Of a stretch of DNA of 64,000 bases, positions 1 through 64,000 are shown one piece after another; positions within the stretch are counted from its first letter, which is position 1; each line of letters starts with the position of its first letter. A program made the translations under genes and the position numbers. This DNA comes from Arthrobacter sp. Bz4. GTDB lineage: Bacteria; Actinomycetota; Actinomycetes; Actinomycetales; Micrococcaceae. Under the pieces are notes generated by a model. It worked only from the letters and a program-made list of their open reading frames with translations. It searched no databases and had not been told where the DNA came from. The stretch is taken from NCBI RefSeq assembly GCF_003075455.1, contig NZ_QDAE01000006.1, positions 1 through 64,000 on the forward strand, given 5' to 3'.

Positions 1-1020
1 TGCCGGTGCGGGCGCAGGCGCGGGCGCGGGTGTTGTTGGCGCGGGTGTCAACGGTGCCGGTGCCGGTGTTGACGGCGCCGGGGCTGAGGGACTCGGCCGA
101 TTTACCGCTGGCGTAGTGGGATTAGGTGCCGGCGCCTCGGAGGCGGGTGCCGGTGGGCGAATTGCGGCGGGTGCGGCCTGCTGGACGGCCAATGGCGATC
201 CCTCGGACCGCTGCGTCTCCGCGGCGGCTGCGGCACGCTCGGACTCAGCGATGATGCGAGCAAGCTCTTCCTCGCGCTGTTGCTCCTCAATCCCTGAAAT
301 GCGCTGCTCTTCGAGTGCTGCTGTGGTGTTGCGCAGCGAGGCCAGCTGGTCAACCAGAACGGTGCGCTCCGCCTGCCGCGACTCGACCAGTTGGGCTGCG
401 GCGTCTGTGGCCCGCTGGTTGTCTTCCCCGGCTAGTTGGGCAGTCTCGGCCGCGTCTGCTGCCGCCTGTCGGGCAGCGGCAGCGTCCAGACGGAGTGCTT
501 CCCACGTCTTGGCAGCGGTCTGTGCGTTTGTAAAGGTTGCGGCCCGGTTGGCTGACAAGCCGTACATGGTGGAGGCCCGGGACATAATCTCGTCGGGGTT
601 CTCTCCACTGAGCAGCATCGTCATCCCGGGGGTAACGCCGCCCGACCGATACAGGTCGCCAGCCAACTGCCCCACCTCAACTGCTGCGGCGTCGTGGGTC
701 AGCGCTGCCTCTTCGGCAAGGGCGGTGGTTGCAACGGCGGTGGCGCGTCGCTCGTCCAGGGCAGCGAGTGCATCAATGTAGGCACCCTGAGACTGCATCG
801 CCGTTGTCTGTGCATCCTGAAGGTTTGCCGTGGCTTCGGCGAGGATTCCTTCGATCTCGCCCACCAATGCGGCTTTCGCCGTCGTGCTGTCCAGCGCGTC
901 GGCGATCTCGGCTTCCGTGGGGATTGCGTTCGTCTCGGGGGCGGCCACTCCCGGAGCCAAGCCAACACCACTGAGTAGGACTGTCGTGGCGAGGACACCG
1001 ACTGCTCTAAAGGAGCGCAT
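1..1020 (-). CDS. Secreted coiled-coil protein, probable NlpC/P60-type cell-wall hydrolase (3' partial)
   Basis: The gene starts at the ATG at 1020, behind an AGGAAAG ribosome site, and stays open to the left edge, so only the first 340 codons are visible. The protein begins with an Arg-containing N terminus and a hydrophobic stretch ending near AAPET, which fits an exported protein. A long Ala/Glu/Gln-rich coiled coil follows (about residues 35-270), containing a YRSGG...LLSGENP segment. I associate that segment with the N-terminal coiled coil of actinobacterial C40 (NlpC/P60) peptidoglycan endopeptidases. The visible end is a Pro/Ala/Thr linker of the kind that precedes a catalytic domain. 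The catalytic domain lies outside the window, so the enzymatic call is inference. Confidence 0.6.
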   Translation of the reverse strand, partial: MRSFRAVGVLATTVLLSGVGLAPGVAAPETNAIPTEAEIADALDSTTAKAALVGEIEGILAEATANLQDAQTTAMQSQGAYIDALAALDERRATAVATTALAEEAALTHDAAAVEVGQLAGDLYRSGGVTPGMTMLLSGENPDEIMSRASTMYGLSANRAATFTNAQTAAKTWEALRLDAAAARQAAADAAETAQLAGEDNQRATDAAAQLVESRQAERTVLVDQLASLRNTTAALEEQRISGIEEQQREEELARIIAESERAAAAAETQRSEGSPLAVQQAAPAAIRPPAPASEAPAPNPTTPAVNRPSPSAPAPSTPAPAPLTPAPTTPAPAPAPAPA

Positions 1021-1080
1021 GCGCCGCTTTCCTGATGACTGCACTATTCCCCAAATCTTCGCGCGGCGTATTACACAACA

Positions 1081-1126
1081 GTCACGACAGTAATGGGATG
1101 CATGTCACTTTAGCAACATTAGTCAC
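1081..1126 (-). promoter_or_regulatory. Three GTGAC repeats upstream of the secreted coiled-coil gene
   Basis: Read on the minus strand, GTGAC occurs three times (plus-strand GTCAC at 1081-1085, 1104-1108 and 1122-1126), 60-105 bases before the start at 1020. Actinobacterial cell-wall hydrolase genes are often controlled by MtrA, which binds direct repeats of a related pentamer. Whether these are MtrA sites is a guess; the repeats themselves are plain. Confidence 0.25.
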
Positions 1127-1198
1127 ACAGGTACCCTAAACAACAGGAGTGTCATTTGATGACGTTTGATCACGGCGTGTCGCGAAAGCGTTGGAAAT

Positions 1199-2119
1199 TC
1201 AAGCGTGCTGGCGGCTTTCGTGAATGGCGTGCTCCGCAGGCTCGATCTGGAAGGTGCAATGCTGGGTATCGAAATGGTTACGGAGACAGTGGGTCAGCCG
1301 ATCGAGCACTCGGTCCACGCCGTCTGCGTTGAGGGTGGCTTCGTCTACCACCACGTGGGCTGAAAACACCGGCACACCGGAGGTGATAGTCCACGCGTGA
1401 ATGTCATGGACGCCGACGACGCCGTGCACCCCAAGGATGTGACTGCGAATCATCTCCGAGTCCACACCCTTCGGCGCCGATTCGAGCAGTACGTTGATGA
1501 CATCCCTGAGGAGGCTCCAGGCCCGCGGCAGGATCATCAGCGCGATGGCTATCGACGCGAAGGTGTCGGCGGGAAGATAGCCGGTCGTTGCAATCACGAC
1601 GGCGGCAACGATCACCGCTACGGAGCCCAGCAGGTCACCGAGCACCTCCAGGTACGCGCCGCGGAGGTTGAGGCTTTCGGCTTGCCCTCGACGGAGAATG
1701 AGCAGGCAGACGAGGTTGGCGACGGCACCAACCACAGCCGTGATGATCATGATGTCGGAACGGATGTCGGGGCTCGTGTTGAAGCGGCGTAGCGCTTCGA
1801 TCAGGATCACGACGGCGATCACCACCAGAATGATCGCATTTGCGAGTGCCGCCAGGACCTCTGCCCGCTGGTACCCGTAGGTACTTCGCCGGGTGGCGGG
1901 GCGGGTGGCTATCCAGGAAGCGAGGAGGGCAATTGAGACGCCGGTGGCGTCGGACAGCATGTGCCCGGCATCGGCGAGCAGGGCGAGTGACCCGGACCAG
2001 ATGGCCCCGACCACCTGGACCAGCACAATCGTCAGGGTGATTGCGACGACGATGACCAGCTTCCGGCGATGCTTGCCGGTCGCCGTGCCCTGGGGTAATC
2101 CGTGATCGTGCCCGTTCAT
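1199..2119 (-). CDS. Cation diffusion facilitator (CDF/CzcD) metal exporter
   Basis: A 306-residue membrane protein that should export Zn2+, Co2+ or a similar divalent metal in exchange for protons. It has a His-containing N terminus (NGHDHG), about six hydrophobic helices and the CDF metal-site signatures: LLADAGHMLSD in TM2 and, in TM5, an equivalent LEVLGDLLGS segment with its HxxxD-type acidic residue. The last 90 residues are soluble, with VHDIHAWTI, typical of the cytoplasmic CDF dimerisation domain. The open frame extends 35 codons upstream, but homologues start near the chosen ATG at 2119. Its neighbours do not indicate the metal. Confidence 0.88.
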   Translation of the reverse strand: MNGHDHGLPQGTATGKHRRKLVIVVAITLTIVLVQVVGAIWSGSLALLADAGHMLSDATGVSIALLASWIATRPATRRSTYGYQRAEVLAALANAIILVVIAVVILIEALRRFNTSPDIRSDIMIITAVVGAVANLVCLLILRRGQAESLNLRGAYLEVLGDLLGSVAVIVAAVVIATTGYLPADTFASIAIALMILPRAWSLLRDVINVLLESAPKGVDSEMIRSHILGVHGVVGVHDIHAWTITSGVPVFSAHVVVDEATLNADGVDRVLDRLTHCLRNHFDTQHCTFQIEPAEHAIHESRQHA

Positions 2120-2162
2120 AAAAACAAGTATCCGCTGTCGGGTCGAGGATGTGCGAGCAGGA

Positions 2163-2534
2163 CTATCCCCAACCGAGCTCGTGCAGCCGCGCGTCGTCAA
2201 TCCCGAAATGGTGGGCCACCTCATGGATAACCGTGATCAGGATTTCGTCAATGAGTTCTTCACGGCTGTCACAGTGCCGCAACAACGGCTGCCGGAAGAT
2301 GCTGATGCTGTCCGGGAGGGATCCCGCGTCCCACCAGGAATCCCGTTCGGTCAATGGGGTGCCTTCGTAGAGCCCGAGGAGTTCGGTGTCCGGATCCTCG
2401 CCGGGGCCCGGCTCGTACTCTTCACGCACAAAGATGGCGACGTTGTTCATGGTGCGCATCAAATCTTCGGGGATCTGGTCGATCGCGTCATCCACGGCTG
2501 ACTCGAAGTCTGCAAGGGTCATTTCGATGGGCAC
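2163..2534 (-). CDS. Zincin-like metallopeptidase family protein
   Basis: A small 123-residue protein with the zinc-peptidase motif HEVAHHFGID at residues 104-113. Its length and motif fit the actinobacterial minimal zincin family (metallopeptidase type 2). No signal peptide or membrane segment is visible, so it is probably cytoplasmic. Substrates of the family are unknown to me. The start is the GTG at 2534; an in-frame ATG at 2522 is an alternative and neither has a convincing ribosome site. It lies 43 bases upstream of the CDF gene, in the same orientation. Confidence 0.75.
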   Translation of the reverse strand: MPIEMTLADFESAVDDAIDQIPEDLMRTMNNVAIFVREEYEPGPGEDPDTELLGLYEGTPLTERDSWWDAGSLPDSISIFRQPLLRHCDSREELIDEILITVIHEVAHHFGIDDARLHELGWG

Positions 2535-2578
2535 ACCAACGACTGTACCGTCGGGGCAGGCCCGCCGACGGGTTCGTT

Positions 2579-2607
2579 TTGTGGAATCGCCAAACAGGCC
2601 CTATAGT
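2579..2607 (+). promoter_or_regulatory. Candidate promoter for the tRNA-Glu gene
   Basis: A TTGTGG hexamer (2579-2584), 17 bases, then TATAGT (2602-2607), ending 46 bases before the mature tRNA-Glu. The -10 sits in a small palindrome, CCTATA-gttt-TATAGG (2600-2615). Assigned from spacing and hexamer similarity only. Confidence 0.4.
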
Positions 2608-2653
2608 TTTATAGGTCCACAGCAGGGGAAAATTCTTGCCTCGTGTGGTCCTG

Positions 2654-2726
2654 GCCCCCATCGTCTAGCGGCCTAGGACACCGCCCTTTCACGGCGGCGG
2701 CACGGGTTCGAATCCCGTTGGGGGTA
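2654..2726 (+). tRNA. tRNA-Glu (anticodon TTC)
   Basis: Folds as a standard 73-base cloverleaf. The acceptor stem GCCCCCA pairs with TGGGGGT, the anticodon stem-loop is CCGCC-CTTTCAC-GGCGG with anticodon TTC, and the T arm carries GGTTCGAATCC. The discriminator is A and CCA is not encoded. It is the first of three tRNA genes read to the right. Confidence 0.97.
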
Positions 2727-2813
2727 CGCAAGAGCAGGCTGGTTTCGGAGCACTTCGAGGCGGTCAAGAAGCGGCAGAGATGCTGGTAGGCTGAAGCTCT
2801 TGCAAAAAAGCAA

Positions 2814-2887
2814 GGCCCTGTAGCGCAGTTGGTTAGCGCGCCGCCCTGTCACGGCGGAGGTCGCGGGTTCAAGTCCCGTCAGGGTCG
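2814..2887 (+). tRNA. tRNA-Asp (anticodon GTC)
   Basis: A 74-base cloverleaf. The acceptor GGCCCTG pairs with CAGGGTC, the anticodon loop CTGTCAC gives GTC, the T loop is TTCAAGT and the discriminator is G as usual for tRNA-Asp. CCA is not encoded. This tRNA is also the substrate class of the GluQ-RS-like gene at the right edge of the window. Confidence 0.97.
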
Positions 2888-2911
2888 CTCAGGTTCATCA
2901 GTTTCGACTGG

Positions 2912-2939
2912 TTGACCGCGGTGACTGTCGTAGGATAGT
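2912..2939 (+). promoter_or_regulatory. Candidate promoter for the tRNA-Phe gene
   Basis: TTGACC at 2912-2917, a 16-base spacer and GATAGT at 2934-2939, ending five bases before the mature tRNA. It is a good match to a housekeeping sigma promoter. An overlapping TAGGAT would leave too short a spacer. Confidence 0.4.
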
Positions 2940-2944
2940 TGCAC

Positions 2945-3020
2945 GGCTCTGTAGCTCAGTTGGTAGAGCGTTCGACTGAAAATCGAAAGGTCACCGGATC
3001 GACGCCGGTCGGAGCCACCA
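2945..3020 (+). tRNA. tRNA-Phe (anticodon GAA), CCA encoded
   Basis: A 76-base tRNA including an encoded CCA (3018-3020). The acceptor GGCTCTG pairs with CGGAGCC (one G-U pair), the anticodon loop CTGAAAA gives GAA and the discriminator is A. Unlike the two tRNAs before it, the CCA end is in the DNA. Confidence 0.97.
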
Positions 3021-3023
3021 GCT

Positions 3024-3052
3024 AAAACCCCCGGATAATCCGGGGGTTTTTT
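3024..3052 (+). terminator. Rho-independent terminator after the tRNA cluster
   Basis: A perfect hairpin, CCCCCGGA-TAA-TCCGGGGG, starts eight bases after tRNA-Phe and is followed by six T residues. It ends the tRNA transcript and insulates it from the riboswitch leader downstream. Confidence 0.95.
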
Positions 3053-3140
3053 CTCTTTCACCGCCCTTTGTCGAGAAGTCGACTGCACAACGATGATCCT
3101 TGACGGCAAAACATGAACTGTGATTCACTTGTTGAGTACA

Positions 3141-3248
3141 CGGAGGGGAGTACCCCCTAATAGTCCCGTCGTCATTACGGCCCCACGGTGGCCCGGCAGA
3201 CAAGCCCTTTGAGGGCTGGGAGAGACCTCCGATCGATTCGATCGGAGG
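3141..3248 (+). promoter_or_regulatory. yybP-ykoY (Mn2+-sensing) riboswitch with SD-sequestering hairpin
   Basis: The leader of the TerC gene carries the conserved yybP-ykoY pieces: GGGGAGTA near the 5' end, CGTCATTACG in the second loop, and GAGACCTCC at the 3' end. P1 forms between CGGAGG (3141-3146) and CCTCCG (3226-3231). The same CCTCCG also starts a perfect 10-bp hairpin, CCTCCGATCG-ATT-CGATCGGAGG (3226-3248), whose 3' arm holds the Shine-Dalgarno GGAGG (3244-3248), six bases before the ATG. The two pairings exclude each other. Mn2+ binding, which stabilises P1 in this family, should therefore free the ribosome site and turn translation on. Confidence 0.88.
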
Positions 3249-3254
3249 AATTTC

Positions 3255-4385
3255 ATGGATGTCCCATTCTGGATTTGGGCTGCGGTACTCGGCTTCATCG
3301 TTGTCATGCTGGCTATCGACCTTTTAGCTCACCGGCGGGCTCACGTCATCGGGGTTCGAGAGGCAGCTGTCTGGTCAGGTGTGTGGGTGGCCTTCGGGGT
3401 CTCTTTCGGTGTGCTGATCTGGATGAACTGGGGTGCTGAGTTTGGTCAGCAGTATTTCGCCGGGTATCTCATTGAAAAATCCCTCTCGGTAGACAACGTC
3501 TTCGTCTGGGCTATCATTTTCAGCTACTTTGCCGTACCCCGAGAATTTCAGCACCGGGTCTTGTTCCTGGGTGTGCTGGGCGCACTTGTATTCCGCGGGA
3601 TCTTCATCGCCGCCGGTGCCGTGCTGATCCAAAACTTCGCCTGGATCCTCTACGTTTTTGCCGCATTCCTGCTTTACACCGGGTATCGGATGATCCGCCA
3701 GCGAAACGACCATTTGAACCCCGAACAGTCACTGGTGTTGCGCGGGTTCCGACGCTTCGTGCCAATGAGCGAGGCGTACCACGGACAAAAGCTGCTGGTA
3801 CGCCGCAACGGTGTACTGCTGGCCACTCCGCTCCTGGCAGTGCTGGTATTGATTGAGTTCACCGATGTAGTTTTCGCCGTCGACTCGATCCCGGCGATCT
3901 TCGCGGTTACTGATGAAGTGTTCCTGGTCTTCACCGCCAACGCCTTCGCCATACTGGGTCTGCGCGCCATGTACTTCCTGCTGGCGGATATGATCCACCG
4001 TTTCATCTATCTGAAGGTCGGATTGGCCCTGGTGCTGATTTGGGTCGGCATCAAGATGCTCCTCAAAATCGATCTGTTCTACATCCCCACGACTTTCTCG
4101 CTGGCGGTGGTTGCAACGATTATCGCGGTTTCCGTCGTCGCCAGCCTGCGCGCGACCCGAGGGCAGGGACGTAAATCCATCCCCCAACCGACGGATCCGC
4201 CTTTCCGGGTCGCCACGGAGGAAGAGAACGCGGAGCTGGAGCCGGTCTGGCGGGGGCGCAGGAGGGAGCTCGGCGGGTCTTCGGTCGACGCCGGAGGCAC
4301 CGGCAAGGACACTGATGAAGACGTTCGCGACCCCACCGACGAGGTTGACCCGGAGTCAGCGACTAAGGGTGGCGGCGTACGATGA
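3255..4385 (+). CDS. TerC/Alx-family membrane protein, probable Mn2+ exporter
   Basis: A 376-residue integral membrane protein with 7-9 hydrophobic helices. The TerC hallmarks are visible: an early acidic residue in AIDLLAHRR, the EKSLSVDNVFVW segment, and FTDVVFAVDSIPAIFAVT in the second half, giving the paired acidic intramembrane sites of the family. The last ~80 residues are charged and disordered-looking, an unusual cytoplasmic tail. TerC/Alx proteins protect against excess manganese, and the riboswitch in front supports that role here. The stop overlaps the next start as ATGA, so the following regulator-like gene is translationally coupled. Confidence 0.9.
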   Translation: MDVPFWIWAAVLGFIVVMLAIDLLAHRRAHVIGVREAAVWSGVWVAFGVSFGVLIWMNWGAEFGQQYFAGYLIEKSLSVDNVFVWAIIFSYFAVPREFQHRVLFLGVLGALVFRGIFIAAGAVLIQNFAWILYVFAAFLLYTGYRMIRQRNDHLNPEQSLVLRGFRRFVPMSEAYHGQKLLVRRNGVLLATPLLAVLVLIEFTDVVFAVDSIPAIFAVTDEVFLVFTANAFAILGLRAMYFLLADMIHRFIYLKVGLALVLIWVGIKMLLKIDLFYIPTTFSLAVVATIIAVSVVASLRATRGQGRKSIPQPTDPPFRVATEEENAELEPVWRGRRRELGGSSVDAGGTGKDTDEDVRDPTDEVDPESATKGGGVR

Positions 4386-5260
4386 CCGGAGCCGCATTCA
4401 TTTTGTGTCGTCCCGTCGCCGCTGTCATCACCCATGATTCAGATGTCACCGTCCTGGCGCATAGCGCAGTCGGGGTGGCTTCAGAGTTAGGCTCTCCGTT
4501 GCTCTTTTTCGTCCCCATCCAGCGACCGCCGTTCACCGCCGATCCGGCGATCGTAGCGAGGATGTATCAGCGAGCATTGCGTGAAGCCGAATCCCTGGCA
4601 GCTTTGGCGCGGCCGATACTGGACGCAGCAGGGTTCTCCAGTTCCACGCGCGTTGTCTGGCACGGCAGTTGGTCGCTCAGGCGTTCACGCCCTGCCCTGA
4701 CGACGGCCCTGGCCCGTGCGGTACGCAAATCGGGCGCTACTGCCGTCGTCACCCCCCTTGAACTACCCACGCGAGCCATCCGAGGTGTAAGAATCGTTCA
4801 CCTGGATGCCATCAGAAAGCATCCGGCAAACTTGTTCGAAGCAACTCCCAATACGTCGAAGGGAAGAACTACTCCAATGTCCGGAATAGACAACACGAGA
4901 ACGGCAATGGAGAACCCGGTCACCAGGGCGAAGACCCCGAGCACGGTCCCCGCCCAGCGTCCACCGTGGACATTTCTCACTAATCACGGCCATGTACTTT
5001 TGGCGGTGACTGCGAACTCCCGCGCCCTCGTCGAGGACATCGCTGCCACCGTTGGCATCACGGCCAGAGCAACTTTGCACATCCTTGCTGACCTGGAGGA
5101 CGCCGGCTACCTCCAACGGGTGCGGGAAGGCCGCCGGACCCGATACGTCGTCCAGCCCACCCAGCACTTCCGTCACCCAGCCACAGCGCATCAGGAGATC
5201 GGTGCGCTCCTGGCAATCTTCACTCCGACCAACGTCACCCCACCCAAAGAGTCTTCATGA
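4382..5260 (+). CDS. USP-like domain fused to a winged-helix DNA-binding domain
   Basis: A 292-residue protein whose start overlaps the TerC stop by four bases. Residues 1-155 alternate predicted strands and helices (AVITHDSDVTVLAHSAV, HGSWS, ATAVVTPLE) in a way that resembles a universal-stress-protein fold, without a clear ATP-binding GxxG motif. Residues 190-285 form a MarR/ArsR-like winged helix beginning PWTFLTNHGHVLL, with recognition helix ITARATLHILADLEDAG and wing GRRTRYVV. That module normally occurs alone in actinobacteria. An internal ATG at 4877 (residue 166) behind GAAGGGAAG could also produce the DNA-binding half by itself. The place in the operon suggests manganese or stress regulation, which is inference. 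Confidence 0.7.
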   Translation: MTGAAFILCRPVAAVITHDSDVTVLAHSAVGVASELGSPLLFFVPIQRPPFTADPAIVARMYQRALREAESLAALARPILDAAGFSSSTRVVWHGSWSLRRSRPALTTALARAVRKSGATAVVTPLELPTRAIRGVRIVHLDAIRKHPANLFEATPNTSKGRTTPMSGIDNTRTAMENPVTRAKTPSTVPAQRPPWTFLTNHGHVLLAVTANSRALVEDIAATVGITARATLHILADLEDAGYLQRVREGRRTRYVVQPTQHFRHPATAHQEIGALLAIFTPTNVTPPKESS

Positions 5261-5330
5261 GGTAACGACCACCGCCCTTCTCGAAAGGCCACCGGACCGA
5301 CGCCGACGGTTGCCTGCTGTGGACCAAAGA

Positions 5331-5368
5331 GAATGCCCCGCGCCCTGGACTGCGGGCGCGGGGCATTC
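5331..5368. terminator. Strong hairpin between convergent genes
   Basis: A perfect 15-bp stem, GAATGCCCCGCGCCC with GGGCGCGGGGCATTC, and an 8-base loop. It lies 70 bases after the winged-helix gene and 26 bases from the end of the convergent YtxH gene. There is no clean T tract on either strand, so it is a terminator-like hairpin that could serve both directions. Confidence 0.6.
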
Positions 5369-5394
5369 GGGTAACTACCCCAAACGGGAGCTAC

Positions 5395-5787
5395 CTAGAC
5401 GGTGTCCGGGCGGGTGTCATCGTCCTGGTTCTGGAACGGCGTGTCCTCAACCTTGGCGGGGTTGCCCCCGCTGGGGCCGGTGGACGCTGAACCGGTGGAC
5501 GCTGAACCTGTGGAGGTTCCCTTGGCGTCATCGGCCTTGTCGCTGCGGTGCAGTGCACCGGAGACCGACTCCTTGGCCTTCTTGACGGCGCCGCCAGCCT
5601 GCTCCTGCACCTCGGGCATCTTGTGCTTCAAGGTGGAAGCGGTGTCAGCAACAGTCTCCTGCACCTTCGGGTTGTTCCACAGTTCGTCAGCTTTGGTCTT
5701 CAGCTTGTCGTAGCTGTCCCTACCGGCACGCGAGCCGAGCACATAGCCGGCGGCCATGCCTGCTGCGAATACAAGTTTGTTCTTCAT
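5395..5787 (-). CDS. YtxH-like small membrane-anchored protein
   Basis: 130 residues. The N terminus (MKNKLVFAAGMAAGYVLGSRAGRD) is a short hydrophobic Gly/Ala anchor ending in a GSRAGR turn, as in YtxH/DUF883-type stress proteins. An amphipathic Lys/Glu-rich helix (residues 25-85) and an acidic low-complexity tail with two STGSA repeats follow. The upstream open frame continues to 5856, but the ATG at 5787 is preceded by AGGAG at the right distance. Such proteins are usually general-stress or envelope associated; a specific function cannot be read here. Confidence 0.75.
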   Translation of the reverse strand: MKNKLVFAAGMAAGYVLGSRAGRDSYDKLKTKADELWNNPKVQETVADTASTLKHKMPEVQEQAGGAVKKAKESVSGALHRSDKADDAKGTSTGSASTGSASTGPSGGNPAKVEDTPFQNQDDDTRPDTV

Positions 5788-5907
5788 GATGGTGCTCCTG
5801 TCTGATCGTTCTAAGTTCTTATTGGCTGGATGAACCGTCTGGTGTGTTCGACCCAACCAATCTTCTAAGCAACCTTAGTTTATTCGAGGTGGATCCGATA
5901 GGCCGTG

Positions 5908-7107
5908 TCAACGCCGCCCGGCATGGAGGGCTAGCTGGAGTTCGAATCGGATCTGGGGATTCTCCAGGTCGTCACCGAAAGCCTCGCGAAGCTGAATGAG
6001 CCGGTAGCCAACCGTCTGCGGATGAATTTCCAGTTCGGCGGCAATGGGTGCCCGCTGCCCCCAATGCTTCAACCAGGATTGGAGAGTCTCCACGAGTCGC
6101 TCCCGCTGGGCCGGCCGCAACCCGTCCAGCGGCGCCAGCCGACGCTGGGCCAGCTCGGTGATTGCTGTGGGTTCGGCGCCAAGAATGACCTGTGCCAGAT
6201 GCTCGTCGGCCCAGATGGGAGGATCCTCGGGCCCTTCACGTGGTGGGAACACTGTGGCGGCCAGAACTGCCAACCGCAACGAGTCGGGGACCCGTTCCCA
6301 GCCGGAGGCCGGCCCCACTGCTGCCGACCGTCCCTGTAGTGCCTTCGATAGCTGGCGGCGGGCCGTTGGGGTGTCGCGGGTGGGGACCAGGACCACCGCG
6401 TCTGTTTCCCGTTCCACCAACAGGGAACCGGGGTCGAGCTGGCGGCGCAGCCCCGCGGCCCGGTCAAGGGGCAGCGTGACCACGGTCATCTGTGCTGGCA
6501 AAGCCCAATCAGCCATCGATGCCGCCTGCCGCAGCGCCGCCTCGTCTGCCTGCCCGAGCAGTAGCAGTTCCAACAGCTCGGTCCTGCGCCGATCGACTGC
6601 CCCGGCACGCTCGGACTGCTCATACGCATACGCCTCGGCGCTCACCGCCGAAAGCTCGTCAATGTAGGCCAGGATTGACTCACCAAGGTTCACCACCACC
6701 TCAAGGCCCAGATCCTGCTTCATTGAGATCCGCGACATCTCACGGAAGGTCACCCGGGCACCCATCCGGTAGGCGCTCAGCAGGGCATCCATGCTGCGAC
6801 CCTGCCGGAATTCCCCGCTCCCCAGCCCTGCTACCAGCTGCCTACTCTCCTCGGACAGGGCGGGCAGCCTGGTCCCCGGCAGCTGCAGGAAGCGCTCAAG
6901 AGCTACCGCGACCCCGCGCCGTAAGCCCCGACCGAACCGACCCTCAATGGGCCTCGCATAAGTCGGAACCAGTTGCGGCACAGCCTCAATGATCGCTTCG
7001 ACGACGCCCGGCATCAGGGGACGCAGCAGTGCGCTGATCTCTTCGGGTAGGGCAAGCCAGGGTGGCTCCAACGCAAGACTCGCAGCGCCGGGTGTGGTGG
7101 AACTCAT
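5908..7107 (-). CDS. PucR-family helix-turn-helix regulator
   Basis: 399 residues. The C terminus has the PucR HTH (IAAELEIHPQTVGYRLIQLREAFG, about residues 355-380), and the centre is a GGDEF-like/CdaR-type sensor region typical of the family. No membrane segment is seen. It is divergent from the reductase/desaturase pair with 97 bases between the starts, so it is the natural candidate to control them. PucR-type proteins are activators or repressors of nearby metabolic genes; the ligand is unknown. A fatty-acid or membrane-fluidity signal would fit the target but is inference. Confidence 0.85.
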   Translation of the reverse strand: MSSTTPGAASLALEPPWLALPEEISALLRPLMPGVVEAIIEAVPQLVPTYARPIEGRFGRGLRRGVAVALERFLQLPGTRLPALSEESRQLVAGLGSGEFRQGRSMDALLSAYRMGARVTFREMSRISMKQDLGLEVVVNLGESILAYIDELSAVSAEAYAYEQSERAGAVDRRRTELLELLLLGQADEAALRQAASMADWALPAQMTVVTLPLDRAAGLRRQLDPGSLLVERETDAVVLVPTRDTPTARRQLSKALQGRSAAVGPASGWERVPDSLRLAVLAATVFPPREGPEDPPIWADEHLAQVILGAEPTAITELAQRRLAPLDGLRPAQRERLVETLQSWLKHWGQRAPIAAELEIHPQTVGYRLIQLREAFGDDLENPQIRFELQLALHAGRR

Positions 7108-7187
7108 GCAATGCCTCGAGGATTGTTTCGACGGGATAGTTTCCTTGGCATAATCGTATGTCCTGCTAGGAGAACTACGGCGACCGT

Positions 7188-7193
7188 TATTCT
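7188..7193 (+). promoter_or_regulatory. -10 element of a probably near-leaderless promoter
   Basis: TATTCT ends 11 bases before the ATG at 7205. Transcription would start four or five bases before the codon, so the reductase mRNA would be nearly leaderless. The AAGG directly against the ATG is too close to be a normal ribosome site. No clear -35 is seen. Confidence 0.4.
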
Positions 7194-7204
7194 AGACTTG
7201 AAGG

Positions 7205-8287
7205 ATGATTCGGCTCCGTCAGCTTGCCCGCGCCGCATCCGTTCTGATCACTCCTCTCGCCCCTGAAGACGTACTAGCCCTCTTCAACCCGGTGTACTCG
7301 AGCCGTCAGCTGCGCGGTGTGGTTACTAAAGTCGTGTCCGAAACGCCCGATTCGGTCACCATCCACTTTCATCCCGGGTGGGGTTGGAAAGCGCACCAGG
7401 CTGGCCAGTGGGCTCGGATCGGTGTGGAACTGGATGGCGTTCGCCACTGGCGCTCCTATTCGCTAAGTGCCGCCGCAGGCGCGGATCCCGCAATTACGGT
7501 GACCGACGCCGGCGCAGTCTCGGGGGTCCTGGTACGCAATACCAAGCCGGGCGATGTCCTGTTCCTCGCTCCACCGCAGGGCGAATTTGTCCTCCCTGAA
7601 CATCCCCGCCCGCTGCTCATGCTTACCGCCGGTAGCGGGATCACTCCAGTGATGTCGATGGTCCGGACCCTGGTGCCACGACGCCCGGACGCCGACGTCG
7701 TCCTGATCCACTCGGCGAGGACGCCGAAGGACAGTCTGTTCCTGGAAGAGCTGAACGAGCTGGCCGACCAGTTCTCCAATTTCCGGGTAACCCACCTGTT
7801 CACGGCGGAGCGAGGCAGGCTGGACTTTGGATCCGACGCCGAGCTGGAAGAGTTGTGCTCAGACTGGCGTGAACGTGCAGCCTATGCCTGCGGTCCTGAG
7901 GAGTTCCTCGATGACGCGGAGGCGCTGTGGGCGTCCCAACCCACGCTGTCTGCGGGCCAGGAGGCCTCGGAGGGAAGTACGCTCACCATCGAGCGGTTCA
8001 GCACCAATCTTGCCGGCGGTGAGGGGCACGACGGCGGATTGGTTCAGTTTGAGGCGTCCGACCGCGAGGTTGAAGCCGATGGCGATACACCCCTGCTCGA
8101 CGTCGGCGAGGACGCTGGCGTGCTGATGCCCAGCGGATGCCGGATGGGCATTTGCCATAGTTGTCTTACCCCGTTGCGAGCCGGTCAGGTCCGCGATCTC
8201 CGCACGGGGGAAGTTCATGGGGAACCCGGCCAATTAATTCAGACGTGTGTTTCGGCAGCAGCCGGACCCGTCAATCTGGACCTTTAA
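7205..8287 (+). CDS. Ferredoxin reductase with C-terminal 2Fe-2S domain, electron donor to the desaturase
   Basis: 360 residues in the order FAD-binding barrel (RSYSL at 83-87), NAD(P)H-binding domain (GSGITP at 143-148) and plant-type ferredoxin domain. Its cluster ligands are Cys312, Cys317, Cys320 and Cys348. The arrangement matches the Rv3230c-type oxidoreductase that passes electrons to the stearoyl-CoA desaturase DesA3 in mycobacteria. The desaturase gene follows after 13 bases, which supports the same pairing. The N-terminal 40 residues are family-typical and carry no signal peptide, so it is likely cytoplasmic and docks on the membrane desaturase. Confidence 0.9.
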   Translation: MIRLRQLARAASVLITPLAPEDVLALFNPVYSSRQLRGVVTKVVSETPDSVTIHFHPGWGWKAHQAGQWARIGVELDGVRHWRSYSLSAAAGADPAITVTDAGAVSGVLVRNTKPGDVLFLAPPQGEFVLPEHPRPLLMLTAGSGITPVMSMVRTLVPRRPDADVVLIHSARTPKDSLFLEELNELADQFSNFRVTHLFTAERGRLDFGSDAELEELCSDWRERAAYACGPEEFLDDAEALWASQPTLSAGQEASEGSTLTIERFSTNLAGGEGHDGGLVQFEASDREVEADGDTPLLDVGEDAGVLMPSGCRMGICHSCLTPLRAGQVRDLRTGEVHGEPGQLIQTCVSAAAGPVNLDL

Positions 8288-8300
8288 GGAGCACCACCGT

Positions 8301-9485
8301 ATGACGACACTGACCGAACGCACTGAGACGAAGCCCGTAGTGACCCGGCCCGGGGCGCTCGCTGCAACCGGGCATCCGCTGGTGAGGCCGCCAGCAGCAG
8401 CGCATCTGTCCGATGAACAGATTGCGGAGCTGGGACGCGAGCTCGATGCAGTCCGCGACGAGGTGCTCGCCAAGCGTGGAGCCACCGACGCCGCTTACAT
8501 CCGGCGGGTCATCAAGGTTCAGCGCGGCCTGGAAATTGCGGGCCGTGCTTCCCTGTTGGTGGGCCGCAACAAGGCGGCGTGGGTGGCAGGCACAGCTATG
8601 CTCAGTGTCGCCAAGATCCTTGAAAACATGGAAATTGGGCACAACGTGCTCCATGGCCAGTGGGACTGGATGAGGGATCCTGACATTCACTCCACCACCT
8701 GGGAGTGGGACTTCGTGACTCCTGCCAGGTCCTGGCAGCACACCCACAATGACCTGCACCACCGTTGGACCAACGTGGTGGGCAAGGACCGGGACGTCGG
8801 CTACAACCTGCTGCGCATGGATGCCGATCAGCCGTGGACCCCCTTCAACCTGGGCAACCCGCTCTATAACGCGATCCTGGCGCCAGTCTTCGAGTGGGGA
8901 ATTGCTCTCTACGACCTGGAAATCCCCGAGTACAAAGAGGGCCTGAAGTCCAAGGAGGACATGTCGAGGGACCTCAAGGCGGTTGGCGTCAAAGCGGTAA
9001 AGCAATTCACCAAGGATTACGCTGCTACGCCCGCTGTTGCGATGTTGACTGGTTCCGGAAAGCAGGCGCTCTACGGTACGCTCGCCGCCAATGCGATCCG
9101 CAACGTCTGGGCGCACGCGGTGATCTTCTGTGGACACTTCCCCGAGGGCACCGACACGTTCACCGAGGAAATGGTTGAAGGCGAAACCCGCGGCGACTGG
9201 TACGTCCGCCAAATGATCGGTTCGGCCAACATCTCTGGCTCCAAGTTCATGCACCTGATGACCGGCAACCTGTCGCACCAGGTGGAGCATCACTGCTTCC
9301 CCGACCTGCCATCGAACCGCTACGCCGAAGTTGCTGTGAAGGTGAAGGAAATCTGCAACCGCTACGGATTGCCCTACACCACCGGGCCCCTGCCAAAGCA
9401 GGTTGCGTCAACCTGGGCGAAGGTCTTCAAGCTGGCACTTCCCGAAAAGGGACGGTTCTCGCTGCGTCAGAAGGTTACTGCCTAA
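8301..9485 (+). CDS. Membrane fatty acid desaturase (acyl-CoA delta-9 type)
   Basis: 394 residues with the three histidine boxes of the di-iron membrane desaturases: HNVLH (114-118), HTHNDLHH (147-154) and HQVEHH (326-331). Two hydrophobic regions lie between them. It introduces a double bond into a saturated acyl chain using O2 and electrons from the reductase upstream. The start was set at the ATG at 8301 because GGAG lies at the correct distance; the longer open frame from 8247 overlaps the reductase. The usual role in actinobacteria is membrane lipid adjustment, for example at low temperature. Confidence 0.92.
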   Translation: MTTLTERTETKPVVTRPGALAATGHPLVRPPAAAHLSDEQIAELGRELDAVRDEVLAKRGATDAAYIRRVIKVQRGLEIAGRASLLVGRNKAAWVAGTAMLSVAKILENMEIGHNVLHGQWDWMRDPDIHSTTWEWDFVTPARSWQHTHNDLHHRWTNVVGKDRDVGYNLLRMDADQPWTPFNLGNPLYNAILAPVFEWGIALYDLEIPEYKEGLKSKEDMSRDLKAVGVKAVKQFTKDYAATPAVAMLTGSGKQALYGTLAANAIRNVWAHAVIFCGHFPEGTDTFTEEMVEGETRGDWYVRQMIGSANISGSKFMHLMTGNLSHQVEHHCFPDLPSNRYAEVAVKVKEICNRYGLPYTTGPLPKQVASTWAKVFKLALPEKGRFSLRQKVTA

Positions 9486-9510
9486 CGTTTGGTGAGCTAC
9501 CGCTCAGAAG

Positions 9511-9540
9511 GCGCCCCGGTCGAGGAGAAGACCGGGGCGC
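9511..9540 (+). terminator. Terminator-like hairpin after the desaturase
   Basis: A 10-bp perfect stem, GCGCCCCGGT with ACCGGGGCGC, and a 10-base loop, 25 bases after the desaturase stop. Only a short T-containing stretch follows, so termination efficiency is uncertain. Confidence 0.65.
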
Positions 9541-9594
9541 TCGTGCGTTAAGTAACATGTCAGTGGGAATTCAAATGAATCGGGAGATGCCTGG

Positions 9595-10125
9595 GTGTTG
9601 GGATCGCGTGTCACAGTTGCTGCCGTGTGCGCGCTTGCCTTCTCGCTCACCGGTTGTGGTGACTCCGGCCCTGAGCCGAAAGGCACCGCGATTGAACTTC
9701 CCGACCTCACCACTGACCCACCCACCGACGAACCCTCCGCTCCGGCTGAGGATTCCCTCGCCGAAACCGCCGACCCGGAGAGTTCTCCCGGCTCCTCATC
9801 ACCTGACAACTCAGGGGACAGCGGATCCGTGGGCACCAGCATGAAGGACTGCGTCATTGTGGCCGCCGGGGTTTCCTCGATCCTGCTGGCGCCGTTGAGC
9901 TTCATGGGATCTTCGGATGATGAAACGGTCGAACGGCTCCACAACCAGATCGACGATGTGCGGTCAATGGTTCCCCCGGAGCTGGCTGACGATTTCGACC
10001 GGCTGCAGGAGGTCGTCACGGCCAGTACCGAAAATGGGGGGAGTTTCGACGAAGCCTCCTACCGGGAGGCCGTGGCACCCGTTGAGCAGTGGCTGCACGA
10101 GCATTGCAACAAGCCCGTTCAGTAG
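9595..10125 (+). CDS. Lipoprotein of unknown function
   Basis: 176 residues from a GTG start behind GGGAG. The signal ends in the lipobox LTGC with Cys21. A Pro/Asp/Ser-rich linker (25-85) follows, then a helical domain containing a short hydrophobic stretch (IVAAGVSSILLAPLSFMG) and an acidic helix pair ending in two His/Cys residues near the C terminus (LHEHCNKP). I do not recognise the domain. It lies between the desaturase and the Asp23 cluster, separated from the latter by 82 bases and a new ribosome site, so co-transcription is uncertain. Confidence 0.7.
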   Translation: MLGSRVTVAAVCALAFSLTGCGDSGPEPKGTAIELPDLTTDPPTDEPSAPAEDSLAETADPESSPGSSSPDNSGDSGSVGTSMKDCVIVAAGVSSILLAPLSFMGSSDDETVERLHNQIDDVRSMVPPELADDFDRLQEVVTASTENGGSFDEASYREAVAPVEQWLHEHCNKPVQ

Positions 10126-10207
10126 TCGCCGTCGACGGGGGCCCCCTGGCAGTGCCTTCCAGGGCAGGTACCCGTTAGGCTGGGCTCAACGAAAGGGTGC
10201 AACGCCG

Positions 10208-10708
10208 ATGGATGAGAACAGGACACCACCACCCAGCCACCGACCGGCTGAGCCGCTTCCCGGCGTCGCTGACGGGCCGCTCCCGCGGGAGACCGGGACC
10301 ACCGTCAGCACGGTTGATGCGACGGGTGGGAAAACTACCATTGCCGACCCTGCGGTCGCCAAGGTCGCCGCCATTACTGCCGGGAAAGTTCCGGGTGTTT
10401 TCAGCCTCGGAACCGGGGCCGGTAGGGCGCTAGGCGCGATCCGCGACGCCGTCGGCGGCAACGACCTGAGCCAGGGTGTGCAGGTGGAGGTAGGGGAGAC
10501 CCAGGTAGCGGTGGACGTTGTCCTGGTGGCTGAGTACGGTTACCCCCTCACCACCGTCGCCGATCAGGTGAGGTCGGCTGTCTATCAGGGGGTCCAGGAA
10601 CTGGTGGGGCTGCAGGTTATCGAAGTGAACGTGGAGATCACCGATGTCCACGTACCCGGCCTCAATGACCCCAAAACCCCCGACAAACCCCGCCCCGCAG
10701 CTAGTTAG
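10208..10708 (+). CDS. Asp23/Gls24 family envelope stress protein
   Basis: 166 residues. After a Pro-rich 35-residue N terminus comes the Asp23 domain: GKTTIADPAVAKVAAITAGKVPGV, the VQVEVGETQVAVDVVLVAEYG strand pair and the C-terminal VIEVNVEITDV. Asp23 proteins are soluble and are tethered to the membrane by AmaP-type partners, where they take part in cell-envelope homeostasis and alkaline stress. The ATG at 10208 was chosen because GAAAGG precedes it; the open frame upstream has no Asp23 similarity. It is the first gene of a five-gene overlapping cluster. Confidence 0.88.
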   Translation: MDENRTPPPSHRPAEPLPGVADGPLPRETGTTVSTVDATGGKTTIADPAVAKVAAITAGKVPGVFSLGTGAGRALGAIRDAVGGNDLSQGVQVEVGETQVAVDVVLVAEYGYPLTTVADQVRSAVYQGVQELVGLQVIEVNVEITDVHVPGLNDPKTPDKPRPAAS

Positions 10709-10717
10709 GCCATCACT

Positions 10718-10909
10718 ATGACCCCCACCGTAGTCGGTATGGCGCTTGGCGCCGTCCTCGCATTCACTGCCCTGACCTTCGGGTTTTGGGGATTCCTCCT
10801 CATGGCCCTCTTCGTCGCAGTGGGCGCGCTGCTGGGTCGGGTTGCCGAGGGCAAAGTGGACCTGGCCAGCGTCCGCGACGCCCTCACGGGCCGACGCTCC
10901 TCCTCGTGA
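10718..10909 (+). CDS. DUF2273-type small membrane protein
   Basis: 63 residues with two closely spaced hydrophobic helices (VVGMALGAVLAFTALTFGFWGFLLMALFV-like region) and a basic tail. Small proteins of this type occur inside Asp23 operons and probably help anchor Asp23 to the membrane. It begins nine bases after the first Asp23 gene and its stop overlaps the next GTG start by four bases. Confidence 0.8.
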   Translation: MTPTVVGMALGAVLAFTALTFGFWGFLLMALFVAVGALLGRVAEGKVDLASVRDALTGRRSSS

Positions 10910-11271
10910 GCGCGGCACCACCGGGTCTCGCGGGGCACAACCGGATCAGCACTCAGGCGCTCACCAGTACCGCGCGGGCGGTTGCTGCCGACGTCTTCGG
11001 TGTTCCAGCCCAGCAGATCCGCGCGAGCTGGTCCGACGACCAGGGGCTGCTGGCCCTGCGCCTCGCGCTTCCCATCGGCGTCCCGTCCCTCACCCGTACG
11101 CTCCAGGATCCATCCCTGGTCACCGGGGTGGGTGGATCGATCTGGGACCGCACGCACGCGGCGAAAGCTCTCGTGCTGCAACAGGTAGCCCAGCTGAGTG
11201 GTTCACGGCTGAGTCGGGTCGACATCAGAATCACCGGCATCATGGCGGCTGAGGGGGGACGTGCCAGGTGA
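10906..11271 (+). CDS. Second, short Asp23-like protein
   Basis: 121 residues from the GTG at 10906, which overlaps the previous stop as GTGA. The fold pattern follows Asp23: a helix with ARAVAADVFGV, a strand pair LLALRLALPIGV, a helix HAAKALVLQQVAQLSG and a last strand SRVDIRITGI. It is shorter and more divergent than the first copy. Its start/stop overlaps on both sides show that all five proteins are made together. Confidence 0.7.
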   Translation: MSAAPPGLAGHNRISTQALTSTARAVAADVFGVPAQQIRASWSDDQGLLALRLALPIGVPSLTRTLQDPSLVTGVGGSIWDRTHAAKALVLQQVAQLSGSRLSRVDIRITGIMAAEGGRAR

Positions 11272-11855
11272 ATGAACGCACTGCCCAGCTGACCCGCAAG
11301 GTGGTCCGCCGTGAACTGCATTCATCGCGCGCGCTACCAGCGGTCGCCGTCGCCATCCTGATCTCAGTCATCTGCCTGTACGTGATGTTCGAGGCTGCGC
11401 TGAAGGCAACCGGCCAGAACGCCTGGCTGGTCAGCCCGGAGCAGGTGGCAGCGTGGCTGGGGGACCTGCCCGACAATGTCCAGCTGGCCCCGTTGGTGGG
11501 CGCCGGGTTGCTGATGTTCCTGATTGGCCTCCTGTGCTTTCTTAGCGCCGTTCTGCCGGGGCGCCGGGCGCGCCATGCCATTCCCGACCAGCGCACCGGG
11601 ATCGTGGTCGATGCTGAAGTGCTCGCCTCGGCCCTGGCCCGCCGCGCGCGGGTGGCCGCCGGGGTGACCCCGGATCAGGTGATGGTCACCGTGGGGCGTC
11701 GGGCCGTCGATGTTCAGGTGCGTCCGACGTCGGGCGTGCCGGTCGACGTCGAACGCATCCGCGGCGTCGTCGAGGACGAACTGCGGCTGACATCCGTCGC
11801 GCCGGTCCCGGCGGTGCGGGTAGCCGTCGCCCCTTCAGGGGTGATTGGCCAGTGA
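11268..11855 (+). CDS. DUF6286-like membrane protein of the Asp23 cluster
   Basis: 195 residues from a GTG start overlapping the previous stop. Two transmembrane helices (about 24-46 and 75-97) surround a small extracytoplasmic loop (WLVSPEQVAAWLGDLPDN). A C-terminal cytoplasmic domain with an Asp23-related strand-helix-strand pattern (VDAEVLASALARRARVAAGVTPDQVMVTVGRRAVDVQV) follows. It is a likely membrane anchor for the Asp23 proteins. Confidence 0.72.
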   Translation: MNERTAQLTRKVVRRELHSSRALPAVAVAILISVICLYVMFEAALKATGQNAWLVSPEQVAAWLGDLPDNVQLAPLVGAGLLMFLIGLLCFLSAVLPGRRARHAIPDQRTGIVVDAEVLASALARRARVAAGVTPDQVMVTVGRRAVDVQVRPTSGVPVDVERIRGVVEDELRLTSVAPVPAVRVAVAPSGVIGQ

Positions 11856-12472
11856 ACCAGACACCACGGATCCTCAATCGGTTGTTACTGGGTCTCATCG
11901 GCACCCTCCTGATGGCTGCGGGAGTGGCAACGACTCTGTTGATGTTCCCGGCGGCAGCCCGCTGGTGGCGATCGGTTGCTGCCGATCTCGGCGAGGGAAT
12001 CGACGGGTTGCTGCGGCAGACCACGCTCGACGGACAACGGGATAGCTGGCTCTGGATAGTGCTGGCGCTCGTCATGCTGCTGATTGTGGCGTGCATGGTC
12101 GGTTGGATCGCCGCGCAGGGGCGTGGGCGCTCCGGAACATTGGCCCAGGATGACAGCCATGCGGATGCCAGCGGGCAGGCTGCCGGTCGGGTGATAATCA
12201 ACGGGTCGGTCGCGGAGCAGGCGCTGAAGGCAGCCCTGCAGGAGCGCGGGGATCTCGTGAATGCAGCGGTCACCACCTACGTGTTCGATGGGGAACCGGC
12301 CTTGAGAATCAGGGTCTTCCCTCGATCGGGGGTGTCTCCGCACGAGGTGGCGACCGAGGTCACTGACCTGGTCAGAGCCCTCGACCTGCTGGTGGGACGC
12401 CAGACGCCGGTGCTGATCAGTATCAGCGCCGGCGCCCGGACCCGTTTCACCCGGACGGAGCGGGTGCGCTAA
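11852..12472 (+). CDS. AmaP-like alkaline-shock membrane anchor
   Basis: 206 residues from a GTG start overlapping the previous stop. The first transmembrane helix is at about 9-31 and the second at about 66-88. Both the loop between them and the cytoplasmic domain after them (INGSVAEQALKAALQERGDLVNAAVTTYVFDGEPALRIRV) match the AmaP layout. Last gene of the cluster; it converges on the GH13 gene with three bases between the stop codons. Confidence 0.75.
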   Translation: MNQTPRILNRLLLGLIGTLLMAAGVATTLLMFPAAARWWRSVAADLGEGIDGLLRQTTLDGQRDSWLWIVLALVMLLIVACMVGWIAAQGRGRSGTLAQDDSHADASGQAAGRVIINGSVAEQALKAALQERGDLVNAAVTTYVFDGEPALRIRVFPRSGVSPHEVATEVTDLVRALDLLVGRQTPVLISISAGARTRFTRTERVR

Positions 12473-12475
12473 CCA

Positions 12476-14203
12476 TCAGGAACTGAGCGGCACCAACCAC
12501 ACGGACGCGTTGGTGGTGAGGCGCCCGCCGTCGACCGCTGACCCGTCACTGGCCAGGATCACCCGGTGGTCATTGGGCAACTCGATCGTCGCGGCCCCCA
12601 TGTTGGCAAGCACCAGGACAACCCCGTTGCGGTAGGAGAGGACACCCTCCTGCGGGCTGTTCAGCGGAGTCCATTCCAGGTTCCCACGACCCAGCTCATG
12701 GCTGCGGCGCAGGCCCAGTGCATCGCGGTACAGCTCGTAGGTGGAGCCCGAGACATCTACCTGGGTGTCGGCCGCGTAGCCGGCGAAGCTTGTCGGTTGC
12801 GGGAGCCAGGGGGCGGCGCCCGGCGCGCTCACGGCGTCGTACATTCCGAATCCGAAGCCGGGAGCCTCCGCAAGCCAGGGCAGGGGAACCCGGCAGCCAT
12901 CGCGGCCGATCTCCGTACCGTTGGTCCGGGCGAAGGTCGGGTCCTCGCGGACGCCGTCGGGAAGGGTCGTGTGCTCGGGAAGCCCGAGCTCGTCCCCCTG
13001 ATAAATGTAGGCGGAACCGGGTAGGCCCAGCATTACCAGCGCGGCCGCCCGGCCGCGGGAGAGCCCCAACGCCTCGTCAGGCTGCTCGTGGTCAGTTCCG
13101 AGACCCTTGGGGAACTGGGTGGGGTCCTCCAGGCCGAACCGGCTGGTGTGGCGGACCGTGTCGTGGTTGGACATCACCCAGGTGCTTGGCGCTCCCACTT
13201 TCCCCGCCTCGGTCAGCGATTCGGTGATGCTCTCCGTCAACTGGGCAGCATCCCAGCCCGCCAGCAGGAAATCAAAGTTGAACGCCTGCTGCATTTCATC
13301 GTGACGGACATAGCGGAACAGCCGTTCCGCAGGTTCCACCCAAGCTTCGGCAACCAGCATCCGATCGCCGTCGTACTGCGCCAGGACCCTGTTCCATTCA
13401 CGGTAAATCTCGTGCACGCCCGGCTGATCGAAATAGGGCGGGGTTTGATTGAGATCTGCATCGGATTTATCCGAGTTCCCGCCGTCGATCATCTGGGTCT
13501 GCTCCGCCCAGTCCGGCAGACCTTCGGCCTTGACCATGCCGTGAGCGACGTCGATGCGGAAGCCGTCCACCCCGCGGTCCAGCCAAAACCGCAGCACAGA
13601 CACCATCTCCGCGCGCACCTCAGGGTTGTCCCAGTTGAGGTCCGGCTGCTTGGTGTCGAACAGGTGCAGGTACCACTGGCCGTCCTCCAGCCTCGTCCAG
13701 GCGTTGCCACCGAAGATGGACTGCCAGTTGTTGGGCGGCAGTTCCCCGTGGGCGCCCTTGCCGTCCCGGAAGATGTACCGGTCGCGTTCCGGCGAATCGA
13801 GGGCCGCATGCTTGGCGGATTTGAACCATTCGTGTTCGTCGGAGGTGTGGTTCGGGACCAGGTCCACAATCACCTTCATGCCGGACTCGTGGGCTTCAGC
13901 GAGCATTGAGTCGAAGTCGGCCAGGGTGCCAAACAGCGGGTCAACGTCGCGGTAATCGGCGACGTCGTATCCGGCGTCCGCCTGCGGGGAGACATAGAAC
14001 GGTGAAAGCCAGATGGCATCCACTCCGAGCTTCCGTAGATAGGGGAGCCGACTCCTGACACCCGGCAGGTCCCCCATGCCATCAGCATTGCCGTCCGCGA
14101 AGGAGCGGGGATAGATCTGGTAGATCACCGCGTCAGCCCACCACGGGCTAAGGGTTGTTGGAGTATCGGTCGAGCGGCTGACTGCAGGTGCAGAGGCGGT
14201 CAT
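12476..14203 (-). CDS. GH13 alpha-glucosidase / oligo-1,6-glucosidase type
   Basis: 575 residues, no signal peptide, so the enzyme is cytoplasmic. The (beta/alpha)8 signatures are complete: DLVPNHTS (about 114-121), GFRIDVAHG with nucleophile Asp218, VAEAW with acid/base Glu286, and SNHD with Asp348. The size and the QPDLNWDNP motif fit alpha-glucosidases that split maltose, sucrose or isomaltose-type sugars. The start is the ATG at 14203 behind AAGGAGAG; the longer frame adds 30 unrelated residues. It is divergent from the sugar ABC operon and shares its LacI-type operator region. Confidence 0.92.
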   Translation of the reverse strand: MTASAPAVSRSTDTPTTLSPWWADAVIYQIYPRSFADGNADGMGDLPGVRSRLPYLRKLGVDAIWLSPFYVSPQADAGYDVADYRDVDPLFGTLADFDSMLAEAHESGMKVIVDLVPNHTSDEHEWFKSAKHAALDSPERDRYIFRDGKGAHGELPPNNWQSIFGGNAWTRLEDGQWYLHLFDTKQPDLNWDNPEVRAEMVSVLRFWLDRGVDGFRIDVAHGMVKAEGLPDWAEQTQMIDGGNSDKSDADLNQTPPYFDQPGVHEIYREWNRVLAQYDGDRMLVAEAWVEPAERLFRYVRHDEMQQAFNFDFLLAGWDAAQLTESITESLTEAGKVGAPSTWVMSNHDTVRHTSRFGLEDPTQFPKGLGTDHEQPDEALGLSRGRAAALVMLGLPGSAYIYQGDELGLPEHTTLPDGVREDPTFARTNGTEIGRDGCRVPLPWLAEAPGFGFGMYDAVSAPGAAPWLPQPTSFAGYAADTQVDVSGSTYELYRDALGLRRSHELGRGNLEWTPLNSPQEGVLSYRNGVVLVLANMGAATIELPNDHRVILASDGSAVDGGRLTTNASVWLVPLSS

Positions 14204-14310
14204 TGACTCTCCTTGGAGAAATCGGGAGTGGGGGAAAGGGATGCTGAGGTGCACGTCACGATTTGGTATCAAACACTGTGACATCTGGCACAAGTATTGT
14301 CCTGTAATAC

Positions 14311-14322
14311 GTAAGCGCTTAC
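14311..14322. promoter_or_regulatory. LacI-family operator palindrome
   Basis: GTAAGCGCTTAC is a perfect 12-base palindrome with the central CG of LacI-family operators. It lies in the 189-base gap between the divergent GH13 gene and the binding-protein gene, so one site can serve both. The likely ligand-responsive repressor is the LacI-type gene at 17813-18835. Confidence 0.8.
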
Positions 14323-14392
14323 ATTCATTTTACCAAATGCTGAGGCGGGGCGGGTTTTGTAGGCTGCCACCGCCAGACAAAGGAGTCTATTC

Positions 14393-15745
14393 ATGGCGAC
14401 AATTCCGACCAAGAAAACGCTGCTGCCAATCGCGGCACTGAGCGTACTGACACTGGGCCTCTCCGCATGCGGCAGCGGGTCCGGGGACGACGGCGGCGGC
14501 GGCGACGAGCCTGCAGCCGACTGTGCGGCCTACGAGAGCTACGGAAACTTCGAGGACGCCGAGGTCAGCGTCTACTCAACCATTGTGGACACCGAGGCAG
14601 AACTGCTCGAGAATGCCTGGGCAGACTTTTCCGAGTGCACTGGGGTTGAAGTGGTGTACGAGGGTTCGAAGGAGTTCGAGACACAGATTGGGGTCCGCTC
14701 GCAGGCTGGAAACCCCCCAGACATCGCGATCTTCCCACAGCCTGGCCTGCTGGCTGCCGAAGTCGCGGGCGGCAACGTCCTGCCCGCACCGGCCGAGGTC
14801 GAGGCGCTGGTTGATGAGAACTGGACCGAGGACTGGAAGGGATATGGCACTGTCGACGACGTCTTCTATGGTGCGCCGATGCTCGCCAATATCAAGGGTT
14901 ACGTCTGGTATGACCCAACGGTGTTCACGGACATGGGCTGGGAAGTCCCTGAGACCCTCGACGACATGATGACACTCACCGAGGACATCGCGGCCGACGG
15001 CACCATGAAACCGTGGTGTGCTGGTTTCGAATCCGGCGAAGCCACGGGTTGGCCCGGGACCGATTGGGTGGAGGACTACGTGCTGCGCCAGGCAGGTCCG
15101 GAGGTTTACGACCAGTGGGTGAACCATGAGATCCCCTTCAACGATCCGCAAATCGCTGAAGCCTTCGACGCGGTGGGGGAGATCCTGAAGAACGAGGAAT
15201 ACGTCAACGGGGGAATTGGAGATGTGCGGTCGATCCTTTCCACCCCGTTCGCTGATGCAGGGCAGCCAGTTCTCGACGGAACTTGCGCTATGCACCACCA
15301 GGCATCGTTCCAGGCTGCCAACTGGCCCGAAGGCACCGAGGTATCCGAAGACGGCGACGTGTGGGCGTTCATGACACCGGGCGTTGAGGCTGGTGGCGGA
15401 GCAATCACCGGTGGTGGCGAAATCATCGCTGCCTATGCCGACCGTGAAGAGGTTGTCGCCTTTCAGTCGTTCATGGCCAGCGGCGAGTTTGCCAATGCCA
15501 GGGTGTCCCAGGGCAGCGGAATCAGTGCCAACCTGGCACTTGACCCATCGGTTGCAACGTCCGACCTGGATCGTCAATCCATCGAACTGCTGCAAAACGA
15601 GGACACCGTCTTCCGCTTTGACGCATCCGACCTGATGCCGGGCGCTGTTGGTGCCAACTCCTTCTGGAGCGGCATCGTGGAGTGGATCAACGGTTCGGAG
15701 ACCGAGGAGGTCCTCGACACCATCGAAAGCTCCTGGCCGCAGTAG
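14393..15745 (+). CDS. Alpha-glucoside ABC transporter, substrate-binding lipoprotein (AglE-like)
   Basis: 450 residues with a lipoprotein signal (lipobox LSAC, Cys26) and a short Gly/Asp linker. The solute-binding fold of family 1 follows, with EVVYEGSKEFETQIGVR, PDIAIFPQPGL and SGISANLAL segments seen in AglE-type proteins. It catches oligosaccharides outside the membrane and presents them to the two permeases downstream. Two further Cys residues in the mature protein may form a disulfide. The ribosome site is AAAGGAG. The hairpin after the stop suggests that this gene is expressed above the permeases. Confidence 0.9.
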   Translation: MATIPTKKTLLPIAALSVLTLGLSACGSGSGDDGGGGDEPAADCAAYESYGNFEDAEVSVYSTIVDTEAELLENAWADFSECTGVEVVYEGSKEFETQIGVRSQAGNPPDIAIFPQPGLLAAEVAGGNVLPAPAEVEALVDENWTEDWKGYGTVDDVFYGAPMLANIKGYVWYDPTVFTDMGWEVPETLDDMMTLTEDIAADGTMKPWCAGFESGEATGWPGTDWVEDYVLRQAGPEVYDQWVNHEIPFNDPQIAEAFDAVGEILKNEEYVNGGIGDVRSILSTPFADAGQPVLDGTCAMHHQASFQAANWPEGTEVSEDGDVWAFMTPGVEAGGGAITGGGEIIAAYADREEVVAFQSFMASGEFANARVSQGSGISANLALDPSVATSDLDRQSIELLQNEDTVFRFDASDLMPGAVGANSFWSGIVEWINGSETEEVLDTIESSWPQ

Positions 15746-15758
15746 TTCAAGAGCGAGC

Positions 15759-15789
15759 CCGGCGTTCCTTCGTCAAGGAGGAACGCCGG
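15759..15789 (+). terminator. Intercistronic hairpin between binding protein and permeases
   Basis: An 11-bp stem, CCGGCGTTCCT with AGGAACGCCGG, and a 9-base loop, 14 bases after the binding-protein stop and 95 bases before the next gene. There is no T run. Hairpins at this position in sugar ABC operons usually stabilise the upstream message or attenuate transcription so that binding protein exceeds permease. Confidence 0.65.
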
Positions 15790-15883
15790 ACTTGTCCTGA
15801 CATTTTCCGCACCGTACTCGCTACCGTGTCGTTCGCAAAAGCGCATTCTGCGTCACCCTTTATCGCACCAAGGAGGCTGCGCA

Positions 15884-16849
15884 ATGGAGGATCTTGGCAA
15901 TAAGTTCCTGCAGGTGGTGGTGGCTCTGGCCATTTTCGCCGCCATTATCGGATTAATCATGCTCATCGTTGACCGGGCACCCAAGTCGTTCCGGGATAAA
16001 GCGACAGTCATTGGTTTCCTCGCCCCGGCAGCGATCCTGCTTGTCGTCGGGATGATCTGGCCTGCTGTCCAGACGTCCCTGCTGGCTTTTACCGACCGTG
16101 ATGGCAACCTCAACGGTATCGAGAACTTCGTGTGGATGTTCACTGAACCCACCGCACTGATTACTCTGCGCAACACTGTGCTCTGGGTCATCCTGGTGCC
16201 ACTTCTGGCATCCGGTATTGGGCTGGTGTACGCCGTCTTCATCGACAAAGCCAAGGGCGAGCGCACCCTGAAAGCACTGGTCTTCATGCCAATGGCCATT
16301 TCAATGGTGGGCGCCGGCGTCATCTGGCGATTCGTGTACGCCTACAAGGGTCCGGAGCAGGAGCAAATCGGTCTGCTGAACCAGATCCTGGTTTGGTTTG
16401 GTGGCGAACCTCAGCAGTTCCTCCTCGACGCGCCCGGCAACACCTTTTTCATGATCGCTGTGATGGTCTGGATCCAGGTTGGCTTTGCGATGGTGATCCT
16501 CTCGGCCGCCATCAAGGGCATTCCCATGGAGATTGTTGAGGCGGCCAGGCTGGATGGCGCGTCAGCGTGGCAACAGTTCCGTGACATCACCATTCCCTCC
16601 ATTCGAGGAGCGCTGGTCGTGGTGGTCACCACTATTACCATCATCACTTTGAAGGTCTTCGACATTGTCCGCACCATGACCGCGGGTAACTACGACACCT
16701 CGGTAATCGCCAACGAAATGTACACCCAGGCATTCAGGGCCAATGAACCCGGTCGCGGCGCGGCGCTGGCACTCGTTCTGTTCCTCATGGTGCTCCCGGT
16801 GGTCGTATACAACGCACGCGTACTCAAGCAGCAGAGGCAGATCCGATGA
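15884..16849 (+). CDS. Alpha-glucoside ABC transporter permease (AglF-like)
   Basis: 321 residues with a first transmembrane helix at 10-28 and then the MalF-type core. The ATPase-docking EAA loop is EIVEAARLDGASAWQQFRDITIP (about residues 215-237). It forms the sugar channel with the next gene, whose start overlaps this stop by four bases. The ribosome site is AAGGAGG at about 12 bases. No periplasmic P2 loop of MalF size is present, as usual in Gram-positive members. Confidence 0.9.
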   Translation: MEDLGNKFLQVVVALAIFAAIIGLIMLIVDRAPKSFRDKATVIGFLAPAAILLVVGMIWPAVQTSLLAFTDRDGNLNGIENFVWMFTEPTALITLRNTVLWVILVPLLASGIGLVYAVFIDKAKGERTLKALVFMPMAISMVGAGVIWRFVYAYKGPEQEQIGLLNQILVWFGGEPQQFLLDAPGNTFFMIAVMVWIQVGFAMVILSAAIKGIPMEIVEAARLDGASAWQQFRDITIPSIRGALVVVVTTITIITLKVFDIVRTMTAGNYDTSVIANEMYTQAFRANEPGRGAALALVLFLMVLPVVVYNARVLKQQRQIR

Positions 16850-17808
16850 GCTCGACGCCGACTATTCCCCCAGTTCCCGCATCAGCCCAGCCCGGGGAAA
16901 CCCCGGCCGGTGCGCAGCCGCCCATCACCCGCCGGGTTAAGCAGAAGCTCACTTCCCGGGGTGCAACCATCGCGGCGATCATCATTGCTACCGTGTGGAC
17001 TATCCCCACCCTGGGCCTCCTGATTTCCTCCTTCAGACCTGAGGAGAACATCCAGCGCAACGGCTGGTGGAACGTGTTCGGGGATCGCGAGCTCACGGCC
17101 GATAACTACGTGGATGTGCTGGTATCCGGAGGGAGCCAGTCGCCGAACCTTGGCCAGTACTTCGTGAACTCGCTGGCAATCGTCATTCCCGCCACAATCA
17201 TCCCGCTCGTGATCGCCGCCATGGCGGCTTACATGTTCGCCTGGGGAAAGTTCAGGGGGAAAGACACGATGTTCGTGTTCATTTTCGCCCTCCAGATCAT
17301 TCCCCTCCAGATGGCGCTGATACCGCTCCTGAGCCTGTTCGTGAACCTTCAGATCGGTGATTTCCAGTTACTGCCGTCAGGATCCTACGCCCAACTGTGG
17401 ATCGCGCACTCAATTTTCGCCCTCCCCCTCGCCATCTTCCTGCTCCATAACTTCATAGCTGAGATACCCGGTGAAGTCATCGAAGCGGCCCGGGTGGACG
17501 GCGCGGGTCACGCCACCATCTTCTGGCGCATCATCATCCCGCTGTCAGTTCCGGCACTCGCCTCCTACGCCATCTTCCAGTTCCTGTGGGTCTGGAATGA
17601 CCTGCTGGTCGCGCTGGTCTTCTCCGGTGGCACGCCCGACGTCGCCCCCATCACCCAGCGGTTGGCGGAACTCACCGGCACGCGCGGCGGCGAATGGCAC
17701 AGGCTCACCGCTGGTGCCTTCGTGTCGATGATCGTTCCGCTGCTGGTCTTCTTCGGCCTACAGCGCTACTTTGTTCGCGGTCTGCTGGCGGGCGGCCTTA
17801 AGGGATGA
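16846..17808 (+). CDS. Alpha-glucoside ABC transporter permease (AglG-like)
   Basis: 320 residues with six transmembrane helices after a Pro-rich 25-residue cytoplasmic N terminus. The EAA loop is EVIEAARVDGAGHATIFWRIIIP. The C terminus RYFVRGLLAGGLKG is the standard end of MalG-type permeases. It overlaps the previous gene by four bases. No ATPase gene is present in this operon, so a shared sugar ATPase (MsmK type) encoded elsewhere would be needed. Confidence 0.9.
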   Translation: MSSTPTIPPVPASAQPGETPAGAQPPITRRVKQKLTSRGATIAAIIIATVWTIPTLGLLISSFRPEENIQRNGWWNVFGDRELTADNYVDVLVSGGSQSPNLGQYFVNSLAIVIPATIIPLVIAAMAAYMFAWGKFRGKDTMFVFIFALQIIPLQMALIPLLSLFVNLQIGDFQLLPSGSYAQLWIAHSIFALPLAIFLLHNFIAEIPGEVIEAARVDGAGHATIFWRIIIPLSVPALASYAIFQFLWVWNDLLVALVFSGGTPDVAPITQRLAELTGTRGGEWHRLTAGAFVSMIVPLLVFFGLQRYFVRGLLAGGLKG

Positions 17809-17812
17809 ACCG

Positions 17813-18835
17813 ATGACCAGCATTGACGACGTCGCAAAATCCCTTGGCGTCTCAACGGCGACCGTTTCCCGGGCGCTCCGCGGGCTGCCCGGAGTGTCCG
17901 CCAGCACCCGGTTGCGGGTGCAATGTGCCGCAGAGGAGCTCGGCTACGTGCCGTCGTCGTCGGCGTCGGGTCTGGCGTCCGGCCGGACCATGGCGATGGG
18001 AGTGCTGCTGCCGCAGATTGAACGCTGGTATTTCTCGGCGGTGCTGGAGGGGGTGGATCGCCAGCTCCGTGCAGCCGGATATGACCTGGTGGTGTTCAGC
18101 CTGGGCGGGTCGGGGGTCAACCGGCAACGGGTGTTCCACCGGTCCATCCTGCGCAAACGCATCGATGCGCTCCTCGTGATGTGCATGGAGCTGACGGATG
18201 ATGAACTCCGATCGCTGCAAGCCCTGGATTCGCCCACCATCGTGGTGGGCGGATCCGTCCGGGGAGTCCGTCATGTGGGAATTGACGACGACGCCGCGGC
18301 CCGGGACGCCGTCGAGCATCTAATTGCCCTGGGGCACACTGACATTGCACACCTGCGGGGCGGCGGGTCATTTGGTATCGAGTTCGAGGTGCCCCGCATC
18401 CGTGAGGAGGCGTATCTTTCCACGATGGCCCGGCATGGGCTGCCCGTCCGACCGGAGTGGTCAGTGTTCGGGGACTTCCGTTTCAAACGTGGAAAGGCGG
18501 CGGCGCTAACCCTCCTGCAGGATCCGGCTGATCGGCCAACGGCAGTGTTTTGCTCCTCGGACGAGATGGCCTTCGGCGTGATCAGTGCAGCCGCCGATCT
18601 AGGGATCAGCATCCCCGGGCAGCTTTCGGTGGTGGGAATCGACGACCATGAATTCGCGGACCCGCTGAGCCTGACGACCATCCGGCAAAGCCCCGAGGAG
18701 CAGGGGGCGTATGCGGCTGATCTCCTGCTTGCCGAGCTCGAGGGGGGCGTGCCCGTTGCCGCCCCGGCACCCCGTCCGCACGAGCTGATCATCAGGACGT
18801 CAACCGGGCCGCCGCGCTACCTGTCCGCTAGGTGA
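17813..18835 (+). CDS. LacI-family transcriptional regulator of the alpha-glucoside locus
   Basis: 340 residues. The N-terminal LacI helix-turn-helix is complete (TSIDDVAKSLGVSTATVSRAL), followed by the hinge region and a periplasmic-binding-protein-like sensor ending with the GISIPGQLSVVGIDDHEF signature. It starts four bases after the second permease, so it belongs to the operon and should be autoregulated. The palindrome at 14311-14322 is the expected operator. The start at 17813 follows AAGGG; upstream in-frame codons overlap the permease. Confidence 0.92.
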   Translation: MTSIDDVAKSLGVSTATVSRALRGLPGVSASTRLRVQCAAEELGYVPSSSASGLASGRTMAMGVLLPQIERWYFSAVLEGVDRQLRAAGYDLVVFSLGGSGVNRQRVFHRSILRKRIDALLVMCMELTDDELRSLQALDSPTIVVGGSVRGVRHVGIDDDAAARDAVEHLIALGHTDIAHLRGGGSFGIEFEVPRIREEAYLSTMARHGLPVRPEWSVFGDFRFKRGKAAALTLLQDPADRPTAVFCSSDEMAFGVISAAADLGISIPGQLSVVGIDDHEFADPLSLTTIRQSPEEQGAYAADLLLAELEGGVPVAAPAPRPHELIIRTSTGPPRYLSAR

Positions 18836-18932
18836 CTACCCCGCCCACTGAATCAAGCTTTCGCTGGGCAGATACGTAACGCTCCACTGGATGGTGCGAT
18901 TCGGTGGGCAACCGGGTAGATAGAATCGGCGG

Positions 18933-19664
18933 ATGGCTACCGAACTGATGTACCTGAACGACTTCGATGTGTTGACCGGCGCCGCACGCGTGCAGTCGGT
19001 CAGCGTCGACGACGACGGCCGCACCGACGTCGTCCTGGACCGGACCTGCTTCTACCCCCGCGGTGGTGGCCAGGACTGGGATACCGGCGCGATCAGGGGA
19101 GCCGCCGGGGAGTTCGCGGTGGAGGAGGTCCGGTTGGACCCCGAAGGTATGGTCCACCACCTCGGAAACGGGCCAATCGCCGTCGGGGACGAAGTGTCGC
19201 TGGCGGTCGACACGACCAGGCGGGTGATGAACACCCGCCTGCACTCGGCCGGTCATGTGGTGGACCTGGCGGTTGAACGGCTCGGCCTGCCCTGGGTTCC
19301 AGGCAAAGGCGCACACTATCCCCACATGTCCTTCGTCGAATACAACGCTGCGCTGGCTCCGGAGGAAACCGAAGCCACGCTCGTGAGGATCCAGCAGGCA
19401 GCGCGTGATGTGGTCGGCGCCGGAAGCACCAACGAAATCAGGTTCATGCCGGTATCGGAGATGGGCGACTACTGCCGCAACGTTCCGGACAACATCCCCA
19501 CCAACAAACCAGCACGGATCGTGCTGTACAGCGATGACTTCGGAGTCCCCTGTGGTGGCACCCATGTCCGGGACGTCAGCGACATCGGCACCCTGACCAT
19601 CACCAAGATCAAGTCCAAGAAGGGCGTCACCAAGGTGTCCTACGCCGTGGAGGGGATCAACTAG
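18933..19664 (+). CDS. AlaX-type alanyl-tRNA editing protein
   Basis: 243 residues. It is a free-standing copy of the AlaRS editing domain that deacylates mischarged Ser- or Gly-tRNA-Ala. The zinc ligands are in place: His104 and His108 in HSAGH, and Cys207 and His211 in CGGTH. The N-terminal FYPRGGGQ motif (residues 40-47) marks it as the longer AlaX-M type. It stands alone, 97 bases after the LacI gene and convergent with the next operon. Confidence 0.9.
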   Translation: MATELMYLNDFDVLTGAARVQSVSVDDDGRTDVVLDRTCFYPRGGGQDWDTGAIRGAAGEFAVEEVRLDPEGMVHHLGNGPIAVGDEVSLAVDTTRRVMNTRLHSAGHVVDLAVERLGLPWVPGKGAHYPHMSFVEYNAALAPEETEATLVRIQQAARDVVGAGSTNEIRFMPVSEMGDYCRNVPDNIPTNKPARIVLYSDDFGVPCGGTHVRDVSDIGTLTITKIKSKKGVTKVSYAVEGIN

Positions 19665-19763
19665 CGCCGTCGTCGTCCGGTCTGGTGAGCGACCTGGACG
19701 TTGGCCCCCGACGTCAAGGTTCCTCACCGGAACGGCGCAGGTGGCGGCCGACGACGACGGCGC
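19664..19763. repeat. Nested inverted repeats between convergent genes
   Basis: A 14-bp perfect inverted repeat, GCGCCGTCGTCGTC (19664-19677) with GACGACGACGGCGC (19750-19763), encloses a second hairpin at 19677-19735. The inner hairpin pairs CCG/CGG, TCT/GGA, GGTGAG/CTCACC, CCT/AGG and GACGT/ACGTC, with symmetric mismatches between the helices. The element fills most of the 158-base space between the alaX and minus-strand stops. It may be a bidirectional terminator or a structured RNA. Confidence 0.6.
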
Positions 19764-19822
19764 GCGCCCGGGCAGGCGGCTGGCAGCGAGGTGCTGGTGT
19801 CGATGTGGCCGGTAGCAGGCGG

Positions 19823-20677
19823 CTAGTTGGCGCGGGCCAACTGGCGGATCGGGATCCAGCGGGAGGCCAACCGACGATACGACGCTGCGGCGCCCGTCAT
19901 GTCGCCTTCCGCCAGGCACTCGATGCCCATCCTGACGTCCATGGGTGACTCGTCGGGGAACACCAGGTCGGCGACCGGGCCGTAGTCGAGTTCCACCACC
20001 GCGTCGAGACGGAACAACTGGAGCCATTCGATAATGTCTGTCAGGTCATCGAGCAGGTCCAGCTCCGGCGCAGCGATCGCCAGAGACGCCATCGCGTGCT
20101 TGGCCCGCTCGATGCATTCGTGCACCGCCGCGGCCATCCGCACGGTGCGGACCTTGCCGCCGTCCTCAATCACCTCGGTGAGATCGTCTTCGTGGATCAG
20201 GACAAACCAGGAGAATGGAATCCCCCAGGTGGCTGATCGGGTGTGGAGCTTGGCGGTCGTCTCGGCGACGGTCTCGGGATCGAGTCGCGCCTGGTGTGCG
20301 TCGGTTGCCGCTTCGGGCAGCAACACATCCACCAGCGGACCGCGAATCGTTTGTCCCAGCGACTCGGCTGCCAGCGAGGTGCGGACCGCCAGCTGATTGG
20401 GGCAATAGTACTGAGCGGTGACGCCGTTAGTGCCGGGGAAATGAAGGACCCGGACCAGGTCTGCCCCGTGGTGGGGGAACGGGTCCGACACCTGGCGAAG
20501 AATCCGCTGCAGCGAGTTGTTGCGTTCAATCCCCTCGGTGTCCTTGCGTTCCCGCGACCGCTGCTCCAAAATCACCAGTTGCTGGGCGTCGCTGAATGCC
20601 TCAAGCGGTTCGAAGACCCTGAGGAACGACACGTAGGGGAAGGTGTGGCCCGTGGCGGCCGGACCGATGGCCGCCAT
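19823..20677 (-). CDS. Conserved actinobacterial protein of unknown function
   Basis: 284 residues, soluble, with no signal peptide or recognised catalytic motif. The start MAAIGPAATGHTFPYVSFLRVFEPLEAF and the many Trp/Asp/Glu residues in the middle look like a family I remember only from actinobacterial genomes as a DUF. It begins three bases after the xthA stop and is the last gene of a nadE-xthA-unknown operon. No function can be stated from the sequence. Confidence 0.7.
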   Translation of the reverse strand: MAAIGPAATGHTFPYVSFLRVFEPLEAFSDAQQLVILEQRSRERKDTEGIERNNSLQRILRQVSDPFPHHGADLVRVLHFPGTNGVTAQYYCPNQLAVRTSLAAESLGQTIRGPLVDVLLPEAATDAHQARLDPETVAETTAKLHTRSATWGIPFSWFVLIHEDDLTEVIEDGGKVRTVRMAAAVHECIERAKHAMASLAIAAPELDLLDDLTDIIEWLQLFRLDAVVELDYGPVADLVFPDESPMDVRMGIECLAEGDMTGAAASYRRLASRWIPIRQLARAN

Positions 20678-20680
20678 CAG

Positions 20681-21490
20681 TTACCCCAGCTCCACAATGA
20701 CCGGTGCATGGTCCGAGGCGCCCTTGCCCTTGCGTTCCTCCCGGTCGATCGAGGCGCCGGTCACACGCTCGGCAAGCGCCGGAGATGCCAGCACGAAGTC
20801 GATCCGCATGCCCATTTTCTTGGGGAAGCTCAGCTGCTTGTAATCCCAGTATGTGTAGACGCCGGGGCCCGGGGTGTGGGGGCGGGCGACGTCGGTGAAG
20901 CCCGAGTTTTCGAACGCGTGGAAGGCGGCGCGCTCCGCCGGGCTGACATGGGTGTAGCCCTCCCGCTGGAACAGGTCGATATCCCAGACGTCCTCATCCT
21001 GGGGGGCGATGTTCCAGTCGCCGGTCAGGGCGATCTGCGCCGTCGGGTCGGTTTCGATCCAGCCAAGGGCTTTTGCCCGCAGAGTGTCGAGCCAATCAAT
21101 CTTGTACTGCATATGGGGGTCGTCGAGGGACCGTCCGTTGGGGACATACAGGCTCCAGACCCGCACGCCGCCACAGGTGGCACCGATAGCGCGGGCTTCC
21201 TGGATCGGCTCCGCGTCCTTCCCGAAGAGGGGCTGATCCTCGAAGGTGCGTTCGACGTCGTCGAGCCCCACCCGGGAGGCGATCGCGACGCCATTCCACT
21301 GGCTCAGACCAAAGTGGGCCACCTCGTAGCCGTTGGCTTCGAACAGATCCCAGGGGAAGTTCTCGTCCTTGCATTTGGTCTCTTGAATTGCGAGGACATC
21401 GACGTCGGAGCGGTCTAGCCAGGCTTCGACGCGGTCCGCGCGGGCTCGGAGGGAATTTACGTTCCAGGTGGCAATCTTCACAGGGAACAC
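20681..21490 (-). CDS. xthA: Exodeoxyribonuclease III
   Basis: 269 residues, the AP-endonuclease/3' exonuclease of base-excision repair. The fold signatures are in order: KIATWNVNSLRAR at the N terminus, the metal-binding Glu in IQETKCKD (Glu37), the TGDWNIAP segment and the catalytic SDHAPV near the C terminus. The first GTG at 21490 is used; a second GTG at 21481 (giving VKIATWN) is equally likely because homologues begin there. It lies between nadE (19 bases upstream) and the unknown gene. Confidence 0.93.
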   Translation of the reverse strand: MFPVKIATWNVNSLRARADRVEAWLDRSDVDVLAIQETKCKDENFPWDLFEANGYEVAHFGLSQWNGVAIASRVGLDDVERTFEDQPLFGKDAEPIQEARAIGATCGGVRVWSLYVPNGRSLDDPHMQYKIDWLDTLRAKALGWIETDPTAQIALTGDWNIAPQDEDVWDIDLFQREGYTHVSPAERAAFHAFENSGFTDVARPHTPGPGVYTYWDYKQLSFPKKMGMRIDFVLASPALAERVTGASIDREERKGKGASDHAPVIVELG

Positions 21491-21509
21491 GTTACCAATG
21501 TCCCGGGCG

Positions 21510-22334
21510 TCAGCCCCGCCACCAGGTGTCCAGAATGGTGACAGGGACGGTGCGCTTGTGGCGGGTCATGGTGTGGCGGCGCTCAATCGCGAGAGCAGCC
21601 CACTCTTCCACCTCCCTGCCTTCCAGATAGTCGTCAATCTGGTCGTAGGTGATTCCCAGTTCGTGTTCGTCGGTGCGGCCGGGCTGATGATCCAGCAGAT
21701 CAGCCGTCGGCACCTTGGTGTAAACCTGGGGCGGCGCGCCGAGTTCCTTGAGCAGCTCCCGGTTCTGGCGCTTGTTGAGGCCAAACAGCGGCAGAATGTC
21801 AGCACCGCCGTCGCCGTACTTGGTGAAGAACCCGGTGACCGATTCCGCTCCGTGGTCGGTGCCAATCACCAGGAGGTTGTGCTGGCCGGCGAGCGCGTAC
21901 TGGGCAATCATCCGCGCCCGGGCCTTGATGTTTCCCTTGGTGAAGTCGGAGATGTCCTCACCCGTGGCACTGGCATACTCCGCTTCGAACCCGTCAACAG
22001 CTGCTGCGACGTTGAAGGTGCGCTGGCTTTTCGGCTGAATAAACTCCAGGGCCGCCTGCGCGTCATCCTCATCCTGCTGTTCCCGGTAGGGGAGGCGGAC
22101 GGCGATGAAGTCCGCCTCAGTCCCTTCCTCGGCCAGTTCAGTCACGGCCAGCTGGGCGAGCCTGCCGGACAGCGAAGAGTCCACTCCGCCGCTGATCCCG
22201 AGAACAAAACCGTTGGTCCCGGTGGCCTTGAGGTAGTCCTTCAGAAAGGTGACCCTGGCACGGATTTCCGTTGCGGGATCGATGGTGGGCCGCACGCCCA
22301 TTTCCTCAATGATGCTGGCTTGGTTTTCGCGCAT
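21510..22334 (-). CDS. nadE: Ammonia-dependent NAD+ synthetase
   Basis: 274 residues, the normal size of the short NadE that uses ammonia rather than carrying a glutaminase domain. It adenylates nicotinate adenine dinucleotide and amidates it to NAD+. The ATP pyrophosphatase P-loop SGGVDSS is at residues 48-54, with further family blocks [20 protein letters not shown] and [20 protein letters not shown]. First gene of the nadE-xthA-unknown operon. Confidence 0.95.
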
Positions 22335-22436
22335 GTGGAAAGGCTACTACGGTGGCGTTTCCGGTGCGTTACGGCAAATCACACGGCCGCTACACCGGCC
22401 CGCCCTACAGGGGCCGCGCCCTGGGACAGGAGCCCG

Positions 22437-23435
22437 CTACTGCTTGAAGGCAGCATCGAAGGAGGCGCCCGAGGGCCCGAAGTTAAACTGCCTCAGGAAG
22501 GCCAGGGCTTCGGGTGCACCCTGCAGCCGGTCCATCCCGGCGTCCTCCCACTCCACTGAAATGGGCCCGTCGTAGCCGATGCTGGTCAGTGCCCTGAAAC
22601 TGTCCTCCCACGGCACATCGCCGCGGCCCGTGGACACGAAGTCCCAGCCGCGCCGGGAATCTCCCCACGGCAGGTGCGAGGACAGGATGCCGTTGCGGCC
22701 GCCGCCCATCCGCATCTTCGTGTCCTTGCAGTCGACGTGGTAGATCCGGTCCGCGAAGTCGGAGATGAACGCCACCGGGTCGATCTGCTGCCACATGAAG
22801 TGGCTGGGGTCCCAGTTCAAACCGAAAGCCGGCCGGTGCCCGATGGCCTCGAGCGCCCGCTGGGTGGACCAGTAGTCGTAGGCGATCTCCGACGGGTGCA
22901 CCTCATGGGCAAACCGGACCCCGCACTCGTCGAACACGTCGAGGATGGGGTTCCAGCGGTCCGCAAAGTCCTGGAAGCCGGCGTCGATCACGTCCTGGGA
23001 CACCGGCGGGAACATGGCCACGTACTGCCAGATCGAGGAACCGGTGAACCCCACCACCGTTTTCACCCCGAGCTTCTGGGCCAGCCGCGCGGTGTGCTGC
23101 ATTTCCTCGGAGGCGCGTGCCCTGACGCCGTCGGGCTCCCCATCGCCCCAGACCCGGGCGCCGACGATGGCCTGGTGCCTGAAGTCGATCGGGTCGTCGC
23201 ACACGGCCTGACCCTTGAGGTGGTTGGAGATGGCCCACACTTTCAGCCCGTTACGTTCCAGAATGTCCAGCCGGCCAGCGATGTACTCATCGTCGTCCCA
23301 GCGCCACGCATCCAGATGGTCCCCGGAGACGGCGACCTCCAACCCGTCGTAGCCCCATTCGCCCGCCAGCCTGGCTACCTCCTCGAAGGGTAGATCGGCC
23401 CACTGGCCGGTGAACAGGGTGTAGTTGCGTGCCAT
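22437..23435 (-). CDS. Sugar phosphate isomerase/epimerase family (AP-endonuclease-2-like TIM barrel)
   Basis: 332 residues from the ATG at 23435 behind AGGAG. Xylose-isomerase-like TIM-barrel features are the metal-ligand segments FAHEVHPSEIAYD, GLNWDPSHFMWQ, YHVDCKDTKM and SVEWEDAGM. Members isomerise or epimerise sugars, inositols or keto-sugars. It is the last gene of a five-gene operon with two Gfo/Idh/MocA dehydrogenases, which suggests an oxidation-isomerisation route for a sugar or cyclitol. The exact substrate cannot be told. Confidence 0.85.
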   Translation of the reverse strand: MARNYTLFTGQWADLPFEEVARLAGEWGYDGLEVAVSGDHLDAWRWDDDEYIAGRLDILERNGLKVWAISNHLKGQAVCDDPIDFRHQAIVGARVWGDGEPDGVRARASEEMQHTARLAQKLGVKTVVGFTGSSIWQYVAMFPPVSQDVIDAGFQDFADRWNPILDVFDECGVRFAHEVHPSEIAYDYWSTQRALEAIGHRPAFGLNWDPSHFMWQQIDPVAFISDFADRIYHVDCKDTKMRMGGGRNGILSSHLPWGDSRRGWDFVSTGRGDVPWEDSFRALTSIGYDGPISVEWEDAGMDRLQGAPEALAFLRQFNFGPSGASFDAAFKQ

Positions 23436-23443
23436 GGTGTCTC

Positions 23444-24547
23444 CTAGGAAAGGGTGAGCTGGGACGGGTCCCAGTCCTCGGGAAGGGGATCGAGTGCTGC
23501 GGCGGAACTGGTCACCGGCACGAATGCTCCGGTGTCGACTGATTCGGCAATCGCCACCATCGCATCGAGAATGTGGAAACCGGTTGAGCCCTGCGCGCGG
23601 TGAGGTACGCCTGCCCGGATAGCCCGTGCCATGTCCAGCACGCCGGAACCACGGCCGAATACCGACCCGACGGCGGGTATGGTCTCCCAATCATCGGCAC
23701 CGTGCCGGTGCAACCGGACCTCCCCGTGGAACTCGTTCGGGTCGGGGAAAGCGATGGTGGCATCGGTCCCGGTGATTTCGACGAAACCCGTTCGGGGCCT
23801 GGGGGAGTCGAAACTGAAGATACTCTGCGACGACCGGCCGCCGTCGAACTCTGCCAGGGCACTGACATGGGTGGGCACGGACACCCTAAACGATTCACCC
23901 GCCTTGGGCCCCGAGCCGATGACCCGGGTGTCCCGCGCGCGGGAGCCGAGGGCCGCGACCCGCCGGATGGACCCGAACGCCTGCACCAGGGCGGTCAGAT
24001 AGTAGGGGCCGATGTCGAAAAGGGGCCCTGCCCCCGCCTGGAACAGGAAGGCAGGATTGGGATGCCATGATTCCGGGCCCGGGGACTGCATCAGGGTGAG
24101 GGCGGTCAACGGCGTGCCGATATCGCCGCGCCGGATGGTGCGCAGCCCAGTCTGGAGCCCCGCGCCGAGGAAGGTGTCGGGGGCGCATCCCAGCCGGACT
24201 CCCGCTGCTTCGGCCGCGGCCAGTAGCTCGGCTCCGGAGGCGCGGTCGAGGGAGAACGGCTTCTCGGACCAGACATGCTTTCCGGCCGCGACGGCGGCAA
24301 GGGCCACCGGCACGTGGGCGGCGGGGGTCGTCAGGTTGACGATAATTTCCACGTCCGGGTGAGACAGGGCAGCTTCAACCCCACCCGCCGCTGCCACGCC
24401 GAACTCGGCGGCGCGGGTGCGCGCGGCATCCTCAAAGAGATCGGCGACGATGTGAACGTGGAGGTCGGGGAAAGCGGTGAGGTTGGTCAGGTATTCCTTG
24501 CTGATCACCCCGGCGCCGATCACGCCGACGCCGACAGGGCCCCTCAT
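23444..24547 (-). CDS. Gfo/Idh/MocA-family oxidoreductase
   Basis: 367 residues. The N-terminal Rossmann fold starts VGVGVIGAGVISKEYL, and the family motif is present as SEKPFSLD (the catalytic Lys of EKP). A C-terminal alpha/beta substrate domain with an IGPYYLTALVQAFG segment follows. It oxidises a sugar or cyclitol with NAD(P). The start overlaps the stop of the isomerase gene upstream by four bases and the next isomerase follows after eight, so the three are co-translated. Confidence 0.9.
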   Translation of the reverse strand: MRGPVGVGVIGAGVISKEYLTNLTAFPDLHVHIVADLFEDAARTRAAEFGVAAAGGVEAALSHPDVEIIVNLTTPAAHVPVALAAVAAGKHVWSEKPFSLDRASGAELLAAAEAAGVRLGCAPDTFLGAGLQTGLRTIRRGDIGTPLTALTLMQSPGPESWHPNPAFLFQAGAGPLFDIGPYYLTALVQAFGSIRRVAALGSRARDTRVIGSGPKAGESFRVSVPTHVSALAEFDGGRSSQSIFSFDSPRPRTGFVEITGTDATIAFPDPNEFHGEVRLHRHGADDWETIPAVGSVFGRGSGVLDMARAIRAGVPHRAQGSTGFHILDAMVAIAESVDTGAFVPVTSSAAALDPLPEDWDPSQLTLS

Positions 24548-25281
24548 GCGCCGGTCCGGGCAAGCAGGAACCGGCGGCTCTCCTCAATGGCGGTGAAAAG
24601 GTCCCCGGCGCTGTCGTCGAGTTCGACCACTGCCGTTTCGACTGTCGACGACGCGGCCAGGACCCCCTCGATGTCCATCCGTCCGGCGCCGACTGCCACC
24701 TGGGATTTGTTGTCCTGGTCGACTGCACCGTCCTTGATATGGATGAGCCGGACCCGGTCACCGAGGCGTCCCAGCAGGGCCGCCGGATCCTGCCCGCCGA
24801 CCGCCACCCAATAGGTGTCCACTTCCAGGACTACCGACTGATGCAGGTTTTCGGCCAGTACCTCAAGACCAGTGCGGCCATCAAAATCGGTCTCTATTTC
24901 GAACCAGTGGTTGTGGTAGCCCACGCGCAACCCATACTCCGCGGCGAGCGTCGCAGCCTCATTGAGCTGCGCGGCCGTGGCGGCGATGTCGGCAACCGAT
25001 GTCCAACGGTCGGGGTGCACATAAGGATCGATCACGGTGCGCATCCCGAGGGTGCGGGCCGCCTCGAAGATCCTTGCCTGGTCGGTTGAGAGCAGTGGTG
25101 CGTGCCCGGAGGGTGCCGAAAGGTGGTTCCGTTTCAGGGCTGCAGCCAGCGGAGCCGGATCCGCGGCGAAGTTGTACGGCTCGACGTTGGTGAAACCCAT
25201 CGCCGCGATCCGGTCAATGGTGCCATCGAGGTCCGCTTCGAGGGCGTCGCGGACGGTGTAGAGCTGGACGGACAGTTCCAT
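24544..25281 (-). CDS. Sugar phosphate isomerase/epimerase family (TIM barrel)
   Basis: 245 residues from the ATG at 25281 behind AGGAGAAA. The N terminus (MELSVQLYTVRDAL) and the segments GYHNHWFEIE, VVLEVDTYWVAVGGQDP, RVRLIHIKDG and a late Glu match the xylose-isomerase-like barrel of IolE/3-keto-sugar epimerase relatives, with metal-binding Glu/Asp/His residues. It lies between two Gfo/Idh/MocA dehydrogenases and overlaps the downstream one by four bases. Confidence 0.87.
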   Translation of the reverse strand: MELSVQLYTVRDALEADLDGTIDRIAAMGFTNVEPYNFAADPAPLAAALKRNHLSAPSGHAPLLSTDQARIFEAARTLGMRTVIDPYVHPDRWTSVADIAATAAQLNEAATLAAEYGLRVGYHNHWFEIETDFDGRTGLEVLAENLHQSVVLEVDTYWVAVGGQDPAALLGRLGDRVRLIHIKDGAVDQDNKSQVAVGAGRMDIEGVLAASSTVETAVVELDDSAGDLFTAIEESRRFLLARTGA

Positions 25282-25309
25282 AGGTTTCTCCTGCGTGCAA
25301 TAGATCGTC

Positions 25310-26470
25310 TCAGGCGGGTGCGACGGCGGCGCCCGCCTGGGCGGCGCTGGCCTCCACTGCGGCCAGTACCCGCTGGGTTGCCAATCCGTCCTCGAACGAC
25401 GGCGTCGTCGGTGTGCCCGAGTTGATCGCTGTGAGGAAGTCGGCTGCCTGGCTGGTGAAGGTGTGGTCCCAGCCGAGGGTGTGCCCGGCGGGCCACCAAG
25501 CTCCAAGGTACGGGTGGGATGGCTCGGTGACCAGTATTTTGCTGTACCCCTGCAACTCTGCCGGTGTGCCGCTGTCGAAGTACTGCAACTCGTTCAGGTG
25601 CTCCAAATCGAAGCGCAGCCCACCCCGGGAACCATAGATCTCAATCTGCAGCGAGTTCTTGCGCCCCGTCGCGAACCGCGAGACTTCAAGGCTGGCGACC
25701 GCCCCGGAGGCGAGTCGCAGGGTGGCCCAGGCGGCGTCGTCGACGGTTACCTGTTCGGGGCCGGCCGGGCCGGGACGCTCCGCCACGAACGTATTGACCG
25801 TGCCGGACACGCTCGCCACCGGGTCATCGAGCAGGAAGGCCACCTGATCAACAGCATGCGATGCCAGGTCGCCCAGGGCACCGGAACCGGCCGATGCCTT
25901 GCGCAGACGCCAGCTCATGGCGGCCCGCTCGTCGGCTAGCCAGTCCTGCAGGTAACTCACGCGAATCTGACGGACGTCCCCCACCCGCCCGTCAGAAATC
26001 AGGGTCCGCGCCAGGGCGAGCGCGGGAAGTCGTCGATAGTTGAAGCCGACCATCGACTGGACGCCGCGGGACCGGGCTGCCACAGCCGCTGCGACCATCA
26101 GCTCGGCTTCGGCAACCGAGTTGGCGAGCGGCTTCTCGACGATGACGTGTTTGCCTGCCTCCAACGCGGCGATCGCCAGTTCGGCGTGCAGGTGGCCGGG
26201 GGTGCAGATGTCGACAATGTGGATATCGTCGCGCTCCAGCACTTCCCGCCAGTCGGTGGAGCTTTCGGCCCAGCCGAATCGGGTGGCGGCGTCGGCGACG
26301 TGACCGGCGTCCCGACCAACCAGGAGCTGCTGGGTCACGCGAGGGGTCGGATAAAAAGCGTTCACATTGCGCCAGGCGTTCGAGTGCGCCTTCCCCATGA
26401 AGGAGTAGCCGAGAACGGCCACCCCGAGCGTGCCGGGCACGGCAGCTGCTGCCGAGGCGGGGGTGGTCAT
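25310..26470 (-). CDS. Gfo/Idh/MocA-family oxidoreductase
   Basis: 386 residues. The Rossmann start is LGVAVLGYSFMGKAHSNAW, with the VEKPLANSV motif carrying the catalytic Lys and a His-containing C-terminal domain (GALGDLASHAVDQVAFLL). It is of the larger MocA/IolG-like type. Its start overlaps the stop of the chimeric upstream gene by four bases. It is not closely related to the other dehydrogenase in the operon, so the two probably act on different intermediates. Confidence 0.9.
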   Translation of the reverse strand: MTTPASAAAAVPGTLGVAVLGYSFMGKAHSNAWRNVNAFYPTPRVTQQLLVGRDAGHVADAATRFGWAESSTDWREVLERDDIHIVDICTPGHLHAELAIAALEAGKHVIVEKPLANSVAEAELMVAAAVAARSRGVQSMVGFNYRRLPALALARTLISDGRVGDVRQIRVSYLQDWLADERAAMSWRLRKASAGSGALGDLASHAVDQVAFLLDDPVASVSGTVNTFVAERPGPAGPEQVTVDDAAWATLRLASGAVASLEVSRFATGRKNSLQIEIYGSRGGLRFDLEHLNELQYFDSGTPAELQGYSKILVTEPSHPYLGAWWPAGHTLGWDHTFTSQAADFLTAINSGTPTTPSFEDGLATQRVLAAVEASAAQAGAAVAPA

Positions 26471-26916
26471 CGGTGGTCTCCTTGAGGCAGGGGCGTAGCG
26501 GTCCTGGGCGGCGTGATCGAGCGCAGGAAGGCGAGGCCGTCTTGGGCTAGCCGGTCCTGGGACTCGGCGAGGGGCCGCCAGATGGAGGCGGCGATGGCAA
26601 TGCTGGCGTTGTGCGAGGTGAAACTCTCAATATTCAGTGGACCCTCGTAGCCCACCGTATCGAGGGCTTCGAGGATGCCGGTCCAGTCGGTCTGGTCGCC
26701 GCCGGGGGCACCACGGTCATTGCCGCAGACCTGGACGTGCACCAGGTGTTCTCCGGCACTGATGATGGCGGCCGCAGACGAACGATCCTCGATGTTCAGG
26801 TGGAGGGAGACATCTTTCAGCACCTCAATACCAAAGAAACTCTTGGACAGTCCGGAGACACTTAGCACCGTCGAGGTGCTGTCCCGAGACTCTGAGGGGA
26901 AGACATCGTTATCCAC
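26467..26916 (-). pseudogene. In-frame chimera: start of a sugar ABC ATPase joined to the end of a TIM-barrel isomerase
   Basis: 149 codons of continuous frame made of two unrelated pieces. Residues 1-40 (VLSVSGLSKSFFGIEVLKDVSLHL) are the opening of an RbsA/MglA-type sugar ATPase and stop just before where Walker A should be. Residues 41-149 (NIEDRS...HVQVCGNDRGAPGGD...GPLNIESF...IWRPLA) are the C-terminal third of a sugar isomerase/epimerase. The junction is at about 26794-26802, around a shared HL(N) stretch. A deletion must have removed the rest of the ATPase, probably the permease and binding-protein genes, and the start of the isomerase. The product lacks both active sites, but its promoter and stop overlap still serve the downstream genes. 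Confidence 0.8.
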
Positions 26917-26940
26917 CAGCCCACTGTGACATGGAACTTA

Positions 26941-26968
26941 TACTTTTGTCGAGCATCATTCAAAAGTA
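26941..26968. promoter_or_regulatory. Inverted repeat, probable ROK-regulator operator
   Basis: A perfect TACTTTTG-N12-CAAAAGTA repeat in the gap between the chimera (start 26916, minus) and the ROK regulator (plus). It is placed to repress both promoters. It probably once controlled the lost sugar transporter. Confidence 0.6.
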
Positions 26969-27032
26969 GGCCGTTGTACATGAATTAGTGGAATGTGAGA
27001 CACGCCGAAGTTCCGCGTGGTTTACTGAAACT

Positions 27033-28244
27033 GTGTTGAAGATTGAGTCCGAAAAGCAGGCCCGAACCTCGGCTTTACCTGCTCCTGGTGCCAGCGAGGT
27101 GTTCCAGCTCCTCCGCGATGGGCAGCCGCGGACCCGGGCGGAACTGGCTCAGCTCACCGGGCTGGCCCGGTCAACCGTCGCTTCACGGGTGGAGACGCTG
27201 ATGACCCTCGGGTTGGTCGCCCCGTACGGGGGTGCCGTGTCGACCGGCGGCAGGCCGCCGTCGTTGTTCGCCCTCAACCCCGGGGCACGGGTGGTGATCG
27301 GCGCCGATCTGGGCGCCACCCACGCCCTGGTAATCCTGACGGACCTCTCCGGAACAGAACTAGCCAGCGCACGCCAGTCCATGACCATCTCCGACGGGCC
27401 AGAGACGGTGCTGGGCTGGTTGGTGGCAGCGATCGGTACCCTGCTGCGGGAGGCAAAGCGGTCCAGCTCCGAACTGGCAGCGATCGGCATTGGGTTGCCC
27501 GGGCCGGTGGAGCACGAGACGGGCAGGCCTATCAACCCGCCGATCATGCCGGGCTGGGACCGGTTCGACGTGCCGGGGCTGGTGCAACGCAGCTTCAACG
27601 TGCCGGTGCTCGTCGACAACGACGTCAACATCATGGCCCTCGGCGAGCTGAGCGGTAACTGGCCGGACACCACCGATCTGATGTTCATCAAGGTGGCCAC
27701 CGGTATCGGCGCCGGGATCATTTCAGGATCAATGCTGCAGCGCGGTGCGCAGGGCACGGCCGGGGACCTCGGCCACGTCCGGGTCCCACGCGGTGGTGAG
27801 ATTCCGTGCCGCTGCGGAAACACGGGGTGCCTCGAAGCCCTGGCCGGCGGGCCCGCGCTCGCGGCAGCATTGAACGCACTTACCGGGGGTGAACTGACTT
27901 CCAGTCAAGGGGTGATCGACCTGGTGCGTTCGGGCGACCGCGACGCCATCCAGGTGATCCGCCAGGCGGGCCGCGACATCGGCGATGTGCTGGCCACCTG
28001 CGTGAACCTCATCAACCCATCGGTGGTCGTGATCGGTGGGAGCCTGGCGCAGGCGGGCGAGCACCTGCTGGCCGGGATCCGCGAAGTGGTCTACCGGCGT
28101 TCCCTGCCTTTGGCCACTGAGCACCTGCGGATTGTGCCATCGGTTGCCGGGCAGAATGCTGGTGTCCGGGGTGCCTCGGTGATGGCCATTTCCCACGTCC
28201 TGTCGCCGGAATCAATCGAAACCGCGAGCCTGAGCGCCCCCTGA
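27033..28244 (+). CDS. ROK-family transcriptional regulator
   Basis: About 403 residues. The N-terminal winged helix (VFQLLRDGQPRTRAELAQLTGLARSTVASRVETL) is followed by the sugar-kinase-like ROK domain: GADLGATHALV (phosphate loop), LGIGLPGPVE, VDNDVNIMALGE, the GTAGDLGHV turn and the zinc site CRCGNTGCLEA. It senses a sugar and controls the divergent operon. The start is uncertain: GTG at 27033 gives the N-terminal length usual for the family, but the open frame reaches GTG 26988, and neither has a good ribosome site. Confidence 0.88.
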   Translation: MLKIESEKQARTSALPAPGASEVFQLLRDGQPRTRAELAQLTGLARSTVASRVETLMTLGLVAPYGGAVSTGGRPPSLFALNPGARVVIGADLGATHALVILTDLSGTELASARQSMTISDGPETVLGWLVAAIGTLLREAKRSSSELAAIGIGLPGPVEHETGRPINPPIMPGWDRFDVPGLVQRSFNVPVLVDNDVNIMALGELSGNWPDTTDLMFIKVATGIGAGIISGSMLQRGAQGTAGDLGHVRVPRGGEIPCRCGNTGCLEALAGGPALAAALNALTGGELTSSQGVIDLVRSGDRDAIQVIRQAGRDIGDVLATCVNLINPSVVVIGGSLAQAGEHLLAGIREVVYRRSLPLATEHLRIVPSVAGQNAGVRGASVMAISHVLSPESIETASLSAP

Positions 28245-28339
28245 CAGGTTTAGGCATGCCAGGGGAAAGGCACTTGGCGTCCGGTCACACTGACTGGGAC
28301 CTGGCATCTCCGGTACCGAAAGACATTAGGATTGCAACC

Positions 28340-28903
28340 ATGACCGCCGATAGCACCGCCCGCGTCCGCCTGCGTGAACTGATCCAGGAACTGGCCATCG
28401 TGCACGAGAAAGTGACGCTGTCCAGCGGCAAGGAAGCCGACTATTACATTGACCTTCGCCGGATCACCCTGCACCACGAAGCATCCCAACTGGTGGGGCA
28501 GGTCATGCTGGAGTTGCTCGACGACGCCGGAATCGCCTTCGAGAGCGCCGGCGGCCTGACCATGGGAGCTGACCCGGTGGCCACCGCCGTGATGCACGCC
28601 GCGGCCCGCGACAACCGTGGCATTGACGCGTTCGTGGTGCGCAAAACCCAGAAGACTCACGGCATGGCCCGCCAGGTGGAGGGCCCGGACATTACTGGCC
28701 GGTCCGTCGTCGTGCTCGAAGACACCTCCACCACCGGTGGGTCAGCGTTGACCGCTGTCGAGGGTGTCCGGCGGGCTGGTGGCAAGGTGCAGGCAGTGGC
28801 GGTGATCGTCGACCGCGACACCGGGTCGAAGGAACGCATCGAGTCTGAGGCAGGGGTGCCGTACCTCTACGCTTTCGGCAAAGACGAGCTCGGTCTGGGG
28901 TAA
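28340..28903 (+). CDS. pyrE: Orotate phosphoribosyltransferase
   Basis: 187 residues. It joins orotate to PRPP in pyrimidine synthesis. The order of motifs is FHEKVTL-type start (VHEKVTLSSGKEADYYIDLR), the GGLTMGADPVATAV loop, the FVVRKTQKTHG catalytic loop and the PRPP signature VVVLEDTSTTGGSAL. The ATG at 28340 gives the normal length; the open frame to 28256 adds unrelated residues. It stands apart from other pyrimidine genes in this window. Confidence 0.95.
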   Translation: MTADSTARVRLRELIQELAIVHEKVTLSSGKEADYYIDLRRITLHHEASQLVGQVMLELLDDAGIAFESAGGLTMGADPVATAVMHAAARDNRGIDAFVVRKTQKTHGMARQVEGPDITGRSVVVLEDTSTTGGSALTAVEGVRRAGGKVQAVAVIVDRDTGSKERIESEAGVPYLYAFGKDELGLG

Positions 28904-28918
28904 CACCCCCGACTACCT

Positions 28919-29920
28919 ATGACTGAGGACGCCGAACGGCTGCTTCGCTACGCGCACGGGATCAAGGGCATGTCCCGCCGCTCTTTCCTGGTCGGCTCCG
29001 GGTTCGGCCTCACCCTCGCCGCCGACCTGTTCCTGACAAGGAGGATCCAGGAGGAACGGGAGGAGCTGCAGCTCCTCCCGGTTGAGGATGAGGAGGCGGC
29101 GCGGCGGTTCCCCCGAACCCGATGGATCATCTTCCCCGGGTACAAAACGAGTTGGGAAGAGGGCGGCTGGATCGCCAACTCCCTTCGACCGGCCCTCGCG
29201 CAGCGCGGACAGATTTCAGTCATGGGGTACTCGAACCGTGGGCTGAATATCACCAACATTGTTGCCGCACTGAACCGCTATGTACGGATCTTCCAGGTCG
29301 AAACCCTCTACTTCTATGGGCACAGTTTTGGTGGGATGGTAGCCATCGAGGTGGCGTCGCAGCTGCGTGAGTTGGGGATCAACGTGAAGCTGATCATCCT
29401 CGACTCCAGTCCGCATTCCCGCACCGATGTGCTGGACCAGGCGGTGTTCGAGGGTGTGGTGCGCCTCTACGACGCCGGATACCGGGTGCCTACCGTATTG
29501 AGGGGCGGATACGAGCTGGGAGAGCGGATCGTCAACAAGAACGAACGCAGCTGGCAGCAGGTCATGAACCAGACCCTCGAGCAACTGTCTCCGCTGGCGC
29601 CGTCGAGTTTGCTGATCCAGTCACAGTCGTCGTACATCTACCACTACAACGTCACCCGGTTCCAGGGCACCCTGGGGGATACCCAGATTGCCTTCATCGG
29701 CAACCCCAATGACAACACCGTGAACTACACGACGACCCGGCCGGGATGGGCTGAAGCGTTCCCGGACAACCTGGTGTCTGCTGACTACGTCACCGAGGGT
29801 GCGCTCCCAGCCCACGCGAGCCCGCAGTGGAACCCCTTGATCTATCAGGGCATTGTGGTGGCGCTGCAGGAGGAGTTCCTGCCGCTCCCACGTGGCGGGT
29901 CGCTGCGAACCGTCTACTGA
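28919..29920 (+). CDS. Alpha/beta hydrolase with Tat-like N terminus
   Basis: 333 residues. Residues 18-40 (MSRRSFLVGSGFGLTLAADLFL) look like a twin-arginine signal or anchor, so the protein probably acts at or outside the membrane. The hydrolase core has the nucleophile elbow GHSFGG (about 134-139) and an oxyanion-side FPGYKTSWEEGGW segment; Asp and His partners are likely in the C-terminal third. It resembles uncharacterised actinobacterial esterase-like proteins. It is 15 bases after pyrE and its 3' end overlaps the convergent phosphatase by seven bases. Confidence 0.7.
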   Translation: MTEDAERLLRYAHGIKGMSRRSFLVGSGFGLTLAADLFLTRRIQEEREELQLLPVEDEEAARRFPRTRWIIFPGYKTSWEEGGWIANSLRPALAQRGQISVMGYSNRGLNITNIVAALNRYVRIFQVETLYFYGHSFGGMVAIEVASQLRELGINVKLIILDSSPHSRTDVLDQAVFEGVVRLYDAGYRVPTVLRGGYELGERIVNKNERSWQQVMNQTLEQLSPLAPSSLLIQSQSSYIYHYNVTRFQGTLGDTQIAFIGNPNDNTVNYTTTRPGWAEAFPDNLVSADYVTEGALPAHASPQWNPLIYQGIVVALQEEFLPLPRGGSLRTVY

Positions 29921-30648
29921 CCGTTGAGTGTCTTCCGCAGTCGCGTCAGATCGTGGCGGTCCATGCCAGCTCCCGTCAGGAAAGCGTCAACGGTCCCGTA
30001 TTCGCGGCGCAGCCCGTCGATGAACGTGGCCATGGCTGCAGCCGGGGAGGTGAGGATTACCGGCGGGTTGTCGAACGACATCCGTTGCGAACCGGATGGG
30101 GCGTTCCCCAGCCAGAGCTTCGCCAGTGCTGGCAGGATTTCGGGCAGGGCGCCCGTGGTGTGGGCGTAGTCCTGGATGATCAACTCGTCGGACACCCCGG
30201 CGACCAGGAGGACGACGGCGGTGATCACGCCCGTCCGGTCCTTACCTGCCGCACAGTGCACCAGCGTGGTGCGGCCCGCCACGATCGGTTCGAGGGCGCT
30301 GACCACCGCTCCCGGGCGGCTATGCAGCCAACCGACGTAGTAATTCCCCAGGTCCTCGGCGGTCAACAAGCCCATGGTCGATGCGGGGTTGGCCTCGGAG
30401 GGGTCGAGCGGTGCGGCGACGACGTCGATCCCGGCGTCGGCGGCGACCAGCCAGGGCACCATCCCCGCCTCACGTTCGCTGCGCAGGTCGACGATTGTCT
30501 CGATGCCCCGGCCGGCAAGGAACTCCATCGTCGCGACGAGGTCCCAGTCAAAGGGCTGGCTGGAACGGAACACCCGGCCCGGCGCGGGCGCCCTCGGATC
30601 GGAGGCGGTGAGTTGAGCGATGTCGCGCAGGTTCAGGATTCCCGCCAC
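29914..30648 (-). CDS. Tyrosine/lipid phosphatase family protein
   Basis: 244 residues with the cysteine-phosphatase P-loop HCAAGKDRTG (131-140; nucleophile Cys132, Arg138). The early FRSSQPF motif is characteristic of the Y_phosphatase3 family that includes mycobacterial PtpB and LipA-type lipid phosphatases. No signal peptide is seen. The next minus-strand gene upstream ends three bases before its start, so the two form a short operon of phosphatases. Confidence 0.88.
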   Translation of the reverse strand: MAGILNLRDIAQLTASDPRAPAPGRVFRSSQPFDWDLVATMEFLAGRGIETIVDLRSEREAGMVPWLVAADAGIDVVAAPLDPSEANPASTMGLLTAEDLGNYYVGWLHSRPGAVVSALEPIVAGRTTLVHCAAGKDRTGVITAVVLLVAGVSDELIIQDYAHTTGALPEILPALAKLWLGNAPSGSQRMSFDNPPVILTSPAAAMATFIDGLRREYGTVDAFLTGAGMDRHDLTRLRKTLNGQ

Positions 30649-30651
30649 TGC

Positions 30652-31431
30652 CTACACCTGGTCGATCAGGTCGGCCACCGACTCCAGGATCTGGGCGGGA
30701 CGGAACGGGTAGGCGTCGATGTCGGCGCGCTGGGTGATCCCGGTCAGCACCAGGACGGTGTGCAGTCCGGCCTCCATCCCCGCGATGATGTCGGTGTCCA
30801 TCCGGTCGCCGATCATGGCGGTGGTTTCCGAGTGGGCGTCGATCTGGTTCATCGCCGACCGGAACATCATGGGATTAGGCTTGCCCACAATATAGGGGAC
30901 ACGACTGGTGGCGGCGGTAATCAGCGCCGCCACGGCGCCGGTGGCAGGAAGCGGCCCTTCCTTGGATGGCCCGGTCACATCCGGGTTGGTAGCGATGAAC
31001 CGTGCGCCGCCTTCCACCAACCGGATCGCCTTGGTGATGGCTTCGAACGAATAGGTGCGGGTTTCACCCAGCACCACATAGTCGGGGTGCTGATCGGTGA
31101 GCACGAAACCCGCGTTGTGCAACGCCGTCGTCAATCCGGCTTCGCCGATGACGTAGGCGCGTCCACCCGGCAGCTGCTCCTTGAGGAACTGGGCCGTGGC
31201 GAGGGCCGACGTCCACAGGTTCTCCTCGGGAATTTCCAGGCCCGAGGCTTTGAGCCGCGCCGCCAGATCCCTGGGTGTGTAGATGGAGTTGTTGGTCAGC
31301 ACCAAAAACCGTTTGGAGGTGGCCACCCAACGGTCAAGTAGATCGGCCGCGCCTGGGATGGCCTGGTTCTCGTGAACGAGAACACCGTCCATGTCCGTCA
31401 GCCAGCATTCGATGTGTTCGTTCTCGCGCAT
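30652..31431 (-). CDS. HAD-IIA family phosphatase (NagD-like)
   Basis: 259 residues with the HAD motif 1 DMDGVLVHE (nucleophile Asp13), motif 2 LTNNS (about 45-49), the type IIA cap, motif 3 GKPNPMMF and motif 4 IGDRMDTDI. NagD-type enzymes dephosphorylate sugar phosphates or nucleotides with broad specificity. It lies immediately upstream of the tyrosine phosphatase gene. Confidence 0.9.
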   Translation of the reverse strand: MRENEHIECWLTDMDGVLVHENQAIPGAADLLDRWVATSKRFLVLTNNSIYTPRDLAARLKASGLEIPEENLWTSALATAQFLKEQLPGGRAYVIGEAGLTTALHNAGFVLTDQHPDYVVLGETRTYSFEAITKAIRLVEGGARFIATNPDVTGPSKEGPLPATGAVAALITAATSRVPYIVGKPNPMMFRSAMNQIDAHSETTAMIGDRMDTDIIAGMEAGLHTVLVLTGITQRADIDAYPFRPAQILESVADLIDQV

Positions 31432-31494
31432 GTGATCTCTCCCTGCCGTCCGGGCGGTGCTATCGGTCCCAGTCTTTCACCTTAGGCTGGGAGC

Positions 31495-32130
31495 GTGAAA
31501 GAAAATCCCGAAATTCCGCTCATTCCGGTAGGTGTCGGGCCCTGGGAGGGTCAGTTGCCGGCGGGCAGCCAGTGGGACCCCGAACTGCTGGCGGCAGGTG
31601 ACACCCGCAACGTCGTCGATCAGTACCGCTACTGGACGCACGACGCAATCGTCGCCGACCTCGATTCCCGCCGTCACAACTTCCACGTGGCGATTGAGAA
31701 CTGGCAGCACGACCTGAACATCGGTTCCGTGGTGCGTACCGCCAACGCCTTCATGGCCAAGGAAGTCCATATCATCGGACGACGACGCTGGAACCGTCGG
31801 GGTGCCATGGTCACCGACCGCTACCAGCACGTGCGACACCACCCGACCGTCGAGGAATTTGTTGCCTGGGCCAGCGGCGAGGGACTACGGATCATCGGGA
31901 TCGACAACTTCCCGGACTCGGTGCCGCTGGAAACCTACGAGTTGCCGGAGAACTGTGTGCTGGTTTTCGGCCAGGAGGGACCGGGTCTGACCCCGGAAGT
32001 CCACGCCGCCGCCGATGCCACCCTGTCCATTGCCCAGTTCGGTTCAACGAGGTCCATCAACGCGTCGGCGGCTGCGGCGATCGCGATGCACGGGTGGGTT
32101 CGCCGGCACGTGTTCGGTCAGGGCGTCTAG
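31495..32130 (+). CDS. TrmH/SpoU-family RNA 2'-O-methyltransferase
   Basis: 211 residues from GTG. The SPOUT knot motifs are present: IGSVVRTANAF, VFGQEGPGLTPEV and SINASAAAAIAMHGW. The N-terminal 50 residues are an extension of the kind that binds RNA. It should methylate ribose in tRNA or rRNA; the target is not readable. Two hairpins follow the stop. Confidence 0.9.
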   Translation: MKENPEIPLIPVGVGPWEGQLPAGSQWDPELLAAGDTRNVVDQYRYWTHDAIVADLDSRRHNFHVAIENWQHDLNIGSVVRTANAFMAKEVHIIGRRRWNRRGAMVTDRYQHVRHHPTVEEFVAWASGEGLRIIGIDNFPDSVPLETYELPENCVLVFGQEGPGLTPEVHAAADATLSIAQFGSTRSINASAAAAIAMHGWVRRHVFGQGV

Positions 32131-32161
32131 CCTGGTCAGGTGAGGCCGTTTAGCGTGGTGC

Positions 32162-32217
32162 GGGGCCAGAAACGGCCCCCGCCGTCAGGTTTGGCGGTTG
32201 CAAGCGGCAAACCTGAC
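32162..32217 (+). terminator. Two tandem hairpins between trmH-like gene and fbaA
   Basis: First GGGGCC (32162) with GGCCCC, then GTCAGGTTTG (32184-32193) with CAAACCTGAC (32208-32217), a perfect 10-bp stem. The T tract is missing, so termination is probable but not certain. The remaining 100 bases to fbaA should hold its promoter; I could not identify the hexamers with confidence. Confidence 0.5.
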
Positions 32218-32317
32218 CCTCCGGGTCGTTTCTGCCGAACGAGCAGTCGAATAGGATGGAATGAGCGGTCCGTTACCCATCCCGCCTGTCTAATACGCAT
32301 TCCACAGAGGAGTCCTT

Positions 32318-33337
32318 ATGCCTATCGCAACACCTGAGATCTATTCGGAAATGATCGACCGTGCCAAGGCCGGGGGCTTCGCATATCCGGCCGTCAACGT
32401 CACCTCTTCCCAGACCCTCAACGCCGCAATGCGGGGGTTCGCCGAGGCCGGATCCGACGGCATTGTGCAGGTCTCCACCGGCGGAGCAGCGTACTGGTCC
32501 GGTGCGTCGGTCAAGGACATGGTGGTGGGATCCCTGGGATTCGCAGCCTTCGCCCACGAGGTGGCCAAGAAGTATGACGTGAATATTGCGCTGCACACCG
32601 ACCATTGCCCCAAGGACAAACTGGACGCATTCGTCCTCCCCCTCCTTGCCGCATCGGAAGAGGCAGTCAAGCGCGGCGGCAACCCACTCTTCCAGTCCCA
32701 CATGTGGGACGGTTCAGCGGAAACCCTTGAAGAGAACCTGCGGATCGCCAAAGACATCCTGCCCCGCGCGGCGGCTGCCAAGATCATCCTCGAGGTCGAG
32801 ATCGGCACTGTCGGCGGTGAAGAGGATGGCGTCGAAAACGCCATCAACGACAAGCTGTACACCACTGTCGAAGACGCACTGGCCACCGTTGAGGCCCTGG
32901 GCTCCGGCGAACACGGCCGTTACCTCACAGCGCTGACCTTCGGCAACGTCCACGGCGTGTACAAGCCCGGCGGCGTGAAGCTCCGCCCCGAAATCCTCAA
33001 GGACATCCAGGATCAGATCGGCGCCAAGCTGGGCAAGGACAAGCCCTTCGACCTGGTGTTCCACGGCGGATCCGGTTCCTCAGCCCAGGAAATCTCCGAC
33101 GCTGTCTCCTACGGCGTCATCAAGATGAATATCGACACCGACACGCAGTACGCATTCACCCGACCCGTGGTGGACCACATGCTGAAGAACTACGACGGCG
33201 TGCTGAAGGTCGACAACGAGGTTGGCAACAAGAAGGTCTACGACCCACGGGTGTGGGGCGCCGCAGCCGAGGCCGGTCTTGCAGCCCGCGTGGTCGAGGC
33301 CGCAGCATCACTGGGATCCGCCGGGAAGAAGCTCTAG
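32318..33337 (+). CDS. fbaA: Class II fructose-bisphosphate aldolase
   Basis: 339 residues, the zinc-dependent class IIA glycolytic aldolase. Signature segments are ALHTDHCPKD (catalytic Asp and zinc His), LEVEIGTVGGEEDG, the second zinc His in FGNVHGVYKPGG, and the FHGGSGSS phosphate/zinc loop. AGAGGAG lies in front of the ATG. A DUF3151 gene starts one base after the stop. Confidence 0.96.
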   Translation: MPIATPEIYSEMIDRAKAGGFAYPAVNVTSSQTLNAAMRGFAEAGSDGIVQVSTGGAAYWSGASVKDMVVGSLGFAAFAHEVAKKYDVNIALHTDHCPKDKLDAFVLPLLAASEEAVKRGGNPLFQSHMWDGSAETLEENLRIAKDILPRAAAAKIILEVEIGTVGGEEDGVENAINDKLYTTVEDALATVEALGSGEHGRYLTALTFGNVHGVYKPGGVKLRPEILKDIQDQIGAKLGKDKPFDLVFHGGSGSSAQEISDAVSYGVIKMNIDTDTQYAFTRPVVDHMLKNYDGVLKVDNEVGNKKVYDPRVWGAAAEAGLAARVVEAAASLGSAGKKL

Positions 33338-33338
33338 C

Positions 33339-33758
33339 ATGTCGGACGAATTCCGCCGCAACCTCCTCGGCCCCGAGCCCACCCTCCTCCCCGAGGAAAC
33401 GGACCTGGGTGCACGCCTCGACGCCGGCGACGAGGCGGTAGACCTCGCCGCCAAGTACCCGACGTCGTCGTTGGTGTGGGCCATCCTCGCGGATGAGGCC
33501 TACGCCGAGGGGCGCACCATCGAGTCCTACGCGTACGCCCGAACCGGGTACCACCGCGGCCTCGATGCGCTGCGGCGGAACGGATGGCGGGGCACCGGCC
33601 CGGTCCCGTACTCGCACGAACCCAACCGCGGGTTCCTCCGCTCGCTGTACGCGCTGGGCAGGGCTGCGGCCTCCATCGGAGAGATGGACGAGGCGGAGCG
33701 CATTGCCAAGTTCCTCGGCGAATCCGATCCGGAAGCCAGCAGGCAGCTCGGCAACTGA
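33339..33758 (+). CDS. DUF3151 family protein
   Basis: 139 residues starting one base after the fbaA stop. The start PEPTLLPEETDLG, the LVWAILADEAYAEGRTIESYAYARTGYHRGLD block and the W-R-G-GPVPYSHEPNRGFLR segment are characteristic of DUF3151, an actinobacterial family with a TPR-like helical look. It follows the aldolase gene in many actinobacteria, as here, but its function is unknown to me. The next gene is convergent, 10 bases away. Confidence 0.88.
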   Translation: MSDEFRRNLLGPEPTLLPEETDLGARLDAGDEAVDLAAKYPTSSLVWAILADEAYAEGRTIESYAYARTGYHRGLDALRRNGWRGTGPVPYSHEPNRGFLRSLYALGRAAASIGEMDEAERIAKFLGESDPEASRQLGN

Positions 33759-33768
33759 AGGTGAAAAA

Positions 33769-34377
33769 CTAGGTTGACGGTCGCTTGATGCTGGTCACCA
33801 CGGTGACCAGCATCGGCGCGGCCGGGGCGGAGCTGAACCCGAACCGCACCGGTGGGGACAGCCGGGCGAGTGCGCCCTGGTCCCTGCCGTGCCAGCGCAC
33901 CGACGCGGCCGCAATTTTCACCGCCGCCGTCACCCCGTAATACTCGGTGCGGCCGTTGCCCGCCGAACCCGCCGTCTGCACCCCCGGCATCACAAGACCG
34001 GCCACCGGGTTGATCAGGCTGAGCCAGCGCGGTGACGTTGCTACCCGGGCGGGAACGAGGCTGAGCAGCCGACCGAGCCCTGTCACGCCGCCAAGGTCGG
34101 CGGTCAGTTCGAGCGGCGCCGCTGACACCGTCAGCCGATGCTCGTCGAGTGTGGAGACCACGTCCACCACCTGAATCTGATCGAACGTGTAGGTAGCGCT
34201 GACGTAGTCCGCGACGGCCTGGTTCGGCGCGAGCAGGGTGCGCCGGCCGCCGTCGTCCTCCACCATGACGTCGGTAAAGGCGCCCAGCGGCGAATCCGCC
34301 CACAGGCCAACGACCAACCGGATTCCGGCGGCGGTACCAACTCCCGCAATGTTGCCAACAAATCGATCCATGATCAT
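33769..34377 (-). CDS. Conserved protein of unknown function
   Basis: 202 residues, soluble. The N-terminal half has a beta-rich pattern (IRLVVGLWADSPLGAFTDVMVEDDGGRRTLLAPNQAVADYVSATYTFDQIQVV). The second half has a Gly/Ala segment (LSLINPVAGLVMPGVQTAGSAGNGRTEYYGV). It reads as a family restricted to actinobacteria; I recognise no active-site motif. It is divergent from the DoxX gene. Confidence 0.65.
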   Translation of the reverse strand: MIMDRFVGNIAGVGTAAGIRLVVGLWADSPLGAFTDVMVEDDGGRRTLLAPNQAVADYVSATYTFDQIQVVDVVSTLDEHRLTVSAAPLELTADLGGVTGLGRLLSLVPARVATSPRWLSLINPVAGLVMPGVQTAGSAGNGRTEYYGVTAAVKIAAASVRWHGRDQGALARLSPPVRFGFSSAPAAPMLVTVVTSIKRPST

Positions 34378-34418
34378 ATTCTCCCCTCCCGGTGCGCCCC
34401 AGGTGGCATCATGAGCCT

Positions 34419-34805
34419 ATGCAGACGAACCGGATGGAACTGGTGTGGGTGGCGCTCGCCGCCGTGCTCGCGTTCTTCTTTGTCCGGGCCGGGATCGAGA
34501 AGGTCATGGGGGACCCCGCCGCGCTGCTCCCGTTCCAGGAATCCGGGCTTCCCGGCTGGACTGTCTACCTGACCGCTGCCGGCGAATTCATCGGGAGTGC
34601 TGCCCTATTCGTTCCCAGGGTGCGCACCCCGGGAGCGTTGCTGCTCGTTCTTGTCATGACCGGCGCCGCGGTGACGAACATCGTCAACGGTGACGTGGGG
34701 TACCTGTGGACCAACGTGCTGCTGGGCGCCGGTGCCATGGTGCTGGCCTGGCAGGGGCGAAGCCACCTGCTGAACCCACTCCGGCGGGACAATCGTCCGG
34801 GCTGA
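34419..34805 (+). CDS. DoxX-like small membrane protein
   Basis: 128 residues and four transmembrane helices. The RAGIEKVMGDP motif after TM1 and the TAAGEFIGSAALFVP segment fit the DoxX superfamily, whose members are linked to redox or thiol stress. The ATG at 34419 gives a full first helix; the open frame starts nine codons earlier at GTG 34392. It may be transcribed alone. Confidence 0.75.
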   Translation: MQTNRMELVWVALAAVLAFFFVRAGIEKVMGDPAALLPFQESGLPGWTVYLTAAGEFIGSAALFVPRVRTPGALLLVLVMTGAAVTNIVNGDVGYLWTNVLLGAGAMVLAWQGRSHLLNPLRRDNRPG

Positions 34806-34983
34806 GGAGCTCGAGGCTTCCGGGACCCAGAACAGGTCAAGAAGTCGGTTGTGGATGCCGCTGCCGGAGCCGGGTAATCATCAAGCCGAGCGTCAACGGG
34901 ATCTGTTGCTAAACTTGGGTGGTAAGAGCCCCAGATCTCTTGCCGCAATGCACTGAGGTCTTGGGGCATTCTCATGCACTTCT

Positions 34984-35014
34984 GGCGGCATCGGCACGGT
35001 GTCCGGATGCCGCC
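34984..35014 (+). promoter_or_regulatory. Hairpin in the purA leader
   Basis: A perfect 9-bp stem, GGCGGCATC with GATGCCGCC, extended by a GG/CC pair across one bulged G. It ends 22 bases before the purA ATG and about 10 bases before its ribosome site GGGGGAGG. It is not a riboswitch family I know. The whole 230-base gap before purA holds no gene. Confidence 0.45.
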
Positions 35015-35035
35015 GCAACGATGGGGGAGGATCCC

Positions 35036-36322
35036 ATGCCAGCGATCGTTATTGTCGGAGCCCAGTGGGGCGACGAAGGTAAAGGCAAAGCAACAGACCT
35101 ACTCGGCGGGCGGGTTGACTACGTCGTCAAGCCAAACGGCGGGAACAACGCGGGGCACACCGTCGTCGTCGGCGGTGAAAAGTACGAGCTGAAGCTCCTT
35201 CCCGCAGGCATCCTGAGCCCCAACGCGGTCCCCATCATCGGCAACGGCTGCGTCATCAACCTTGAGGCACTCTTCGAGGAGATCGAGGGGCTCGAGGCGC
35301 GCGGCGCCGACACGTCCAAGTTGCGTATTTCGGCGAACGCGCACCTGGTCGCTCCGTATCACCAGGTGTTGGACAAGGTCACTGAACGGTTCCTGGGCAA
35401 GCGGGCCATCGGCACCACCGGGCGCGGCATCGGTCCCGCCTACATGGACAAGGTGGCACGGCTGGGGATCCGGGTCCAGGACGTCTTCGATGAGTCGATC
35501 CTGCGGCAGAAGGTTGAAGGCTCACTCGCCCAGAAGAATGAACTCCTGGTCAAGGTGTACAACCGGCGTGACGTGGAGGTGGAGGAAGTGGTCGAGTATT
35601 TCCTCGGCTTCGCCGAGCGCCTCCGGCCGCTGGTCATCGATTCCACCTATGTGCTGAATGAGGCGCTCGACGCCGGCAAGGTGGTGCTCATGGAAGGCGG
35701 CCAGGCCACGTTCCTGGACGTAGACCACGGCACCTACCCGTTCGTGACCTCGTCGAACCCCACCGCGGGTGGCGCATCGGTCGGCTCGGGGATTGGCCCT
35801 ACCCGGATCAGCCGCGCAGTGGGCATCATCAAGGCCTACACCACGCGCGTCGGCGCCGGTCCCTTCCCCACCGAACTCTTCGACGACATGGGCATGTACC
35901 TGCAGACGAAGGGCGGCGAGTTCGGTGTCAACACCGGGCGGCCACGCCGCTGCGGTTGGTACGACGCCGTCCTGGCCCGCCATGCGGCCCGCGTCAACGG
36001 CTTCACCGACTACTTCGTGACGAAGCTTGACGTGCTCACCGGGATCGAGCGGATCCCGGTTTGCGTGGCGTACGACGTCGACGGCGTCCGGCACGATGAG
36101 ATGCCGATGACCCAGACCGATTTCCACCACGCCAAACCCATCTTCGAGTACTTCGAGGGCTGGACCGAGGACATTACCACCGCGCGGACTATCGATGACC
36201 TGCCCGATAATGCGCAGGTGTACGTTCGGGCGCTGGAGAAGATGTCAGGTGCCCGGTTCTCGGCCATCGGCGTGGGTCCAGACCGGGACCAGACCATCGT
36301 CATCAACGACCTGATCGGTTAG
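35036..36322 (+). CDS. purA: Adenylosuccinate synthetase
   Basis: 428 residues. It converts IMP and aspartate to adenylosuccinate with GTP. The N-terminal WGDEGKGK motif, [23 protein letters not shown] and the C-terminal FVTKLDVL / GPDRDQTI segments are all present. The ATG at 35036 lies behind GGGGGAGG; the open frame upstream to 34919 is unrelated. It stands apart from the purSQL genes at 50-53 kb. Confidence 0.97.
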
Positions 36323-36330
36323 GGAACCGG

Positions 36331-36597
36331 TTGGGCCCCGCTGGCGACGACACCGGTCGGCTGCTTGAGGACGCCATTCGGCGGCTCCTCGACGAGCGGG
36401 CCCCCGAGGCGACGATCTGCCCGTCGGAGGCTGCCCGCGCAGTATCCGACGGGCAGTGGCGGGACCTGATGGAGGCGTCCCGGGACGCTGCCAAGCGGTT
36501 AGTTGCCGCCGGTGAGGTGGAGATTACGCAGGGCGGAGCGGTCATCGATCCGTCCACCAGCAAGGGGCCGATCCGGATTCGGCGCCGTCGCGCCTAA
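36331..36597 (+). CDS. DUF3253-like small protein
   Basis: 88 residues from a TTG start at 36331, nine bases after purA. The ATICPSEAARAV...QWRDLMEASRDAAKRLVAAGEVEITQGG pattern matches the DUF3253 winged-helix-like family. The C terminus is strongly basic (IRIRRRRA). A nucleic-acid-binding role is possible, but no function is established to my knowledge. Start codon confidence is moderate. Confidence 0.75.
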   Translation: MGPAGDDTGRLLEDAIRRLLDERAPEATICPSEAARAVSDGQWRDLMEASRDAAKRLVAAGEVEITQGGAVIDPSTSKGPIRIRRRRA

Positions 36598-36746
36598 ACG
36601 CTTACATTTCGGTCCGCCTCGCCGACAGTTCAGTGAGGAGCCGACAACCACCCGAATCCAGGTCGTCGCCCACACAACTTTTGAGGGGCGGAAATGGCGC
36701 CGACGGCGTTTTCTGAGCGAGCCTTTCCCGCTCACCGGCGGCAGCC

Positions 36747-37007
36747 GTGAGCGCCGCCGGGCTGGACTATCAGGCGCTCTTCGATCATGCCCCCTGCGGG
36801 TACCTGCTGGCCCACGCCGTCGGGATCAAGGCGGTAGCCGAGGGCGTCGAAACCGAGGGGCAGCGTGAGGCCCTGATCGGGCTCGCCTGCGACCTGGCCC
36901 AGGGATATCACTACGCCCGGCCACTTCCAGCCGACGAACTGGCGTCATGGTTCGCGATGGAATCCCCTGACCGGACGCCGGTCAGTCCCGGTGCCGCAGC
37001 CCTCTAG
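36747..37007 (+). pseudogene. In-frame remnant: start of a PAS domain joined to the end of an EAL domain
   Basis: 86 codons from GTG 36747. The first 20 residues (LDYQALFDHAPCGYLL) are the opening of a PAS sensor domain. The rest (GIKAVAEGVETEGQ...LGC-type Cys-Asp...AQGYHYARPLPADE) is the C-terminal quarter of an EAL cyclic-di-GMP phosphodiesterase, including the EGVET motif. A multidomain PAS-(GGDEF)-EAL gene has evidently lost its middle in frame. The fragment lacks the catalytic Glu-Ala-Leu site and should be inactive. The 149 bases upstream of it hold no gene. Confidence 0.72.
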
Positions 37008-37024
37008 CTGCGGCACCACCTGCC

Positions 37025-37801
37025 TTAGAGGTTGATCGTGATGTCAGCTTCCTCGCGGAGGCTGGATACCAGGGACTCCGCTGCGGCGGATTCCTTCTGG
37101 GTCTGGAGCTGCTCCTCGAGAGCTGGCCGTGCTTCCTCGAACGGGGGAACCTCGGTCTCTTCGCCGCTCTGGGCGTTCTGCTCTTCCTGCTGGGCCACTG
37201 CCTCGTCGTAGGCGGTGGTGAGCTCCTCCTCGGAGGGTGCGGAGTCCCCAGCCTCTTCCTGGATGAGCTGTTCCACCTGGACCTGGGTGGCGAGCTGGTC
37301 GTTGACTGTCGCCTCGTCCATGCCCTGCTCGGCGAGCGCTGCGTAGAACTCCTCGGCCGAACCAAGCTGGTTGGCTGCTACGAGCTCATCGAGTGCTGCG
37401 GTAGTTGCTTCGTCGCTTGCCTCAATCCCCCGTTCGTCAGCTTCCTGAACCAGCAGTTCGGTGCCGATCATTCCCTCGATGGTCTGGGTTTTGAGCTCAT
37501 CCTGGTCGACTGCTTCCCCTGACATCTGAGACTGGATTGCGGCCTGCTCGTACTGGGCGGTGTAGACCGATTCGAAGTCCGCCTTCAGGATCTCGGTGCC
37601 GTTGACCAGCGCCACGACGTCAGGCACGCCTTCCAGATCGGCGTCGGCAACTTCGGGGGCCGCTTCGGGCGCTGCGCTCTCATTGGCGGGGGCCTGCGAC
37701 GTCTCGGATCCCGACTCGCTGCCGTCTTCGGGGGTGCCGCACGCGGACACCACCGAGACAATTCCGGCCAAGGCAATACTCAGTAAAAACTTCTTCCGCA
37801 C
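37025..37801 (-). CDS. SurA-N-like lipoprotein chaperone / peptidyl-prolyl isomerase relative
   Basis: 258 residues from GTG behind CAGGAG. Lipobox VSAC with Cys21, an acidic Ser/Glu/Ala linker (22-60), then a SurA_N-type segment (VVALVNGTEILKADFESVYTAQYEQ...QTIEGMIGTELLVQEADERGI) and a helical bundle. No complete parvulin domain is visible, so the enzyme activity is doubtful. It probably helps fold or hold secreted proteins outside the membrane. Confidence 0.78.
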   Translation of the reverse strand: MRKKFLLSIALAGIVSVVSACGTPEDGSESGSETSQAPANESAAPEAAPEVADADLEGVPDVVALVNGTEILKADFESVYTAQYEQAAIQSQMSGEAVDQDELKTQTIEGMIGTELLVQEADERGIEASDEATTAALDELVAANQLGSAEEFYAALAEQGMDEATVNDQLATQVQVEQLIQEEAGDSAPSEEELTTAYDEAVAQQEEQNAQSGEETEVPPFEEARPALEEQLQTQKESAAAESLVSSLREEADITINL

Positions 37802-37913
37802 AATATTCTCCTGCCAGATAGATAACCAACCTGCGAAGGTATCAGTCCTCTATGAGCGTTAGCTGGGCGTCACCGTTCGACGGCGGGGTCGCACTGTCGG
37901 GACTGGGCCCGGA

Positions 37914-38408
37914 CTACCAGCCCCAAGTGCCGGGGGCGCCTTTGAAAGGCCCGACGATGCGGCTGGTGATCCAGCCGCCGTAGAAGTCGCCCTCCTGCGC
38001 CTTGACCACTTCACCGTCAATAAGACAGCGGTCCATTGCTCCCGGATAAATCGCTACCCGGGTTTGCAGTGCCTCGAAGCCGGGGGTGGGGGTTGGGTAG
38101 GTCCACCCGGCGCGGGGTGCGCGGTGCTGCCCGCTGACGACGTCGTAATACGCTGCCATCCCCTTGTACTCACACAACGATGAGCCCTCCACGCGAGCCA
38201 GGGCGCCGGCGACGAAGTCGCCCATCGGAACGTAGTACACCGGGGGGTGGCTGGTTTCCAGGACCCGGACCGAATCGGTGCTGTCGGCGATCACCATACC
38301 GCCGAACTCAATCAGCACCCGCTCGGTGGTGGGCTCCAGCCGTGGCGGTCGCGGGTAGTCCCACACTGATTCCTGGCCGGGGCCGGGGACGATAGGTTGC
38401 AGTGTCAT
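37914..38408 (-). CDS. DUF427 family protein
   Basis: 164 residues. The blocks PPRLEPTTERVLIEFGG, ADSTDSVRVLETSHPPVYYVP, CEYKGMAAYYDV and the C-terminal GDFYGGWITSRIVGPFKG are the DUF427 domain, a small beta fold. The family is widespread in actinobacteria and its function is not settled. It is divergent from the amidohydrolase gene with 72 bases between. Confidence 0.88.
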   Translation of the reverse strand: MTLQPIVPGPGQESVWDYPRPPRLEPTTERVLIEFGGMVIADSTDSVRVLETSHPPVYYVPMGDFVAGALARVEGSSLCEYKGMAAYYDVVSGQHRAPRAGWTYPTPTPGFEALQTRVAIYPGAMDRCLIDGEVVKAQEGDFYGGWITSRIVGPFKGAPGTWGW

Positions 38409-38480
38409 AACCCAACAATAAGACGTTCAGGCATTCGGTAGGCTGTGAGGGCACCTATTTCATGACTGAAAGCGGCGACG

Positions 38481-39287
38481 ATGAAGATCAGCGTTGGGCA
38501 GTTCCGACCGGGCGGTAGCGTCTCGGACAACCTCAAGACCATGCGTGGGCTTGCCGAACAAGCGCGTTCCGAAGGGTCCGAGCTGATCGTCTTCCCCGAG
38601 GAATCCATGTTCTCCATCGGGAAGGTGGAGGGTTCGCTGGCGGCTGCCGTCGACGAAAACTGGTCGACCTTCGTGCAGCAGCTGTCCTTCATCGCCGTCG
38701 AGCTCGGCATAGCCATTGTTGCTGGCGGGTATGAGGGGAGCGGCGAGGACCGCCCCTACAACACGCTGGTCCTGGTGGATGCCACGGGAAAGATTGTCGA
38801 CACCTACCGCAAACTTCACCTCTACGACGCTTTCAGCTATCAGGAGTCCACCCGGATCAAACCCGGCGACGGCGGCATCAAGGTGGTCACGATCGGTGAC
38901 CTGTCAGTGGGGCTCATGACCTGCTACGACATCCGCTTCCCGGAACAGGCACGTGCGCTCGCCGACCGCGGGGCGGATCTGATCCTGGTGCCGGCCGCCT
39001 GGTTCAAGGGCGATCACAAGGTGGATCATTGGGAAACCCTGCTGAAGGCCCGCGCCATCGAGAACACCGTCTGGATCGCGGCAGCCGGGACCTCGAGCGG
39101 GCATACCATCGGGCACTCGGCGATCCTCGACCCCATGGGAATCCCGCAGGTCTTCCTCACCGACGAGGAAGAGGGAGTGGTCACCACCAACGTGTCACGC
39201 CGACGGATCGCCGACGTCCGCGAGTTCCTGCCCGTGCTCAAGAACCGCCGATTCGCGCGCAACGAGGAAATCGTCGAGTCCCACTAG
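38481..39287 (+). CDS. Nitrilase-family carbon-nitrogen hydrolase
   Basis: 268 residues with the catalytic triad Glu40 (FPEES), Lys111 (YRKLHLYD) and Cys148 (MTCYDIRFPE). It is in the omega-amidase/deaminated-glutathione amidase branch by its length and motifs, but the substrate is not certain. Start at the ATG at 38481; the preceding GCGGCGACG is a weak ribosome site. Confidence 0.88.
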   Translation: MKISVGQFRPGGSVSDNLKTMRGLAEQARSEGSELIVFPEESMFSIGKVEGSLAAAVDENWSTFVQQLSFIAVELGIAIVAGGYEGSGEDRPYNTLVLVDATGKIVDTYRKLHLYDAFSYQESTRIKPGDGGIKVVTIGDLSVGLMTCYDIRFPEQARALADRGADLILVPAAWFKGDHKVDHWETLLKARAIENTVWIAAAGTSSGHTIGHSAILDPMGIPQVFLTDEEEGVVTTNVSRRRIADVREFLPVLKNRRFARNEEIVESH

Positions 39288-39356
39288 CCCAGCCACCCTG
39301 CCCCCCAACCAACGGGACTCGATGGGGTGTGGGATGGGGCTAGATGATGGGTGGGG

Positions 39357-39860
39357 CTAGGCGGTAACCTGCCGCTTCGACGAAATCACTCCGGTGTTGA
39401 AGCCAGCCAGGTTGAGTCCACCGTGGAACCGCGCGTGCTCAATCTTGATGCAGCGGTCCATCACCACGTTCAGGCCCGCCTCCTCGGCGTCGTGCGCAAC
39501 GTCCTCATGCCAGGACCCCAACTGCAGCCATAGTGTTTTCGCGCCAACAGCCTTCGTCTCCTCAAGGACACTGGGCAGATCATCGTGCTTCCGGAACACG
39601 TCGACGATGTCGGGGACCTCCGGTAGGTCGGCCAGGGACGCGTACACGGGCTGCCCCAGAATCTCCTTCGCCACCGGGTTCACGAAGTACAAGCGGTAGG
39701 GCGACGACGACTGCAGGTAGGTGGCCACGAAGTACGACGCGCGGGACGGCTTATCCGACGCCCCAATGATCGCCACCGACTTGGCGTGACGCAGGAGCGA
39801 GAGTCGTTCAGGGGCGGACGGGCCCTCCCAGGTCCGTACCGTTTCCAGATTGGCGCTCAT
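39357..39860 (-). CDS. CoA-binding (YccU-type) protein downstream of metY
   Basis: 167 residues. The Rossmann-like CoA_binding domain begins SVAIIGASDKPSRAS and ends LWLQLGSWHEDV...GLNVVMDRCIKIEH, with the typical conserved Cys. The start is the ATG at 39860 behind GAGGGAG, overlapping the metY stop by four bases, so it is co-translated with metY. It is clearly paralogous to the protein at 47601-48017. Such proteins bind CoA; a role with the acetyl-CoA synthetase of this island is inference. Confidence 0.85.
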   Translation of the reverse strand: MSANLETVRTWEGPSAPERLSLLRHAKSVAIIGASDKPSRASYFVATYLQSSSPYRLYFVNPVAKEILGQPVYASLADLPEVPDIVDVFRKHDDLPSVLEETKAVGAKTLWLQLGSWHEDVAHDAEEAGLNVVMDRCIKIEHARFHGGLNLAGFNTGVISSKRQVTA

Positions 39861-41188
39861 GCGGTGGCTCCCTCGTGCGGAGTAGATGTTGAGCCCTGCG
39901 AGGTTGCAGTGGCAAGGTCCAGTGCCTGGTCGATGTCCCACAGGATATCGTCCAGGTCCTCGAGTCCGATCGAAATCCTGACCAGGTCCTCGGGGATGCC
40001 GGCCGTGACCAGCTGCTCGGCGGACAGCTGCTGGTGCGTGGTCGAGCCGGGGTGGATGACCAGGGTGCGCGCATCGCCCACGTTGGCCAGGTGTGAGGCC
40101 AGCTGCAGCGACTCAATAAACTTCTGCCCTGCCGCCCTGCCCCCTTTCACCCCAAAACTGAAGACCGACCCGGGCCCTTGGGGCAGGTACTTGGCGGCCC
40201 GCTCGAAATGCCGGTGCGAGGGGAGGCCCGCGAAGTTCACGTACTCCACCCGAGGGTCGTTCTCCAGCCACTCGGCGACCGCTTGGGCGTTGGACAGGTG
40301 TTCGTCCATCCGCTGGGCCAGGGTTTCCACGCCCTGCAGCAGCTGGAAGGCTGACATGGGGGAGAGGGACGGCCCGATGTCCCGCAGCTGCTCGGTGCGC
40401 AGCTTGGTCAGGAAGCCGTACTCGCCGAAGTTGGCCCACCACTGGATATTGCCGTAGGACGGGACCGGTTCGGTCATGGTGGGGAACCGGCCGTTACCCC
40501 AGTTGAAGGTTCCGGCCTCGACGACGACGCCGCCCAGGGTGGTCCCGTGCCCGCCGATGAACTTGGTGGCGGAGTGGATCACAATGTCGGCGCCGTGCTC
40601 GATGGGCCGGATCAGGTAGGGGGTGCTCAGGGTGGAGTCGATGATCAGCGGCACACCGGCGTCGTGGGCGATCTTCGCTAGCCCCTGGATGTCGGCGATT
40701 TCACCCGAGGGGTTCGCGATCACCTCCGCGTAGACGGCCTTCGTGTTGTCCTGGATGGCCGCAGCATAGTCAGCGGGATCCGTGCCGGGGACGAAGGTGG
40801 TGTCAATGCCGAACCGGCGCAGGGTCACATCGAGTTGGGTGACCGTGCCGCCGTAGAGCTGCGACGCGGCGACAATATGATCCCCGGCCTGGCAGAGGGC
40901 CGCGAACGTGATGAATTCGGCGCTCATGCCCGACGCCGTCGCGACCGCCCCGATGCCACCCTCCAGGGACGCGATCCGCTCCTCGAACGCGGCGACCGTA
41001 GGGTTGCCGATCCGCGAATAAATGTTGCCGTACTTTTGGAGCGCGAAGAGGTTGGCGGCGTCGTTCGTGTCCTTGAACACGAACGAGGTCGTCTGGTAGA
41101 TGGGTACCGCTCGGGCGCCGTGGGCCGAGTCGGGGGTGCCACCCGCGTGAAGAGCGCGTGTACGGAAACCGAAGCTGCGATCAGCCAT
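39857..41188 (-). CDS. metY: O-acetylhomoserine sulfhydrylase (aminocarboxypropyltransferase)
   Basis: 443 residues, PLP-dependent, with the cofactor lysine at Lys209 in [10 protein letters not shown]. It makes homocysteine and acetate from O-acetylhomoserine and sulfide. The N-terminal [10 protein letters not shown], the YSRIGNPTV block and the long insert typical of MetY separate it from cystathionine enzymes. The start shares one base with the sfnG stop, so both are made from the SAM-riboswitch transcript upstream. No metX is in the window. Confidence 0.94.
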
Positions 41189-42333
41189 CAGACACCTGCC
41201 TTAATCTGGTTGTCAACATTGAAATCTAGGCCCTCTTTACGGGCGAGGTCCGCTTCGAGTTCGCGGACGATGGGGAGGATGTCTTTGCCGAAGGCTTCGA
41301 CCTCCTCCTGGAAGTGGAGGTAGCAGGTCAGCATCAGGTTCACGCCGATTTTCTTGTACTCGATGATCCGCTCGGCGATCTGCTCGGGGGTGCCGATCAG
41401 CTGGGTCTTGAAGCCGTCGTTGTACTGGATCAGGTCCTCGAAGGACGAGTCCGCCCACATGCCCTTGCCATCCTTGGTCGAGGCCCCGGCTTCCTGCACT
41501 GCGCCCCGGAACCCCTCCACCGCCGGTTTGTGGGCCTTGGCCACGATCTCGCGGAGCGTCTCGCGGGCTTCCTTCTCGGTATCGCGGGCAATCACAAAAC
41601 CGTTGAGCCCGTACCGGGGGTCGCGGCCGACGTCGGCCGCTGAGGCCTGCACGCCGGCGATATTCTCCTTGAATCCCTCGAGGTCCTTGCCGTTGGAAAA
41701 GTACCAGTCGGCCACCCGGCCAGCAGTGGCCTGCGCCGCCGTCGAGTTCCCGCCGAAGAAGATTTCCGGGTGTGGACGCCCGGGCACGTCGACGGGCGGC
41801 GGGTTGAGGGTGAAATCGGTAATGTTGTAATACTTGCCGGCCTGGGAGAAGTTCTGCTCGGTCCAGAGGCCGCGGAGGATCCTGATGAACTCTTCGGTGC
41901 GGACGTAGCGCTCGTCGTGCTCCAGCCACGGCAGCCCGAACCCGGTGAACTCACTCTTCAGCCAGCCGGACACAATGTTCACCGCCGCCCGACCACCGGA
42001 GATGTGGTCAGCGGTGATGATGAACTTCGCCAGGACTCCGGGCTGCCACATGCCGGGGTGGACGGCGGCGATCACCTTCAGCTTTTCGGTCGCACCGAGC
42101 AGCGCCAGGGAGAACGACGTGGCCTCATGCTGCTTGTCGGCGCCGTACGACGCCGCATACCGGGTTTGCGAGAGGGCGTACTCGAAGCCGGCGTCCTCCG
42201 CGATGCGGGCCAGCTTCTTGTTGTACTCGAAGTCCCAGCTGGTGCGCTGCTCAATGGTGGAGACCACCAGGCCGCCGCTCACATTGGGCACCCAGTACGC
42301 GAACTTCAGGGGTTGGGAAAGGTCAATAGCCAT
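41188..42333 (-). CDS. sfnG: Dimethylsulfone monooxygenase (LLM-class flavin enzyme)
   Basis: 381 residues of the SsuD/SfnG group of FMNH2-dependent oxygenases. Signature parts are FAYWVPNVSGGLVVS, YALSQTRY, TEKLKVIAAVHPGMWQPG, the ISGGRAAVNIVSGWLKSEF loop and IFFGGNS. It cleaves dimethylsulfone to methanesulfinate. The ribosome site GGAGG overlaps the 3' strand of the SAM riboswitch in front. A flavin reductase is needed but none lies nearby. Confidence 0.88.
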   Translation of the reverse strand: MAIDLSQPLKFAYWVPNVSGGLVVSTIEQRTSWDFEYNKKLARIAEDAGFEYALSQTRYAASYGADKQHEATSFSLALLGATEKLKVIAAVHPGMWQPGVLAKFIITADHISGGRAAVNIVSGWLKSEFTGFGLPWLEHDERYVRTEEFIRILRGLWTEQNFSQAGKYYNITDFTLNPPPVDVPGRPHPEIFFGGNSTAAQATAGRVADWYFSNGKDLEGFKENIAGVQASAADVGRDPRYGLNGFVIARDTEKEARETLREIVAKAHKPAVEGFRGAVQEAGASTKDGKGMWADSSFEDLIQYNDGFKTQLIGTPEQIAERIIEYKKIGVNLMLTCYLHFQEEVEAFGKDILPIVRELEADLARKEGLDFNVDNQIKAGV

Positions 42334-42342
42334 AGTGGTCCT

Positions 42343-42441
42343 CCATCGTGCCTGGCATTAGCACCCTAATGTCACTGCCGTGGGCAGTGGCCAGGGTTGC
42401 TGCGGTGTCAATGAGCCAGATCTCTCAACCGCTCGGGATGG
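42343..42441 (-). promoter_or_regulatory. SAM riboswitch (SAM-I clan) controlling sfnG-metY
   Basis: Read on the minus strand, the S-box core is present: CGAGCGG...GAGAGA..TGGCTC...TGACACCGCAGCAACC and, after P3, GGTGCTAATGCC. P1 pairs CCATC (plus-strand 42437-42441) with GATGG (plus 42343-42347). GATGGAGG also contains the sfnG Shine-Dalgarno, six bases before the ATG, so P1 formation with SAM should block translation. It may be the SAM-I/IV variant, as I see no clear P4. Confidence 0.87.
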
Positions 42442-42530
42442 TCCCCACCAGTGTGACAGTCCTCTCACGGTCGACCAACATTGTTGCTCTCCGTTGCGGG
42501 TTGTCCCTCCGGTGGGGTTTACAGGCGGGG

Positions 42531-44483
42531 TCACGGTGACGCCCTTGCGGCCAGTGCGGCAGCGATGCCGGGCACGCACGCCTCGTTCTGCAGGGAAGTG
42601 GTGTCACCCAGCGTTGTGTTCTCGAACAGTTGCGTCAGGAGTCGGCGCATGATCTTGCCGGACCGGGTCTTCGGGACGTCCGCGACGACGACGACGGCGG
42701 CCGGCTTGGCGATCGGCCCGATCACCGCCGCGACGTGGTCCCGCAAGACCCGGCTCACCTCCTCCGCCGCGTGCGCGCCGGCCCCGTGGGACGCAGCCAG
42801 CACCACGAAGGCGGCAATCGCATGGCCGGTCCGCGGATCGGAGACCGGACAGACGCCGGCCTCGACCACCCACGGGTGAGCAACCAGGGCCGATTCAATC
42901 TCGATGGTCGAGAGCCGGTGGCCTGACACGTTGAGCACATCGTCGACCCGGCCGAGGATCCAGGTGTCGCCGTCGTCGTCGTTCCTGGCCCCATCACCGG
43001 CCAGGAACCAGCCCTGGGCGGCGAACTTTCGCCAGTAGGAATCCAGGTAGCGCTGCGGGTCGCCCCAGACGGTGCGCGCCATCGCCGGTCCGGTGCGGTC
43101 CACGACGATCAGGCCCTGCTCACCGGTGGGTACCGGGTTTCCGGCGTCGTCGACAATCCGGGTGCTCACGCCGGGGAGGGCGCGGGAGGCAGAACCGGGC
43201 TTGAACGAGGGGTCAGTGGGGCGGGGAGAGAGGATGGTGGCGCCGGTTTCTGACTGCCACCAGGTGTCGACGACCGGTGCGGTGCCAGCCCCGAGGTGCT
43301 CCCTGAACCAGCGCCAGGCCTCGGGGTTGGTGGCCTCACCGACGGTGCCGAGGAGACGGATCGAGGACAGGTCGTAGCTGGCAGGCACGCCGTCCGGGAA
43401 CCAGCCCATCAGCGACCGGATCAGGGTGGGGGCCGTGTAATAGCTGGTCACCTTGTAACGCTGGATGATCTCGAAGTGCCGCCCCGGATGTGGGGTGTTG
43501 GGAGTGCCCTCGAAGATCACCTGGGTGGCGCCGTTGGAGAGCGGACCGTAGATCTCGTAGGTATGGGCGGTCACCCAGGCAAGGTCGGCGGTGCACCAGT
43601 GGACGTCCTGGTCCCGCTGCGACGGATCGGGGTTGCTGAACAGGTAGTCGAAACTCCACGACGCCTGGGTCAGGTACCCACCGGAGGTGTGCACCAGGCC
43701 TTTGGGCTTACCCGTGGTGCCGGAGGTGTACATGATGAACAGGGGAGTCTCGGCGTCGAACGCCTCGGCAGCGTGATGCGGGGCCGCGGCGCCGACTGCG
43801 TCATGCCACCAGACGTCCCGGCCCTCGGTCCACTCGATGTCGCTGCCGGTCCGGCGGATCACCAGAACATGTTCGATGCTGTTGGAACCGGACACGGCCT
43901 GATCGGCGTTGGTCTTGACCGGCACCGCTGCGCCGCGCCGGTACTGCCCGTCAGTTGTGACCAACAGTTTGGCGCCGGTGTCCTCAACCCGGAAGCGTAA
44001 GGCTTCAGCAGAGAATCCGCCGAACACCAGTGAGTGCACCGCCCCGATTCGCGCGCACGCCAGGGTGACCACAATCGTTTCCACGAGCACGGGTAGGTAG
44101 ATCACCACGCGGTCGCCCTTGCCGATCCCGAGGTTCAGCAAGGCGTTGGCTGCGCGTGACACCTCCTCCTGCAGGTCCGAGTAGGTGACCGTTCGCTGGT
44201 CCCCGGGCTCACCCTCGAAATGCAGTGCGACCTTGCTGCCCAGCCCGGCATCCACGTGCCGATCCACGCAGTTGTGGGCCACGTTGAGGCGGCCCCCCGC
44301 GAACCACTCGATCGCCGGGACGGTGAGCTGCCCGTCGGCGCCACCCGATACCGGCCGGGCTGGCTGAAAGCTGTGCGCCGTGGTCCATTCGGCAGCCCAG
44401 TCCAGCCGGCGCGCCTGCTGTTCCCAGAACGCCAGGCGGTCCGTCTCGGTCAGGGGGTCGGCCTCCTGAAGGCTCACGCCCAT
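42531..44483 (-). CDS. Acetyl-CoA synthetase-like AMP-forming ligase in the sulfur operon
   Basis: 650 residues of the ACS family. ATP-binding loop YTSGTTGKPKG (about 252-262), WTADLAWVTAHTYEIYGPL and DTWWQSETG for the acyl pocket, GRVDDVLNVSGHR, and the acetylation lysine in KTRSGKIMRR (near 610). It activates acetate or a short acid to the CoA ester. The ATG at 44483 is chosen; GTG 44498 is an alternative. It overlaps the permease gene upstream by 10 bases and so belongs to the SAM-controlled transporter operon. Confidence 0.85.
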   Translation of the reverse strand: MGVSLQEADPLTETDRLAFWEQQARRLDWAAEWTTAHSFQPARPVSGGADGQLTVPAIEWFAGGRLNVAHNCVDRHVDAGLGSKVALHFEGEPGDQRTVTYSDLQEEVSRAANALLNLGIGKGDRVVIYLPVLVETIVVTLACARIGAVHSLVFGGFSAEALRFRVEDTGAKLLVTTDGQYRRGAAVPVKTNADQAVSGSNSIEHVLVIRRTGSDIEWTEGRDVWWHDAVGAAAPHHAAEAFDAETPLFIMYTSGTTGKPKGLVHTSGGYLTQASWSFDYLFSNPDPSQRDQDVHWCTADLAWVTAHTYEIYGPLSNGATQVIFEGTPNTPHPGRHFEIIQRYKVTSYYTAPTLIRSLMGWFPDGVPASYDLSSIRLLGTVGEATNPEAWRWFREHLGAGTAPVVDTWWQSETGATILSPRPTDPSFKPGSASRALPGVSTRIVDDAGNPVPTGEQGLIVVDRTGPAMARTVWGDPQRYLDSYWRKFAAQGWFLAGDGARNDDDGDTWILGRVDDVLNVSGHRLSTIEIESALVAHPWVVEAGVCPVSDPRTGHAIAAFVVLAASHGAGAHAAEEVSRVLRDHVAAVIGPIAKPAAVVVVADVPKTRSGKIMRRLLTQLFENTTLGDTTSLQNEACVPGIAAALAARASP

Positions 44484-45388
44484 CGCCGGACCGCCCACTT
44501 CTCGGCGATCCCCAGGAGGGCATCGGTGGTTTTGCCGATGATCGCCAACAGGATGATCGCCAGGAAGATCCTGTCCACCCGTCCGTTGTTTTGTGAATCA
44601 CTCAACAGATATCCGAGCCCCAGCGAGGAGGCAATCAGTTCAGCCGCGACCAGGAACAGCCACGCCTGGGCGAGGCCCAACCGGAGACCGGAGAACACTG
44701 ATGGAATCACGGCCGGGAGTTGCACCGTGGTCAGCAGTTTGAAGCCCTTCAACCCGAACGCCCGGCCGGCCTCCACCAGGTTCCGGTCCACGTGCCGTAG
44801 CGCGAGGTACACGGTGGTGAAGACGGGGAAGAAGGCGCCAATGAGGATCAGCGTGATCTTTGAATCCTCGCCGATCTTCATCCACAGGATGAGCAGCGGC
44901 ACCCAGGCCAGGGACGGGACAGCACGCAAGGCGCCGATGGTGGGAGCGAGCAGCGCGTCCGCGATCCGGGACAGCCCGACGAGTGAGCCGATCGCGAGGC
45001 CCAGGGCGGCGCCGAAGGTGAAGCCCAGCAGTACCCGTTGGGTGGAGATGCCGATGTGGGTCCACAGCTCGCCGCGCTGGATCAGTTCGACTGCCGCATT
45101 GAGCACCGCCGCGGGCGGCGGCACCTGGACGGCGCTGAACAGGCCGGTGACGGAGTTCAGCTGCCAGACGGTGATGATCAGCCCGGGCAGGATCAGCCCG
45201 AGGAGCAGACGCACCCAGCCACGCCGCAGCGGGCCGGTCTGGGACCATCCATGTGCCGGTCCGCCCCGTTCGGGCGGCGGCTGGGTGGCGTCTGCCGTTG
45301 CCACGGTGGAGCCGGAGGCTTCCAGGGAAGTCTGGCTCACGCCCGTGACGCTGTTCCCGGTCACGTACGGATTCCCGATGTGGGTCAT
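44474..45388 (-). CDS. Sulfonate/taurine-type ABC transporter permease (SsuC-like)
   Basis: 304 residues. After a Ser/Thr/Pro-rich 65-residue cytoplasmic start come six transmembrane helices. The EAA loop is VEAGRAFGLKGFKLLTTVQLPAVIP, with the VPSLAWVPLLILWMKIGEDSK segment typical of SsuC/TauC permeases. The start overlaps the binding-protein stop by four bases. With the ATPase and lipoprotein genes it forms one importer, probably for aliphatic sulfonates or related organosulfur compounds. Confidence 0.88.
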   Translation of the reverse strand: MTHIGNPYVTGNSVTGVSQTSLEASGSTVATADATQPPPERGGPAHGWSQTGPLRRGWVRLLLGLILPGLIITVWQLNSVTGLFSAVQVPPPAAVLNAAVELIQRGELWTHIGISTQRVLLGFTFGAALGLAIGSLVGLSRIADALLAPTIGALRAVPSLAWVPLLILWMKIGEDSKITLILIGAFFPVFTTVYLALRHVDRNLVEAGRAFGLKGFKLLTTVQLPAVIPSVFSGLRLGLAQAWLFLVAAELIASSLGLGYLLSDSQNNGRVDRIFLAIILLAIIGKTTDALLGIAEKWAVRRWA

Positions 45389-46428
45389 GAGGAGGCCTCA
45401 ATCGCCGTGGGATCCGCGTTGCGTACCAGGGAGTCTTCAAAGAGGGTGTCGAGCGCTTCGTCAACCTGTTCCTGGCTGGAGACGTCACCGGATTCGACGA
45501 ACACCGGACCGATCTTCTCCAGCACAGCCCGCTGCGCGTCACCCGGGATGGGGTCAACGTCCAGGTTGGTGCGGTCGATGATGACCGCGTTGGCGATTTC
45601 GACGTCGATCCCTGCCACCTCGGCGAGGATCTTGGCCGTCTCTTCGGGGTTCTCGATGGCCCATTCGCGGGCCTTCTCGTAGGCGTTTACGACGGTCTGG
45701 GCCAGCTCGGGACTCTCCGCCAGGAAGTCTTCGGTGGCGTTGAGGAAGCCGTAGGTGTTGAAGTCGATGTCCCTGAAGAACAGGGTGGCCCCATCCTGTT
45801 CGGCCGAGGCCATGATCGGGTCGAGGCCCGACCAGGCGTCCACCGATCCGTTGGCGAGGGCGGCCCGGCCGTCGGCGTGCTGCAGGTTCTGCACCGTGAC
45901 CTCGGAGGGATCGACGCCGCCGGCCTCGAGCGCCTGCAGAAGGAAGAAGTAGGGGTCGGTGCCCTTCGTGGCGGCGATCGATTTGCCCCGCAGGTCCTCG
46001 ATCTCCTGGATGTCCGAGTCAGCGTTCGTGACCAGCGCCGACCATTCCGGCTGGGAGTAGATGTCGATCGTCTTGATCGGGGAGCCGTTGGATCGGGCGA
46101 GCAAGGCAGCGGAACCGGCGGTGGAACCCACGTCGATGGCTCCGGCGCGCAACGCCTCGTTCGCCTTGTTGGACCCGGCGGACTGGATCCAGTTGACGGT
46201 GACGTTTTCATCCGCCAACTCGTCCTCCAGCCACCCCTGTTCCTTGATCACCAGGGACAGCGGGTTGTAGGTGGCGAAGTCAATGTTCAGTTCGCCGCCC
46301 GCGGGGGCGGCCGCGCCGTCGGCGTCCTCACCGGCCATGCATCCCGTCAAGGCGAGGGAGGCGACGGCGGCCAGTGACGCGGCGCCCAGAAAGGTGCGGC
46401 GGGGGTGGGGTGCTGGTTGGCGGTTCAT
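45385..46428 (-). CDS. Sulfonate-type ABC transporter substrate-binding lipoprotein (SsuA-like)
   Basis: 347 residues. The signal carries a twin-arginine (HPRRTFLGA) and a lipobox LTGC with Cys30, so it is a Tat-exported lipoprotein. The mature part is the NMT1/SsuA fold: INFATYNPLSLVI-like start, AGAIDVGSTAGSAAL, GTDPYFFLLQAL and VDAWSGLDPIMA. The ATG at 46428 follows AAGGA. The gap of 137 bases to the ATPase gene upstream holds no gene. Confidence 0.88.
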   Translation of the reverse strand: MNRQPAPHPRRTFLGAASLAAVASLALTGCMAGEDADGAAAPAGGELNIDFATYNPLSLVIKEQGWLEDELADENVTVNWIQSAGSNKANEALRAGAIDVGSTAGSAALLARSNGSPIKTIDIYSQPEWSALVTNADSDIQEIEDLRGKSIAATKGTDPYFFLLQALEAGGVDPSEVTVQNLQHADGRAALANGSVDAWSGLDPIMASAEQDGATLFFRDIDFNTYGFLNATEDFLAESPELAQTVVNAYEKAREWAIENPEETAKILAEVAGIDVEIANAVIIDRTNLDVDPIPGDAQRAVLEKIGPVFVESGDVSSQEQVDEALDTLFEDSLVRNADPTAIEASS

Positions 46429-46565
46429 GAGTGTCCTTCGGTGAGACGGGTCGTCTGAGACGAGTTGGGTGAGACGAACAAAAGGGTGGGTACGGTGTGA
46501 CACAGCGCGCAGGCCGTGCAGGGGTGGGTGAAAAGAGAAACCCGGAGGGCAGGGGAAGGTGCGGC

Positions 46566-47375
46566 CTAGTGGCCGGTGACTCCCAGGGAGGCGAGCAAGG
46601 AGCTGCGCATTCGGCCGAGGTCGGCCGCGTTGCGGTCGCGGGGGCGGTCGCCGGGGACGGTGAGAACCTCGGTGATGGTGGCGCCCGGCAGGTTGCCGTC
46701 GGTGCCCAGGACGATGATGCGGTCTGCCAGTTGCAGCGCCTCGTCGACGTCGTGAGTGACCAGTAGCACGGTGGTGGGTTGGGCTCGGTGGATGTCGAGC
46801 AGGAGATCCTGCATCTTGATCCGGGTGAGAGCATCAAGGGCGCCGAACGGCTCGTCGAGGAGGAGTACGCCGGGGTTGCGGGCCAGGGCACGTGCCAATG
46901 AGGCTCGCTGTGCCATTCCGCCGGAGACTTCCCGCGGACGGTGCTTGGCGAACGAAGCAAGCTCGACCAGTTGCAGCAGCTCGGCTACTTTGGCTTTACC
47001 CACGCTGGCACTCGACGCCTTGGGCAGACCAATGGCGACGTTGGCCTGCAGGGTGTGCCAGGGCAGCAGCCGGGGTTCCTGAAAGGCGACGGCGCATCGT
47101 TCGTCGATGCCGTGTACCTCGGTGCCGTCAATCAGGACGGACCCGGCGTTGAGGGAGTCCAACCCGGCGGCAGCCCGCAACAGGGTGGATTTGCCGCAGC
47201 CGCTCGGGCCGAGGATGGCGAGGACCTCGCCGGCGTGCACTTCGAAGTTGATGTCCCGCAGGACGGTCCGCCGATCGGAGGCGGCACCGAAGCTTCGGCC
47301 GAGGCCGGCGAAGGTGACGTTGAGTGCCTGTTTGGTGGGCGCAGTGGTTGACTGTGGTGATGCCAGAACGGTCAT
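46566..47375 (-). CDS. Sulfonate-type ABC transporter ATPase (SsuB-like)
   Basis: 269 residues. Walker A GPSGCGKST (56-64), Q-loop FQEPRLLPW, signature VSGGMAQRASLARAL, Walker B VLLLDEPFGALD, D-loop and H-loop LLVTHDVDEAL are all present. FQEPRLLPW is the SsuB/TauB form. First gene of the four-gene SAM-controlled operon; its GGAG ribosome site overlaps the P1 stem of the riboswitch in front. Confidence 0.92.
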   Translation of the reverse strand: MTVLASPQSTTAPTKQALNVTFAGLGRSFGAASDRRTVLRDINFEVHAGEVLAILGPSGCGKSTLLRAAAGLDSLNAGSVLIDGTEVHGIDERCAVAFQEPRLLPWHTLQANVAIGLPKASSASVGKAKVAELLQLVELASFAKHRPREVSGGMAQRASLARALARNPGVLLLDEPFGALDALTRIKMQDLLLDIHRAQPTTVLLVTHDVDEALQLADRIIVLGTDGNLPGATITEVLTVPGDRPRDRNAADLGRMRSSLLASLGVTGH

Positions 47376-47385
47376 AGGATTAACT

Positions 47386-47514
47386 CCATCGGTCCTGGCG
47401 GTAGCACCCTACTGTCACCGGTTGGCCGCTGCACTTACGTGCTGCAGATGGTCAGCCGGATGGCCAGGGTTGCTGCGGCTTCATCGATCCAGGTCTCTCA
47501 GCCGCTCGGGATGG
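47386..47514 (-). promoter_or_regulatory. SAM riboswitch (SAM-I clan) controlling the sulfonate transporter operon
   Basis: Related to the element at 42343-42441: it shares GACCATCCCGAGCGG and CCGCAGCAACCCTGGCCA exactly and has GGTGCTA at the end of P3. P1 is again CCATC (plus-strand 47510-47514 as GATGG) with GATGG (plus 47386-47390). That strand runs into the ATPase Shine-Dalgarno GGAG. The P3 arm is about 30 bases longer and contains an extra CTGCAGCACGTAAGTGCAG hairpin. Confidence 0.86.
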
Positions 47515-47600
47515 TCAAGCACTACTAAACTCCTGTGCACGGGTTCTCCGCAAGTGTTGGCGTAACAATCCGACCGATTACAGCGAAAGGGCACACCACC

Positions 47601-48017
47601 ATGGCACACAGCAACGATCCTGAAGTGATCCGCACGCTCCTCACAACTCCCGCCCGCTGGGCGGTGGTCGGACTCTCCAACAACCCCCGGCGCGCGGCGC
47701 TCGGAGTCTCACGGTTCCTGATCGACCACCTGGGGATGGAGGTGATCCCCGTCAGTCTCAAGGGCGACGACGTCCATGGGCGCACCGGCTATCGGCGACT
47801 GGCGGATATCCCCGGGACCATCGACGTCGTCGACTGCTTTGTGAACTCCTCAAAGGTGGGAGCGGTGGTGGATCAGGCCATCGAGGTGGGCGCGAAAGCG
47901 GTCTGGCTCCAGCTAGGGGTCATCGACGAGGCGGCCGCTGACCGCGCGCGGGCGGCGGGGCTCGACGTCGTCATGAACACCTGCCCGGCCATCGAAGCGC
48001 CACGCCTCGCCCGCTGA
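47601..48017 (+). CDS. CoA-binding (YccU-type) protein
   Basis: 138 residues: WAVVGLSNNPRRAALGVSRFLIDHLGMEVIPV at the N terminus, DVVDCFVNSSK in the middle and KAVWLQLGVIDEAAADRARAAGLDVVMNTCPAIE at the end. It is a compact paralogue of the metY-linked gene at 39357-39860. It is read away from the sulfur operon, starting about 87 bases from the riboswitch, so the two promoters are back to back. The ATG at 47601 lies behind AAAGGG. Confidence 0.85.
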   Translation: MAHSNDPEVIRTLLTTPARWAVVGLSNNPRRAALGVSRFLIDHLGMEVIPVSLKGDDVHGRTGYRRLADIPGTIDVVDCFVNSSKVGAVVDQAIEVGAKAVWLQLGVIDEAAADRARAAGLDVVMNTCPAIEAPRLAR

Positions 48018-48030
48018 CGACGGCGGCAGA

Positions 48031-48858
48031 CTACATCTTCTGGTAGCGGGACCGGATCACCATGAACACACCGTAGGCGATCAGACCAACGGCGACGACC
48101 CCCAGAATCCAGGCGCCGTACGGCTGATCCTGCAGGGACTTCAAGGCCCCGTCCAGGCCGGTGGATTCTTCCGGGTTGTTCTTGACCGTTGCCACGATGA
48201 ACAGCAGGCCCAACACCAGCAGCGCCACTCCCTTGGCGATGTAACCGACCATGCCGAGCCGGATGACCGCGGTCCTGGCGCCGTGGCCGGGCAACCCGGA
48301 CAGGTTCTTGGTGAAGTGTCTGGTGGCCCCGCTGTAGACGAAGTACCCGCCAACCACCATCACACCCGCCCCGACCGCCATCAGCAGGACCGAACCCGCC
48401 GGGTTGGACATGAGGGAGGCGCTCAGATTCTGGGTGCTTTCGCTGCTGTCGCTGCTGCCGCCCGACGCATAGGTGGCGAACGTTCCGCCGATGACACCGT
48501 AGGTGATCGCCTTGGCGCCGTTCTTCGCGCGGAATTTGAGCTTGTCGGAGTCCTTCATGCCGCGGGCCCCGAAGAAGACTTCGCTGAGCATAAAGAGGGC
48601 AAGCGCAATCGATCCGATGGCGCAAGCCCAGAGGAGCATGGCGCCGCCGGGGCCGTCGCCGAGCGCGCTGATCGCACCGCTTTGGTCGGCACTGCCGGAT
48701 CCTCCCAGGGCCACCCGGAGGGCAATGACGCCGATCAGAAGGTGCAACAGGCCGGCAGCGATGTAGCCGGCGCGTGCCGCGATCTCGAAGGCCTTGGAAT
48801 CCGATACGTCCTCGGCCGTGTCCACTGCCTTATCAGCCTGGCGTTTTGCCTCGCCCAT
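48031..48858 (-). CDS. DUF1206 membrane protein
   Basis: 275 residues with six transmembrane helices in three pairs. Each pair begins with an R-x-G-Y-I/A-A/G pattern (ARAGYIAAGLLHLLIG, RAKNGAKAITYGVIGG, RLGMVGYIAKGVALLVLG), the internal triplication of DUF1206. The ATG at 48858 follows AGGAG. Function unknown; the family is common in actinobacteria. Confidence 0.87.
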   Translation of the reverse strand: MGEAKRQADKAVDTAEDVSDSKAFEIAARAGYIAAGLLHLLIGVIALRVALGGSGSADQSGAISALGDGPGGAMLLWACAIGSIALALFMLSEVFFGARGMKDSDKLKFRAKNGAKAITYGVIGGTFATYASGGSSDSSESTQNLSASLMSNPAGSVLLMAVGAGVMVVGGYFVYSGATRHFTKNLSGLPGHGARTAVIRLGMVGYIAKGVALLVLGLLFIVATVKNNPEESTGLDGALKSLQDQPYGAWILGVVAVGLIAYGVFMVIRSRYQKM

Positions 48859-48918
48859 GGTGCGCTCCTGCGGTTGGTTTTCTCCTATCCTGCCATCCTT
48901 TGGCAGTAAGCTCGGCCC

Positions 48919-49314
48919 ATGGATCCAGTTGTTCTGCGGGAGTTTTGCCTGGCACTGCCGGGTGCCTTCGAGGACTTTCCCTTCGGGCCCGCAGCGTCGG
49001 TGTTCAAAGTGAGGGCGGCGGGCGGTGCTGCAAAGATGTTTGCCTTGTCCGACCTCTCCGCTCCCAACTTGTCGGTCAGCCTGAAATGCGAGCCGCAGCT
49101 TGCCGAACAGCTGAGGGCCGCGCACCCGGAGATTGTTGGGGCCTACCACCTCAATAAGACCCACTGGAACGGGGTTTCATGCACCGGGAACCTTCCGGAT
49201 GCGATGATCCGCGACATGATTGAGGATTCCTACGATCTGGTGGTGGCCTCCTTGCCGGCACGGGATCGCGAAACGCTCGGCTGGAGCAGATTGGCAGCAG
49301 ATGGTAAAACCTGA
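48919..49314 (+). CDS. MmcQ/YjbR family protein
   Basis: 131 residues. The start LREFCLALPGAFEDFPFGP, the KMFAL strand, SLKCEPQLAEQLRAAHPEIVGAYHLNKTHWNGV and the end LPDAMIRDMIEDSYDLVVASL are the YjbR DNA-binding-like fold (MmcQ family). The biological role is not known. It overlaps the next gene by 14 bases. Confidence 0.88.
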   Translation: MDPVVLREFCLALPGAFEDFPFGPAASVFKVRAAGGAAKMFALSDLSAPNLSVSLKCEPQLAEQLRAAHPEIVGAYHLNKTHWNGVSCTGNLPDAMIRDMIEDSYDLVVASLPARDRETLGWSRLAADGKT

Positions 49315-49828
49315 TTTCACGTATGAGCCGCTCGGGCTGAGCCAGCGGAACGAATCCCCGCCCGGGTACCGGGTGGTGGACCGGCGGGTCCGGGTCGGAA
49401 CCGGGTATGCGGCCTACGCCCGGCTCGCTGATGGGATTCTGTCCTGGCAGCTGCATCGGGGCGCCGGGTTGAGGGTTCCGCCGGGCCAGGGACGGGCTGC
49501 GGTTGGCCGGGACGTGGTTCCCACCTTCGGCGTCGGCCCGCTGCGGCTGCCAGCACCGTGCCGGGTGGTGTGGACCGAGGAACCGGTCGAGGACGACGGC
49601 GGGGCCCAGCGTGCCGGTTTTGGGTACGGTACGCTGCCGGGCCACCCGGAACGGGGTGAGGAAGCGTTTATGGCTATCCTCGATCCGGACGGTGCCGTCT
49701 ACTTCGAGGTGTTCGCCTTCAGCCAGCACGCCAACTGGTTTTTCAAACTGGGCGCACCGGTCGCCCGGTTATCTCAGGAGTTCGTTACCCGCCGGTACCT
49801 TTCCACCGCGCAGCGGCTGGCCAGCTAG
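49301..49828 (+). CDS. DUF1990 family protein
   Basis: 175 residues. FTYEPLGLSQRNESPPGYRVVDRRVRVGTG at the start, the AGFGYGTLPGHPERGEEAF motif and FSQHANWFFKLGAPVARLSQEFVTRRYL at the end are the DUF1990 domain, a START-like fold also seen in plants. The start at the ATG 49301 overlaps the YjbR gene, suggesting coupling. Function unknown. Confidence 0.87.
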   Translation: MVKPDFTYEPLGLSQRNESPPGYRVVDRRVRVGTGYAAYARLADGILSWQLHRGAGLRVPPGQGRAAVGRDVVPTFGVGPLRLPAPCRVVWTEEPVEDDGGAQRAGFGYGTLPGHPERGEEAFMAILDPDGAVYFEVFAFSQHANWFFKLGAPVARLSQEFVTRRYLSTAQRLAS

Positions 49829-49840
49829 CTTCCGGGCCCC

Positions 49841-49891
49841 CGAATCGCTGGCGTCCAAATCCGCTAGCGCCCCGAATCCGCTAGCGCCCCC
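49841..49891. repeat. Short 17-base tandem repeat
   Basis: Two nearly identical units, aatccgctagcgccccg (49858-49874) and aatccgctagcgccccc (49875-49891), plus a degenerate third copy in front (49841-49857). It sits directly after the DUF1990 stop and just before the terminator hairpin. Confidence 0.7.
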
Positions 49892-49904
49892 GATCCCTGC
49901 AAAC

Positions 49905-49962
49905 GCCCCAGATATCGGCGGACGCCCCTGAAATATCGGGGGCGTTCGCCGTTTTGTGGGGC
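49905..49962. terminator. Large hairpin between convergent DUF1990 and purL genes
   Basis: GGCGGACGCCCC (49917-49928) pairs with GGGGCGTTCGCC (49939-49950) with one G-T, followed by GTTTTGT. An outer GCCCCA/TGGGGC stem encloses it. It is the likely terminator of the plus-strand genes, with purL ending 29 bases further on. Confidence 0.7.
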
Positions 49963-49990
49963 GACTGCCGGGATCGGGCGCGGTGGACGG

Positions 49991-52303
49991 TCAGGCGAAG
50001 TGGTTCGGCAGGGTGGCCTCGTGGGCGGTCCGCAGTTCGTCGAGTGGCAGGGTGAAGTGGCCCTGCACGTCGAGGGCTCCGTTCTCCGCGTCGACCACAC
50101 CAATCCGCAGGTGCGGGTAGTTGCGTGCCGTGCACATGTCGTTGAACCGCACCTCTTCGGAGCGGGCCACGCTGACGACGGCGCGGCCCTGGGACTCGGA
50201 GAACAGCGCAGTGAACGGGTCAATGCCGTCGCGCTCGCAGAGCTCGTCGATTCCGATCCGTGCGCCCACCCCGAAGCGCAATGCCGCCTCTGACAGCGCT
50301 GCGGCGAGACCGCCCTCGGAGAGATCATGGGCGGCGTCGATCATGCCGTCACGGGAAGCGTTGATCAGGATGGCGGCGAGGGTCTTCTCGGCCGTCAGGT
50401 CGGCGACCGGAGGTTGCCCGCCCAGATGGCCGCGAAGATTCGCCCACTCCGAGCCGTCCAGCTCGTCCCGGGTGGTGCCGAGCAGGTAGATGGCCTGCCC
50501 GTCGTCGCGCCAGCCCGAGGGGGTGCGGCGGGCGACGTCGTCAAACACGCCGAGAACGCCGACCACCGGGGTCGGGTGAATCGGGACGCCGCCGGTCTGG
50601 TTGTAGAGGGACACGTTGCCGCCGGTGACCGGGACGCCGAGCTCCTGGCAGGCATCGGCGAGGCCGCGCACGGTTTCGGCGAACTGCCACATCACCTCGG
50701 GGTCCTCAGGGGAGCCGAAGTTCAGGCAATCGGTGACCGCCAGCGGCTTGGCGCCGGTGGTGGCGACGTTCCGGTAAGCCTCGGCGAGGGCCAGGCGGGC
50801 ACCCTCGTAGGGGTTGAGGTAGGAGTAGCGGCCGTTTGCGTCGGTGGAGATGGCGACGCCGAGGCCGCTCTCTTCGTCCACCCGGACCACGCCCGCGTCG
50901 TCGGGCATGGCGAGGGCTGTGTTGCCCTGCACAAACCTGTCGTACTGGTTGGTGATCCAGTCCTTGGAACACATGTTCGGCGAAGCCATCAACTCCAGCA
51001 CTGCGGCGCGCAGGGTGCCGCCGTCAGCTGGCCGGTCGCCGTCGAACGTGTTCTGCTGTAGCGCGTCGAGCCAGGTGGGGCGGTGGAAGGGCCGGTGGTA
51101 GACGGGGCCGTCGTGGGCGACGGTCCGCGGGTCGACGTCGACAATCTTTTCGCCGTCCCATTCAATGATGAGCCGGCCGGTGTCGGTGACCTCACCGAGC
51201 CACGAGTACTCAACGTTCCACTTGTCCATGATGGCCTCGAACGCCGCGGCGTTGGCCGGGGTGACCACGGCCATCATGCGTTCCTGCGACTCGGACATCA
51301 GGATCTCGCCCGGTGTCAGGGAAGGATCGCGCAACAGCACATCGGTCAGCTCGACGTGCATGCCGCCGTCGCCGTTGGAGGCCAGTTCGGAGGTGGCGCA
51401 GGAGATCCCGGCGGCGCCAAGGTCCTGGATGCCTTCCACCACCGAAGCCTTGAACAGCTCAAGGCAGCACTCGATGAGGACCTTCTCGGCGAACGGGTCT
51501 CCCACCTGCACGGCGGGGCGCTTGGAGGGCTTGTCAGCGTCGAAGGACTCGGAGGCCAGCACCGAGGCGCCGCCGATGCCGTCGCCGCCGGTGCGGGCAC
51601 CAAACAGGACCACCTTGTTGCCCACGCCCGAAGCGTTGGCCAGACGGATGTCCTCGTGCCGCAGGACGCCGACGGCGAGTGCGTTGACCAGCGGATTGCC
51701 CTGGTAGACCGAGTCGAATACCACTTCGCCGCCGATGTTGGGCAGGCCGAGGGAGTTGCCGTACCCGCCGATGCCGGACACAATGCCGTGCACCAGGCGG
51801 GGGGTGTCCGGGTGGTCGATCGCACCGAACCGCAGCGGGTCCATGATCGCGACCGGGCGTGCGCCCATCGAAATGATGTCACGCACAATACCGCCGACGC
51901 CGGTCGCTGCGCCCTGGTAGGGCTCGACGAAGGAGGGGTGGTTGTGGGACTCGACCTTGAAGGTGACAGCCCAGCCATCGCCGATGTCGACGACGCCGGC
52001 GTTCTCGCCGATGCCCACCAGGAGGTGTTCCTTCATGGCGTCGGTGACCTTGTCCCCAAACTGCGCCAGGTGCACCTTCGAGGACTTGTAGGAGCAGTGT
52101 TCACTCCACATCACCGAGTACATGGCCAGCTCGGCGGCGGTGGGGCGGCGGCCGAGGATTTCGACTACCCGGTCGAATTCGTTTTCTTTCAGGCCGAGCG
52201 CGGCCCAGGGGAGTTCGACGTCGGGAGTCTCTAGGGCGTGGGCCACGGTGTCGATGTTGAACTTGCGGGCCTCGGCGGGCGCGGCGGAGCTATTGAGGGT
52301 CAC
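49991..52303 (-). CDS. purL: Phosphoribosylformylglycinamidine synthase, large subunit
   Basis: 770 residues from a GTG start. This is the short PurL that needs PurS and PurQ, both encoded directly upstream. Signatures: [56 protein letters not shown] and [11 protein letters not shown]. It makes FGAM from FGAR, ATP and glutamine-derived ammonia. The start directly abuts the purQ stop, so translation is coupled. Confidence 0.97.
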
Positions 52304-53059
52304 TTACTTAACCAGTTTCTTCAGTACAGAGGTGAATATTCCCAGTCCGTCGGTGCCACCGCGGACACCGACCTGTCCGACGGCCGACGAATCGGGGCCA
52401 AACCCGGCTTCGACTGCGTGTTCAGGGTGTGGCATCAGGCCCACAACATTCCCGGCAGCGTTGGAGATGCCGGCAATGTCCCGGCGGGACCCGTTGGGGT
52501 TGCCGCCGACGTAGCGGAAGACGACCCGACCCTCACCCTCCAGCTCGTCGAGGGTGCGTTCGTCAGCAACGAACTGTCCGTCCTGATTCTTCAACGGAAC
52601 CACGATCTCGTCGCCCGCAGCGTAGGAAGCGGTCCACGCGGTGTCAGCATTCTCCACCCGCAACCGTTGGTCCTGGCACAGGAAATGGAGGTGGTTGTTC
52701 TTGATCATCGACCCGGGCAACAGGTGGGCCTCGGTCAGGACCTGGAAGCCGTTGCAGATTCCCAGCACCGGCAGCGCGTTCTCGCCACCCGATGCTGCGG
52801 CGGTGATCTGTTCCATCAGCGGAGCGAACCGGGAGATGGCACCGGCGCGCAGGTAGTCGCCGTAAGAGAAACCGCCCGGAACGACGACCGCGTCAACGCT
52901 TTGCAGGTCGTGGTCACCGTGCCACAGCGGGACTGCGGTGCCGCCGGCGAGGCGAACCGCCCGCGCAGCGTCGCGGTCGTCAAGGGAGCCGGGGAAGGTG
53001 ACTATGCCGACCCGGACTGAGTCGAGCGTCGAGTTGAGGGTGTCGGCTTCCAGGGTCAC
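52304..53059 (-). CDS. purQ: Phosphoribosylformylglycinamidine synthase, glutaminase subunit
   Basis: 251 residues. Class I glutamine amidotransferase with nucleophile Cys in LGICNGFQ and the His/Glu pair in MPHPEHAVE. It supplies ammonia to PurL. A ~15-residue N-terminal extension precedes the usual [10 protein letters not shown] start; an in-frame start nearer to it is not obvious. It overlaps purS by four bases. Confidence 0.96.
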
Positions 53060-53328
53060 TGCTCGCCCTCGGCGGATCCCTCGGGGAGCACCTCAACGCG
53101 GGTGACATCCTCGATGACCGGGTTGGACAGCAAGGTGGCGGCCGCGGTCCGCGCCTGTTCCAGCAACTCTTCGGTCACCTCGCCGTCGACAGTGAGTTCA
53201 AAGCGCTTTCCCTGGCGGACCCCTGAGAACCCGGTAAAGCCCAGCCGGGGCAGTGCGCCGGCAATGGCTTTGCCCTGTGGGTCAAGGATCTCGGGTTTGG
53301 GCATGACGTCGACAACTATCCGGGGCAT
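53056..53328 (-). CDS. purS: Phosphoribosylformylglycinamidine synthase, PurS subunit
   Basis: 90 residues, the small structural subunit that holds PurL and PurQ together. [20 protein letters not shown] and [16 protein letters not shown] are the family pattern. The ribosome site is CAGGAG. The 170-base gap upstream should hold the operon promoter; I found a possible TAGACT -10 but no convincing -35. Confidence 0.95.
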
Positions 53329-53497
53329 CCGGTAACTCCTGGGCTCAAGGTGCGTTAAATGCAGTGGCTTCGGAGGTGCCGTCTCACGCTGAGGAATGTG
53401 GTGAATCCAGCGCTCCGCGAGCTTGCCCTACCAGTCTAACGGGGATCGCCTACCAGCTGTGATTTTATCTGCGCAGCTTACGAAACGCCGGCGGTGG

Positions 53498-54040
53498 TCA
53501 CAGGGCGCCGGTGCCGCCAGGGGTCCCGAGCAGCGGTTCGAACAGGCTCCACCTGTCGATCTCACAACCGTTCTCACGGGAGAAGGACGCGTCGATCTGT
53601 TCGCCGTCGAGGGTGCCGGTCACGACGGCGATTTCCGGTCCTCCGTACTGCATCGTGCACATGGCGTCGGGGTCCGGCTCCGTCTTGATCAGGTCGCCGT
53701 GCGCCGCCAGCACCGCGCAGGCCGCCGCTGGATCCGGTAACGCCGACTCGCCGACCGGGGCTCCGGCGGCACAGGCCAACTCGTAGGTGACCGGTTCGAC
53801 GTCGTCGCCGGCTGACACGATCACTGTGAGCTGGGAATCGGCGGTGGCCTCGTCTCCGGGGGATGCTGACGCTTCGGGCGTGCCCGTCGTAGCGTCTGGG
53901 GTCGGTGCGGTGCTGGTGGACCCAGTCGCCGGGCCGCTGCTTTCGGCACCGCATCCCGCAAGAGCCAGGAGCAGTACGCCTGCACCGAGGAGAAGATTCA
54001 CCCGCGACAGCTGGTGTCGGGGTTGGTGTTCGCGGATCAT
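53498..54040 (-). CDS. Lipoprotein with subtilisin-inhibitor (SSI)-like domain
   Basis: 180 residues from an ATG behind AAGGAG. Lipobox LAGC with Cys30, a Thr/Ser/Pro/Glu linker (31-70), then a domain with two likely disulfide pairs: YELAC...PAAAC and AMCTMQY...ENGCEIDRWSLF. The VTGTLDGEQIDASFSRENGCE end is the Streptomyces subtilisin inhibitor pattern. It may protect the cell surface from serine proteases. It stands between purS and the DNA-glycosylase-like gene. Confidence 0.75.
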   Translation of the reverse strand: MIREHQPRHQLSRVNLLLGAGVLLLALAGCGAESSGPATGSTSTAPTPDATTGTPEASASPGDEATADSQLTVIVSAGDDVEPVTYELACAAGAPVGESALPDPAAACAVLAAHGDLIKTEPDPDAMCTMQYGGPEIAVVTGTLDGEQIDASFSRENGCEIDRWSLFEPLLGTPGGTGAL

Positions 54041-54091
54041 GGGGGCTCCTTCACTTGCCGTGATAGGACGTTTCTGCTGGGCGCCGGGGGT

Positions 54092-55069
54092 TCACTGATC
54101 CAACGCCTGCTCGGTGCCCGCGGGTTCCAGTTTCCCCAAAGCGGTACCCAATCGTTGCCGAAGCTGCTGCGACTCCTCGGAGAACCCACGCTGCAGGCGG
54201 GCATATTCGGCGCGGCCCTCAGGCGTTTCAATGCGGATCGGCGGGTAGCCCCACGCGCTGAGGTCATAGGGCGAAGCCTGCATATCCATTGCGCGGATCC
54301 GCCAGGCAAGCTCAAAACAGTCCATCACCAGATCGCTCGGCAGTAAGGGGCTGAGCTTGTAGGCCCACTTGTAGAGGTCCATGTTGGCGTGCAGGCAACC
54401 CGGCTGTTCAAGGTCGCGTTGTGTTTCCCTGGTGGGCTGCAGCGTGTTCAGCGGCGCAGCCTGCGGCGTATAGAAGCGGAACGCGTCAAAGTGGGTGCAG
54501 CTGATCCGGCTGTCCTCCACCAACTGATCGGTTCCTTCAGCCCCGAGCCGGAGTTCAAGATACTCATGCCGCACGCCGTTGACCTGGGACCGGTACGCCA
54601 TGGCCCACTCATGCAACCCGAAACAGCCGAGTTGCGCCCGCCGGGCTTGCGTGCGGCGAACAATGATGGCTGCGAAATCCAGTGCTTCCGCCCGGTCCTG
54701 TCGAAAGCCGTCGACGTCCGCGGTGACGGCGACGTCCTCGCCGGCCAGCGCCAGCACCGAGCGCTCTGCTCCGGTGAGCAGCCGATAGTGTTTCCAGTTT
54801 GCCCGCTCGGCGGCCTCGGGACCGACGAGCACGACGCCGGCGCCCGGGTGCCACCGCGCCAGTGGGCCTGGTTTCTGGGTGTAGTAGGTGAACAGGAAAT
54901 CCTCGACCGGATGCTTTTTCCCAGCCGCGCGACGGTTCAGGTAGGGCTGCGCGAACGGTTCCACTCTCGCCCGATGAGTTTCGGCTGCGGCAATCCACTC
55001 GTCCCGCTGGAGCACCGTGAGGGTGCCCGGGCGGGCCGGCGTCGGCGCATTGATTGTTGAACTACTCAC
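54092..55069 (-). CDS. Conserved protein, often labelled 3-methyladenine DNA glycosylase
   Basis: 325 residues. From memory this actinobacterial family is labelled a 3-methyladenine DNA glycosylase, but I see neither the AlkA/Tag helix-hairpin-helix nor the AAG fold. What is visible is a WIAAAETHRARVEPFAQPYLNRR start, FLFTYYTQKPGPLARWHPG, LGCFGLHEWAMAYR, RISCTHFDAFRFYTP and GCLHANMDLYKWAYKLSP. The many conserved His/Cys/Asp suggest a metal-binding enzyme. Function should be treated as unknown. Confidence 0.7.
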   Translation of the reverse strand: MSSSTINAPTPARPGTLTVLQRDEWIAAAETHRARVEPFAQPYLNRRAAGKKHPVEDFLFTYYTQKPGPLARWHPGAGVVLVGPEAAERANWKHYRLLTGAERSVLALAGEDVAVTADVDGFRQDRAEALDFAAIIVRRTQARRAQLGCFGLHEWAMAYRSQVNGVRHEYLELRLGAEGTDQLVEDSRISCTHFDAFRFYTPQAAPLNTLQPTRETQRDLEQPGCLHANMDLYKWAYKLSPLLPSDLVMDCFELAWRIRAMDMQASPYDLSAWGYPPIRIETPEGRAEYARLQRGFSEESQQLRQRLGTALGKLEPAGTEQALDQ

Positions 55070-55179
55070 CCAACAAGTGTCTCACCGGGCCCGTACTCCG
55101 GTCGAAGCGTGGGGCCTCTCAGCGCAGGAGGATAATGAGAGAAGACACTCGGTCAAGCAGGACCCGCGGAAGGAACAGC

Positions 55180-55386
55180 ATGGCTAGCAAGCCCAGTTTT
55201 GTGCACCGGTTCATGAAGGCGACCGGACGTGCGCGAGCGGTGTTCGGGCCGGCGCAAAGCAGTTCCCTGGACCACCCGATGACCAGTGAGAGTCAGGCGT
55301 CCCTGAAGGAGCGCGAAGCAGACGCGTCACAGTGGGAGACCGTGAAGCGGCCCGACGGCAGCACCTACATCGTGCCGAAAAGTTAG
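55180..55386 (+). CDS. Small basic protein, paralogue of 56180-56461
   Basis: 68 residues from the ATG at 55180 behind AAGGAA. RFMKATGRARAVFGPAQ near the start and WETVKRPDGSTYIVPKS at the end. No membrane segment. It shares the A-x-VFxGPA start and a D/E-G-x-x-Y-x-V-x-K end with the small protein at 56180, suggesting distant paralogues. Its stop is two bases from the convergent mycothiol-family gene. Confidence 0.6.
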   Translation: MASKPSFVHRFMKATGRARAVFGPAQSSSLDHPMTSESQASLKEREADASQWETVKRPDGSTYIVPKS

Positions 55387-55388
55387 GG

Positions 55389-56024
55389 CTACGCGGCGCC
55401 GGTCAGGCGGTGCGCGCCGCGGCCGGCCAGGGTCTCCGGGCCGACCGGCCTTCCGGAGACCGCCACCAACAGATCGAGGGGATCCCCTTCGACGTCGTCG
55501 CCCAACCCCCACGATGTTCCGGTCCCGCGATCAATCAGCCGCAGCCCAGCGGCCCGCTCACGACCGCCCCCGTAGGAGACACGGGTTTGTAGCTGGTAGG
55601 CGAGGGCCTGAATCACCGCTCGGTGTGGGTAGCTCCCAGTAAGACCCAGGGGGCGGCGAATATCTTCGCCGTGCACGATTGCCTCGACCAATCGGGTTGC
55701 GGGGTTGGCCGGAGGCGTCCGAGTCAGATGCGCCGTGTCCATGAACGCGGCGAGCGTATCCCGCGGGTCATCCCGCCGGGTGCGAGCCACACCAACCTCG
55801 TTCGCGCGGTCAAAATTCATTCGCGCCGCTAACAGGTCGCGGATAAAGGAGACCCTGCTGGTCCGGGCGGTGTCCACCAGGTGGGCGAGGACATCGTGGA
55901 TTGTCCAGCCCGGGCAGAGCGATGGAACTGTCCACTGTGATTCGCTCAGATCGGACAAATCTGCGGCCAGATGCCGTCGTTCGGCGTGCACCGTTTGCCA
56001 GATTGCTGCTGCCGAGTTCCGCAT
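55389..56024 (-). CDS. Maleylpyruvate isomerase-like, mycothiol-dependent (DinB-fold) protein
   Basis: 211 residues. The MDMPI-type four-helix fold begins with IWQTVHAERRHLAADLSDLSESQWTVPSLCPGWTIHDVLAHLVDT, and the metal His residues are in AHLVD and IVHGEDIRRPL. These proteins use mycothiol as cofactor, consistent with an actinobacterium. The ATG at 56024 follows AAGGAA; the open frame upstream is long but unrelated. Flanked by the two small paralogous genes. Confidence 0.85.
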   Translation of the reverse strand: MRNSAAAIWQTVHAERRHLAADLSDLSESQWTVPSLCPGWTIHDVLAHLVDTARTSRVSFIRDLLAARMNFDRANEVGVARTRRDDPRDTLAAFMDTAHLTRTPPANPATRLVEAIVHGEDIRRPLGLTGSYPHRAVIQALAYQLQTRVSYGGGRERAAGLRLIDRGTGTSWGLGDDVEGDPLDLLVAVSGRPVGPETLAGRGAHRLTGAA

Positions 56025-56179
56025 CGCGGGTTCCTTAGGGTCGGTCCGGTGGGCTGTGTCTCGATTGTGCTGGACACGGCTCAGGAACGGAAGGAAGGCC
56101 CCGGGAATGTGGGCGCCTTTTCGGTGCTTTGGCGGTAAAATTGGCCAACGGCGTATCGCGAGGAAAGAAGGCGGTTCGA

Positions 56180-56461
56180 ATGAGCGAGTCCAGCAGGAAT
56201 TCCCCTCGAAAATGGCTGAAGAACCCGGCCAAAGTGTTCCTGGGTCCGGCCGAGCGGGGCGATCCCACCCTCCCGGTGGTTCACCGGCATGACGAGTTCG
56301 AGCAGGCCTCCGAGGCGGACCTCGCCGGGTTCGAGGTGGAGGAAGATTCGGAGGGCCACCACTACGCCGTGCGTAAGGAGCACCCGCCGGCCCCGCCACC
56401 CGAACCTCCGATGAAGTATGCCGACTGGTCAGGCAAGAAACCCCTTCACACCGAGGGTTAG
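56180..56461 (+). CDS. Small protein of unknown function
   Basis: 93 residues from the ATG at 56180 behind AGGAAAGAAGG. KWLKNPAKVFLGPAERGDPT at the start, an acidic middle (FEVEEDSEGHHYAVRKEH) and a Pro-rich end. It has the same small size and start/end pattern as the gene at 55180. Its stop overlaps the convergent lysC stop by four bases. Function unknown. Confidence 0.62.
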   Translation: MSESSRNSPRKWLKNPAKVFLGPAERGDPTLPVVHRHDEFEQASEADLAGFEVEEDSEGHHYAVRKEHPPAPPPEPPMKYADWSGKKPLHTEG

Positions 56462-57750
56462 CGGCCGGTACCTGCGTGAACCGTAGCGACCGTTTCGCCG
56501 TCCAGATCAAACGCCGCGTGCACAGCGCGGACGGCGCGGTCCAGCAGGTCCGCGTCCGTCACCACCGAAATGCGGATCTCGGAGGTGGAAATCATGTCGA
56601 TGTTCACTCCGGCGTCGGAAAGCGCCTTGAAGAACCGGTAGGACACGCCCGGGTTTGACCTCATGCCTGCGCCGATCAGCGATAGCTTGCCGATCTTTTC
56701 GTTGTAGTCGACGCTTTCATAGCCCACATGCTCCTGGGCGCTTTTCAGCGCGGCGAGCGCCTCAGAGCCCTCGACAATCGGCAGGGTGAAGGAAATGTCT
56801 GTGCGGCCCGAACCGTGGGTGGAGACGTTCTGCACAATCATGTCGATGTTGGAGTGCGCCCCCGCGACGATGCCAAAGATTTCGGCGGCCTTGCCGGGAA
56901 TGTCCGGTACGCCCACCACCGTGACCTTCGCCTCCGAACGGTCGTGGGCGACGCCCGAGATAATGGGTTGTTCCATGGGATCTCCCTCTTGAATTTTGAT
57001 TTGGTCATCGGGGCTGGGTAGCACCCAGGTCCCTTCCTGCTCGCTGAACGAGGAGCGGACGTGCAGCCGGACCCCGAACCGTCGCGCGTACTCGACGCTC
57101 CGCAGATGCAGGATTTTCGCGCCCGAGGCCGCCATCTCCAACATTTCCTCACTCGAAATCTCGTCGATCTTCCGGGCGCTGGGCACCACCCGGGGATCAG
57201 CCGTATAGATGCCGTCCACGTCGGTGTAAATTTCGCACACGTCAGCATTCAGCGCAGCGGCGAGCGCCACCGCCGTCGTATCCGACCCGCCACGACCGAG
57301 GGTGGTGATGTCATTGCTTTCCCGGCTCATACCCTGAAACCCGGCGACAATCGCGACGTCGCCGCGGTCAATCACGGTCTTGATTCGATGCGGGGACACC
57401 GAGATGATGCGGGCACGGCCGTGGATGGCGTCAGTGATCATGCCGGCCTGGCTGCCGGTGAATGACTGAGCCGAGGAGCCGAGACCCTGGATGCCCATCG
57501 CCAGGAGCGCCATGGAGATGCGTTCACCGGCGCTCAGGAGCATATCCATCTCGCGGGGGGCGGCGACGACGTCGTTCGAGACCTGAGCGGCCAGGTCGAG
57601 AAGCTCATCGGTGCTGTCGCCCATCGCCGATACCACCACCACCACCTGGTGGCCGGCGCGCTGCGTCTGAACGATCCGCTGCGCGACACGTTTGATCCCG
57701 GCGGCGTCCCCCACTGAGGAACCACCGAATTTTTGGACGATCAGGCTCAT
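56458..57750 (-). CDS. lysC: Aspartate kinase
   Basis: 430 residues from the ATG at 57750 (an in-frame GTG lies two codons upstream). The kinase domain begins LIVQKFGGSSV, and two C-terminal ACT domains carry the allosteric site for Lys/Thr, with VGVPDIPGKAAEIFG and MISTSEIRISVV. As in other actinobacteria, an internal start could give the regulatory beta subunit. asd, usually next to it, is not in this window. Confidence 0.96.
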   Translation of the reverse strand: MSLIVQKFGGSSVGDAAGIKRVAQRIVQTQRAGHQVVVVVSAMGDSTDELLDLAAQVSNDVVAAPREMDMLLSAGERISMALLAMGIQGLGSSAQSFTGSQAGMITDAIHGRARIISVSPHRIKTVIDRGDVAIVAGFQGMSRESNDITTLGRGGSDTTAVALAAALNADVCEIYTDVDGIYTADPRVVPSARKIDEISSEEMLEMAASGAKILHLRSVEYARRFGVRLHVRSSFSEQEGTWVLPSPDDQIKIQEGDPMEQPIISGVAHDRSEAKVTVVGVPDIPGKAAEIFGIVAGAHSNIDMIVQNVSTHGSGRTDISFTLPIVEGSEALAALKSAQEHVGYESVDYNEKIGKLSLIGAGMRSNPGVSYRFFKALSDAGVNIDMISTSEIRISVVTDADLLDRAVRAVHAAFDLDGETVATVHAGTGR

Positions 57751-57915
57751 GCGCACGCTCGCTGACGAATGTTGGTAGGTGTTGCCGTGCGACGACTACG
57801 GCGCCTCGGTTGACGGTCCAAGTTTAGCCCTGTGCCTTTTGTGGCAGCCAATTGCGCGTCCGATTGTTCCGTCCATATCCCCTGGAGGTGACGCAAGTCG
57901 CATAGGGTTCACCTT

Positions 57916-58848
57916 ATGAACAACGAGTATGGGGGAATCGTTGCCAGAGGGATTGCGCGGAGTTTTGGCTCCGTTGCGGCTATCAGGCACATCGACTTTG
58001 CGGCGCCGCCCGGCGAGGTTACAGCGCTGATTGGGCCTAACGGCTCAGGCAAGACCACTTTGCTGCTGATCCTTGCCTCGCTCCTCGCGCCCGACAGTGG
58101 GACGCTCACGGTTGGCGGGGTAGACCCGATGCAGGACGCCGCGGCGGTGCGACGCCGGGTGGGGTGGATGCCTGACACCCTGGGGGTGTGGGAATCGTTG
58201 ACCGCTACCGAGATCCTCACCGTCATGGGCTCGCTCTATGGAATGCCGGTTGGGCAACGCCGGTCACGGGCTGCGGAGCTGCTCGCCGCCGTACGCCTCG
58301 AGGAATTCGCGGACCAGCCAGCACGGGTGCTGTCCCGGGGGCAGCAGCAGCGACTGAGCCTGGCGCGGGCGCTGATCCACGACCCGGCGGTTCTCCTCCT
58401 CGACGAGCCGGCATCGGGGTTGGACCCGGGCTCCCGGGTGGAACTTCGCGCCACCCTGCGGTCTCTGGCAGACCAGGGGAAGACCGTTGTGGTGTCGAGC
58501 CACGTGCTGTCTGAACTCGACGAAATCGCGGACCGCGCGGTGTTCATCAATCGTGGTGAGTCGGTCAAGAATCAGACGCTTGATGAGGCAGGCACCCAGA
58601 TCCGCCGCTACTACATTCAGGCGGAACCCATGCAGCCGCTGGCGGATGCCCTCACCAGCCATGGCGTTGAGTTCGAGGTGCGTGGCGATTCCCGCCGCGC
58701 CGAATACCAGGTGCTGGTTAGCAGTGCAGACGAGGCGGCGTGGCTGCTACGCACCCTGGTCATGGCCGACGTCGCGATTACCGCTTTCGCCCCGGCGGGT
58801 GGAGCCCTCGAAGAAACCTACATGAGCCTCGATACGGACAGACAATGA
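57916..58848 (+). CDS. ABC transporter ATPase
   Basis: 310 residues. Walker A GPNGSGKTT (40-48), signature LSRGQQQRLSLARAL, Walker B VLLLDEPASGLD and a C-terminal extension of about 90 residues. The type is that of ABC-2 exporters. The next gene, a permease, starts inside its stop codon (ATGA). It is divergent from lysC. The exported substrate is unknown. Confidence 0.93.
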   Translation: MNNEYGGIVARGIARSFGSVAAIRHIDFAAPPGEVTALIGPNGSGKTTLLLILASLLAPDSGTLTVGGVDPMQDAAAVRRRVGWMPDTLGVWESLTATEILTVMGSLYGMPVGQRRSRAAELLAAVRLEEFADQPARVLSRGQQQRLSLARALIHDPAVLLLDEPASGLDPGSRVELRATLRSLADQGKTVVVSSHVLSELDEIADRAVFINRGESVKNQTLDEAGTQIRRYYIQAEPMQPLADALTSHGVEFEVRGDSRRAEYQVLVSSADEAAWLLRTLVMADVAITAFAPAGGALEETYMSLDTDRQ

Positions 58849-59981
58849 GCGTTTCAATCGCAGAGCAGCCGGGCTCGACCGGCGCGTCCCCTGACCTGGC
58901 CCTGACGTACTGGGGCGGCGTCAAAGCCGTGTTCGGCCTCGAAATGCGGCAGCGGCTCCGTGCCCGGGCCTGGTACATCATGCTCCTCGTATGGTTCGTT
59001 GTCATCGGCCTGGTGTTTTTGCTGGCATCGGTGACCACTGCTGCAACGTTCGGATCGGGGGCCATCCTTTTCGACCTGGTGGTGGGCTTCGTCCTCTTTT
59101 TTGGGCTTCTGGTGGCGCCGGGACTTTCAGCCAATGCCGTGAACGGAGATCGAGCGGCCGGGACGCTCGCCATCCTGCAGATCACCCTGCTCACCCCTGG
59201 GCAAATCCTGTGGGGCAAGTGGCTCGCCTCCTGGGTTGCCTCGCTCGCCTTCCTTCTGGTCAGTACCCCGTTCATTTTCTGGGCGCTCGCTCTCGGCGGA
59301 GTGAACCCCGCGGAGGCTTTCGTCTCGCTGCTGATGCTCAGTGTGGAACTGGGTATCGTGTCGGCGATCGGGATCGGCATTTCGTCGTTGGCCAACCGGC
59401 CGCTCTTCTCCATCGTCACCACCTATATGGTGGTGGCCCTGCTGGGTATCGGCACCCTGATCACTTTCGGCCTGAGCTATGCGCTGATCGAGGAGGAGAA
59501 CGCGGAGGTGACCTACTCGTACCTGGACTATCCGGCGGACACTGATTTTTCGGTAACGCCGCCGCCGGAAGACCAGCTGGAATGCGTCACCCAGACCCAG
59601 ATCCAGACCGTGCACCACACCGAACGGACGGCCTGGTTACTAGCAGCCAACCCCTTTGTCATTGTGGCGGATGCGGTGCCCTACGGTCGCGGGTTCGACG
59701 TCGGCCAGATGTCGGAGCCGGCTAACGCCGATGTCTACCGGCAGCCCGGTATCATGGAGAGCATCAGCGAAGGTGTCCGCTACCTGCAGGCCGGACCCGA
59801 CTACGACATAAGCTGCGATGAGGTCCAGGGCTACGGCCGGGACCTCCCTGAAGACCGGTTCCCGATCTGGCCCCTCGGGCTGGTGCTGCAGTCGGTGCTC
59901 GCCGGCGGACTGTTATGGCTCGGGCAGCGGAAGCTGGTGACCCCGGCCCGGCGGCTCGCGCAGGGGACCCGGATCGCCTGA
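58845..59981 (+). CDS. ABC-2 type membrane permease
   Basis: 378 residues from the ATG at 58845, which overlaps the ATPase stop by four bases. Five or six transmembrane helices (GLEMRQRLRARAWYIMLLVWFVVIGLVFLLASV onward) with NGDRAAGTLAILQITLLTPGQILWGKWLASW as the ABC-2 coupling region. A large ~130-residue extracytoplasmic loop follows TM5, holding two Cys (QLECVTQ and DISCDEV) likely to be disulfide-bonded. The last helix is near the C terminus. Confidence 0.88.
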   Translation: MSVSIAEQPGSTGASPDLALTYWGGVKAVFGLEMRQRLRARAWYIMLLVWFVVIGLVFLLASVTTAATFGSGAILFDLVVGFVLFFGLLVAPGLSANAVNGDRAAGTLAILQITLLTPGQILWGKWLASWVASLAFLLVSTPFIFWALALGGVNPAEAFVSLLMLSVELGIVSAIGIGISSLANRPLFSIVTTYMVVALLGIGTLITFGLSYALIEEENAEVTYSYLDYPADTDFSVTPPPEDQLECVTQTQIQTVHHTERTAWLLAANPFVIVADAVPYGRGFDVGQMSEPANADVYRQPGIMESISEGVRYLQAGPDYDISCDEVQGYGRDLPEDRFPIWPLGLVLQSVLAGGLLWLGQRKLVTPARRLAQGTRIA

Positions 59982-60000
59982 TCCGAGCCGGGGGACAGGG

Positions 60001-60597
60001 CTAGGAAACGGTGCGGCGTCCTTCGAAGGCGCGGCCGAGGGTCACTTCGTCGGCATATTCGAGGTCGCCTCCCACCGGCAGTCCTGAGGCCAGGCGTGTC
60101 ACCTTGATCCCGATGGTCTTGAGCATCCGGGCCAGGTAAGTGGCGGTCGCTTCCCCTTCGAGGTTCGGGTCGGTGGCGATGATGATCTCCTCGATCTTGT
60201 CGTCGGAGAGTCTGCTGAGGAGCTCACGGATCCGGAGCTGGTCCGGGCCGATACCAGCGATCGGGTTGATGGCGCCGCCGAGCACATGGTAGCGCCCCCT
60301 GAACGATCGGGTCCGTTCGACGGCGATGACGTCCTTTGACTCTTCCACCACACAAATCGCTGTCGGGTCGCGGCGCGGATCGCGGCAGATCCCGCAGGTT
60401 TCCTGCTCAGCCACATTGCCGCACACCGTGCAGAATTTGACCCGTTCCTTCACCGTGACGATGGCATTGACCAGGCGCTTGATGTCCTCGCCGTCGCCCT
60501 CCAGGATGTAGAAGGCCAGCCGCTGGGCCGACTTGGGTCCAACTCCCGGAAGCCTGCCCAGTTCGTCGATGAGCTCCTGGACTGCGCCTTCGTACAC
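60001..60597 (-). CDS. recR: Recombination protein RecR
   Basis: 198 residues. Helix-hairpin-helix [18 protein letters not shown], four-Cys zinc site (Cys56, Cys59, Cys68, Cys71) and a Toprim domain ([10 protein letters not shown]...). It works with RecF/RecO to load RecA at gaps. It lies 39 bases downstream of dnaX, the usual dnaX-recR order, but without the small ybaB gene that often lies between them. Confidence 0.96.
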
Positions 60598-60636
60598 TGG
60601 ACCTTCTTCTGGTTGCTATTTCACTGGAACGGAACG

Positions 60637-63513
60637 CTAGGGGCTGTCGACGCCGCGTTCCTCAATCAGTTTGCCGTTCAGGATGCGTTCGATGGCTGAG
60701 CGTCCAACCAGCCCGGACTCTTCGATGGTTTCATCGTCGGCGCTCGGCTCGTCCTCAACGTAGGTCAAGTCTACGGCGCCTTTGGGGGGATTGGCCGCTT
60801 CCTCTTCCAGCCGCTTCCGCTCCGCTTCGTCAAGGAGCCGCTGATACCTGCTGAGCGGTTTGGCTGGCTGGCCGGCGACCGCCGGTGGGGGCTGGTCAAC
60901 CGCAGGAGCCCGCGGGGGCTGTTGCTGCGATGTGCCCACCGGGTCTGCCGTCGGCCGTTCCTGGGCTTTTTCCCGAACCGGCGCGTCGGGCTGCGCCGGT
61001 GTTGAGTTCTGACCTGGGGCGGTCTGCGGCGGACGGCGGGTGGACAGGGTCTGACCAGAGTCGTCGGGGGCTGCGGGTTGGGCTGTTTGCCAGGCATTGC
61101 TTTCCGGGCCCAGATCATATTCGTCGGAGGGCGGCTCCACGGAGGCCCACGAGTCGTCCGGTTCCGAAGTTGCCACCCTGCTTCGCTGGGGGCGGCTGGG
61201 TGTGGCGGCGGGCGTAACGGGGGACTGCGGGGCGGGACCGCTCTGGCCTGCGCTGGTGCTGGGGCCGGTATTCCAGCGGGCCGGCGGGGCCCCGACTGAC
61301 GGTTCCGCGGCCCGGGAGGGGGCCGCAGGTGGCGGCGAGCTGGGCGGCGCAGAGGATGGTGACGGCGCCGAAGCTGCCGAAGCTCCCGAAGCTGCCGCCG
61401 TGGCGGGAGCGGACGGGGCGGACGCCGAGGGCGTAGCGGGCGCCGCACCGGGCGTTACGGACGCCGCCGGTTCCGCGGGTGTAGCTGCGGATGGTGGTGC
61501 TGCCGGGGTTGCAGGCTGGTGAGGTCCGGCTGGCGCCTCAGGTGAGGGCGCCGTTGTCGGGAGCGACTGGCTCGGCTGAAGTGATTTGGGCGTCGAGCTG
61601 CTGGGAGGCTCTGTCGGCGCCTGCCGACTAGTGGGTACTTTTGGGTTTGGCTCACCCGCTGCCGCTGCCGCTGCTCCGTCGTGGAGTACTTCGATGGTGA
61701 CGTTCAGGGCCAGGATTTTGTGGATCGCCTGTTTCACGTTGTCCATGTGAGTGCCGCGCTGGAAGGCGATGGCGTTTCCCTGGGTCGCGAAGGCGAGGAC
61801 CAGTTGGTTCCCGTTCATGCTCCGCGGCTTGGCATCCGGATTGACGTTGAGCCACGTGGTGCGTTTGATGCGGGCGAGTTCATCCATGATCTCGGGCCAC
61901 GCACGCCGGATCATTTCCACCTGCGGTGCCCCGGAGGAGGAAGAAGCCGATGCTGGGTCCTGCCGCGCAGGCTCGGGCGCGGCCGGGGATGCGGCCGGCG
62001 CCGACGACGACGGGCCCGCAGCCGGACCTGAAGCATTCTGACCCGCAGCATTCTGCCCTGCAGTTGAACCTTCAGTGTTCGGAGCTGATGTGGCCGGCCC
62101 TGATGCGGTCGGCGCTGGGCTGCTCGGGGCTACGCCAGCCGGGGTGACTGACGGTGTCGTTGGCTTCTCTGCGGGAGCAGTCTCCTCGGGCCACGTCGCA
62201 GTACTGGCCGTCTTCCCATCCGGGTCGGAGCCCGCCGAGGGGGCAACGCCCTGGGAGCGGCCTGCCGGGATCGCGGGAGCGTGGTCCTGGGCGGTGGCAG
62301 CAGGGGCTGTCGGTTGGCTGGGCGCGGCATCGGACCCGGCGTCGGACCCGGCGTACTGCAGGCGGCGTTCGATCCGGTCAACGCGGGCCAGGGTTCCCCG
62401 CTCGGTCTCATCGGCGGCGGGCAGCAGGATCCGCGCGCAGATCAGCTCAAGGTGAAGACGCGGTGACGTGGCACCGGTCATCTCGGTCAGAGCCGTGTTG
62501 GTGATGTCCGCGGCGCGGGAGAGTTCGCCGCGGCCCAGCTGGTTGGCTTGGGTGCGCATCCGGTTCAGCTGGTCGTCGGGGGTGCCCCGGAGGATCGCCG
62601 CCGCACTGTCGGGAACCGCGTTCACGATAATCAAGTCGCGGAACCGCTCCAATAGGTCCTCAACGAACCTGCGTGGGTCATGCCCAGTCTGGATCACCCG
62701 GTCGACGGCGCTGAACACCGTGCCAGCGTCGCCCGCGGCGAAGGCGTCGACGACGTCGTCAAGCAGGGACGCATGCGTGTAACCGAGGAGGGACACGGCA
62801 AGCTCATAGTCGAGACCGTCCGGACCGGCGCCGGCCATGAGCTGGTCGAGTACGGACAGTGAGTCACGCACGGACCCGCCGCCGGCCCGGATCACGAGGG
62901 ACAGCACCCCTGGGGCCACGGGGATGCCCTCCTGTTGGCAGAGCAGATCAAGGTAGGCCATCAGCGGCTCGGGCGGCACCAACCGGAACGGGTAGTGGTG
63001 GGTGCGGGACCGGATGGTACCGATCACTTTGTCAGGTTCGGTGGTGGCAAAGATGAACTTGATGTGTTCCGGGGGTTCTTCGACGATCTTCAGGAGGGCG
63101 TTGAAGCCCGCCGACGTGACCATATGGGCCTCATCGATGATGAAGATTTTGTACCGGTCGCGGACCGGTGCGAAGGTGGCGCGCTCCCGGAGATCACGGG
63201 CGTCGTCGACGCCGCCGTGGCTCGCAGCGTCGATTTCAATCACGTCAAGGCTGCCGGAGCCGCCGCGGGCGAGCTCAACACAGCTATCGCAGACCCCGCA
63301 GGGGACCGGGGTGGGGCCCTGGGCACAGTTCAGGCAGCGCGCCAGGATGCGTGCCGATGTTGTTTTTCCACAACCGCGCGGACCGGAGAACAGGTAGGCG
63401 TGGTTGACCCGGCCCTTCTCAATGGCAGCCATGAGGGGCTCGGTGACGTGCTCCTGGCCAATGACGTCCGCGAAGGCTTCGGGACGGTATCGGCGGTAAA
63501 GGGCTGTGCTCAC
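60637..63513 (-). CDS. dnaX: DNA polymerase III subunit gamma/tau
   Basis: 958 residues, long for the family. Residues 1-370 are the AAA+ clamp-loader core: Walker A GPRGCGKTT (44-52), a zinc module with Cys63, Cys72, Cys75 and Cys78, Walker B IIDEAH and sensor SRT-like loops. Residues ~375-505 and ~640-880 are Pro/Ala/Ser/Thr low complexity. Between them lies a tau-like domain (EMIRRAWPEIMDELARIKRTTWLNVN...). No A/T-rich slippery site suggests a programmed frameshift. Confidence 0.95.
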   Translation of the reverse strand: MSTALYRRYRPEAFADVIGQEHVTEPLMAAIEKGRVNHAYLFSGPRGCGKTTSARILARCLNCAQGPTPVPCGVCDSCVELARGGSGSLDVIEIDAASHGGVDDARDLRERATFAPVRDRYKIFIIDEAHMVTSAGFNALLKIVEEPPEHIKFIFATTEPDKVIGTIRSRTHHYPFRLVPPEPLMAYLDLLCQQEGIPVAPGVLSLVIRAGGGSVRDSLSVLDQLMAGAGPDGLDYELAVSLLGYTHASLLDDVVDAFAAGDAGTVFSAVDRVIQTGHDPRRFVEDLLERFRDLIIVNAVPDSAAAILRGTPDDQLNRMRTQANQLGRGELSRAADITNTALTEMTGATSPRLHLELICARILLPAADETERGTLARVDRIERRLQYAGSDAGSDAAPSQPTAPAATAQDHAPAIPAGRSQGVAPSAGSDPDGKTASTATWPEETAPAEKPTTPSVTPAGVAPSSPAPTASGPATSAPNTEGSTAGQNAAGQNASGPAAGPSSSAPAASPAAPEPARQDPASASSSSGAPQVEMIRRAWPEIMDELARIKRTTWLNVNPDAKPRSMNGNQLVLAFATQGNAIAFQRGTHMDNVKQAIHKILALNVTIEVLHDGAAAAAAGEPNPKVPTSRQAPTEPPSSSTPKSLQPSQSLPTTAPSPEAPAGPHQPATPAAPPSAATPAEPAASVTPGAAPATPSASAPSAPATAAASGASAASAPSPSSAPPSSPPPAAPSRAAEPSVGAPPARWNTGPSTSAGQSGPAPQSPVTPAATPSRPQRSRVATSEPDDSWASVEPPSDEYDLGPESNAWQTAQPAAPDDSGQTLSTRRPPQTAPGQNSTPAQPDAPVREKAQERPTADPVGTSQQQPPRAPAVDQPPPAVAGQPAKPLSRYQRLLDEAERKRLEEEAANPPKGAVDLTYVEDEPSADDETIEESGLVGRSAIERILNGKLIEERGVDSP

Positions 63514-63557
63514 AAAAGAACCCTATCGGTTGGTGGTGACGTATTGCGGTGGCGGAA

Positions 63558-64000
63558 TCAGGACAGCTCGCCGGGCTCAACTATCCAGGCTTCACGCGGC
63601 ACTCCTGCCGGGTGAAACGCCTCGAGCGCTCCTGCCAGCGTACCCGCCGGGAGCCCCGCCGACCGAAGGATCAGGTCCCTCACCGAGCTGGCGGTCCAGC
63701 CCTTATCGGCGAGCGATTCGAGGGTGACGGCGCCGTCACGCTTGGCGAGGCGCTGCCCTTCCCGGTTCAACGCGAGTGGGACATGCGCGTACTGGGGCGG
63801 GGCGATCCCCAGCAGGCTGGCCAAATAAGCCTGCCGGGGGGCGGAGCTGAGCAGGTCATCGCCGCGGACCACCTGGTCGATTCCCTGCGCGGCGTCGTCG
63901 ACCACCACCGCAAGATTGTACGCGGGAACACCGTCACTGCGGACAATGACCAGGTCATCCACCGGTCCGGTGTAGCTGCCGTGCAACTCATCCTGGACCG
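63558..64000 (-). CDS. gluQRS: Glutamyl-Q tRNA(Asp) synthetase (5' partial)
   Basis: 147 codons up to the right edge; the start lies outside the window. It is a GluRS-like class I fragment: GSYTGPVDDLVIVRSDGVPAYNLAVVVDDAAQGIDQVVRGDDLL, the second signature in LAKRDGAVTL (the KMSKS-like lysine of GluQ-RS) and a short C terminus without the anticodon domain. It attaches Glu to queuosine in tRNA-Asp. It lies 44 bases downstream of dnaX on the minus strand in the reading direction of dnaX from the right. Confidence 0.85.
   Translation of the reverse strand, partial: VQDELHGSYTGPVDDLVIVRSDGVPAYNLAVVVDDAAQGIDQVVRGDDLLSSAPRQAYLASLLGIAPPQYAHVPLALNREGQRLAKRDGAVTLESLADKGWTASSVRDLILRSAGLPAGTLAGALEAFHPAGVPREAWIVEPGELS

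Follow-up and report, generated by a model that had tools for sequence, protein, structure and literature searches.

SAM-I-type riboswitch aptamers without helix P4 and their predicted control of organosulfur scavenging genes in Arthrobacter sp. Bz4

Two sets of minus-strand genes with predicted roles in sulfur metabolism lie one behind the other in the soil bacterium Arthrobacter sp. Bz4, within the 64,000-nucleotide stretch of DNA analyzed here (the window), and each is headed by a candidate riboswitch. Element B precedes the genes for SsuB, SsuA, SsuC, and an acetyl-CoA synthetase (ACS) paralogue, and element A precedes those for SfnG, MetY, and a CoA_binding_2 protein:

46566..47375, minus strand, SsuB-like ATPase (top NCBIfam models describe nitrate, sulfonate, and taurine ATPases; 0 of the 25 shown over cutoff)
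45385..46503, minus strand, SsuA-family substrate-binding protein (TIGR01728, 213.1 bits, cutoff 163.5)
44474..45388, minus strand, SsuC-like permease (NF008470, 185.2 bits, below the cutoff of 347; PF00528)
42531..44498, minus strand, ACS paralogue (TIGR02188, 778.4 bits, cutoff 724.95)
41188..42333, minus strand, sfnG, dimethylsulfone monooxygenase (TIGR04021, 625.6 bits, cutoff 382.95)
39857..41188, minus strand, metY, O-acetylhomoserine sulfhydrylase (TIGR01326, 603.9 bits, cutoff 495.1)
39357..39941, minus strand, CoA-binding domain protein (CoA_binding_2; PF13380, 138.7 bits)

These family profile matches agree with the gene content that an initial annotation had placed behind the two elements. 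Both of its operons are present, but it listed them in the opposite order to the coordinates, as A leads the sfnG set and B the ssuBAC-acs set. The listed start of the CoA-binding protein overlaps metY, so the true start probably lies inside the listed frame. By its score over the curated TIGR02188 cutoff, the ACS paralogue is AcsA-type, with acetate as a putative substrate; another locus of the genome scores higher for this model (947.5 bits).

Both elements match the SAM family of Rfam (RF00162), A at 42340-42444(-) with 50.3 bits, over the gathering score of 44.4, and B at 47383-47517(-) with 40.6 bits (E 2.1e-6), below it. The cmscan program, whose output gives the best family per clan only, also names SAM for both. 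The two minus-strand SAM-clan elements annotated earlier are thus recovered, and their annotated limits coincide exactly with the outer ends of P1. The scores below for R1 refer to our own model, built from 39 training rows that include element A and not element B.

42343..42441, minus strand, element A, SAM-I-type aptamer lacking P4, P1 to P1, upstream of sfnG (RF00162 50.3 bits; R1 97.6 bits)
42437..42441, minus strand, element A P1 5' strand, CCATC (read from sequence; pairs counted in relatives)
42343..42347, minus strand, element A P1 3' strand, GATGG (read from sequence)
42416..42419, minus strand, element A pseudoknot 5' strand, CTGG, in the P2b loop (sequence; pseudoknot covariation in relatives)
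42352..42355, minus strand, element A pseudoknot 3' strand, CCAG (sequence; P4 positions unfilled in cmscan)
42348-42351, minus strand, element A linker from pseudoknot to P1, 4 nt, hence no P4 (sequence)
47386..47514, minus strand, element B, SAM-I-type aptamer lacking P4 and having a long P3 extension, P1 to P1, upstream of ssuB (RF00162 40.6 bits; R1 93.7 bits)
47510..47514, minus strand, element B P1 5' strand, CCATC (read from sequence)
47386..47390, minus strand, element B P1 3' strand, GATGG (read from sequence)
47489..47492, minus strand, element B pseudoknot 5' strand, CTGG (read from sequence)
47395..47398, minus strand, element B pseudoknot 3' strand, CCAG (read from sequence)
47391-47394, minus strand, element B linker from pseudoknot to P1, 4 nt (read from sequence)

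Helix P4 is usually counted among the helices that define SAM-I. Elements A and B have in common with SAM-I the P1 helix, the kink-turn P2, the pseudoknot between the P2b loop and J3/4, P3, and the pocket residues, and they agree with it in having no additional pseudoknot, as judged from a coding region that begins within 10 nt after P1 and from the lack of an RF00634 listing. They differ in carrying a 4-nt linker in place of P4, which PMC7270179 lists as a hairpin of the SAM-I core, and in having a P2b loop longer by one nucleotide than the Rfam consensus. The covariance-model check proposed in the initial annotation, with the SAM-I, SAM-IV, and SAM-I/IV models, also separates them from the other families: RF00162 matches A over its cutoff and B below it, and RF00634 and RF01725 list neither among their scored candidates. 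SAM-IV (RF00634), which shares its core with SAM-I and has no P4 (PMC6890682), occurs in the same genome as A and B, but it has a P5 and a second pseudoknot (PK-2) downstream of P1 that they lack, and 4 nt rather than 6 on one side of the kink-turn. No RF00634 match is listed in the window at E<=10, with 150 of 934 candidates scored, and cmscan prefers SAM. SAM-I/IV (RF01725), described in the same source as having the same SAM core, has an unsplit P2, whereas P2 of A and B is split by a kink-turn and accompanied by the P2b-loop pseudoknot; scoring all 95 first-look candidates with this model gave nothing in the genome at E<=10. Judged from sequence, A and B are a P4-less structural variant of SAM-I. 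The SAM-I-clan identity given initially therefore holds for clan membership, which the comparison backs, and not for plain SAM-I; the initial annotation made no remark on the missing helix.

The absence of P4 extends to the relatives. The linker between pseudoknot and P1 is 3-5 nt long in every one of the 110 distinct complete rows that our alignment A3 contains and likewise in 99/99 regular-expression matches, whereas P4 is present in all nine inspected top RF00162 matches from other orders. In A3, whose rows are related and were fitted to the model, which favors the model's structure, 99.3% of cells are paired and double changes occur in 13 of 23 pairs (59 cells; 0/500 shuffles). The pseudoknot is paired in 100% of cells with compensation in 2 of its 4 pairs, and P1 shows compensation in 3 of 5. 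These compensatory changes support the fold.

Conservation also reaches the pocket. By our own mapping of the 23 residues listed as highly conserved in SAM-I in PMC3764141, 21 are retained in 114 or more of the 117-118 rows that have a nucleotide there; the exceptions are U4, which is replaced (C in 110/118 rows), and A61, kept in 98/117. The tandem G.A pairs of the kink-turn, equivalent to G19, A20, G35, and A36, are kept in 114, 118, 118, and 118 of 118 rows, and its strands measure 3 nt and 6 nt in 117/117 complete rows. P1 is mostly CCAUC/GAUGG, and J1/2 is CC or CA in most rows. This J1/2 change and the loss of P4 depart from canonical SAM-I and could point to a pocket adapted to a different ligand, S-adenosylhomocysteine for instance. 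We regard such a shift as very improbable, since A6, U7, G11, C44, A45, U57, G58, A87, and U88, all reported as conserved in SAM-I, are near invariant and the targets of P4-less elements are methionine and sulfur acquisition genes. On this reading of the alignments, what is new here, relative to the open-access literature searched, is that the SAM-I kink-turn P2, pseudoknot, and pocket residues are kept while P4 is absent.

The Arthrobacter sp. Bz4 genome holds four P4-less elements, two of them outside the window, and four SAM-IV elements, the latter being RF00634 matches that exceed the cutoff among the 150 of 934 first-look candidates scored; these all lie outside the window, at other loci and mostly before other genes. 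Two weak candidates were dropped from the counts: an RF00162 match of 21.3 bits inside a 254-aa ORF (L005) and a SAM-IV match at 18.2 bits (L010). Across the family, we counted 391 matches to the P4-less form, spread over 97 of 120 genomes, and SAM-IV is present in every one of the 97; three family genomes have an RF00162 match and no R1 match (G464, E 0.38; G466, E 0.50; G501, E 3e-5). Element A as a query against plasmids found nothing. The abundance of these matches, their conserved placement, and the compensatory changes speak against the elements being degraded SAM-I relics without function, a notion that the score of element B below the Rfam gathering score might encourage and that we consider extremely improbable.

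The gene order of relatives ties the two sets together. We compared gene order and strand, with intergenic gaps outside the check, at 80 sfnG loci from a search of close relatives. An element lies within 320 nt before sfnG in 26/80, element-acs-sfnG occurs in 22/80, and element-ssuBAC-acs-sfnG in 14/80, so that acs alone or ssuBAC-acs stands between sfnG and its nearest upstream element at 36 of the 80 loci. No element was found upstream of sfnG in 18/80, 5 of which start less than 5.6 kb upstream, and metY and a CoA-binding gene follow sfnG in 75/80. Among 81 elements examined, 67 have a downstream gene run, and ACS appears in 14 of these runs (13 genes). This arrangement supports a predicted shared regulon for the ssuBAC-acs and sfnG sets, as the initial annotation had proposed; its further suggestion that the two elements define the regulon is too narrow, because the genome carries the four P4-less and four SAM-IV elements described above.

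In both elements, the P1 3' strand GATGG merges with a Shine-Dalgarno sequence, in line with the earlier annotation:

42340..42344, minus strand, Shine-Dalgarno GGAGG of sfnG, 2 nt common to element A P1 at 42343-42347 (sequence; ATG at 42333)
47384..47387, minus strand, Shine-Dalgarno GGAG of ssuB, 2 nt common to element B P1 at 47386-47390 (sequence; ATG at 47375)

A ribosome-binding site inside P1 has already been described for SAM-I (PMC2258182). In 149 of 221 elements, GATG is followed at a distance of 4-19 nt by the start codon of an ORF of at least 100 aa, and 145 of those 149 have a Shine-Dalgarno-like string in between. The other 72/221, an element of this genome (C1) among them, have no such gene start near P1, and Shine-Dalgarno masking is therefore not universal. 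Leaders of ~70-250 nt that lack a long gene start close to P1 occur in some relatives, in which a different expression platform is probable. The same aptamer might accordingly act mainly on transcription, by terminating it, intrinsically or through Rho, within the leader or soon after the gene begins; the overlap of P1 and Shine-Dalgarno would then be incidental. For A and B we find this unlikely, as their start codons stand 9-10 nt after P1, too close for a terminator hairpin to fit in between. When the RNAs are folded thermodynamically with neither ligand nor pseudoknot, P1 pairs with a probability of 0.002 in A and 0.91-0.95 in B, where the predicted interior differs from the aptamer fold; such folding thus does not predict the switching equilibrium. 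No conserved -10 promoter is claimed, the TANNNT peak 14 nt before P1 occurring in just 17/221 elements. By eye, the AUG inside GATGG begins a tiny ORF.

Our preferred explanation, which we consider likely, is that P4-less SAM-sensing aptamers control organosulfur scavenging, probably by making the ribosome-binding site inaccessible. Each element would descend from the SAM-I lineage through loss of helix P4. Plentiful SAM would bind between P1 and P3 and lock the 5-bp P1; because two bases of its 3' strand also belong to the Shine-Dalgarno sequence, ribosomes would not start at ssuB or sfnG. As SAM falls, P1 would open, and the SsuABC-type importer, ACS paralogue, SfnG, MetY, and CoA-binding protein would be made. 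Imported or oxidized organosulfur compounds could then supply sulfur for homocysteine, methionine, and SAM, and the ACS paralogue would probably turn acetate released by MetY back into acetyl-CoA.

In the open-access full text searched, we found no report of a SAM riboswitch with SfnG. This body of text likewise yielded no report of a riboswitch with dimethyl sulfone and sulfonate, none of a SAM-I riboswitch described as lacking P4, and nothing related by title for a SAM riboswitch with Arthrobacter. A broader reading, on which we are evenly divided, is that the P4-less form constitutes a compact SAM riboswitch subclass of its own, frequent within the order to which this genome belongs and sporadic outside it, that exists beside SAM-IV in the same cells and carries organosulfur scavenging and, in places, methionine genes. 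It may be an architectural step between SAM-I, with P4, and SAM-IV, without P4 and with an added P5 and PK-2; in other lineages, P1 would mask the beginning of a short leader peptide belonging to a cysteine-linked type, making a two-input switch.

A natural, abundant, and covarying P4-less form shows how far the SAM-I core can be reduced, provides structural studies with a compact RNA, and has a bearing on the relationship between SAM-I and SAM-IV. The Rfam gathering cutoff misses members of this form, element B for example. For the organism, the predicted SAM riboswitch regulon would take in the scavenging of sulfones and sulfonates as well as an ACS paralogue, whose inclusion suggests an acetate-recycling step beside MetY.

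The initial annotation had proposed that two related SAM-clan riboswitches in the window define one organosulfur regulon, and the Rfam SAM model (RF00162; gathering score 44.4 bits) does match both elements:

42343-42441, minus strand: element A, before sfnG; RF00162 match at 42340-42444, 50.3 bits, above the gathering score
47386-47514, minus strand: element B, before ssuB; RF00162 match at 47383-47517, 40.6 bits (E 2.1e-6), below the gathering score
47535-48017, plus strand: a second CoA_binding_2 gene, divergent from ssuB and just upstream of element B

In each element the annotated coordinates are those of the outermost bases of P1, and the proposed merging of the 3' strand of P1 (GATGG) with the Shine-Dalgarno sequence can be read in each, with two bases common to both. 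The gene order likewise holds, with ssuB-ssuA-ssuC-acs behind B and sfnG-metY-CoA-binding behind A.

A feature absent from that annotation is the lack of helix P4, whose positions are empty in the Rfam alignments of A and B as well as in those of the other two above-cutoff RF00162 matches of the genome, on contigs C1 and C31. In A and B, only 4 nt separate the pseudoknot strand CCAG from P1. A regular-expression search over 83 sources returned 99 elements, all with a linker of 3-5 nt, which is too short for any hairpin. We trained a covariance model, R1, on 39 of these elements; at E≤0.01 it matches 109 times across 87 sources, training rows included, and another 40 regions yield 82 matches at E≤1e-5. 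From 118 R1 matches at E≤1e-5 in 77 loci we made the alignment A3, in which a few places are present twice (111 distinct rows) and one row ends at the edge of its stretch; the linker in its 110 distinct complete rows is 4 nt in 104, 5 nt in 4 and 3 nt in 2.

The fold is supported by covariation in A3, where 99.3% of cells pair (24.7-54.6% in slid controls), 13 of 23 pairs show double changes, both sides are changed in 59 cells, and none of 500 shuffles attains any of five measures, although a model-made alignment leans to structure and kinship among rows inflates such scores. Compensation is found in 3/5 pairs of P1, 5/5 of P2a, 2/3 of P2b, 2/4 of the pseudoknot and 1/6 of P3. The earlier alignment A1 (39 rows chosen by regular expression) is too conserved to be informative on structure: its three double-change pairs are attained by 43 of 500 shuffles, and its further pair types by 286 of 500.

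Residues were mapped onto A3 using what we take to be the T. tengcongensis numbering. PMC3764141 names 23 conserved SAM-I residues, and 21 of them are retained in 114 or more of the 117-118 lettered A3 rows. The U4 equivalent is replaced (C in 110/118 rows), and the A61 equivalent is A in 98/117. This conservation of the pocket favours SAM as the putative ligand.

SAM-I is marked by a P4 hairpin, a P2 kink-turn, a specific U and the absence of any additional pseudoknot (PMC7270179). SAM-IV lacks P4 but carries P5 and PK-2 (PMC6890682), and the internal loop of P2 is missing from SAM-I/IV variants (PMC2864571). The elements share the kink-turn and pseudoknot of SAM-I but differ from it by the missing P4, and, unlike SAM-IV, they show no sign of P5 or PK-2. 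Since one defining SAM-I feature fails, we class them as a SAM-I variant that should work like SAM-I. No description of a SAM-I form without P4 was found in the open-access literature searched, a search outside which most subscription papers fall; within that literature, the form is apparently undescribed.

The closest named relative by SfnG is Arthrobacter sp. 260 (95% identical). At E≤1e-6, R1 matches 97 of 120 genomes and 26 of 32 genera of the Micrococcaceae (391 matches), and 160 of 396 genomes and 62 of 109 genera of the order. RF00162 reaches E≤1 in 100 of the 120 family genomes (401 matches; top score 67.4) and exceeds its cutoff in 90; three of the 100 have no R1 match, and the places of the two models coincide in the few listed places compared. 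SAM-IV is present in all 120. Across the class, R1 at E≤1e-12 matches 20 of 394 genomes, eight within the order (the Bz4 genome among them) and 12 in other orders, and RF00162 exceeds its cutoff in 262. Nine of the 30 best-scoring class loci were inspected in cmscan alignments, and all nine have P4 and score 80.9-92.7 bits; R1 scores 34.8-51.6 on those 30.

A ribosome-binding site inside P1 is already known for SAM-I (PMC2258182). In a regular-expression set of 221 unique P4-less elements, 149 have the start of an ORF of at least 100 aa at 4-19 nt past GATG, with a Shine-Dalgarno-like string in between in 145. In the remaining 72 the leader is longer, the ORF is short or the start falls narrowly outside 4-19 nt, and at least one other expression platform therefore probably exists. 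Leaders of ~70-250 nt follow GATGGAG in loci L011, L034, L035, L064, L069, L131, L136 and others, before metN-like, SBP5, oxygenase and some sfnG genes. Ten loci picked by eye among the 72 elements (L166, L179, L182, L183, L185, L189, L199, L246, L249 and L250; none from Micrococcaceae, with L182 and L199 from one genome) carry an ORF of 26-37 codons 8-13 nt past GATG. Six of the ten peptides contain VDL(C/L)R, and six match the NCBIfam 'putative leader peptide' model NF042934 at E≤0.005, two above its cutoff; a tandem switch of SAM and leader peptide is possible at these loci. A sulfite/nitrite reductase-like gene lies downstream in L166/L241.

In the Bz4 genome, P4-less elements head four units, two of them in the window. 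The C1 unit (L011 4451-12685; element 60.6 bits) encodes a TIGR04028-type binding protein, Opp/Nik-type permeases and ATPase, an SfnB-like gene reading as two ORFs, and an NtaA/DmoA-family monooxygenase. In the C31 unit (L012 14043-16290) the element precedes an OsmC-like gene and a sodium-solute symporter, which would be unusual targets of SAM control; L012 also has a c-di-AMP riboswitch, at 13677-13853. The genome further carries a fluoride riboswitch above its gathering score at L014 12822-12893. One SAM-IV element of the genome heads an ORF whose translation, judged by eye, is metX-like. The others head a MetQ-MetN-MetI set, a SufS-like gene that scores under the cutoff of its model, and an unknown gene with an SfnB-like gene after it. 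The targets thus do not separate the two classes cleanly.

Gene order and strand were followed by tblastn at 80 sfnG loci, which represent close relatives and are lineage-biased. The distance from sfnG to the nearest upstream element is at most 320 nt in 26; element-acs-sfnG occurs in 22 and element-ssuB-ssuA-ssuC-acs-sfnG in 14, and the window is a case with an element at both positions, before ssuB and before sfnG. No element was found upstream of sfnG in 18 of the 80, 5 of which begin less than 5.6 kb upstream. Downstream of sfnG, 75 loci have metY and the CoA-binding gene. We also chose 40 regions at listed R1 matches (a single region per matched family genus, 26 in all, and 14 from other families), where 81 elements were examined, one of 82 matches being omitted as it ends at the edge of its stretch. 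A simple gene caller of our own found a downstream gene run in 67 of the 81. With cluster names taken in part from the window genes, the downstream types, counted by element, are NtaA/DmoA-type oxygenase (15), acetyl-CoA synthetase (ACS; 14), SsuA (14), MetY (11), SfnB-like (10) and, more rarely, SfnG (4), MetF (3) and MetE (3).

The ACS of the window passes TIGR02188 but is a paralogue: a second ACS locus of the genome (947.5 bits) is 53% identical to it, whereas its identity to 13 ACS genes that lie behind other elements is 63-78%. WWQSE occurs in 14/14 riboswitch-linked ACS and WVTAHTY in 12/14, whereas the other ACS of the genome has WWQTE and WVTGHSY. The tryptophan that limits the acyl pocket is retained. 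A SAM-IV element (L016, 9791 downwards, minus strand) directly precedes the uninterrupted metX-like ORF, named by eye, and acetylhomoserine synthesis and use may therefore fall under two SAM riboswitch classes. MetY releases acetate and MetX consumes acetyl-CoA; on these grounds we propose that the ACS paralogue would recycle the acetate.
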